Source: Hydrogenophaga sp. (lineage in GTDB: Bacteria > Pseudomonadota > Gammaproteobacteria > Burkholderiales > Burkholderiaceae_C). From it: a DNA stretch of 34,552 bases. The translations under genes were made by a program, and so were the position numbers. The stretch spans positions 1 to 34,552 of the forward strand of contig NZ_JAHVAB010000012.1 in NCBI RefSeq assembly GCF_019264445.1, written 5' to 3'. This document shows, piece by piece, positions 1 to 34,552 of this stretch (positions are counted from its first letter, which is position 1; each line of letters opens with the position of its first letter). The notes beneath the pieces are model-generated. The model made no database searches. It was not told the origin of the DNA and saw nothing but the letters and a program-made list of their open reading frames with translations.

Positions 1-399
1 GTGGAAGGTGCGCACCTGCACGACGCGGCCCTGCGCCATCAGGCGCACATGCAGGCTGCGGGCGTCGGGCGCGCGGCGGATGGCGTCGGCCGCGTCCAGC
101 CCGCGCGCGCGCAACTCGCCCGCCAGCGCCTCGTCGGTCAAACCGGCCCAGCGGCGCAGCTCGGTGTTGAGACGGTCGCGCATTTCGCCCGCGGCCTTCT
201 TGGTGAAGGTGATCGCCAGGATGTCTTGCGGCGCGCAGCCGTCCAGCAGCGCGCGCAGGATGCGCGAGACCAGCATCCAGGTCTTGCCAGCGCCGGCGCA
301 GGCTTCCACCGCGATGCTGCGCGACGGGTCGCAAGCCAGCGCATAGAAGGCGTCACGCGCGGCAGGTGTGCCATTGATACGGTAAGCGGGGGCATTCAT
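1..399 (-). CDS. UvrD/AddA-like DNA helicase, N-terminal part (cut by window edge)
   Basis: Only the first 133 codons lie in the window; the gene continues beyond position 1. The protein begins MNAPAYRINGT and carries a Walker A motif, EACAGAGKT, near residues 33-41, followed by ITFTKKAAGEMRDRL (motif Ia region). This is the signature of superfamily 1A UvrD/RecB/AddA helicases, which unwind DNA ends during double-strand break repair using ATP. The start at 399 overlaps the stop of the upstream nuclease gene in an ATGA arrangement, so the two are almost certainly co-translated. Pairing with a PD-(D/E)XK nuclease gene suggests an AddAB-like complex rather than a stand-alone UvrD. The nuclease domain expected at the C-terminus of AddA cannot be checked here. 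Confidence 0.88.
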   Translation of the reverse strand, partial: MNAPAYRINGTPAARDAFYALACDPSRSIAVEACAGAGKTWMLVSRILRALLDGCAPQDILAITFTKKAAGEMRDRLNTELRRWAGLTDEALAGELRARGLDAADAIRRAPDARSLHVRLMAQGRVVQVRTFH

Positions 400-2996
400 T
401 CAACACCCCAGAAGTCTTTGCGGCAGAGCCCGCGGGCGGCACAGAAGTCACACACGCGGCCCTCGCCCAAGGCGGGCATGGGCTGGCCCGCGGCCACCCG
501 CGCCATGTCGTGCGCCAGGCCCTCGCGCAAATGGTCGCGCGCCATCAGCACATCGGTTTGTTCAACCAGCCAGGTGGGCGTGTCCTTGCCGCCTTCGCCG
601 CGCTTGTCGGTGATGCTGAGGTACGCCGCGCGGAGGTTGTCGTCGGGCAAGAGCGCCGCATAAAACGCAAGCTGTGTGTCTTCCAGCGGTTCCTTCACAC
701 GGTCGTTGGTCTTGCTGCGGCTCTCGGTCTTGTAGTCGATCACGAACGGAATGGGGCCTTCAGGGCTCTGCTGAATGTCGATCCGGTCCAGCTTTCCATA
801 CAGCTTCCAATTGCCCGCGTGTGAAGTCAGCGCGGCTTCGGCCTGGACAAACCGGGGCCCCGGCCGGGCGTCGGTCGCCTCGAAGCCGCCCAGCCAGTCC
901 AGATAGCCTTCGCGCAACGCCGGCCACACCGCCTGGTACGGCAGAAAGCCGGCACCGCCCTCGCCAGCATTCAGGCCCATGGCCGCGGCGGCTTCGTCGG
1001 CCAGGCGGTCGAGGTGGGCGCAGTCTGCCTGACGGCCCGGACGTTGGTCCCCGCGCTGTTCGTGAAATGCACGCAGCACCGCATGCAGCCAGTTGCCCAT
1101 GTCGCGCTGGTCGGGCTCAGCCTCCAGCTCAGCCGACTCGACCAGCCTCAACTGCCGCAGTGCGAAGAACCGATACGGACAGTCGCGCAAGTCCTGGTAG
1201 GCGCTCGCCGAGAGCGACTCCGGCAGCACGTCGCAGGCCGACGGACTGGGCCGGGGCAATGTCATGGCCTCCAGCGCGCGCTGCCCGCGCGGGTCGCCGT
1301 TGCGCTGTGCGGCGTTCGGCAGCGCCTGTATCCAGGCGCTGGGTAACACCGCTTCCCCGCGGTCCTGGGTGCGCCAGAGCAGGTCCAGCTCCGGCAACGC
1401 CAGCGTGGCTTGCCAAGCGCCCGCAGCCGCCTGGGCCAGGGCCTCGCGCGAAGGCAATCCCAGCAGCTCGCGCTGGACAGCGGTCCACTCGCCAGACGGC
1501 TCCGGGCTGGGGCTCAGGTGGGCCTCATCGCAACCAGGCACGACCGCCGCAGCAAACGCGCGTCCCAGCAGTTGAGCCATGGGCAACACCACCACCTGCG
1601 GATCGGCAGCACTGCGTGGCATGAAGCTGGCTCCCTCGAGCACGTCCCTCACCCAAGCCGTCAATGCCGAGAGTGAGAGCTTCGAACCAGTCCGCGCAGC
1701 GCCACCCATGGCGTCGGCGACGCCCGCCAGCTCCATGGCAGCGCCCTCACCCAGCCGAAGCGACTGCAGCAACTGCTGTCCCGCCGGGTCGTTCTGCAAG
1801 GCAGGCAGCAGTCCGCACACCTGCAGCGCGCCGCCAAGATCGTGCAGCCACTGGGTGAGCACGCGGGCAGGCTGCAGGCCTTGCAGCAGCGGCTCCAACC
1901 CGGTGGGCAGCACCTGCGCCAGGCGTTCGTGCTGGAGCGCAGACCGCCAGCGCGACACGCCGAGTTCACGCGCCAGCTGTTCGAGATGGAGCACATGCGC
2001 ATCGGGCCAGGCCGGCGCTTGTTTGAGCAAGTCCAGCACATCGTCCATCGACGCTTGCGGCTGCGCTGCGCGAAGCAGGCTCATCAAGCGCGCAGCGGCG
2101 TGCGTGGTGGAGAGCTTCCAGCCCGTTTCATCGCGCACAGAAACCCCGGCGCCGTGCAACATCGCGCTGACACGGCGCGTGAGCAACCGATCATTGGCCA
2201 CCAGCGCCACAGGCGCACGACCTGCGTTCACATGCTCGATCACGCAGGCAGCGGCGCGCTGGGCTTCATCCTCGGCGTCACCACACGCATGCAGACGCGC
2301 ACCGACGTCCCTGGATGTCAGCTCAAAAGGTACCGACAACGCGTTCAAGCCCCAGTGCGAAACCAATGCGGCGGCGAGCGGGTCCGCCTGGAAGCCCTGC
2401 AGCACCACCAGAAAGTCGGCCGCAAAGCCCGGTTGCGCCGAAGAGCTCCACAGCACATCGGTGGCGTATGCAGATGTGCTGGCCCAGGTCAATGCCAGCG
2501 ACGCCAGCAAGCCTTCCCACTGCAGCGCCTGCGGACCAGCGGTCAAGGCGGTGCGCAGCGGTTCTGCCCAGGCAAGACGCTTCGTGGGCGGGCGGGCGGC
2601 AGCCAGCGGCGCAAGCTGGCGCGCCGCCTCGACGAGGCGCGAGACCATCACTGAGCGCAATGCAGCGTCGGCACGCGCGGGCGCCACGCGGTCAATCAGC
2701 GCCGCCGCCATCAAGCTGTCTCGGGCCATGTCCATGCAGATGTCGCCTGGACCCGGCGCAAAGGGCTGCAAGCTGGTCGCCCAGTTTCGGCTGGACTCGA
2801 AGCGCGGTGAAAAGCCAGTGGGATGAACGCGGGCCCAGGCGCGCCGACCCGCATCCATCAGCTGGGCGTACGGCACCAGCACCACCAGCCGATCGGGAGA
2901 CAGCGCGCGCGCGCGCAGCACCTCGTCAATCTCGCCGACAAGTCGCTCCCATGCCAGAGCCACGTCACGGGCGCGGTCCGAGCTTACAGGCGTCAT
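396..2996 (-). CDS. PD-(D/E)XK nuclease family protein, AddB-like
   Basis: The 866-residue protein starts MTPVSSDRARDVALAWERL. Its C-terminal quarter has FVIDYKTESRS, the D-x-K core of a PD-(D/E)XK nuclease, followed by LEDTQLAFYAALL, typical of RecB/AddB nuclease domains. It ends with a Cys cluster (CDFCAARGLC) that in AddB-type proteins helps ligate a 4Fe-4S cluster. The N-terminal part is a degenerate helicase-like region with no intact Walker A that I can see. It most likely partners the downstream helicase in resecting DNA ends for recombination. An in-frame GTG about 21 bases upstream, or more distal starts up to 3098, are possible; ATG 2996 was preferred because the longer versions read Arg-rich sequence in the divergent trxA promoter region. 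No strong Shine-Dalgarno sequence decides the start. Confidence 0.82.
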   Translation of the reverse strand: MTPVSSDRARDVALAWERLVGEIDEVLRARALSPDRLVVLVPYAQLMDAGRRAWARVHPTGFSPRFESSRNWATSLQPFAPGPGDICMDMARDSLMAAALIDRVAPARADAALRSVMVSRLVEAARQLAPLAAARPPTKRLAWAEPLRTALTAGPQALQWEGLLASLALTWASTSAYATDVLWSSSAQPGFAADFLVVLQGFQADPLAAALVSHWGLNALSVPFELTSRDVGARLHACGDAEDEAQRAAACVIEHVNAGRAPVALVANDRLLTRRVSAMLHGAGVSVRDETGWKLSTTHAAARLMSLLRAAQPQASMDDVLDLLKQAPAWPDAHVLHLEQLARELGVSRWRSALQHERLAQVLPTGLEPLLQGLQPARVLTQWLHDLGGALQVCGLLPALQNDPAGQQLLQSLRLGEGAAMELAGVADAMGGAARTGSKLSLSALTAWVRDVLEGASFMPRSAADPQVVVLPMAQLLGRAFAAAVVPGCDEAHLSPSPEPSGEWTAVQRELLGLPSREALAQAAAGAWQATLALPELDLLWRTQDRGEAVLPSAWIQALPNAAQRNGDPRGQRALEAMTLPRPSPSACDVLPESLSASAYQDLRDCPYRFFALRQLRLVESAELEAEPDQRDMGNWLHAVLRAFHEQRGDQRPGRQADCAHLDRLADEAAAAMGLNAGEGGAGFLPYQAVWPALREGYLDWLGGFEATDARPGPRFVQAEAALTSHAGNWKLYGKLDRIDIQQSPEGPIPFVIDYKTESRSKTNDRVKEPLEDTQLAFYAALLPDDNLRAAYLSITDKRGEGGKDTPTWLVEQTDVLMARDHLREGLAHDMARVAAGQPMPALGEGRVCDFCAARGLCRKDFWGVE

Positions 2997-3116
2997 GGAA
3001 ATGGGGGTTTCTGTCACAATGGCGGGCCGGACATGCCAGCGGCGTTGAAACCGCCTTGAACTGCTGGCAAGTGCCCCAAACTGTAACCTCCTGCTCAACG
3101 ACTTTTAGGACGAATC

Positions 3117-3449
3117 ATGGCCAGCGACCTGATCAAACACGTTTCCGATGCCAGCTTCCAGGCTGATGTGCTGGACGCCGGAGCGCCAGTGCTGGTGGAC
3201 TTCTGGGCCGAGTGGTGCGGCCCCTGCAAGATGATCGCCCCGATCCTCGACGAAGTGGCGGGCTCTTACAACGGCAAGCTCAAGATCGCCAAGCTTAATG
3301 TGGACGACAACCGCGACGTGCCTGCCAAGTTCGGTATCCGCGGCATTCCGACGCTGATGCTGTTCAAGGATGGTCAGCTGGCTGCCACCAAGGTGGGTGC
3401 CGTGAGCAAGGCGCAACTCACTGCATTTATCGATCAGCAATTGGCCTGA
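3117..3449 (+). CDS. trxA: thioredoxin 1
   Basis: This is a full-length 110-residue thioredoxin with the active site WCGPCK (Cys34 and Cys37), the preceding FWAEW strand, and the cis-proline segment GIPTLMLF near residue 76. It is a soluble cytoplasmic dithiol reductant that recycles ribonucleotide reductase, methionine sulfoxide reductase and other oxidised proteins, and is itself reduced by TrxB. An AGGA sequence sits about 6 bases before the ATG. It is divergent from the nuclease gene and lies 187 bases upstream of rho in the same orientation, the usual trxA-rho order of proteobacteria. Confidence 0.97.
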
Positions 3450-3463
3450 GCGCAATGCTTCAA

Positions 3464-3490
3464 GGTGCCTGGGTGCAACGCCCGGGCACC
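3464..3490 (+). terminator. hairpin after trxA (weak terminator or attenuator)
   Basis: GGTGCCTGGG (3464-3473) can pair with CCCGGGCACC (3481-3490) across a 7-base loop, with one G-T wobble. No run of T follows directly (only TTTT near 3507), so an intrinsic terminator is not certain; it may protect the trxA 3' end or attenuate read-through into rho. Confidence 0.5.
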
Positions 3491-3515
3491 GGTTCCCCGG
3501 CCCCGGTTTTCCTGT

Positions 3516-3636
3516 CATAATTTGACGCGGCGGCCCCGACAGAGACCCGCCCTTCTTTCTGCGCACCGTCCGCCATCCGGACGCAGGCGCACCCCCTCCC
3601 CCGGTTTTGACTCGACTCCCTCTCGGAGTGAATTCC
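3516..3636 (+). promoter_or_regulatory. rho promoter -10 and C-rich leader
   Basis: CATAAT at 3516-3521 resembles a -10 element, although no good -35 is visible. The following leader to the rho ATG, most clearly 3535-3605, is rich in C and poor in G (for example CCCGCCCTTCTTTCTGCGC), the composition of Rho utilisation sites. Autoregulation of rho through its leader is known in Escherichia coli; that the same happens here is inference. GGAG at 3625-3628 is the ribosome binding site. Confidence 0.4.
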
Positions 3637-4899
3637 ATGCACCTTAACGAACTCAAGGCACTGCACGTGTCTGAAGTCCTCAAGCAGGCTGAAGCGCTTG
3701 AGATCGAAAACCCTGGCCGCATGCGTAAGCAGGAATTGATGTTTGCCATCATCAAGAAGCGCGCCAAAGGGGGTGAACTGGTCTACGCCGACGGCGTTCT
3801 GGAGGTCTTGCCCGATGGTTTCGGCTTCCTGCGCGCGCCCGACACGAGCTATACCGCCAGCACCGACGACATCTACATCTCGCCCAGCCAGATCCGGCGT
3901 TTCAACCTCCACACCGGGGACATGATTGAAGGTGAAGTGCGCATCCCCAAGGATGGCGAGCGCTACTTCGCACTGAACAAGCTCGACAAGATCAACAGCC
4001 TGCCGCCTGAGGACAACAAGCACAAGATCATGTTCGAGAACCTGACGCCGCTGTTCCCCAAGGAACAGATGCGCCTGGAACGCGACATCAAGAGCGAAGA
4101 GAACATCACCGGACGGGTGATTGACATCATTGCCCCGATCGGACGCGGCCAGCGCGCCCTGATCGTGGCGCCACCCAAGAGCGGCAAGACGGTGATGATG
4201 CAGCACATCTGCCATGCGATCACTGCCAATCACCCCGAGGTGGTGTTGATGGTGTTGCTGGTCGACGAACGCCCCGAGGAAGTGACGGAAATGCAGCGCA
4301 CCGTGCGCGGAGAAGTCATTGCCTCCACCTTCGACGAGCCCGCAGCGCGGCACGTGCACGTGGCCGAGATGGTGATCGAGCGCGCCAAGCGCCTGGTCGA
4401 ACTCGGCAAGGATGTCGTGATCATGCTCGACTCGATCACCCGCCTCGCCCGCGCCTACAACAACGTGCTGCCTTCCAGCGGCAAGGTGCTCACCGGCGGT
4501 GTGGACGCCAACGCCCTGCAAAGGCCCAAGCGCTTCTTCGGCGCAGCCCGCAAGATCGAAGAAGGCGGCTCGCTCACCATCATCGCCACGGCACTGGTGG
4601 ACACCGGAAGCCGGATGGATGAAGTGATCTTCGAAGAGTTCAAAGGCACAGGCAACTGCGAAATCCACCTGGACCGCCGCCTCTACGAAAAACGCGTGTT
4701 TCCATCCATCCAGCTCAACCGCAGTGGCACGCGCCGCGAAGAGCTGCTGCTGCAGCCCGAGATTCTGCAGAAGACCCGCATCCTCCGACAGTTCATGTAC
4801 AACATGGACGAAATCGAAGCCATGGAGATGGTGCTCAAGAGCATGAAGTCGACGAAGAACAACTCCGAATTCTTCGACATGATGCGTCGAGGCGGTTGA
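3637..4899 (+). CDS. rho: transcription termination factor Rho
   Basis: The 420-residue product matches Rho along its length: an N-terminal [17 protein letters not shown] helical region, the cold-shock-like RNA-binding domain with DGFGFLR (61-66) and [12 protein letters not shown] (80-91), the Walker A PPKSGKT at 179-185, the [14 protein letters not shown] stretch, and the [12 protein letters not shown] and GGVDANAL segments of the secondary RNA site. Rho is a hexameric RNA-dependent ATPase that terminates untranslated transcripts. The ATG at 3637 was chosen because it has a GGAG sequence upstream and gives the canonical length (E. coli 419 residues). Confidence 0.98.
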
Positions 4900-4902
4900 C
4901 GC

Positions 4903-4908
4903 TATAAT
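4903..4908 (+). promoter_or_regulatory. -10 element of the rpmE2 promoter
   Basis: A perfect TATAAT lies 4 bases after the rho stop codon. No clear TTGACA-type -35 stands 16-18 bases upstream, where the sequence is rho coding. The predicted transcript would have a leader of about 70 bases before the rpmE2 ATG at 4985. Confidence 0.6.
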
Positions 4909-4984
4909 TCGAGGCTTTGCTGACTGCGGCAAGTACAACGGAACGGTTTCGTTGCGGCTGTTGCACCTGAACTGAAAGATACGC

Positions 4985-5248
4985 ATGAAAGACGGCATTC
5001 ACCCCAACTACCGCGAAGTCTGCTTCCAGGACCTCTCCAATGGCTTCAAGTTCGTGACGCGTTCCTGCGCCAGCACGAAAGAGATGATCAAGATGGAAGA
5101 CGGCCGCGAGCTGCCCCTGTACAAGCTGGACACCTCGAGCGAATCGCACCCTTTCTACACGGGCACGCAGAAAAGCGTGGACAACATGGGTGGTCGTGTG
5201 GAGCGTTTCCGCAACCGCTACGGCAAGGGCACCACGGCAGCCAAGTGA
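4985..5248 (+). CDS. rpmE2: 50S ribosomal protein L31, type B
   Basis: The 87-residue protein starts [20 protein letters not shown] and contains [24 protein letters not shown], the conserved L31 C-terminal block. It has only two isolated Cys residues and lacks the CxxC pairs of zinc-binding type A L31, so it is the zinc-independent C-minus paralogue. L31 bridges the two ribosomal subunits. In other bacteria the type B form can replace type A under zinc limitation. No Zur operator could be recognised here, and in this lineage the type B gene next to rho is commonly the housekeeping copy. Confidence 0.96.
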
Positions 5249-5257
5249 TGCCGCTGA

Positions 5258-5317
5258 CAGAACCCCGAAGGTTCTGGCACCTTGCAAGAAAGCAGCCTGC
5301 CCGGGCTGCTTTTTTTT
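5258..5317 (+). terminator. tandem hairpins with T-run, terminator of rpmE2
   Basis: The first hairpin is CAGAACC (5258-5264) with GGTTCTG (5270-5276). The second is AGCAGCC (5291-5297) with GGCTGCT (5304-5310), immediately followed by a run of eight T. The second is a strong intrinsic terminator closing the trxA-rho-rpmE2 group. Confidence 0.9.
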
Positions 5318-5364
5318 CGCCCATGCGATCAGCGCACGCACCCATCGCGTCGTGTTGACCCCTG

Positions 5365-5370
5365 TATATT
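5365..5370 (+). promoter_or_regulatory. -10-like TATATT seven bases before a GTG start
   Basis: TATATT at 5365-5370 stands exactly 7 bases before the GTG at 5378, so a transcript starting at the usual distance would begin at or within a base of the start codon. No Shine-Dalgarno sequence is visible. A leaderless message is possible; no -35 of quality is seen. Confidence 0.35.
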
Positions 5371-5377
5371 TGCCGCA

Positions 5378-7111
5378 GTGAACCAGCCCACCCCCGCCAT
5401 CGTTACCCAGTCGGCCGTGCGACGCCTGCCCAGGGTCGCCTTGATCCTGTTTTGCGCCGCCTACGTGTTGCCGGGTTTTCTGGGCAGGGAGCCCTGGAAA
5501 AGTGCCGATGTCTCGGCATTTGGCGTCATGCTTGAAATGGCCCTGGGTCGCAGCGAGTGGTGGAATCCGCAGGTGCTCGGCATGGGCGCAGAAGAAGCCG
5601 GCCTGCTCCCCTATTGGCTGGGCGCCTCCTTCATCCGGCTGCTGCCGTTCGTTTCGGCCGAGTTCGCGGTCCGCATTCCGTTCGCGCTGTTGCTCGCACT
5701 CACGCTTGTGTGCACCTGGTATTCCGTTTATCACCTGGCCCGCCAGCCAGCAGCTCAACCGGTTGCGTTTGCCTTTGGGGGTGAAGCACAGCCGACCGAC
5801 TACGCACGTGCGCTGGCCGACGCCGGTTTGCTGGCGTTGATCGCTTGCCTGGGCCTGGCGCAGCTCTCGCACGAAACCACGCCCGACCTGACGCGACTCG
5901 CCTGGGCATCGCTGATGTTGTTTGCCGCAGCGCGCCTGGCGCATCCTGGCAACCGCCGTCCAGGTCGCAGCGTGTTCGCCTGGGGATTTGCCAGCGCCGC
6001 GTTGATTCTGAGCGGAGCGCCGTGGATGGCCGCGTGGCTGGGCGGTGGCCTGCTGCTCGTTCTGTGGTTCTCTCGACGTGGCGGATCTGCCATGCCATCC
6101 GCGACCGATGAGCCACTTGAATCGACCACCGCCTTGCGAGACCCACTGCCTTGGGCCACAGGCTTGTTTGGCGTGGTTTTCGCCGTCTCGATGCTCTTGG
6201 GATGGGTACCAGCACCGGCCATCGAGACGCCGCTGGATCAATTGCAATGGGTCAGCTGGGGCAAGCTGTTGGTGTGGTTCACCTGGCCTGCGTGGCCCTT
6301 GGCGCTGTGGACGCTCTGGCGCTGGCGCCATCAATGGCTTCAGCCCCATGTGGCACTGCCACTGTGGGCCGTTCTGGTGAGCGTGGCCGACAGTGCAATG
6401 TCTGACGGGCGTGATCGCGCGTTGCTGCTCGCGCTGCCGGCCATGGCCGCGCTGGCGGCATTCGCGTTGCCAACGCTGCGCCGAAGCGTGTCGGCGCTGG
6501 TGGACTGGTTCACGCTGGTGTTTTTCTCAGGCTGTGCGCTGGTGATCTGGGTGATCTGGATCGCCATGCAAACAGGTGTGCCCGCGAAGCCGGCGGCCAA
6601 CGTGGCGAGACTCGCGCCGGGATTTGTACCGGAGTTCTCCCTGATCCTGTTTGCACTCGGCGCAGCTGCGACTGCCGCATGGCTGTGGCTGGTGGCGTGG
6701 CGGGTGGGAAAGCATCGGCAGGCACTGTGGAAGAGCCTCGTGCTGCCTGCGGCCGGCAGCACCTTGTGCTGGCTGTTGCTGATGACACTCTGGCTCCCCC
6801 TGCTCGACTTCGGTCGCAGCTACGGCCCGATCTCGCGCGGTATTGCCGGGCTGGTCGGCAAACAGAGTTGTGTGCTGGCTGATGGCCTCAATCAGGCGCA
6901 GATCGCCGCTTTGCAGTACCACGGTGAACTCGAGCTGGTCCGCAGCAGCGACGGCAACGCCGGACGCTGCCGCAGCATGGTGGTGGCGCCCGAGAGTCAA
7001 CCGACATTGAACGAACGTGTCGACCTCACGCAGTGGGCATTCAAGGCCACGGTGCGCCGCCTCACCGACAACAAGGAAAGTCTGCTGGTGTACCAGCGCG
7101 TCAGCCGTTGA
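5378..7111 (+). CDS. polytopic membrane glycosyltransferase, GT-C/ArnT-PMT-like
   Basis: The 577-residue protein is strongly hydrophobic over most of its length, with about ten apparent membrane helices. After the first helix (ALILFCAAYVLPGFL) comes GREPWKSADVSAFGVML and later GLLPYWLGASFIRLLPF, which has the layout of the first periplasmic loop of ArnT/PMT family (GT39/GT83) transferases that use polyprenyl-phosphate sugars. The usual acidic pair of that loop is only partly recognisable (E and D in REPWKSAD), so substrate and activity are unknown. GTG 5378 is chosen over an earlier start that would read through the rpmE2 terminator. Its 3' end overlaps the convergent phoR end by 11 bases. 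Confidence 0.65.
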   Translation: MNQPTPAIVTQSAVRRLPRVALILFCAAYVLPGFLGREPWKSADVSAFGVMLEMALGRSEWWNPQVLGMGAEEAGLLPYWLGASFIRLLPFVSAEFAVRIPFALLLALTLVCTWYSVYHLARQPAAQPVAFAFGGEAQPTDYARALADAGLLALIACLGLAQLSHETTPDLTRLAWASLMLFAAARLAHPGNRRPGRSVFAWGFASAALILSGAPWMAAWLGGGLLLVLWFSRRGGSAMPSATDEPLESTTALRDPLPWATGLFGVVFAVSMLLGWVPAPAIETPLDQLQWVSWGKLLVWFTWPAWPLALWTLWRWRHQWLQPHVALPLWAVLVSVADSAMSDGRDRALLLALPAMAALAAFALPTLRRSVSALVDWFTLVFFSGCALVIWVIWIAMQTGVPAKPAANVARLAPGFVPEFSLILFALGAAATAAWLWLVAWRVGKHRQALWKSLVLPAAGSTLCWLLLMTLWLPLLDFGRSYGPISRGIAGLVGKQSCVLADGLNQAQIAALQYHGELELVRSSDGNAGRCRSMVVAPESQPTLNERVDLTQWAFKATVRRLTDNKESLLVYQRVSR

Positions 7112-8420
7112 CGCGCTCGCGCACCCGTGCGGGAGGCAGGGCAATCGCGAACGTCGACCCTTCCCCCAGCACGCTCTGCACCTCGATGTGACCACCATGG
7201 CGCTGGGCCACGTGTTTCACGATGGCCAAGCCCAGGCCAGTCCCGCCCGTTTCCCGCGAACGGCTGCGGTCCACACGGTAAAAGCGCTCGGTCAGTCTGG
7301 GAATGTGCTCGGCAGCGATGCCAGGCCCCGTGTCGCTGACGAAGAACTCCACCCAGCCATCGGCGCGCAGTCGCCACCCCGAGCGGATGCGCCCACCACC
7401 GGGTGTGTAGCGCACGGCATTGCTCATCAGGTTCGACATGGCACTGAGCAGTTCGGTGCGGGCACCCGACACCCAGAGATCCGGCCCGGTCATCCGCTCA
7501 ATCTCATGTGGCGTGGGAGAAATGGCGTGCGTCAAGCCTTTGGCTTCCTGCACCACATGGCTCAGGAGCTCTTCGGCGTCAATCCACTCGCCGGGCCCGG
7601 GCGCCGGGCTGCCCTCCAGCCGCGACAGCGTGAGCAAGTCGCTCACCAGCGTTTGCATGCGGTGCGCCTGCTGACTCATCAGGTCCAGATAGCGGGTGCG
7701 GTCGGCTTCCTCCAGCGGAATGCTCTGCATCGTTTCCACGAAGCCGCTGAGCACCGTGAGCGGCGTGCGGATCTCGTGTGAAACGTTCGCCACGAAATCG
7801 CGGCGCATTGCCTCTGCCAACAACACGGCGGTCACGTCTCGCGTGATCATCAGCTTGCGCTTCTTGCCGTACGGATGCACCTGCATCGAAATCTTGGTCG
7901 GCTGCGAGGGCCGCGGACCTGGGCCGTCGATCTGGATCTCATGCCCGAAGTCGCCACCGGCCAGGTAGGCCGTAAAGGCCGGGTTGCGCACCAGGTTGCG
8001 CACGTACTGCCCCAGGTCACGCTGCGGATCAAAACCCAGCTGGTTGGCAGCCGTCAGGTTGGACCACTCGATACGCCCGGACGAATCCAGCAGCACCACG
8101 CCGTTGGGAGACGCCTGAATGGCGGCCAGAAAGTCTTCGAGCCGTGCGTCGCTGCTCTGGGCCTTTTTCTCCAGCTTCTTGATGACCTTGCGGCAACGCT
8201 CGACCAACTCGCCCCAGACACCGCCCAGATTCGGCGCACGGGTGGCCTCGCCCTTGTTGAGCCAGCGCAACACACGCCGCGCGCGAACCCCGTCAAGAAA
8301 GGTCCATGCCAGCGCACCGACCAAAGCGCCTGCAAATGTGATGGCTGGCGACTCCTGTGCCCAACCCCAGACCGCCCCCAATGCGACCAGGAGCAGCAGT
8401 TCGATGGCGCGGCGGGTCAT
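7101..8420 (-). CDS. phoR: phosphate regulon sensor histidine kinase PhoR
   Basis: The 439-residue protein has two short N-terminal membrane helices (about residues 5-20 and 27-43), a charged linker, a PAS domain (about 95-200), the H-box FVANVSHEIRTPL with phospho-acceptor His215, the N-box NLMSNAVRYT, and G-boxes DTGPGIA and GGTGLGLAI. It phosphorylates PhoB when phosphate is scarce, and is held off by the Pst transporter through PhoU when phosphate is plentiful. It lacks a periplasmic sensing domain, as is normal for PhoR. The start overlaps the phoB stop as ATGA, indicating translational coupling. Confidence 0.96.
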   Translation of the reverse strand: MTRRAIELLLLVALGAVWGWAQESPAITFAGALVGALAWTFLDGVRARRVLRWLNKGEATRAPNLGGVWGELVERCRKVIKKLEKKAQSSDARLEDFLAAIQASPNGVVLLDSSGRIEWSNLTAANQLGFDPQRDLGQYVRNLVRNPAFTAYLAGGDFGHEIQIDGPGPRPSQPTKISMQVHPYGKKRKLMITRDVTAVLLAEAMRRDFVANVSHEIRTPLTVLSGFVETMQSIPLEEADRTRYLDLMSQQAHRMQTLVSDLLTLSRLEGSPAPGPGEWIDAEELLSHVVQEAKGLTHAISPTPHEIERMTGPDLWVSGARTELLSAMSNLMSNAVRYTPGGGRIRSGWRLRADGWVEFFVSDTGPGIAAEHIPRLTERFYRVDRSRSRETGGTGLGLAIVKHVAQRHGGHIEVQSVLGEGSTFAIALPPARVRERVNG

Positions 8421-9148
8421 GTGGCCGAGATCGGGGTGCCTTGCGCCGGTTTACCGGTGTGATTCATCGACGTCAGGCGGTAACCGGCGCCACGCACCGT
8501 CTCCACCATGCCGGACGCCTCACCGAGTGATTCCCTCAATCGTTTGACATGCACGTCCACAGTACGCTCCTCGATGAACACATGGTCTCCCCAGACCTTG
8601 TCGAGCAGCGTACCACGCGTGTGCACGCGCTCTGCGTGCTTCATGAGGTAGTGAAGCAATTTGAATTCGGTGGGCCCGACCTTGAGCTCGGCGCCACGGA
8701 AAGTGACGCGATAGGTGGCCGCGTCCAGCGCCAGCTCGCCCACCTGCACGGAGTCGTTGACGATCTCGGGCGCCCGGCGACGCAGCACGGCACGGATGCG
8801 CGCCAGCAACTCCTGGGTGGAGAACGGCTTGGTGATGTAGTCGTCCGCGCCTGCATCGAGCCCTTGCACCTTGTCGCTTTCGTCGCTGCGGGCGGTGAGC
8901 ATGAGGATGGGCACGGTCTTTGTGCGCTCGTTCTTGCGCCACTGCCGCGCCAGCACGGCGCCGCTCTCGCCCGGCAACATCCAGTCGAGCAAGATGACGT
9001 CAGGCAACACGGCGTCGACCTCGCGCTGGGCTGCCGCTCCGTCAAATACCACGGTGGGCGCGAAGCCGTTGTGCCGCAGGTTGACAGCAATCAGTTCGGC
9101 AATGGACGGCTCGTCCTCGACAACGAGCACGCGTGGGAGTTTTCTCAT
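8417..9148 (-). CDS. phoB: phosphate regulon response regulator PhoB
   Basis: The 243-residue protein has an OmpR-class receiver domain with acidic pocket Glu11/Asp12, phosphorylated Asp55 (LLDWMLPG) and Lys107 (TKPF), followed by a winged-helix domain whose ending (ERTVDVHVKRLRESL...VRGAGYRL) is typical of PhoB. Phosphorylated PhoB binds Pho boxes made of 7-bp repeats every 11 bp; such boxes are visible at 13770-13787, 15431-15459 and 18669-18686. The gene overlaps both neighbours (phoU and phoR) by 4 bases. Confidence 0.97.
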   Translation of the reverse strand: MRKLPRVLVVEDEPSIAELIAVNLRHNGFAPTVVFDGAAAQREVDAVLPDVILLDWMLPGESGAVLARQWRKNERTKTVPILMLTARSDESDKVQGLDAGADDYITKPFSTQELLARIRAVLRRRAPEIVNDSVQVGELALDAATYRVTFRGAELKVGPTEFKLLHYLMKHAERVHTRGTLLDKVWGDHVFIEERTVDVHVKRLRESLGEASGMVETVRGAGYRLTSMNHTGKPAQGTPISAT

Positions 9149-9846
9149 CCGACCACCGACTCCACTTCCGACATCGGCGCATGGCGCACATCTTCACCCT
9201 TGACGATGAAGATGATCTGCTCGGCGATGTTCTTGGCATGGTCGCCCACGCGCTCGATCGACTTCGCCAGGAACAGCAGGTCCAGGCTGGGCGAGATGGT
9301 GCGGGGGTCTTCCATCATGTAGGTGATGAGCTTGCGCAGGAAACCGTTGTACTCGTGGTCGATGGCGTCATCGCCTTTGATGATGGCCACCGCCATCGCG
9401 GTATCCAGCCGGGCAAAAGAGTCCAGGGTCTTGCGCAGCAGCGCGGCGGCCAGGTCGGCGGCCATGCGCAACTCCGAGCTGGGCAGGTTGCGTGGCGAGC
9501 CGTTCTGGATGATGGACTTGACCATGCGTGCGATGCGGGCCACCTCGTCGCCGGCGCGCTCCAGGTTCTGCGTGGTGCGCGAGATCGCCATCAGAAACCG
9601 CAGGTCACGTGCCGTGGGCTGGCGGCGGCCAATGGTGGAGATGATCTCGTGATCGATCTGCACCTCCATCTGATTGATGCGCGTCTCGTTCTCCAGGACT
9701 TGCTCAGCCGACTCCTGGCTCATGTGGATCAGCGCATACACCGCCTGGTGCAGCTGGGATTCGACCAGGCCGCCCATTTCGAGCACATGCGTGGAGATGG
9801 AGTTCAGCTCGGCGTCGAACTGACTGGAGATGTGTTTGTCGCTCAT
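9145..9846 (-). CDS. phoU: phosphate transport/signalling regulator PhoU
   Basis: The 233-residue all-helical protein shows two PhoU repeats, each with an acidic metal-binding helix: EVQIDHEIISTIGRRQPTARDLRFLMA and then IKGDDAIDHEYNGFLRKLITYMMEDPRTISPSLDLLF. PhoU binds the Pst transporter and PhoR and mediates phosphate-dependent repression of the Pho regulon. It is 45 bases downstream of pstB and overlaps phoB by 4 bases. Confidence 0.96.
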   Translation of the reverse strand: MSDKHISSQFDAELNSISTHVLEMGGLVESQLHQAVYALIHMSQESAEQVLENETRINQMEVQIDHEIISTIGRRQPTARDLRFLMAISRTTQNLERAGDEVARIARMVKSIIQNGSPRNLPSSELRMAADLAAALLRKTLDSFARLDTAMAVAIIKGDDAIDHEYNGFLRKLITYMMEDPRTISPSLDLLFLAKSIERVGDHAKNIAEQIIFIVKGEDVRHAPMSEVESVVG

Positions 9847-9891
9847 GAAAGGTCTCCCGTTGGATCGCTGTGGGGTCGGGTACGAGAGGGC

Positions 9892-10680
9892 TCAGCCGAA
9901 GCGGCCCGTGATGTAGTCTTCCGTCTCGGTCTTGCTGGGCTTGAAGAAAATCTGCTCCGTAGACCCGAACTCGATCAGCTCGCCCAGGTACATGTAGGCG
10001 GTGTAGTCGCTGCAGCGCGCGGCCTGCTGCATGTTGTGCGTGACGATGGCGATCGTGTAGTCCTGCTTGAGTTCGTGCACGAGCTCCTCGACCTTGCCGG
10101 TGGAAATGGGATCCAGCGCCGAAGTCGGCTCGTCCAGCAGCAGAACCGAAGGCTTCACCGCCACGCTGCGCGCAATGCACAGACGTTGCTGCTGGCCGCC
10201 CGAGAGCGACAAGCCGCTCTGGTTGAGCTTGTCCTTCACCTCGTTCCACAGGGCTGCCTTGGACAGCGCCCACTCCACCCGGTCATCCATCTCGCCGCGG
10301 CTCAGGTCTTCGTACAGCTTCACGCCGAAGGCGATGTTGTCGTAGATCGACATCGGAAACGGCGTCGGCTTCTGGAACACCATGCCGATGCGCGCGCGCA
10401 GGAGGTTGATGTCCTGCTTGGCATCCAGAATGTTCTGACCGTAGAAATTGATCTCGCCCTCGGCGCGCTGGCCCGGGTACAGGCTGTACATGCGGTTGAG
10501 CGTGCGCAACAAGGTCGATTTGCCACACCCCGAAGGCCCGATGAAGGCGGTGACCTTGCGCTCTTCGATGTTCATGTTGACGTTCTTGAGGCCCTGGAAC
10601 TTGCCGTAGAAGAAGTTCAGGTTGCGCAACTCAAGCGCGTTCTTGGTGCTGGCTGCGGCGGCCGTAGCGGTGTTGGGCAT
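9892..10680 (-). CDS. pstB: phosphate ABC transporter ATP-binding protein PstB
   Basis: From the ATG at 10680 the protein has 262 residues, with Walker [10 protein letters not shown] (48-56), Q-loop (VFQKPTPFP), signature LSGGQ (159-163), Walker B VLLLDEP (179-185) and the switch His in IVTHNM. It ends with EDYITGRFG as PstB proteins do. It energises phosphate import through PstA and PstC. A 15-residue longer form from 10725 is possible, but the shorter form matches family length (E. coli 257). Confidence 0.96.
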
Positions 10681-10725
10681 GTTGGGTTCCGTATCGGTTG
10701 TTCGGTTGTGCAGGACGGGCGGCAA

Positions 10726-11580
10726 TCAGCCCACCTTCTTCTCGCGCAGGAAGACCCGCGCCACGATGTTGAGTGCGAGCACCGAGAGCGTGATCAGCAG
10801 CGCACCGCCCCAGGCCAGACGAATCCAGTTGTCGTAAGGGCTCAGCGCAAACTGGAAAATCACGACCGGCAGGTTGGCCATGGGCGCGCCCATGTCGGTG
10901 CTGAAAAACTGGTTGTTCAAGGCGGTGAAGAGCAGCGGTGCGGTCTCGCCGCTGATGCGGGCCACCGCCAGCAGCAGGCCCGTCATCACGCCGCTCTTGG
11001 CCGCGCGCAGCGTCACCAGCGTGGCCACCTTCCAGCGCGGCGCACCCAGCGCGAATGCGGCTTCGCGCAAGCTGCCAGGCACCAGCCGCAACATGTTCTC
11101 GGTGGTGCGCACGACCACCGGAACGGCGATCAGCGAGAGCGCCAGGCTGCCTGCCCAGCCAGAGAAGTTACCCACGGTGGCCACGGCGATCGCATACACG
11201 AACAGACCCAGGACGATCGATGGTGCAGACAGCATGATGTCGGTCACGAAGCGTGTGAGCTCGGCGGTCTTGCTGGTGTCGCCGTACTCGGCCAGGTACA
11301 CACCCGCGAAGATGCCGATGGGTGTGGAGACCAGCACCGAGAAGCCGACCATCAGCAAGCTGCCCACGATGGCGTTGGCCAGGCCACCGCCCTCGCTGCC
11401 GGGTGCGGGCGTGGACTGGGTGAACATGTTCCAGTCCAGGGCCGCAAGCCCGTTGCTGAACAGCACGCTCAGGATCCAGAGCAGCACGAAGAGGCCCAGC
11501 ACCATGGCGCCCATGGACAGGGACAGACCAACCGCGTTGGCGCGCTGGCGGCGCTTGTAAAGACTTTGGTTGAATTCCAT
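10726..11580 (-). CDS. pstA: phosphate ABC transporter permease PstA
   Basis: The 284-residue inner membrane protein has six predicted helices. The EAA-type cytoplasmic loop (LREAAFALGAPRWKVATLVTLRAAKSGVMTG region, about residues 172-202) contacts PstB. The motif ARISGETAPLLFTALNNQFF is typical of PstA. It forms the transmembrane channel with PstC and lies 10 bases after pstC. Confidence 0.96.
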   Translation of the reverse strand: MEFNQSLYKRRQRANAVGLSLSMGAMVLGLFVLLWILSVLFSNGLAALDWNMFTQSTPAPGSEGGGLANAIVGSLLMVGFSVLVSTPIGIFAGVYLAEYGDTSKTAELTRFVTDIMLSAPSIVLGLFVYAIAVATVGNFSGWAGSLALSLIAVPVVVRTTENMLRLVPGSLREAAFALGAPRWKVATLVTLRAAKSGVMTGLLLAVARISGETAPLLFTALNNQFFSTDMGAPMANLPVVIFQFALSPYDNWIRLAWGGALLITLSVLALNIVARVFLREKKVG

Positions 11581-11590
11581 GGCGGTGTCC

Positions 11591-12589
11591 TCAGAGTCCC
11601 TTGGCCTTTTCGGCGCGCAACAACATGATCTTGGCGGCCGACAGCACGATGAAGGTGATCACGAAGAGCAGGAAGCCCAGCGCGAACAGGGTGGACAGGT
11701 GGAAGTCTGCCGCTTCGCCAAACTCGTTGGCCAGCGTCGATGCGATCGAGGTGCCGGGTGAGAACAGCGAGGTGGGCATGCGGTTGGCGTTGCCGATCAC
11801 AAACGTGACGGCCATGGTTTCGCCCAGCGCGCGCCCCAGGCCGAGCATGATCCCGCCAATGACGCCCTTCTGGGTGTAGGGCAGCACCACACGGCGCACC
11901 ACTTCCCACGTCGTGCAGCCCAGGCCATAGGCCGACTCGCGCAGGATGGGCGGCACGATCTCGAACACGTCGCGCATGACGGCGGCAATGAAGGGCAGGA
12001 CCATGAACGCCAGCACGATGCCAGCGGCCAGAATGCCAAAGCCGTTGGTGCTGCCGCCGAACAGGAAGCCCACCAGAGGCATGCCGCCCAGCATTTTTTG
12101 CACCGGCATCTGGAAATAGTCGGCAAACAGCGGCGCGAACACAAACAGGCCGAACATGCCGTAAATGATCGAAGGAACGGCCGCCAGAAGCTCCACGGCC
12201 GTACCCAGCGGACGGCGCAGCCAGACGGGGCAGGTTTCGGTCAGGAAGAGCGCGATACCGAAGGCCAGCGGCACCGCAATCAGCAGTGCAATGCTCGCAC
12301 TGGCCAGCGTGCCCACGATGGCAATCGCGGCGCCAAATTCTTCATTGATGATGTCCCACTCGACACGCCAGACAAATCCGACGCCGAACTTCTGGAAGGT
12401 CGGCCAGGCGTTGATGAACAGCGAGACGATGATGCCCAGCAGCGCCACCAGCACCAACAGCGAAAACGCCTGCGTGATGCGGTGAAAAAACACGTCCTGG
12501 ATGCGTTGCCGCCGGGCAATCGACTCCATGTCGGGGTTGCCCGTTGTAGCGGACACGGGTTGCGAACTCATGGTGGTACCCAGGCTCAT
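11591..12589 (-). CDS. pstC: phosphate ABC transporter permease PstC
   Basis: The 332-residue membrane protein starts [12 protein letters not shown]. After a polar N-terminus, the first helix is [18 protein letters not shown], followed by a periplasmic loop ([20 protein letters not shown]) and the permease core with [18 protein letters not shown] and the EAA loop [21 protein letters not shown]. These are characteristic of PstC. A start at 12571 (seventh residue) cannot be excluded. It follows pstS after a 94-base gap that contains a hairpin. Confidence 0.96.
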
Positions 12590-12631
12590 GTTGGTCTTCT
12601 TCCGGAGGTTTCCGGCTCCTCAACACAGTGC

Positions 12632-12659
12632 CCGCCGACCGGGGCAAACCAGACGGCGG
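12632..12659 (-). promoter_or_regulatory. intercistronic hairpin between pstS and pstC
   Basis: CCGCCG (12632-12637) pairs with CGGCGG (12654-12659), with further possible pairing in the loop, and the structure is flanked by direct repeats CACAGTG at 12624-12630 and 12661-12667. No T-run follows. It may protect the pstS message from 3' degradation or limit read-through, giving more binding protein than permease; this is inference. Confidence 0.4.
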
Positions 12660-12683
12660 ACACAGTGCGCGGAACAGCCTAAC

Positions 12684-13715
12684 TTACTTGGCGATTTCCG
12701 TCCAAACCTTGGAGCGAATCTGGGCGGTCAGGCTGTCGGGCAGCGGCACGTAGTCCAGCTCAGCGGCCATGCCCTTGCCGTTCTTGAACGCCCAGTCAAA
12801 GAACTTGAGCACTTCAGCGGACTGCGCCTTGTCGGCCGGGTTCTTGTACATCAGGATGAAAGACGCCGTGCTCACAGGCCAGCTGTCCGCGCCCTTGGCA
12901 TTGACCATCGACACGCCCATGCCGGGCACGCTGAACCAGTCGGCGCTGGCAGCCGCAGCCGCGAACGTCTTGTCATCCGGGCTCACGTACTTGCCGTCGG
13001 CGTTCTGGAGCTGCAGGAAGTTCATGTTGTTCTTCTTGACGTACGCGTATTCCACGTAGCCCAGCGCACCCTTGACGCGGTTGACGTTGGCGGCCACGCC
13101 TTCGTTGCCCTTGCCACCGACCGACGAAGCGGCAGGCCACTTCACGGCGGCGCCCTTGCCCACGGTATCGGCCCACTCCTTGCTGACCACGGTCAGGTAG
13201 TCGGTCCAGTTGAAGGTGGTCCCGGAGCCGTCGGCACGGTGCACCACCGTGATATTGGCATCAGGCAGCGTCTTGCCCGGGTTCAGGGCGGCCAGCTTCG
13301 GGTCGTTCCACTTGACGATCTTGCCCAGGAACATTTCGGCCAGCACGGGGCCGGTCACGCGCAGTTCGCCGGGCTTGAAGCCGTCGAGGTTGATCACAGG
13401 CACCGTGCCGCCAATGATGGCGGGGAACTGCACCATGGCGTCTTTTTCAAGGTCGGCGCCGGGAACGGGGGCGTCGGTGGCGCCAAACGCCACGGTTTTG
13501 GCGCGGATCTGGCGGATGCCACCCGAGGAGCCGATGGACTGGTAGTTCAGGCCCGTGCCGGTTTCTTTCTTGTAGGCCTCAGCCCATTTGGCATAGATCG
13601 GGAACGGGAACGTGGCGCCAGCGCCGGTGATGTCAGCGGCCAATGCGGCGCCCATGCCGGCGGTGGCCATGGCGGCGGCAGCAATGGACTTGAGGAAGAT
13701 GCGTTTGTTGATCAT
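12684..13715 (-). CDS. pstS: periplasmic phosphate-binding protein PstS
   Basis: The 343-residue protein begins with a Sec signal peptide (MINKRIFLKSIAAAAMATAG...ALA, cleavage about residue 26). The mature part starts ADITGAGATFPFPIYAKWAEAY and contains SSGGIRQI, the DAPVP segment and RADGSGTTFNWTDYL, the phosphate-ligand loops of PstS. It captures phosphate in the periplasm for PstCAB. The ATG at 13715 has AGGAG seven bases upstream; longer in-frame starts would read through the Pho box and are rejected. Confidence 0.97.
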   Translation of the reverse strand: MINKRIFLKSIAAAAMATAGMGAALAADITGAGATFPFPIYAKWAEAYKKETGTGLNYQSIGSSGGIRQIRAKTVAFGATDAPVPGADLEKDAMVQFPAIIGGTVPVINLDGFKPGELRVTGPVLAEMFLGKIVKWNDPKLAALNPGKTLPDANITVVHRADGSGTTFNWTDYLTVVSKEWADTVGKGAAVKWPAASSVGGKGNEGVAANVNRVKGALGYVEYAYVKKNNMNFLQLQNADGKYVSPDDKTFAAAAASADWFSVPGMGVSMVNAKGADSWPVSTASFILMYKNPADKAQSAEVLKFFDWAFKNGKGMAAELDYVPLPDSLTAQIRSKVWTEIAK

Positions 13716-13753
13716 TCGGTGACTCCTAGCGGTTGGGATGCAGAACAGCCACG

Positions 13754-13787
13754 AATGTAGGCAGGCAATGTGACATCTCCGTGACAT
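13754..13787 (-). promoter_or_regulatory. Pho box and -10 of the pstS promoter
   Basis: On the minus strand the sequence ATGTCAC-GGAG-ATGTCAC (13787-13770) gives two identical 7-bp repeats spaced by 4 bp, the PhoB-binding arrangement (consensus CTGTCAT). Ten bases after it lies TACATT (13759-13754) as a -10. There is no TTGACA, as expected for a PhoB-dependent promoter. It would drive pstSCAB-phoU-phoBR and so autoregulate PhoB. Confidence 0.88.
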
Positions 13788-13923
13788 CGAACGGTTGTCA
13801 CACAGCGTGTTGCCCCGAGCGCTGTCTGGCCTGCCGGCAGGGTACGGCCATGCGTCACAATCCGGGTCTTCCCGCACCAACCTGCCCCATGGGCCCTTCT
13901 CTGGCCCTACGCCGCCGTCTCGC

Positions 13924-15408
13924 ATGCAAAACGGAACCCTCCTCGCCGCCATCGACCTCGGCTCCAACAGCTTCAGGCTGGAAATCGGCCGGTACCAGTC
14001 CGGCCACATCGAGCGCATCGAGTACCTGAAGGAGACGGTGCGCCAGGGGACGGGGCTGGACGAAGAAAAAAACCTCAGCCAGGCGGCCATGGAACGGGGC
14101 TGGGAGTGCCTGGCCCGCTTTGCCGAGCGCCTGCACGGCTTCAAAAAACAACAAGTGCGGGCGGTGGCCACGCAAACCCTGCGGGAAGCGCGCAACCGGG
14201 ACGAGTTCCTGCGCAACGCCCAGACCATTCTGGGCTTCTCGATTGACGTGGTGTCCGGGCACGAAGAGGCACGCCTGATCTACCAGGGCGTCTCGCGGTT
14301 GCTGCCGCACTCAGACGAGAAGCGCCTGGTGGTGGATATTGGCGGACGCTCCACCGAAATGATCCTGGGTCAGGGATACACCGCGCGCAACATGGAGTCG
14401 TACCGGCTGGGCAGCGTGGCCTGGTCCACGCGCTACTTCCCGCGGGGTCAGTTCAGTGCGTCCGCCTTCAAGACCGCTGAAGTGGCGGCCAAGGCCGTGA
14501 TTGACGAGGCGCTGGACAAGTTTCCGCCTGCGGAGTGGACGGTGGCCTACGGATCTTCCGGCACCGTGGGTGCGGTGGCAGACATGCTGGCCGCCAACGG
14601 CTGGGCATCGGGGGTGGTCACCCGCTCTGGTCTGGACTGGTTGACCGACCGCCTGATCAAGGCGGGCAGCGCAGAGCAGATTCGCCTCGAAGGCCTGAAG
14701 GACGACCGGCGCCCGGTCATTGGTGGCGGCGTGAGCGTGCTGCGTGCGATCTTCGACCTGTTCGGCATTGAGCAAATGGTGCCTGCACAAGGCGCCCTGC
14801 GCCATGGCGCGCTGTACGACCTGATCGACCGCGACACCGACGGTGGTGACGTCCGCGAGCGCACCGTGCGCTGGCTGGCCCACCGCTTCTCGGCCGACGA
14901 GGCGCAGGGCAAGCGCGTGAGCGACGTCAGCACGGCCCTCTTCTCGCAGATCGCCGCGCTGGACGCGCAAAACGAGCGCTACTCGCAAAAACTGGCCTGG
15001 GCCGCGCGGCTGCACGAGATCGGCACACACATCTCGCACGAACGATCTCACCACCACGGCGCGTACATCCTGGACAACGTGGACGCACCCGGCTTTTCGC
15101 TGCCCGAACTGCACCGCATGAGCCAGCTGGTGATGGGCCAGCGCGGCAAACTGCGCAAACTCGAGGAAGCGCTGCAGGACGAACTGTTTGCCAAGCAGTT
15201 GATGGTGCTGCGCCTGGCGGTGCTGCTGTGCCATGCACGGCAGATGCCGGAATACCAGTCCATCAAGCTGAGCTACAAGTCACGCGCTTTCAAGCTGTCC
15301 ACCAACCCCGGCTGGGCGAAGCGCTATCCGCAGTCGGCGTGGCTGCTGGGTGAAGAAGTCGTGGCCTGGCAAAAATCGGCCTGGAAATTCACCGCAGACA
15401 TCCGATGA
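13924..15408 (+). CDS. ppx: exopolyphosphatase Ppx (Ppx/GppA family)
   Basis: The 494-residue protein has the sugar-kinase/actin-like fold motifs: the N-terminal phosphate loop AAIDLGSNSFRLEIG (8-22), SGHEEARLIYQGV, and the second phosphate loop VVDIGGRSTEM (usual DIGGGSTE, with Arg replacing one Gly), plus GSSGTVGAVADM. A C-terminal HD-like helical domain contains AARLHEIGTHISHERSHHHGAYIL. It removes terminal phosphates from polyphosphate; GppA-type pppGpp hydrolysis cannot be excluded. It is divergent from pstS. The ATG at 13924 lacks a clear ribosome binding site; it was chosen because homology to the family begins there. I see no convincing Pho box on this strand. Confidence 0.92.
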   Translation: MQNGTLLAAIDLGSNSFRLEIGRYQSGHIERIEYLKETVRQGTGLDEEKNLSQAAMERGWECLARFAERLHGFKKQQVRAVATQTLREARNRDEFLRNAQTILGFSIDVVSGHEEARLIYQGVSRLLPHSDEKRLVVDIGGRSTEMILGQGYTARNMESYRLGSVAWSTRYFPRGQFSASAFKTAEVAAKAVIDEALDKFPPAEWTVAYGSSGTVGAVADMLAANGWASGVVTRSGLDWLTDRLIKAGSAEQIRLEGLKDDRRPVIGGGVSVLRAIFDLFGIEQMVPAQGALRHGALYDLIDRDTDGGDVRERTVRWLAHRFSADEAQGKRVSDVSTALFSQIAALDAQNERYSQKLAWAARLHEIGTHISHERSHHHGAYILDNVDAPGFSLPELHRMSQLVMGQRGKLRKLEEALQDELFAKQLMVLRLAVLLCHARQMPEYQSIKLSYKSRAFKLSTNPGWAKRYPQSAWLLGEEVVAWQKSAWKFTADIR

Positions 15409-15430
15409 GGCCAACAGTGCAAACACCGCA

Positions 15431-15459
15431 CTGTCACCGCTTCGTCACGCATTTGTCAT
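15431..15459 (+). promoter_or_regulatory. three-repeat Pho box before the RHH/basic-tail gene
   Basis: Three 7-bp repeats stand in strict 11-bp register: CTGTCAC (15431-15437), TCGTCAC (15442-15448) and TTGTCAT (15453-15459), each separated by 4 bp. This is the PhoB-binding arrangement extended to three half-sites. It points at the gene starting at 15522 and lies just after the ppx stop. The last repeat also contains the -35-like TTGTCA. Confidence 0.82.
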
Positions 15460-15467
15460 AACGGTGT

Positions 15468-15485
15468 AAACGGTATATACCGTTT
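15468..15485 (+). promoter_or_regulatory. perfect 18-bp palindrome over the -10 region (candidate operator)
   Basis: AAACGGTATATACCGTTT is a perfect inverted repeat covering the likely -10 (TATATA, 15474-15479). A further ACGGT half-site lies 9 bp upstream (15461-15465), so ACGGT occurs at 15461 and 15470 and inverted at 15479. A protein bound here would block the promoter. The ribbon-helix-helix-like product of the gene is the obvious candidate, by analogy with autoregulated RHH repressors; not shown. Confidence 0.65.
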
Positions 15486-15521
15486 AAAATTTCACTCCTT
15501 TTCAACCATCGGAGTGAGCAC

Positions 15522-15965
15522 ATGGCCAGTCAGAGCAGCAAATCCAGCCCCAAAAAACCCAAGCTGGTGCGCGACAGCTTCACCATCCCCAAGAACGAGT
15601 TTGCGGCCATCGAGAAGCTCAAGGACCGCGCGATCGCACTGGGCACGAGCGTGAAGAAAAGCGAGCTGTTGCGCGCGGGTTTGATGAGCTTGCAGGGGCT
15701 CGGTGACGCCGCCTACAAAGCAGCGCTGGCCGCTGTACCCACACTGAAGACCGGGCGCCCGGCGGTGACCAACACAAAGGCGGCACCCAAGGCGACAGCA
15801 ACTGCAGCGGCCAAACCCGCTGTAAAGGTGGTCGCCAAATCTGCCGCAAAGCCCGCGACCCCGACAGCCGCCAAGAAGGCGTCCGTCAAAAAGGCGGTCG
15901 CCCCAGTGGCAAGCGCACCGGCACCGCGAGCACGCCGCACCAGCGCAGCGGCCAAAAAGGCTTGA
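15522..15965 (+). CDS. RHH-like DNA-binding protein with AlgP/histone H1-like basic tail
   Basis: The 147-residue protein has three parts. Residues 1-15 are Lys/Ser/Pro rich. Residues 16-60 (VRDSFTIP, then KNEFAAIEKLKDRAIALG, then SVKKSELLRAGLMSL) fit a strand-helix-helix ribbon-helix-helix fold. Residues 80-147 are almost only Ala, Lys, Pro, Val, Thr and Ser, with 12 Lys and 3 Arg and no Asp or Glu, like histone H1-type AlgP tails and the tail of PHB granule protein PhaM. GGAG lies 7 bases before the ATG. Its position between ppx and sixA-ppk and its Pho box suggest a role in DNA and polyphosphate organisation under phosphate starvation. That role is inferred. A general nucleoid protein or a transcription factor are alternatives. 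Confidence 0.75.
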   Translation: MASQSSKSSPKKPKLVRDSFTIPKNEFAAIEKLKDRAIALGTSVKKSELLRAGLMSLQGLGDAAYKAALAAVPTLKTGRPAVTNTKAAPKATATAAAKPAVKVVAKSAAKPATPTAAKKASVKKAVAPVASAPAPRARRTSAAAKKA

Positions 15966-15977
15966 TGCAGCCCGGTT

Positions 15978-15992
15978 GCAGCGAAGCGCTGC
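15978..15992. terminator. short hairpin between convergent genes
   Basis: GCAGCG (15978-15983) pairs with CGCTGC (15987-15992) over a 3-base loop in the 31-base gap between the convergent ends of the RHH-tail gene and sixA. There is no T-run, so it is at best a weak bidirectional terminator. Confidence 0.35.
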
Positions 15993-15996
15993 CGCG

Positions 15997-16479
15997 TCAG
16001 ATCAGCTCGGGCGTCTGAACCGTGACCACGACTGTCTGGCCTGTGCCAGCACGCTCGCGGTGGCGCAGCCACCACACGGCGCCCTTCTTGACCGAGCAGT
16101 CTTCCTCCTGCAGCCGCAGCAGGCGTGCCACCACGCGGCCCAATGTGGGCTGATGCCCGACGACCACCACAGGTGACTTTCCGCATGGCCATTGCACGAG
16201 TTCGAGCAGGGCCAGCAGATCGCCCTCAGGGCAAAGCTCATCGCGAAGCTTGAACTTGCGTCCCAAGGCCATTGCCGTCTGTTCGCAGCGCGCTGCCGGG
16301 CTGCTCCAGATGCGAGCGCCCTCGGGCAGTTGCCGATCCAGCCAGGCCGCCATGCGGGCCGCCTGCTTTTCCCCGCGCGGCGTGAGCCGCCGTGCCAGGT
16401 CCAGGGCGTCACCGGGCCGACCTGTGAGCAGCTCGGGATGCTCTTGCGCCTCCGCGTGCCGCCACAGGATCAGATCCAT
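15997..16479 (-). CDS. sixA: phosphohistidine phosphatase SixA family
   Basis: The 160-residue histidine phosphatase begins MDLILWRHAEA, with the catalytic RH at residues 7-8 (RHG/RHA motif) and the second His at 109 in VVVVGHQPTLGR. Length equals E. coli SixA (161). SixA removes phosphate from phosphohistidine residues; in E. coli it acts on the nitrogen phosphotransferase protein NPr. GGAGGG seven bases before the ATG at 16479 decides this start over 16494 or 16515, which would overlap ppk. It lies 19 bases after ppk on the same strand and is probably co-transcribed with it. Confidence 0.88.
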   Translation of the reverse strand: MDLILWRHAEAQEHPELLTGRPGDALDLARRLTPRGEKQAARMAAWLDRQLPEGARIWSSPAARCEQTAMALGRKFKLRDELCPEGDLLALLELVQWPCGKSPVVVVGHQPTLGRVVARLLRLQEEDCSVKKGAVWWLRHRERAGTGQTVVVTVQTPELI

Positions 16480-16498
16480 GGACCGGCCCTCCATGGCG

Positions 16499-18577
16499 TC
16501 AGCCCTTGCTTCCATACAGCGCCATCAGGCTGGCCTGTGCGGAATGAAGCGTCGGGCGCTGGCGGCCATTCGGTTGCGCACTGGCCGGCACGTAAGTGCC
16601 CTCCGGACGCAACAGCCAGGCATCTTTGGTGTCGTGCAGGTAGGCCTGCAGGCATTCGTCGATGATGCGCCGGCGCAGTGCCGCATCCGTCACGGGCCAG
16701 GCCAGTTCGATGCGGCGCAACATGTTGCGGTTCATCCAGTCGGCGCTGGAGAGCCACAGCTCCTCCAGTTCACCTGTACGGAAATAGAACACGCGTGAAT
16801 GCTCGAGCAGCCGGCCAATCACAGACCGCACGCGCACGTTGTCGGTGAAACCGGGCACCTGCGCGGGAAGGATGCAGGCCCCGCGCACGATCAGATCAAT
16901 CTTCACACCGTCCTGCGATGCCATGGCCAGTGCGCGGGCCAGGGGCTCGTCCGTCAGGGCGTTCATCTTGAGGATGATGCGGGCGTCCTGCCCCGCCTTC
17001 GCGGCAGCACCGGCTGCCTCGACCTTGTCGAGCATGGCCTTGTGGAGGTGGAAGGGTGCGATCAACGCCTTGTTGAGTTTGGGCAGCCGGTTCTGGCTGG
17101 CCAGGTGCAGGAAGATCTGCTCGAGGTCGGCGGTGAGCGCGTCGTCGGCCGTGAGGTAGCTCAGGTCGGTGTAGAGCCGTGCCGTGCCCGGGTTGTAGTT
17201 GCCCGTCGAGAGGTGCGCATAGCGGCGCAAGCCGTGCGCCTCGCGGCGAGTCACGAGCAGCATCTTGGCGTGCGTCTTGAGGCCGACCACACCATAGACA
17301 ACCTGCGCCCCCACCGACTCCAGCCGCTCGGCGTAGTTGATGTTGGCCTCCTCGTCAAAGCGCGCCTTCAGCTCCACAACAGCGGTGACTTCCTTGCCGC
17401 GCCGGACCGCTTCGCGCAGCAGGTTCATCAGCTCCGACTTGGCGCCCGTGCGGTAGATCGTCTGCTTGATGGCCAGCACGTCCGGGTCTTCCACCGCCTC
17501 CCGCAAAAAACCCAGCACCGCGTCAAAGCTCTCGTAGGGCTGATGGATCAGCACGTCGCCTTGGCGCAAGCGCTCGAAATAAGACTGCCCCGGCGTGAGC
17601 TGGGCTGGCCAGCCGGCGTTGTAGCTGTCAAAGCGAAGCGCGGGCGCATCCACCTTGTCGATCAGCTGGTTCAGCCGCACCAGGTTCACAGGGCCAGGCA
17701 CACGGTAGAGCGCGCGCTCAGGCAGCGCAAACTGCTCCAGCAAAAAGTCGGACAGATGAACGGAACATCCTGCCGACACCTCCAGCCGCAAGGCCTGCCC
17801 ATAGTGACGCTGCTGCAGGCCCTTGCGCAAGGCCGTGCGCAGGTTCTTCACCTCTTCTTCGTCCACCGCCAGATCGGAATGCCGCGTGACGCGGAACTGC
17901 GAAAACTCCGTCACCTGGCGCCCGGGGAACAGGTCGTTGAGATGCGAGCGGATCAGACTGGAGATGGAGACGAAATGCGTCTGCCTGGAGCCCTTGACCG
18001 GCGGCATGCGAAAGAAGCGCGGCAGAATGCGCGGCACTTTCACGATGGCGATTTCGTTCTCACGCCCGAACGCGTCTTTGCCGGTGAGCCGCACGATGAA
18101 GTTCAGCGACTTGTTGGCCACCTGCGGAAACGGATGGGCAGGATCGAGCCCGACCGGCATCAACAGCGGCTGCACTTCCTTGACAAAAAATTCCTTCACC
18201 CATCGGCGCTGACGCGGATTGCGTTCACCGTGGGAGATCAGCTTGATCCCCTTCTTTTCCAGCAAGGGCAGCAATTCGTCGTTGTAGATCGCGTACTGCT
18301 GCGCCACCAGCGCGTGCACTTCGTCCGAGAGTTGCTCATAGGACTGTGCGGTGTAAGGGCCACGCTGTTCGTTGGCGCGCGCAGCCGTGAGATGCGGAGC
18401 CACTCGGACCTCAAAGAACTCGTCGAGGTTGCTCGACACGATGCTGAGGTAGCGGAGTCGTTCGAGCAGCGGCACATCGGGGCGGCGCGCCCAGTCCATC
18501 ACGCGCGCGTTGAAAGCGAGGATGCTGCGGTCGCGATCCAGGAAAGCTTGCTTGGAATGGAGGGTGTTGCCGCTCAT
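16499..18577 (-). CDS. ppk1: polyphosphate kinase 1
   Basis: The 692-residue protein has the PPK1 domain order: N-terminal helical domain (FLDRDRSILAFNARVMDWA and SIVSSNLDEFFEVRVA), the head domain, and two phospholipase D-like catalytic domains. The autophosphorylated His is His436 in GLKTHAKML, and the second essential His is His455 in RRYAHLSTGNYN. Late conserved blocks are RGACILPAQVPG and LSSADWMNRN. It polymerises ATP gamma-phosphate into polyphosphate at the inner membrane. ATG 18577 gives the family length (E. coli 688); starts further upstream would lie at or before the predicted promoter. A Pho box at 18669-18686 indicates PhoB control. Confidence 0.96.
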   Translation of the reverse strand: MSGNTLHSKQAFLDRDRSILAFNARVMDWARRPDVPLLERLRYLSIVSSNLDEFFEVRVAPHLTAARANEQRGPYTAQSYEQLSDEVHALVAQQYAIYNDELLPLLEKKGIKLISHGERNPRQRRWVKEFFVKEVQPLLMPVGLDPAHPFPQVANKSLNFIVRLTGKDAFGRENEIAIVKVPRILPRFFRMPPVKGSRQTHFVSISSLIRSHLNDLFPGRQVTEFSQFRVTRHSDLAVDEEEVKNLRTALRKGLQQRHYGQALRLEVSAGCSVHLSDFLLEQFALPERALYRVPGPVNLVRLNQLIDKVDAPALRFDSYNAGWPAQLTPGQSYFERLRQGDVLIHQPYESFDAVLGFLREAVEDPDVLAIKQTIYRTGAKSELMNLLREAVRRGKEVTAVVELKARFDEEANINYAERLESVGAQVVYGVVGLKTHAKMLLVTRREAHGLRRYAHLSTGNYNPGTARLYTDLSYLTADDALTADLEQIFLHLASQNRLPKLNKALIAPFHLHKAMLDKVEAAGAAAKAGQDARIILKMNALTDEPLARALAMASQDGVKIDLIVRGACILPAQVPGFTDNVRVRSVIGRLLEHSRVFYFRTGELEELWLSSADWMNRNMLRRIELAWPVTDAALRRRIIDECLQAYLHDTKDAWLLRPEGTYVPASAQPNGRQRPTLHSAQASLMALYGSKG

Positions 18578-18652
18578 GGATGCCGATGGGATCGGGAGGT
18601 TCGCCTGCTGCCCACCGCTCCCGACGGGTGTCTCTTGGCGCACGATGTGTCG

Positions 18653-18686
18653 ATTATTCAACGATACGGTGACGTTTGTGTGACAG
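18653..18686 (-). promoter_or_regulatory. Pho box and -10 of the ppk1 promoter
   Basis: On the minus strand CTGTCAC-ACAA-ACGTCAC (18686-18669) gives two 7-bp repeats spaced by 4 bp. AATAAT (18658-18653) follows after 10 bases, the same spacing as in the pstS promoter. The whole element lies inside the 3' end of the upstream glycosyltransferase gene, with the -10 covering its stop codon. Confidence 0.78.
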
Positions 18687-19754
18687 CGCAGCACCGCCCG
18701 AGGGCACGGGCGCGATGGCCGCGGGCCGTTGACGGCGAGGCCGCGGCAGCACGCTCAGGTGCGCCACAAACAGCGCAGCCGCACGGCCCCATCCAAAATG
18801 CAGCGCCCTGTCACGCGCTTCATGGCGTTTGACCTTGAGCGCATCGCGCCACGCCTGCCCAAGGTCTTCACGCAACGCCCCTGCGCCGCCATGGCCGACC
18901 ACCTGCAAGGGACCATCCACCGGATAGGCCGCCACGGGCACGCCACAGGCCATGGCCTCCAGCATGACGAGGCCAAACGTTTCGCTGCGGCTGGGGAAGA
19001 CGAACACGTCGGCCGCGGCATACACCTGCGCGAGCTCATGGCGAGGCAGCACACCCAGCCAGTGCACGTTGGGGTAACGCTGGCGAAGCGCAGACGCGAG
19101 CGGCCCGACACCGCACACCACCTTGCTGCCGGGCACATCCAGGCGCAGGAAGGCATCGAGGTTTTTTTCATGGGAGAGATGCCCCACGAAAAGGCTGACA
19201 GGGTGCGCAAGCGGGCCCAGCGGTGCATAGACCGTGGGTGGGTCAGCCAGCGCAAACTGGCGCGTGTCCACACCGTGGGTCCAGGCGCGCAGCTGCCCGA
19301 AGCCTCGCCCTCGCAACATGTCCAGCACACCCTGCGTGGGTACCATCACGCCGCAACTAGGGCGGTGAAACCAGCGCAACAAGGCGTAGCCCCACGAAAC
19401 TGGCAGGCGCCACGCGGCATGCGCGATTTCCGGAAACTTGGTGTGAAAGGCCGTGGTGAACGCGAGCTTGCGGCGCAAACAGTAGCGCCTTGCCGCCCAA
19501 CCCAACGGACCTTCGGTGGCGATGTGGATCGCATCGGGTTCGGCCGCCTGCATCAACTCGCGCAAGCGCCGGCCCGGAAACCATGCGATCTGGAGGCCGG
19601 CGTAGCCAGGGCAAGGGCGGGTATGAAACTGACCGGGCTGAATCACCACCACCTCGTGGCCCATGGTCTGCAACTCGCGAGCCAGCTCGACCAGGGTGGT
19701 CACGACGCCATTGACCTGCGGCAGCCACGCATCGGTCACGATCAGAATCTTCAT
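18654..19754 (-). CDS. GT4 family glycosyltransferase, candidate Agt-type glycolipid synthase
   Basis: The 366-residue GT-B protein starts MKILIVTDAWLPQVNGVVTTL, the donor-side glycine loop of GT4 enzymes. It has IHIATEGPLGWAARRYC, AFHTKFPEI and the C-terminal EX7E motif (ETFGLVMLEAMACGVPV). Similar proteins include the alpha-mannosyltransferase and Agt families that glycosylate diacylglycerol. It follows a PlcP-like phospholipase gene by 27 bases, which would supply diacylglycerol, so I infer synthesis of a glycolipid when phosphate is scarce. The sugar and lipid products cannot be told from sequence. The last about 30 residues are Arg/Pro/Ala rich and encode the ppk promoter region. Confidence 0.85.
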   Translation of the reverse strand: MKILIVTDAWLPQVNGVVTTLVELARELQTMGHEVVVIQPGQFHTRPCPGYAGLQIAWFPGRRLRELMQAAEPDAIHIATEGPLGWAARRYCLRRKLAFTTAFHTKFPEIAHAAWRLPVSWGYALLRWFHRPSCGVMVPTQGVLDMLRGRGFGQLRAWTHGVDTRQFALADPPTVYAPLGPLAHPVSLFVGHLSHEKNLDAFLRLDVPGSKVVCGVGPLASALRQRYPNVHWLGVLPRHELAQVYAAADVFVFPSRSETFGLVMLEAMACGVPVAAYPVDGPLQVVGHGGAGALREDLGQAWRDALKVKRHEARDRALHFGWGRAAALFVAHLSVLPRPRRQRPAAIAPVPSGGAALSHKRHRIVE

Positions 19755-19781
19755 GCGCAGTTACCCCGTGACCTGTGGCGA

Positions 19782-20693
19782 TCAGGACGATCGACTGTCA
19801 ACCCGTGTGCCGGCCTCGCTCACCGCCGGCTGGCCTGTTTTGGCCGGGTCACCCCAATGCACCAGCTCCAGGCGACCGTCGAAGTGCTCCACCAGCGCGG
19901 TGAGGCTTTCCACCCAGTCACCGTCGTTGCAATACAGCGTGCCGTCGATGCGGCGCATCTCCGCCCGATGGATGTGGCCGCAGACGACCCCCTGATAGCC
20001 GCGCGAGCGTGCCTCGGCCGCCACGGCACGCTCAAAGTCGGTGACGTAGTTCAGCGCGCTCTTGACCTTGTGCTTGAGGTATTGCGAGAGCGACCAGTAC
20101 GGCAAACCCATGCGCGCGCGCAAGGAGTTGAGGTGGCGGTTCAACCGAAGCGTGAACTCGTACGCGTTGTCACCCAGGTACGCCAGCCACTTGGCGCACT
20201 GGATCACGCCGTCGAAATGATCGCCGTGCACCACCCACAGCCGCTGGCCATCGGCCAGGGTGTGCACCGCCTCGTTGGCGACTTCGATGCCGCCGAAGTT
20301 GTGACCGTCGAACTGGCGGGCAAACTCATCGTGATTGCCAGGCACGAAGACCACCCGACAACCTTTGCGCGAGCGTCGCAGGAGCTTTTGAACGACGTCG
20401 TTGTGCGCTTGCGGCCAATGCCATTTGCGGCGCAGCTGCCAGCCATCAATGATGTCGCCCACGAGGTACAGCGTCTGGCTCGGGTGATGCTTGAGAAAGT
20501 CCAGCAGCGGCCGCGCCTGGCAGCCAGCGGTGCCCAGGTGCAGGTCTGAAATGAAGACGGTGCGGTAGCGGGCGCGCTCACCGGGTTCGGGCGCCTCATC
20601 GTTGTCTGCGTCGCCTGCAGCCCAGACCCCGGCCGCCTCCGGCAGCCCGGACTTGACTGCCCACCCACCGAGGACGTCGACGGCGGTGCGCAT
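19782..20693 (-). CDS. plcP: PlcP/LpxH-type metallophosphoesterase, candidate phospholipase C
   Basis: The 303-residue protein carries the calcineurin-like metal motifs SDLHLG (49-54), VGDIIDGW (78-85), PGNHDEF (118-124), HGDHFD (156-161) and GHIH (239-242). Annotation pipelines usually call this UDP-2,3-diacylglucosamine diphosphatase. Features such as GCQARPLLDFL, WPQAHNDVVQKLL and GDWVES, and GNHD where E. coli LpxH has GNRD, fit the rhizobial PlcP group better, which hydrolyses phosphatidylcholine and other phospholipids to diacylglycerol during phosphate starvation. The PlcP reading comes from recalled family features and from the olsB/GT4 neighbours. ATG 20693 overlaps the upstream stop by one base (TGATG), so the genes are translationally coupled. 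The first 40 residues are a variable extension. Confidence 0.8.
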   Translation of the reverse strand: MRTAVDVLGGWAVKSGLPEAAGVWAAGDADNDEAPEPGERARYRTVFISDLHLGTAGCQARPLLDFLKHHPSQTLYLVGDIIDGWQLRRKWHWPQAHNDVVQKLLRRSRKGCRVVFVPGNHDEFARQFDGHNFGGIEVANEAVHTLADGQRLWVVHGDHFDGVIQCAKWLAYLGDNAYEFTLRLNRHLNSLRARMGLPYWSLSQYLKHKVKSALNYVTDFERAVAAEARSRGYQGVVCGHIHRAEMRRIDGTLYCNDGDWVESLTALVEHFDGRLELVHWGDPAKTGQPAVSEAGTRVDSRSS

Positions 20694-21556
20694 CAAGCCC
20701 CCAGAAAGTGCTTGCGGTAGCGCGCCGGCAAATCGGAGATGCGCATGAGCATCGGAAGATCCGCGGCGTTGAAGTCTGGATCCCAGGCCGGTGGGCCCAG
20801 CACCTTGGCGCCCAGGCGCAGGTAGCCCTTGATCAGCGCGGGCGGCTCCACATCCAATGTGTCGTCCAGTTGCTCGATCGGCAGGGGCAGGCGCGGACGC
20901 ACGTGAAAGTCAATCGGCGCCAGGTGTTTCTCCTTCACCTGCCGCCAGATGCTGGCTGCTGCGTGCCCACCACCGACCACGCCGTGCGGGCCCTCGTGCT
21001 GCATCGGAATGCTGGCGCAGCCGATCATGGTGTCGAGCTGGTTGCGCGTCATGAACTCGGCCAGCGCGCCCCACAGCGCCATGATCACGCCACCGTGCCG
21101 GTGTTCGCGGTGGACACAGCTGCGGCCCAGCTCCACCATGCGGTCGCGCACATGGCGAAGGCGGGTCAGGTCAAACTCGGTGTCGCTGTAGGTGCTGCCC
21201 ACCCGCTTGGCCTGCGCCGGCGTCAGCACACGGTAGGTGCCGATCACTCGGCGGCTGGTAGCGTCGCGCACCAGAATGTGCTCGCAGAAATCGTCAAACA
21301 GGTCCACATCGTGGCCAGGCAGGTGTTGCGGCAGTCGCGCTCCCATCTCTGTGGCAAACACCGAATACCTCAGCTGCTGCGCTTCGCGAACCTCGTCCAG
21401 ATGCCGCGCCCACGAGACATCGATGCCACCGGCTTCGGATGCGCCCGACGCTTGGCCCACCAGAGACGAGGCGGTGATAACCGAGCGGGGATGAAGCGAC
21501 CCCCTGGGCAGGTTCACGGGCGAGAGATCGAGCGTGGGGGTGGGCAGTTCTTTCAT
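20693..21556 (-). CDS. OlsB-like N-acyltransferase (GNAT/hemolysin-type)
   Basis: From ATG 21556 (GGAG seven bases upstream) the protein has 287 residues. It shows the acyl-ACP-dependent GNAT pattern: EVREAQQLRYSVFATEMGA, DLFDDFCEHILVRD, RVIGTYRVLTPAQA, then VELGRSCVHREHRHGGVIMALWGALAEFM, followed by IGCASIPM. This matches OlsB, which makes lyso-ornithine lipid from ornithine and 3-hydroxyacyl-ACP, the first step to phosphorus-free ornithine lipids. No OlsA acyltransferase gene is in the window. The protein ends 1 base into plcP, forming an operon with plcP and the GT4 gene. A longer start at 21616 is possible but lacks a ribosome binding site. Confidence 0.82.
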   Translation of the reverse strand: MKELPTPTLDLSPVNLPRGSLHPRSVITASSLVGQASGASEAGGIDVSWARHLDEVREAQQLRYSVFATEMGARLPQHLPGHDVDLFDDFCEHILVRDATSRRVIGTYRVLTPAQAKRVGSTYSDTEFDLTRLRHVRDRMVELGRSCVHREHRHGGVIMALWGALAEFMTRNQLDTMIGCASIPMQHEGPHGVVGGGHAAASIWRQVKEKHLAPIDFHVRPRLPLPIEQLDDTLDVEPPALIKGYLRLGAKVLGPPAWDPDFNAADLPMLMRISDLPARYRKHFLGA

Positions 21557-21662
21557 GGCGCGCTCCGTGGACGGTGCACCCGACGGGGGTGCGTAGATGA
21601 ATGCAGGCGTGGTCATGAAAAGGCAGTGTGCGAATGCCGGGTGACTCCCGCATGGCGAATGC

Positions 21663-21680
21663 ATGAACTTTTGGTGACAC
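21663..21680 (-). promoter_or_regulatory. degenerate Pho-box-like repeat upstream of the olsB-like operon
   Basis: On the minus strand GTGTCAC (21680-21674), 4 bp, then AGTTCAT (21669-21663) keeps the 7+4+7 spacing, but the second repeat matches the consensus at only four of seven positions. No good -10 follows at the 10-base distance seen at pstS and ppk. It is recorded as a weak candidate. Confidence 0.3.
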
Positions 21681-21714
21681 ACGGGCACGGCAGAGCCTGC
21701 GTCAGGCGCCCTGC

Positions 21715-21720
21715 CAAAAT
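21715..21720 (+). promoter_or_regulatory. -10-like CAAAAT seven bases before a GTG start
   Basis: CAAAAT ends seven bases before the GTG at 21728, and no Shine-Dalgarno sequence is visible between them. If used as a -10, transcription would begin at the start codon. The -35 region shows no match. Confidence 0.3.
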
Positions 21721-21727
21721 ACGGGCT

Positions 21728-22300
21728 GTGACCCATCCAGCCCCTTCCCTGCGCGCAACGCTGCGCTGTCACGCGGCCACCCCGGCAAGCCTCCCACTGT
21801 CCGTCACTGCAGAGGTCCAGGCTCAGGCCGATGCCCTGCGCCTTCGTTACACCTTGCGCGGCGACACCCGCTTGCTGCGCGTTCCCGCGCCCACCGCGCC
21901 GGTGCCCACCGATGGCCTGTGGCGCCACACGTGCTTCGAAGCTTTTGTCGCGGTTGGCGACGAGCCCGCGTACCGCGAATTCAACTTCTCGCCATCCAGT
22001 GCGTGGGCGGCTTACCGCTTTTCTTCCGAGCGTCAGCGCGACGAAGGCGCCGAAGCGCGCGAACGCGTGTTGTTGCGGCCACCCCAAGTCACCCTCACGC
22101 CGCAGGCCATCACGCTCACGGTGCGTGTACCGGCCACGGCGCTGCCCCGCAGCCCTGCGGTGCTGTCGCTGGGTTTGTGCGCCGTGATTGAAGAGCACGA
22201 TGGCCGTTTGAGCTACTGGGCGCTGCACCATCCCGCTGCGCACGCCGATTTCCACCACCGCGACGGTCGCACGCTGCGGCTCGCCGCGCCTTTGAGCTGA
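21728..22300 (+). CDS. DOMON-like domain protein
   Basis: The 190-residue protein (VTHPAPSLRATLRCH...) looks like a single beta-sandwich: alternating hydrophobic strands, DGLWRHTCFEAFVAVGDEPAYREFNFSPSSAWAAYRFSSERQRD and later YWALHHPAAHADFHHRDG. Proteins of this pattern are annotated as DOMON-like, a fold related to sugar- and haem-binding modules. No signal peptide is seen and no ligand can be named. GTG 21728 is the only start giving a protein without the antisense of the olsB-like gene. It ends five bases before the NamZ gene, so the two are likely one operon; a joint role in cell-wall sugar recovery is a guess from that context. Confidence 0.65.
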   Translation: MTHPAPSLRATLRCHAATPASLPLSVTAEVQAQADALRLRYTLRGDTRLLRVPAPTAPVPTDGLWRHTCFEAFVAVGDEPAYREFNFSPSSAWAAYRFSSERQRDEGAEARERVLLRPPQVTLTPQAITLTVRVPATALPRSPAVLSLGLCAVIEEHDGRLSYWALHHPAAHADFHHRDGRTLRLAAPLS

Positions 22301-22305
22301 TCAAC

Positions 22306-23508
22306 ATGCAATTCGGTATCGAACGGTTCCTTCAAGATCCCGCACTGCGCGCGCCCCTGAAAGACCGCCGCGTGGCCCTGCTCGCCCACCCCGCCTCCGT
22401 CACACGCGAGCTCACGCACTCACTGGATGCACTGGCAGCGCTGCCCGACATCCGGTTGAGCGCAGCCTTTGGGCCGCAGCATGGCCTGCGCGGCGACAAG
22501 CAGGACAACATGGTGGAGTCGCCCGACTTCAACGATCCCCGTCTGGGCATACCCGTGTTCAGTCTCTACGGCACGGTCCGTCGCCCCACCGACGCCATGA
22601 TGGACAGCTTTGACGTGTTGCTGGTCGACCTGCAGGACCTGGGCTGCCGCATCTATACCTTCATCACCACGCTGCGCTATGTGCTGGAAGCCGCTGCACG
22701 GCATGGCAAGGCGGTGTGGGTGCTCGACCGGCCCAACCCCGCCGGTCGCCCCATTGAAGGTCTCACGCTGCGGGCCGGCTGGGAAAGCTTCGTGGGCGCC
22801 GGCCCGATGCCCATGCGCCACGGCATGACCATGGGCGAACTCGGCCACTGGTTCATCGCCACGCTGGGGCTGCAACTCGAGTACCGCGTCATCACGATGA
22901 GCGGGTGGTCGCCCGATGCCGCGCCCGGCTTTGGCTGGCCCACCGAGCGAACCTGGGTCAACCCCAGCCCGAACGCCGCCAACCTCTCGATGGCGCGCGC
23001 TTACGCCGGCACGGTCATGCTGGAGGGCACCACGCTGAGCGAAGGCCGTGGCACCACACGCCCGCTGGAGCTGTTTGGGGCACCCGACATCGACGCGCGC
23101 CGTTTGATCGCAGACATGCAGCGGCTGGCGCCTCAGTGGCTCGAGGGTTGCGTGCTGCGCGAATGTTTCTTCGAGCCCACCTTTCACAAGCACGTCGGTC
23201 AACTCTGCGCCGGCGTCCAGATTCACGTAGAAGACCCGACGCACTACGAACACGATCGCTTCAAGCCCTGGCGGCTGCAGGCGCTGGCGTTTCGTGCATT
23301 GCGGCTGCAGGCCCCGGGCTACGCGCTGTGGCGCGACTTCGCGTACGAATACGAGCACGACAGGCTGGCCATCGATCTCATCAACGGTGGGCCGCTGCTG
23401 CGCGAATGGGTGGACAACGTGTCCGCGTCGCCCGAGGCGCTGGAAACCGCCGCTGCCGCCGACGAAGCCGCCTGGGCCGAGGCGCGCAAGCCCTACCTGC
23501 TGTACTGA
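22306..23508 (+). CDS. namZ: NamZ-like exo-beta-N-acetylmuramidase (DUF1343)
   Basis: The 400-residue protein starts MQFGIERFLQDP and has the DUF1343 hallmarks: RVALLAHPASVT, FGPQHGLRGDKQDNM, VFSLYGTVRRPTDAMM, DVLLVDLQDLGCRIYTFITTLRY and VLDRPNPAGRPIEG, then WVNPSPNAANLSMARAYAGTVMLEGTTLSEGRGTT. Family GH171 members such as Bacillus subtilis NamZ remove terminal MurNAc from peptidoglycan fragments. There is no signal peptide, so a cytoplasmic role in muropeptide recycling is more likely than secretion. It is convergent with the GNAT gene (4-base gap). Confidence 0.85.
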   Translation: MQFGIERFLQDPALRAPLKDRRVALLAHPASVTRELTHSLDALAALPDIRLSAAFGPQHGLRGDKQDNMVESPDFNDPRLGIPVFSLYGTVRRPTDAMMDSFDVLLVDLQDLGCRIYTFITTLRYVLEAAARHGKAVWVLDRPNPAGRPIEGLTLRAGWESFVGAGPMPMRHGMTMGELGHWFIATLGLQLEYRVITMSGWSPDAAPGFGWPTERTWVNPSPNAANLSMARAYAGTVMLEGTTLSEGRGTTRPLELFGAPDIDARRLIADMQRLAPQWLEGCVLRECFFEPTFHKHVGQLCAGVQIHVEDPTHYEHDRFKPWRLQALAFRALRLQAPGYALWRDFAYEYEHDRLAIDLINGGPLLREWVDNVSASPEALETAAAADEAAWAEARKPYLLY

Positions 23509-23512
23509 GCCC

Positions 23513-24004
23513 TTACAGCCACTTCTGCATGAACCGGGCGGTGCCCATGCCCGGGTCCAGCTGGTAACCCGCGAAGCCGATGCGCTCGTACAAGCGCACC
23601 GCTGGCAGGTTGCCCGAGAGCACCTCGAGCGTGAGCTTGACCGCACCCCGCTCGCGGGCCACGGCCTCGCACTCGGCGAGCATCAGCTCGGCAATGCCCC
23701 GCCCCCGGTGGCTGGCCAATACCGCCACGTCGTGCACATTCACCAGCGGCTTGCAGGCAAAGGTCGAAAAACCTTCGATGCAGTTGACCAGGCCCACGGG
23801 CTGGTCGCCGTCAAACGCCAGCACGCTGTAGGCCTGCGGCCGCGCCGCCAGACCCGACACCAGGTGGGCTTTCGCAAAGTCCGACAACCCCTGGCCACCA
23901 CCGGCGGGGTCGCTGGCGTACGCATCCAGCAACATCACCAGGGCGGCGGCATGCGCGGGGTTAGCGTAATCGGCCCGCAGCGTGGCAATGCCGTTGGCAC
24001 TCAT
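23513..24004 (-). CDS. GNAT family N-acetyltransferase
   Basis: The 163-residue protein shows the GNAT fold: [41 protein letters not shown] contains motif A with the acetyl-CoA loop (RGRGIA), and [19 protein letters not shown] is motif B. The substrate is unknown. It overlaps the glmM stop as ATGA, so it is co-translated with glmM. E. coli GlmU, not a separate GNAT, acetylates glucosamine-1-phosphate, so a link to amino-sugar metabolism is only suggested by position. Confidence 0.88.
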
Positions 24005-25344
24005 GCCGGCACCTGCGCACGCACCGTCGCAGCCAGCCGCTCCGCGCAGTTCTGCGCTTGCGTGGCGTCGCGCGCCTCGACCATCACGCGAAGCAGCGGC
24101 TCGGTACCACTCGCACGGATCAACACGCGCCCGCCATCACCCAGCTCAGCTTCCACCGCCTGCGTCTCTTTGGCCAGGAGCGTGTTCGACCGCCAGTCTT
24201 GCCCGGGCTGCAACCGCACATTGATGAGCGTCTGTGGGAACAGCGTCACGTCTGCCAGCAGCTCGGCCATGGTCTTGCCACTTTCCACGCAGGCTGACAG
24301 CACCTGCAAGGCCGAGACCAGACCGTCCCCCGTGGTGTGACGATCCAGCACCAGCAGATGGCCGGAACCCTCCCCGCCCAGAATCCAGCTGTGCCGCTTG
24401 AGCTCTTCAAGAACGTACCGGTCGCCCACCTTGGCGCGCACGAACTTCACGCCGCGCGCCTTGAGCGCCACCTCCACCGCCTTGTTGGTCATGAGCGTGC
24501 CCACCACGCCGGGCACGTCTTCGTCGCGCGCCAGCCGGTCGGCCACGATCAGGTACAGCAACTCGTCACCGTTGTAGAGGCGGCCCTGCCCATCGACCAT
24601 CTGGATGCGGTCCGCATCGCCATCCAGGGCCACGCCGTAGTGGGCCCCGTGCAGCCTCACCGCCTCCAGCAAGGCCTGCGGGTGCGTCGCTCCCACCTGG
24701 TGGTTGATGTTGAGGCCGTCCGGAGCGCAGCCAATCTTGACGACTTCGGCGCCCAGCTCATGGAACACGGCCGGCGCGATCTGGTAAGCGGCGCCATGGG
24801 CCCCATCCACCACGATCTTCAAGCCCTTGAGCGTGAGATGGTGGGCGCACGTGCTCTTGCAGAACTCGATGTAGCGCCCGGCGGCATCGTCCAGCCGGCG
24901 GGATTTGCCCAGCTTGGCGGACTCTACCCAGACAGGCGCTTCCTCCAGCGCAGCCTCCACGGCCAGCTCCCACTCATCCGGCAACTTGGCACCTTTGGCG
25001 CTGAAGAACTTGATGCCGTTGTCGGCGAAAGGGTTGTGGCTGGCCGAAATCACCACCCCCAGGCTGGCGCGCTGCGCACGCGTGAGGTAGGCCACGGCGG
25101 GTGTGGGCACAGGGCCCAGCAGCACCACGTCCACCCCTGCCGAGTTGAAGCCCGACTCCAGCGCCGACTCCAGCATGTACCCCGAGATGCGCGTGTCCTT
25201 GCCAATCAGCACGGTGGGATGCGCTTCCGTGCGGCGCAACACCCGCCCCACTGCATGCGCGAGCCGAAGCACGAAATCGGGCGTGATGGGGGCCTGGCCG
25301 ACGGTCCCTCGAATGCCATCGGTGCCAAAGTACTTCCGCGCCAT
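24001..25344 (-). CDS. glmM: phosphoglucosamine mutase
   Basis: The 447-residue protein starts [16 protein letters not shown] and has the active-site phosphoserine loop [12 protein letters not shown] with Ser102, the metal-binding loop DGDADR, the sugar-binding GGEGSGH, and the phosphate-binding [15 protein letters not shown]. It converts glucosamine-6-phosphate to glucosamine-1-phosphate for UDP-GlcNAc, feeding peptidoglycan and lipopolysaccharide. The start at 25344 has AGAGGAG upstream; a 13-residue longer reading from 25383 is unlikely. It lies 64 bases after folP, in the conserved ftsH-folP-glmM order. Confidence 0.97.
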
Positions 25345-25408
25345 GGTTGCCGCTCCTCTTTTGTTGTGGTGTTCTGAAGCCACGCATTATCGCGGCCCGT
25401 TGCAAGGA

Positions 25409-26239
25409 TTACGGCGCCTGCAACGCCTGCCAGACCTTGATCGCATCCACCGTATCGCGCACGTCGTGCACCCGCACCACGCGAGCACCGCGCTCGACCG
25501 CGAGCACGGCGGCCGATACGCTGGCTGCCACGCGATCAGCCGGCGCATCCCGGCCAGTGATCGCACCCAGAGACGACTTTCGAGACCATCCCGCCAGCAG
25601 GCCGAAACCCAGCGGCAACAATTCCGCCTGGCGAGCCAGCAGGCTGAAGTTCTGGGCGACCGTCTTGCCAAAGCCGACGCCAGGGTCAAGCACGATGCGC
25701 GCTTGCGCCACTCCCGCGGAAGCCAGCACGCCTGCCCGGCCGCTCAGGAAGCCGATCACGTCAGGCAAGACATCGCCCTCCATCGGCGCCACTTGCATGG
25801 TTTGAGGATCGCGGTGCATGTGCATGAGGCAGATCCCGCAGCGCGGATGGGACGCCACCACCGACACCGCATTCCCCAGGCGCAATGCCCAGATGTCGTT
25901 GACGATGTCGACCCCCACATCCAGCGCAGCCTGCATGACCTCGGGCTTGTAGGTGTCGACGGAGATCGGTAGCCCCAGCCGACAGGCCTCCTTGAGCACG
26001 GGGAGCACGCGCGCCAGTTCGACATCCAGCGGCACCGCTGGACTGCCCGGACGCGTGGACTCGCCACCAATATCCAGGAGGTGCGCGCCATCCCTGATCA
26101 GCTGCTCGCAGTGCCGCAGCGCCGCCGCGGTGCTGGCGTGCTGGCCGCCGTCAGAAAACGAGTCGGGCGTCACGTTCACGATGCCCATCACGCGAGGGAT
26201 TGTCAGATCGATGTCAAAACGCGCGGTTTGCCAGTGCAT
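25409..26239 (-). CDS. folP: dihydropteroate synthase
   Basis: The 276-residue TIM-barrel protein carries VMGIVNVTPDSFSDGG, LLDIGGESTRPGS, ISVDTYKPEVMQ, NDIWAL, LDPGVGFGKT, LLAGWSRKSSLG and the terminal RVHDVRDTVDA. These are the pterin- and pABA-binding motifs of DHPS, the sulfonamide target in folate synthesis. SRKS with its neighbouring loop looks wild type. It is downstream of ftsH after a short gap with a hairpin. Confidence 0.97.
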   Translation of the reverse strand: MHWQTARFDIDLTIPRVMGIVNVTPDSFSDGGQHASTAAALRHCEQLIRDGAHLLDIGGESTRPGSPAVPLDVELARVLPVLKEACRLGLPISVDTYKPEVMQAALDVGVDIVNDIWALRLGNAVSVVASHPRCGICLMHMHRDPQTMQVAPMEGDVLPDVIGFLSGRAGVLASAGVAQARIVLDPGVGFGKTVAQNFSLLARQAELLPLGFGLLAGWSRKSSLGAITGRDAPADRVAASVSAAVLAVERGARVVRVHDVRDTVDAIKVWQALQAP

Positions 26240-26267
26240 GGTGTCTCAAGGCCACGTAGAAACGACA

Positions 26268-26285
26268 ACGGGGCCGAAGCCCCGT
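26268..26285 (-). terminator. UUCG hairpin between ftsH and folP
   Basis: On the minus strand ACGGGGC-TTCG-GCCCCGT (26285-26268) is a perfect 7-bp stem with a stable TTCG tetraloop, followed by TGTCGTTTCT. The T-run is interrupted, so it may only partly terminate and set the ratio of ftsH to folP-glmM expression. Confidence 0.55.
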
Positions 26286-26305
26286 CAAAGAGTGTGCCCG
26301 GCCGT

Positions 26306-28222
<1,917 letters not shown>

Positions 28223-28258
28223 GTGCAGCTCCTGGAGACGATAGTGACTGACAAGCTC

Positions 28259-28286
28259 ATATGTTCCTCATTCTAGGACTTTCAAG
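28259..28286 (-). promoter_or_regulatory. sigma-32 (heat shock) type promoter of ftsH
   Basis: On the minus strand CTTGAAA (28286-28280) matches the sigma-32 -35, and after a 13-base spacer GAACATAT (28266-28259) fits the end of CCCCATNT at CAT-T. Predicted transcription would begin about 30 bases before the TTG start. The -35 sits in the small hairpin GGACT-TGAA-AGTCC, and a second hairpin TCATGCC/GGCATGA precedes it. ftsH is a heat-shock gene in E. coli. Confidence 0.6.
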
Positions 28287-28364
28287 TCCTCATGCCCCAC
28301 AGGCATGACGCGTCAATGTCAATGAAAGGGATAGTCAATCCGTGACAGTGCTTCGCCATACGGC

Positions 28365-29042
28365 TCATGTGGACTTTTTCAGACCCAGCCCGACCAGGAA
28401 GGTTTCCGAAGATTTGTCCCTGGACGCCTTCGGCTTGACGGCCTTCACTGTGCGAAACGTCTCTCGGAACAGCGCCACCATCGGGTCGTAGGCACCGCCA
28501 TGAAAGAGCTTCACGACCAGAGCACCGTCTTGCCTGAGGTGACGAACGGCAAAATCCACGGCCAGCTCCACCAGATCGGTGATTCGGGCCGCGTCCGTCA
28601 TGCCGATACCGGAGAGGTTCGGCGCCATGTCGGACACCACCACGTCCACCTTTTCAACGCCGCGCTCCACCAACGCGGCTTCCAGCGCCCCCAGCACAGC
28701 GGCCTCGCGGAAATCGCCCTGAATGAAATGCACCCCCTCGACGGCCTCCATGGGCAACAGATCCAGCGCGACGATGGTGCCCTGCAACTCACCCACCGCC
28801 GCGCCATTGGGGCTCAAGCGGCGCCGCAGGTACTGGCTCCACGCGCCGGGCGTGGAGCCGAGGTCCACCACACAGTGCCCGGGACGCACCAACCCGAGCA
28901 GCTCGTCGATTTCCTTGAGCTTGTAGGCGGCGCGCGCGCGGTAGCCGTCTTTTTGCGCCAAGCGCACGTACGGGTCGTTGACGTGCTGGTTGAGCCAGGC
29001 CTTGTTGACCTTCTTGCTCTGGGTTTTGACTTTCATGCCCAT
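28365..29042 (-). CDS. rlmE: 23S rRNA 2'-O-methyltransferase (U2552), RlmE
   Basis: The 225-residue FtsJ-type protein contains DPYVRLAQKDGYRARAAYKLKEID, the SAM-binding motif VVDLGSTPGAWSQYL, the catalytic SDMAPNLSG and VVKLFHGG, and near the end SRDKSSETFLVG, giving the K-D-K-E tetrad. It methylates the ribose of U2552 in the peptidyl transferase A-loop. ATG 29042 is used; ATG 29036 (MKVKTQ) two codons later is an equally reasonable start. It precedes ftsH by 142 bases and is divergent from yhbY. Confidence 0.96.
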   Translation of the reverse strand: MGMKVKTQSKKVNKAWLNQHVNDPYVRLAQKDGYRARAAYKLKEIDELLGLVRPGHCVVDLGSTPGAWSQYLRRRLSPNGAAVGELQGTIVALDLLPMEAVEGVHFIQGDFREAAVLGALEAALVERGVEKVDVVVSDMAPNLSGIGMTDAARITDLVELAVDFAVRHLRQDGALVVKLFHGGAYDPMVALFRETFRTVKAVKPKASRDKSSETFLVGLGLKKST

Positions 29043-29068
29043 GAGGGACGCCTAAGGTCTGTGTAAAC

Positions 29069-29074
29069 GATAAT
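29069..29074 (+). promoter_or_regulatory. -10-like GATAAT six bases before the yhbY ATG
   Basis: GATAAT lies six bases before the ATG at 29081 and no Shine-Dalgarno sequence is present in the 38-base divergent gap with rlmE. This placement would start the transcript at or next to the A of the ATG, as in leaderless messages. The -35 region is poor. Confidence 0.4.
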
Positions 29075-29080
29075 TGTCCC

Positions 29081-29557
29081 ATGCCCCAGATCACACTCAC
29101 CCCTGCCCAGCGCAAAGTCCATCGGGCCGAAGCGCACCACCTTGATCCCGTCGTTCACATCGGAGGCGACGGACTGAGCGCTGCGGTCAAGAAGGAAGCG
29201 GATGCCGCGCTCAAATCCCACGGGTTGATCAAGATTCGCGTGCTCAACGATGACCGCGCGGCCCGCGAGGCCATGCTGCAAACCCTGGCGGACGAGCTGC
29301 ACGCCGCGCCGATCCAGCACATCGGCAAACTGCTGGTGCTGTGGCGCCCGATCCCGGAGAAGGAAAAGGTGGTCGACGAGGATCGCATGCCCGGTCCGCG
29401 CGACGTGAAAGTGCTCAAGTTCAGCAAACGCGGCGGTCAACGGCCTGAGGTGAAGGTGGTGCGCGTGCTGGGCAACCAGCGCCTGACGCCCGGCGGCCAG
29501 GTGAAGCGGGCCAAAGTCATGAAAAAGAGCTTGAAAAAGAGCGCCCAATCTCAGTAG
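29081..29557 (+). CDS. yhbY: YhbY/CRM-domain ribosome-associated RNA-binding protein
   Basis: The 158-residue protein starts MPQITLTPAQRKVHRAEAHHLDPVVHIGGDGLSAAVKKEADAALKSHGLIKIRV, which is the CRM (CRS1-YhbY) domain with the GxxG-type RNA loop (GGDG). YhbY binds pre-50S ribosomal particles. E. coli YhbY is about 97 residues; here about 60 extra residues form a Lys/Arg-rich C-terminal tail (KVLKFSKRGGQRPEVKVV ... MKKSLKKSAQSQ). The gene is divergent from rlmE, another large-subunit maturation gene. Confidence 0.93.
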   Translation: MPQITLTPAQRKVHRAEAHHLDPVVHIGGDGLSAAVKKEADAALKSHGLIKIRVLNDDRAAREAMLQTLADELHAAPIQHIGKLLVLWRPIPEKEKVVDEDRMPGPRDVKVLKFSKRGGQRPEVKVVRVLGNQRLTPGGQVKRAKVMKKSLKKSAQSQ

Positions 29558-29631
29558 CCCCAGTCAGCTCGTCTTTCGTCCGTTCAATGCCCCCGCTTGA
29601 ACTTCGCCCCCAGCGCCACATCTGAGAACGC

Positions 29632-31713
29632 ATGAACGAACGCACACCCCCATCCAGCCTGAACCCGCTGCTCGACTTCGAGGATCTGCCGAGGTTTGAT
29701 GCGATCAAGCCGGCACTGGTCGGTCCCGCGATAGAACAGCTGCTGCTCGACGCCCGATCCGCCCTGGAGCAAGTGACAGCTGCGGATTTTCCGAATGACT
29801 GGCGTCGCATCTCGCTGGCGCTCGACGTGCCCACAGAACGCCTTTCAAGGGCTTGGGGTGCCGTTAGCCACCTTAACAGCGTGGCGGACTCGCCTGAACT
29901 GCGTGCTGCCTACAACGAGGCGCTGCCAAAGGTCACAGAATTCTGGACCAGCCTGGGCTCTGACGAACGGCTTTATGACAAGTACAGGGCCATGGATGTG
30001 GCCACGCTGAACCCGGAGCAGGTTCGGGCTCACCACAACGCCATGCGTGGCTTCGTGCTGGGTGGCGCCGCGCTTGAAGGTCAGGCCAAGGAGCGGTTTG
30101 CCTGGCTGCAGGAACGCCAGGCCGAACTGGGGCAGAAGTTCAGCGAAAACGCCCTGGACGCCACCGACAGTTTCTCTCTGTTCGTCACCACCGATGAGCT
30201 CGCCGGCGTGCCGGACGACGTGGTTCAGGCAACTGGTGCGGCTGCGCAAGCGGAAGGGAAGTCGGGCCACAAACTGACGCTCAAGATGCCTTGCTACCTG
30301 CCTGTGATGCAATTCGCTCACAGCAGCGCACTGCGCGAGAAGCTGTACCGGGCCTACGCCACACGCGCCAGTGACCAGGCAGAGGGAGAGTCCAGCAAGT
30401 TTGACAACACAGCCATCATGGGCGAGCTGCTTGCTTTGCGCCACGAAGAGGCGCAATTGCTCGGATACCGCCACTACGCCGATGTGTCGCTCGTGGCCAA
30501 GATGGCCGAGTCGCCCGAACAGGTCGTTGCGTTCTTGCGTGAGCTCGCGCACAAAGCGCGTCCGCATGCGGAAAAAGACCTGAAAGACCTGCGCGAATTC
30601 GCGGCCACCGAGCTCCACCTGAAAGACCCGCAAGCCTGGGACTGGCCCTACGTCGGTGAAAAGCTCAAGGAGGCTCGTTACGCGTTCAGTGAGCAAGAAG
30701 TGAAGCTCTATTTCACTGCGCCAAAAGTGCTTGCCGGACTGTTCCAGATCGTCGAAACGCTATTCGAAGTGGCGATCCGTCGTGACAAGGCGCCAGTGTG
30801 GCACCCGAGCGTCGAGTTCTACCGAATCGAGCGCTCAGGCACGGCCGGCCCTGAACTCGTCGGCCAGTTCTATCTGGACCCGGCGGCACGCACGGGCAAA
30901 CGAGGCGGCGCCTGGATGGATGATGTGCGGGCGCGCTGGCTGCGCCCTGACAGCGGCAAGCTGCAAACGCCCGTCGCCCACCTGGTGTGCAACTTTGCAG
31001 AAGGCGTGAACGGGAAGCCCGCGCTCCTGACGCACGACGACGTGATCACTCTCTTCCACGAGTTTGGTCATGGCTCGCATCACATGCTGACGCAGGTCAA
31101 TGAGCGCGACGTGTCCGGGATCAGCGGCGTCGAATGGGATGCGGTGGAGCTGCCCAGCCAGTTCATGGAGAACTTTTGCTGGGAGTGGGAGGTGCTCAAG
31201 CACATGACCTCCCATGTGGAAACCGGTGAGCCGTTGCCACGCGAGCTCTTTGAAAAAATGCTCGCGGCCAAGAACTACCAGAGCGGCCTGCAGACGCTGC
31301 GACAGGTGGAGTTTTCGCTGTTTGACATGCTCCTGCACAGCCTGCCTGAACCTGCCACCTCCGGCGACACGATCCTGGCACTGCAACGGCAGGTCCGCGA
31401 CGAGGTGGCCGTGTTGCACCCCCCCGCATACAGCCGCACACCTCACACCTTCAGCCACATTTTTGCTGGCGGGTATTCAGCCGGGTACTACAGCTACAAG
31501 TGGGCAGAAGTGCTGTCCGCAGATGCCTACGCGGCCTTTGAAGAGGCCGCGCAGCAAAATGGCCACAGCACGCTGGACGTCGTCACTGGGCGCCGCTATC
31601 GTCAGGCCATCCTTGAGGTGGGCGGCAGCCGCCCTGCCATGGAGTCGTTCAAGGCCTTCCGGGGCCGAGAGCCGAGCATCGATGCCCTGCTGCGCCACCA
31701 GGGCATGGCTTGA
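29632..31713 (+). CDS. prlC: M3 family metallopeptidase, oligopeptidase A
   Basis: The 693-residue cytoplasmic protein has the thimet oligopeptidase zinc site HEFGH at 476-480 (LFHEFGHGSHHML), with the third ligand Glu expected in VELPSQFMENF. Other conserved stretches are VAHLVCNFAEG and SHIFAGGYSAGYYSYKWAEVLSADAY. It degrades short peptides, including cleaved signal peptides. It starts 74 bases after yhbY with only a weak ribosome binding site (GAGA), and is 33 bases before the glutaredoxin-domain gene. Confidence 0.95.
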   Translation: MNERTPPSSLNPLLDFEDLPRFDAIKPALVGPAIEQLLLDARSALEQVTAADFPNDWRRISLALDVPTERLSRAWGAVSHLNSVADSPELRAAYNEALPKVTEFWTSLGSDERLYDKYRAMDVATLNPEQVRAHHNAMRGFVLGGAALEGQAKERFAWLQERQAELGQKFSENALDATDSFSLFVTTDELAGVPDDVVQATGAAAQAEGKSGHKLTLKMPCYLPVMQFAHSSALREKLYRAYATRASDQAEGESSKFDNTAIMGELLALRHEEAQLLGYRHYADVSLVAKMAESPEQVVAFLRELAHKARPHAEKDLKDLREFAATELHLKDPQAWDWPYVGEKLKEARYAFSEQEVKLYFTAPKVLAGLFQIVETLFEVAIRRDKAPVWHPSVEFYRIERSGTAGPELVGQFYLDPAARTGKRGGAWMDDVRARWLRPDSGKLQTPVAHLVCNFAEGVNGKPALLTHDDVITLFHEFGHGSHHMLTQVNERDVSGISGVEWDAVELPSQFMENFCWEWEVLKHMTSHVETGEPLPRELFEKMLAAKNYQSGLQTLRQVEFSLFDMLLHSLPEPATSGDTILALQRQVRDEVAVLHPPAYSRTPHTFSHIFAGGYSAGYYSYKWAEVLSADAYAAFEEAAQQNGHSTLDVVTGRRYRQAILEVGGSRPAMESFKAFRGREPSIDALLRHQGMA

Positions 31714-31746
31714 AGTATCGCGTGGCCTGCTGCTGGAAACCCTGTC

Positions 31747-32406
31747 ATGACCCTCGACCGATCCGCATTCCGACTGCTGAGCCTGGGCGTCTGTACAACC
31801 CTTTTTGCGGCGTCAGCGCTGGCCCAAGGCGTCTACCCGATCATGGGTCCGAATGGAAAGGTCATTGGATTTTCTGACCAGCCTTCCCCCGCTGCCACCC
31901 CCTCGCGCTCCGCTGGCACCAGCAGTGCGACCACCCCTCAGACCGCTCCGGACGCGCAACTGCCTTTCGAGCTTCGCCAGGTCAGCGCGCGGTATCCGGT
32001 CACCCTTTACACATCAAAAGACTGCGCCCCCTGCAACAGCGGCCGAAACCTGCTCAATGCGCGCGGTATTCCGTACAGCGAAAGAACCATCGAGACTTCG
32101 CAGGATGCAGACGCACTGAAGCGACTCAGTGGTGAAACCTCATTGCCGCTCCTGACCATCGGGGCCCAGCAGCTAAAAGGGTACTCCGACACCGAGTGGA
32201 CGCAGTACCTCAATGCAGCGGGGTACCCCAAGCAATCGGTGTTGCCGTCGAGCTACCGCCGTGCTGCGGCCTCACCACTGGTGGCCGTTCGAACCGAACC
32301 CTCTCCGGCGGGCGCTGCAAGTCCCGGGGCTGCGTCGACACCGCCTGCATCAGGCGCAGTGCCGGTCGCACCCCCCGCCAACAACCCGGCGGGCATACGC
32401 TTCTGA
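31747..32406 (+). CDS. exported glutaredoxin-domain protein
   Basis: The 219-residue protein has a signal peptide (about 1-26, ending SALA), a short DUF4124-like segment (VYPIMGPNGKVIGFSDQP), a Ser/Thr/Pro linker, and a glutaredoxin-type domain at about 80-160 with redox motif CAPC (93-96), cis-Pro segment SLPLLTIGAQQLKGYS, and TEWTQYLNAAGYP. The last 50 residues are Ala/Pro rich and end in F. It probably acts in periplasmic thiol chemistry, but the partner is unknown. It is convergent with rpiA over an 18-base gap and may be co-transcribed with prlC. Confidence 0.8.
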   Translation: MTLDRSAFRLLSLGVCTTLFAASALAQGVYPIMGPNGKVIGFSDQPSPAATPSRSAGTSSATTPQTAPDAQLPFELRQVSARYPVTLYTSKDCAPCNSGRNLLNARGIPYSERTIETSQDADALKRLSGETSLPLLTIGAQQLKGYSDTEWTQYLNAAGYPKQSVLPSSYRRAAASPLVAVRTEPSPAGAASPGAASTPPASGAVPVAPPANNPAGIRF

Positions 32407-32424
32407 CTTGGTGGAAGACGGGCG

Positions 32425-33096
32425 TCAGTAACTCAGCGTCCTGACACCATCTAGCGTCCCAAGCAAACACACGCTGGCTTTCTGGTGGGCGAACACGCCC
32501 ACCGTCACCACGCCAGGCCACTGGTTGACTTCGCTCTCGAAACCCAGCGGATCGGTGATCTGCAGGCCGCGGACGTCGAGGATGTTCTGGCCGTTGTCGG
32601 TGACCAGCGGTGCGCCATCTTTGAGCCTCAATTGTGCCGTGGCTCCCAGCGCAGCAAACTGCCTTGCCAGGCGCGCGGTCGCCATCGGAATCACTTCGAC
32701 AGGCAGCGGAAATGCACCAAGCACCTTGACCAGCTTTGACTCGTCAGCGATGCAAACGAAGCGTCGAGATTGCGCCGCCACGATTTTCTCGCGCGTGAGC
32801 GCCGCCCCACCGCCCTTGATCATGTAGCCGCGCGCATCAATCTCGTCAGCGCCATCGATGTACACCGCAATCTCGCCAACAGCCGCCGCATCGAACACCG
32901 GAATGCCCAGCGATTGCAAACGTGCTGTGGATGCCTCCGAACTCGACACCGCGCCGGCAATCTGCCCCTTGATGGAAGCGAGCGCATCGATGAACTTGTT
33001 GACCGTTGAGCCCGTGCCCACTCCCACGATTTCACCGGGTGTCACGTATTGAAGAGCAGCCTGGCCCACCAGGGCTTTGAGTTCATCTTGGGTCAT
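32425..33096 (-). CDS. rpiA: ribose-5-phosphate isomerase A
   Basis: The protein (223 residues from ATG 33096) has the RpiA motifs [37 protein letters not shown] with the catalytic region, and [15 protein letters not shown]. It interconverts ribose-5-phosphate and ribulose-5-phosphate in the pentose phosphate pathway. An in-frame TTG three codons upstream (33105) is possible; neither start has a visible Shine-Dalgarno sequence. It is divergent from pyrD with a 37-base gap. Confidence 0.96.
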
Positions 33097-33133
33097 TTGA
33101 GACAATCGTTAAAACAACAAACTGGATTATCCA

Positions 33134-34219
33134 ATGTCGCTTCTCCCCTACGGCATCGCGCGGCCCTTCCTGTTCGGGATGGATCCCGAAGCGGCTCACG
33201 AGCTCACCCTGAACGGCATCGCCCGGCTCCAGCATTCACCCTTGACCTGTCTTTACAGCCAGCCGCGTGTGCAAGATCCCTACGCCCTCGCAGGCCTGCA
33301 CTTTCCCAACCGCGTTGGACTGGCCGCCGGGTTGGACAAGAATGCGCGATGCATTGACGGATTGGCCGCCATGGGCTTCGGATTCGTCGAGGTCGGCACC
33401 GTCACCCCTCAACCGCAGGCTGGGAACCCCAAGCCCCGCATGTTTCGCCTGCCCAAAGCCAACGCCCTGATCAATAGGCTGGGATTCAACAACGACGGGC
33501 TTGAGGCGTTTGTTGCCAACGTGACGCGCGCGCGGTTTCGACAAGAGACCGGCCCGAAGCCCATGCTGCTGGGACTGAACATCGGCAAGAACGCGAGCAC
33601 GCCCATAGAGCGAGCGACCGACGACTATCTGACTTGCCTTGATGGCGTTTACCCGCATGCCGACTACGTCACGGTCAACATTTCGAGCCCCAACACACAG
33701 AACTTGCGCAGCCTCCAGAGCGATGAAGCGCTGGATGCTTTGCTTGGCGCGGTAGCGGAAAGGCGCGAGCTGCTGGCGCAACGCCACGGGCGGCGCATTC
33801 CCATATTCGTCAAGATCGCGCCCGACCTCGATGCCAGCCAGGTGGAAGTCATCGCCGCGACGCTCAGGCGTTACGGCAGTGACAGCGGCGGCCAGGCCAC
33901 CCATGCTTTCGGCGTTATCGCCACCAACACGACGCTCAACCGAGACGCCGTTGCTGGCTTGCAGCATGCTAAAGAAGCGGGGGGCCTGTCGGGCTCGCCT
34001 GTCTTGCAAGCCAGCAATGACGTGATCCGCAAACTGCGAAGTTCCCTCGGCGCAAGTTTCCCTATCGTCGGCGTGGGGGGTGTTCTCAGCGCAGAGGATG
34101 CTGTCAGCAAAATTCAATCGGGCGCCGACCTCGTTCAGATCTACACCGGGCTGATCTACCGAGGACCTTCGTTGGTCAGCGAATCTGCAAACGCCATCCG
34201 CGCGCTCAACCGAACTTGA
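33134..34219 (+). CDS. pyrD: dihydroorotate dehydrogenase (quinone), class 2
   Basis: The 361-residue protein has the membrane-associating N-terminus typical of class 2 ([26 protein letters not shown]), then [44 protein letters not shown] with the catalytic Ser, VKIAPDL, ATNTT and GVGGV...[17 protein letters not shown], the FMN-binding loops. It oxidises dihydroorotate to orotate and passes electrons to quinone. No strong ribosome binding site is present. It is the last chromosomal gene before the integrated element. Confidence 0.97.
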
Positions 34220-34263
34220 GCCCCATTGGCATCACCTTCAGGCCGCTGCAGCGCGGCAGACAC

Positions 34264-34301
34264 AAAGAAAAACGGGTCAGAGCTTTCGGCTCTAACCCGT
34301 T
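34264..34301 (-). terminator. terminator hairpin downstream of the tRNA-Pro site (bidirectional)
   Basis: AACGGGT-C-AGAGC (34271-34283) pairs with GCTCT-A-ACCCGTT (34289-34301) with one internal mismatch. Read on the minus strand it is followed by TTTTTCTTT (34272-34264), a proper T-run, so it is probably the native terminator of the tRNA-Pro gene. On the plus strand it may also stop pyrD transcripts. Confidence 0.8.
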
Positions 34302-34318
34302 GATTCTGTTTTGAAAAA

Positions 34319-34363
34319 TGGTCGGCGTGGCGGGATTCGAACTCGCGACCCCTTGCACCCCAT
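34319..34363 (-). pseudogene. 3' half of tRNA-Pro(GGG), attachment site remnant (attR/attL)
   Basis: On the minus strand the sequence from 34363 reads anticodon loop ATGGGGT (anticodon GGG, G37), anticodon stem 3' strand GCAAG, variable loop GGGTC, T-arm GCGAG-TTCGAAT-CCCGC with one A-C mismatch, acceptor 3' strand CACGCCG, A73 and CCA. The matching 5' half (expected acceptor CGGCGTG, D-arm, CTTGC) is absent; upstream is AT-rich unrelated sequence. This is what tRNA-targeted integration leaves on the chromosomal flank. The element lies to the right. Confidence 0.75.
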
Positions 34364-34394
34364 CGAAATATACATGAAATATTGCGGGATTTCC

Positions 34395-34468
34395 TGGGAC
34401 GTTATGGGACGACATTTTCCGTTTTAAATCATATAGATACAAAGAATACTTGATCCCAAGACGTCCCA
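34395..34468. repeat. TGGGACG repeats, candidate integrase arm sites
   Basis: TGGGACG occurs at 34395-34401 and 34405-34411 in direct orientation 10 bp apart, and inverted as CGTCCCA at 34462-34468. The AT-rich stretch between them (34412-34455) could bend. This fits arm-type binding sites of a tyrosine integrase next to att; the assignment is inference. Confidence 0.5.
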
Positions 34469-34493
34469 CAAAATACACTGACAGCGTTTTTTC

Positions 34494-34517
34494 GGTTTAC
34501 CCCCCGGTTTACCCCCC
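34494..34517 (+). repeat. tandem repeat GGTTTACCCCCC x2
   Basis: Two perfect, adjacent copies of the 12-bp GGTTTACCCCCC (34494-34505 and 34506-34517) lie just before the ribosome binding site of the putative integrase. They may bind integrase or a regulator of its transcription. Confidence 0.8.
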
Positions 34518-34526
34518 AGGACCCGT

Positions 34527-34552
34527 ATGACGCGATATCCGAAGTCAGGAAA
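34527..34552 (+). CDS. probable site-specific integrase, first codons only
   Basis: An ATG at 34527 preceded by AGGA (34518-34521) opens a frame MTRYPKSG that runs off the window end. The identification rests on position, next to a tRNA att remnant with repeats, and on a recalled resemblance of the start to tyrosine integrases of Comamonadaceae prophages. Eight codons cannot prove it. Confidence 0.5.

What the first reader, a model, noticed from the sequence alone, without database searches (positions are those of the whole stretch)
15431..15965. PhoB-controlled RHH protein with a polycationic tail, sitting between ppx and sixA-ppk1
The sequence shows a small RHH-like head (16-60) joined to a 68-residue Lys/Ala/Pro tail with 15 basic and no acidic residues, placed inside the polyphosphate gene group, with three Pho-box repeats in exact 11-bp register in front. 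Basic H1-like tails bind polyanions, and related architectures (AlgP, PhaM) are linked to storage granules and the nucleoid. I infer a protein made when phosphate falls that holds DNA with its head and polyphosphate or DNA with its tail, coordinating granule placement or polyP/DNA competition. I know of no named function for this exact architecture.
Basis: partly seen in the sequence, partly recalled or inferred. Interest (0 to 1): 0.82.

Follow-up and report, generated by a model that had tools for sequence, protein, structure and literature searches.

The report
Self-controlled DNA-binding protein beside polyphosphate genes
A small unnamed bacterial protein, with a predicted DNA-gripping head and a strongly positive arm that changes ends between species, sits again and again beside the genes that make and break the phosphate store polyphosphate; a conserved repeat array stands in front of its own gene, which it likely uses to control itself, and it would tie polyphosphate granules to the chromosome.

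Summary
The gene (15522-15965) lies between ppx and sixA-ppk1, has 15 basic and no acidic residues in its arm, and has three Pho-box repeats at 11-bp spacing (17 of 18 core letters). Two things were missed. (1) Beside the Pho box lies an array of three 8-bp near-palindromes, GTWTAWAC, at 9-bp period. It occurs before 159 of 184 non-redundant members (0.33 expected). Of 31 exact cores in 250 family genomes, 26 sit at this gene, so it is probably the protein's own operator. (2) The arm is N-terminal in most relatives (124 N, 41 C, 20 both, 1 none of 186). Linkage to ppx/sixA/ppk1/phoU/pstS within 5 kb holds for 35 of 60 order-wide loci in 10 of 18 families, in different arrangements. Pho boxes are mostly limited to the genus (15 of 33 against 5 of 151). 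Some relatives adjoin a ParA ATPase. The window protein has no Pfam or NCBIfam match. Best reading: an autorepressing RHH protein whose arm binds polyP, working like PhaR and AlgP for polyphosphate. PolyP binding, granule location and autorepression are inferred, not shown.

The parts
15522..15965 (+). CDS of the RHH-like head plus C-terminal polycationic arm protein, 147 aa
   Evidence: ORF list and sequence; 128 of 250 family genomes carry the head
15432..15459 (+). Pho box: three TGTCAY-type repeats at 11-bp spacing
   Evidence: 17 of 18 core letters; 15 of 33 genus promoters at 15 or more (0.03 expected)
15464..15489. operator-like array: GTGTAAAC-g-GTATATAC-c-GTTTAAAA, three 8-bp units at 9-bp period (22 of 24 to GTWTAWAC, counted by hand)
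   Evidence: 159 of 184 non-redundant promoters score 18 or more of 24 (0.33 expected), with a sharp 9-bp period; own genome: with at most 1 mismatch the pattern is found only here
15555..15731 (+). RHH-like head, residues 12-70: ribbon segment KPKLVRDSFTIP, helices 24-39, 46-58, 62-70
   Evidence: AF2 model; conservation in 196 sequences; RHH Pfam hits among relatives
15747..15761 (+). KTGRP motif (residues 76-80), AT-hook-like GRP core
   Evidence: 93-100% per position in the alignment of 196 family sequences; the AT-hook reading is recalled knowledge
15762..15962 (+). polycationic Lys/Ala/Pro arm, residues 81-147
   Evidence: 12 K, 3 R, 0 D, 0 E; net charge positive in 182 of 185 members with an arm
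13924..15408 (+). ppx, exopolyphosphatase
   Evidence: Pfam Ppx-GppA 2.7e-71, TIGR03706 313 bits
15997..16515 (-). sixA-like histidine phosphatase, convergent
   Evidence: His_Phos_1 8.1e-11; TIGR00249 61 bits, below its 74.5 cut-off
16499..18694 (-). ppk1, polyphosphate kinase (the listed ORF may start upstream of the true start)
   Evidence: TIGR03705 6.9e-258
8417..9148 (-). phoB response regulator
   Evidence: Response_reg and Trans_reg_C domains; next to phoU 9145-9846 (PhoU domain)

Best explanation
This is a small protein with a predicted ribbon-helix-helix head and a polycationic arm, encoded inside the polyphosphate gene group behind a Pho box and a conserved repeat array, which likely represses its own promoter through that array and would use the arm to hold polyphosphate granules against the chromosome. 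Mechanism, with status: (1) RHH dimers stack on the three near-palindromic 8-bp units and block the promoter (inferred from the array, its 9-bp period and its restriction to this gene). (2) PhoB activates from the abutting Pho box when phosphate falls (inferred, mainly for this genus). (3) The arm, whose side varies but whose charge is kept, binds polyP or DNA (inferred from composition and from AlgP). (4) When polyP accumulates it pulls the protein off the array, so more is made until the granule is coated, as PhaR does for PHB (inferred by analogy).
For: Array: 159 of 184 non-redundant promoters against 0.33 expected; 9-bp period mean 19.96 of 24 against 15.8 or less for the five other periods tried. 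Upstream of the neighbours it scores 18 or more in 0 of 78 ppk1, 0 of 43 phoU, 1 of 71 ppx, 1 of 46 pstS and 7 of 133 sixA; of these nine, seven are the gene's own array in a shared divergent promoter (6 sixA, 1 pstS), an eighth (L213) seems to be that too with the gene's start called too early, and one ppx is separate. Exact cores in 250 genomes (128 of which carry the gene): 31 sites in 30 genomes, 26 within 500 bp of the gene, reversed-pattern control 0. Linkage: 35 of 60 order-wide loci and 10 of 18 families within 5 kb of ppx/sixA/ppk1/phoU/pstS, 74 of 80 named loci, in different arrangements. Plasmid copies sit beside a CHAD gene and beside phoU; chromosomal ones beside CYTH-CHAD and beside PhoX. 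Arm: 185 of 186 have one, net charge above 0 in 182 of 185, side changes. Pho box. AlgP, with a KPAA-rich tail, sits on polyP granules and needs the tail for spacing (PMC9239181, passages). PhaR leaves its promoter for PHB granules (PMC3079617, passages).
Against: No direct evidence for polyP binding, granule location or repression. 25 of 60 order-wide loci show none of the five test genes within 5 kb. Total arm charge does not differ between 110 linked and 31 unlinked members (p 0.56; charge per residue p 0.046). 5 of 185 arms are below +5, and at least one of these (L063, the same gene as in L298) is at a sixA-ppk1 locus. Three armless heads of one genus keep an operator-like array at 18-19 of 24. 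25 of 184 promoters score below 18. The fold match to RHH structures is weak. The -10 box was not assigned and no sigma-70-like site was found.
Confidence: 0.5

Rival explanations
1. A ParG/omega-like adaptor of a ParA ATPase: the head binds the repeat array as a centromere-like site and autorepresses, and the arm stimulates a small ParA that moves DNA or another cargo; the polyP neighbourhood is secondary.
For: A ParA-type gene begins 0-41 bp after the gene (alignment starts) in L109, L292, L293, L295, L296, L297 and L301; it is divergent in L171 and L174; other ParA types neighbour L218, L220 and L291. Calothrix plasmid copy beside a ParA/CbiA-type ATPase. ParA in 52 of 66 genomes with the gene against 97 of 234 without (not corrected for kinship). 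Omega is an RHH ParB on 7-bp repeats over its own promoter (PMC9499535, passages).
Against: The loci with an adjacent ParA show none of the five polyP/Pho test genes in the fetched stretch, and in the window genome the nearest ParA relative lies on another contig. Only three full units here, whereas omega needs four or more repeats to activate its ParA well. The second batch of loci was hand-picked, so its ParA count is no rate.
Confidence: 0.2
2. A conventional transcription factor that controls ppk1, ppx, sixA or phoU in answer to phosphate.
For: Conserved neighbourhood, predicted DNA-binding head, Pho box; in 6 of 60 order-wide loci the array lies between the gene and a divergent sixA, which it could control too.
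Against: The array is missing before ppk1 (0 of 78) and phoU (0 of 43) and, apart from shared promoters, nearly always before ppx, pstS and sixA; exact cores outside the gene are few (5 of 31 sites).
Confidence: 0.1
3. A general H1-like nucleoid protein whose place in the Pho region reflects regulation by phosphate rather than a role with polyP.
For: The arm resembles histone H1 tails and AlgP; the KTGRP motif looks like an AT-hook (recalled); linkage is not universal (25 of 60 unlinked).
Against: Self-specific array and repeated proximity, in different arrangements, to polyP enzymes, phoU and CHAD genes, mostly without a Pho box.
Confidence: 0.15

Closest known systems
AlgP of Pseudomonas aeruginosa (polyP granule spacing; PMC9239181, passages read)
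   Same: Lys/Ala/Pro H1-like disordered tail; polyP context
   Different: AlgP is described with a predicted helical N-terminal domain and a 154-aa KPAA repeat region; here a predicted RHH head, a self-specific array, a shorter arm that can lie on either end, and placement beside ppk1/ppx
PhaR of Ralstonia eutropha / Paracoccus denitrificans (PHB-titrated autoregulator; PMC3079617, passages read)
   Same: Proposed logic: DNA-binding part plus storage-polymer-binding part, repression of its own promoter released by the polymer
   Different: PhaR binds PHB and also controls phaP; here the polymer would be polyanionic and the only clear target is the gene itself
Omega (RHH ParB) with Delta (ParA) of pSM19035 (PMC9499535, passages read)
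   Same: RHH-type head, tandem short repeats over its own promoter, ParA neighbour in some relatives
   Different: Units are 8-bp near-palindromes at 9-bp period, three in number, not 7-10 non-palindromic heptads; the window copy has no ParA beside it
MetJ (RHH repressor on tandem 8-bp met boxes; recalled)
   Same: Tandem palindromic 8-bp units expected to be bound by stacked dimers
   Different: No S-adenosylmethionine theme, a polycationic arm, one clear target
PhaM / PhaF (PHB granule-nucleoid tethers; review PMC13052382, passages read)
   Same: One protein that binds both a granule and DNA, with a histone-like part
   Different: PHB-binding parts were not looked for here; the head here is RHH-like and the gene sits with polyP genes

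Membership tests
Ribbon-helix-helix superfamily | ribbon followed by two helices in a small dimeric head | tested here: inconclusive
Ribbon-helix-helix superfamily | operator of short tandem or inverted repeats | tested here: met
   three GTWTAWAC units at 9-bp period in 159 of 184 promoters; binding itself untested
PhoB regulon | Pho box of 11-bp direct repeats before the gene | tested here: met
   17 of 18 in the window; 15 of 33 in the genus; 5 of 151 elsewhere
PhoB regulon | induction on phosphate limitation | not testable with these tools
   needs expression data
AlgP-like polyP granule proteins | Lys/Ala/Pro-rich basic tail | tested here: met
   arm composition A 29.5, K 17.4, P 14.3 percent over the arms of 185 members; disorder itself not computed
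AlgP-like polyP granule proteins | location on polyP granules | not testable with these tools
   needs microscopy
ParABS with RHH ParB (omega/ParG type) | cognate ParA gene next to the RHH gene | tested here: not met
   no ParA beside the window gene; nearest relative on another contig. Met only in some relatives
Type II antitoxins of RHH type (ParD, CopG-like) | toxin gene next door | tested here: not met
   neighbours are ppx and sixA
AT-hook proteins | GRP core flanked by basic residues | tested here: inconclusive
   KTGRP 93-100% per position in 196; no AT_hook family among the 15 families listed

The most novel reading that the evidence does not exclude
An ATP-driven positioning system for polyphosphate granules: the RHH-plus-arm protein coats or grips polyP, a small ParA-type ATPase on the nucleoid moves it, and the repeat array at its own promoter sets its dose and anchors the complex at the polyP locus.
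Probability: 0.18. Interest if true: 0.9.

Novelty: new variant of a known kind. Interest (0 to 1): 0.7.

Why it matters
How polyP granules are placed and counted is open: a 2025 review lists AlgP alone for polyP and says it remains to be seen whether energy is needed (PMC13052382, passages). Here is a family whose window member matches no Pfam or NCBIfam model, present in 128 of 250 sampled family genomes, tied to ppk1/ppx/phoU in many arrangements, with a self-specific array and some ParA-linked members. It gives a single-gene handle for testing polymer-titrated autoregulation and granule tethering in Burkholderiales.

Tried and rejected
Regulator of ppk/ppx: rejected as the main role, since the array is not found before them apart from shared promoters. 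RHH antitoxin: rejected, no toxin next door. Family-wide PhoB control: rejected (5 of 151 outside the genus). 'Linked members have more charged arms': not supported for total charge (p 0.56), weak per residue (p 0.046). PDB sequence searches gave nothing useful. That the fold search lists only three RHH chains is no evidence against the fold. The tree of the 78-column head is poorly resolved (20 of 182 inner branches starred), so the 9 side changes of the arm are a parsimony count, not 9 shown events. Sigma-70 scan: no promoter-like site, no conclusion drawn. PHROGs: only chance-level hits among 17 heads.

Rows dropped before counts: 9 of the 69 places were not fetched (the window's own, one same-genus, seven others), leaving 60. 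One search used 184 and one search used 186 of the 196 loci, after removal of identical proteins and of short upstreams or cut genes. The start codon was chosen by a simple rule, and at least one (L213) seems wrong. The 40 regions were hand-picked (second copies, armless, unlinked), one of them without the gene (L299), so they give examples and no rates. For neighbours of unlinked loci, 77 of the 106 listed adjacent ORFs were scanned as a set, which names families but not members; 26 more single scans of that set are with others besides. Of 14 plasmid records hit, 10 were opened, four of them without gene annotation at the place.

Literature: (ribbon-helix-helix + polyphosphate + ppk) 0 papers; (ribbon-helix-helix + AT-hook) 0; (para + ribbon-helix-helix + polyphosphate) 20 papers, 8 listed, none by title about this; (ParA, polyphosphate granule, positioning) 29, 12 listed. 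The library is open-licence only, so absence there is no proof. Papers seen as passages: PMC13052382, PMC9499535, PMC9239181, PMC3079617. CHAD as a polyP-binding domain: abstract start of PMC6537752 in a search listing only.

Full report
What is there. The ORF 15522-15965 codes for 147 residues. It follows ppx on the same strand, and the sixA and ppk1 genes converge on it; phoR, phoB, phoU and the pst genes lie further upstream on the other strand. The window protein has no Pfam or NCBIfam match. The head was found in 52 of 67 genomes of the genus, 128 of 250 of the family, 66 of 300 of the order, and in 11 of 349 of the phylum, all 11 in the order. A plasmid search with another member gave hits in 14 records, two of them outside the order: Calothrix and Thiomicrorhabdus.

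Head. In 196 aligned members the ribbon segment R-D-S-F-T-x-P, the helix start K-K-S-E-x-x-R-A-G and a closing K-T-G-R-P are each kept at 93% or more per named position. AF2 gives three helices after the ribbon segment. Fold and profile matches point to RHH but are weak. The alternate residues R17, S19 and T21 are where RHH proteins touch bases (recalled). GRP is the core of AT-hooks (recalled).

Arm. Of 186 complete non-redundant proteins, 124 carry the arm N-terminally, 41 C-terminally, 20 on both sides and 1 on neither; over the 185 with an arm the median is 78 aa and net charge +14, positive in 182. On the head tree the side changes at least 9 times by parsimony, but the tree is weak. Charge is kept while position is not, which suits binding to a polyanion rather than to a shaped partner (inference).

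Array. Before 159 of 184 non-redundant members stands an array of three GTWTAWAC units at 9-bp period; 0.33 were expected from order-1 random sequence, and none of five other periods comes near. The consensus over the 119 best is AAcgGTATAAACtGTATATACtGTTTATACcgTT. It ends mostly 10-39 bp before the start codon (142 of 159). Exact cores in 250 family genomes number 31 in 30 genomes, of which 26 lie within 500 bp of this gene; the reversed pattern gives none. In the window's genome only this promoter matches at up to one mismatch, with one unrelated place at two. Before ppk1 and phoU it is absent (0 of 78, 0 of 43); of nine hits before sixA, ppx and pstS, seven are the gene's own array seen from a divergent neighbour, L213 probably also, and one (ppx of L170) is separate. 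So the protein most likely controls itself and little else. The ten plasmid copies opened score 16-20 of 24, and three armless heads of another genus 18-19; these two sets were not run against shuffles.

Pho box. Three repeats at 11 bp end 4 bp before the array. They are common in the genus (15 of 33) and rare elsewhere (5 of 151). PhoB control is thus probably a local addition to a self-controlled gene.

Neighbourhood. Within 5 kb, 35 of 60 order-wide loci (10 of 18 families) and 74 of 80 named loci have ppx, sixA, ppk1, phoU or pstS. The arrangements differ: ppx-gene-sixA-ppk1; sixA divergent with ppk1 convergent; gene followed by phoU and ppx; pstS next door. As a rough estimate of mine, five such genes with 5 kb on each side cover at most about 1.5% of a 4-Mb genome. 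Copies on plasmids lie beside a CHAD gene (L315) and beside phoU (L317); chromosomal ones beside CYTH-CHAD and CorA (L277), PhoX and phytase-like (L287) and PhaC (L303).

ParA. In seven loci (L109, L292, L293, L295, L296, L297, L301) a ParA-type gene begins 0-41 bp after the gene by alignment; in L171 and L174 it is divergent; other ParA types neighbour L218, L220 and L291, and the Calothrix plasmid copy. L072 duplicates L109. None of these adjacent cases shows the five polyP/Pho genes in the stretch fetched. However, seven polyP loci hold a ParA further off: L140 at 6.4 kb, and L112, L117, L120, L124, L148 and L163 (Limnohabitans and kin) at 6.8-8.4 kb, the latter 65-72% identical to the ParA beside L220. 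ParA of the L171 type occurs in 52 of 66 genomes with the gene and 97 of 234 without, uncorrected for kinship.

How it likely works. RHH dimers on the array would hold the promoter down; in this genus PhoB would lift it when phosphate falls. The arm would bind polyP; the similar tail of AlgP is needed for granule spacing (PMC9239181). Binding to polyP would take the protein off its operator, matching its amount to the polymer, as PhaR does with PHB (PMC3079617). Shown: the gene, the array and its near-restriction to this gene, the Pho box, the linkage, and the kept charge with changing side. Inferred: RHH dimerisation, repression, PhoB activation, polyP binding, titration, tethering.

Verdict. 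The family is unnamed in the libraries searched and makes polyP-titrated autoregulation directly testable.

Noticed in passing
L292, L293, L295, L296, L297, L301, L109: Members of the family in tight pairs with a small ParA ATPase (0-41 bp), five of them in the window's genus; G319 and G361 also hold a second copy of the family elsewhere.
   Followed up: partly
L112, L117, L120, L124, L148, L163; L140: ParA-type genes 6.4-8.4 kb from the gene in the same stretch as sixA-ppk1 (and ppx in six of seven).
   Followed up: partly
L249:1501 (G524:C21:77884): An exact operator core stands about 360 bp beyond the end of a ppx reading frame without the gene behind it; the gene lies 9.4 kb away beside sixA-ppk1 with a weaker array, as if an insertion had split them.
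   Followed up: partly
L271, L272, L273: Armless heads of 83-85 aa in one genus, operator-like array kept (18-19 of 24), none of the tested polyP/Pho genes in the stretch.
   Followed up: partly
L315, L277: Family members next to CHAD or CYTH-CHAD genes (CHAD binds polyP, PMC6537752 listing).
   Followed up: partly
L303 (L302 has an ORF of the same length): Family member next to a PHB synthase (PhaC) gene; a PHB link as well as a polyP link is possible.
   Followed up: partly
L311:3848-4297: Comamonas aquatica plasmid copy directly after arsABCH, near an IS66 element.
   Followed up: no
L312:3842-4213: Cyanobacterial (Calothrix) plasmid member whose N-terminal arm is not Lys/Ala/Pro-rich, with an operator-like array of 20 of 24 and a divergent ParA-type gene.
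   Followed up: partly
18654-22258: Beyond ppk1 the glycosyltransferase, metallophosphoesterase and acetyltransferase-like genes recur beside ppk1 in many Comamonadaceae loci, a conserved block not explained here.
   Followed up: no
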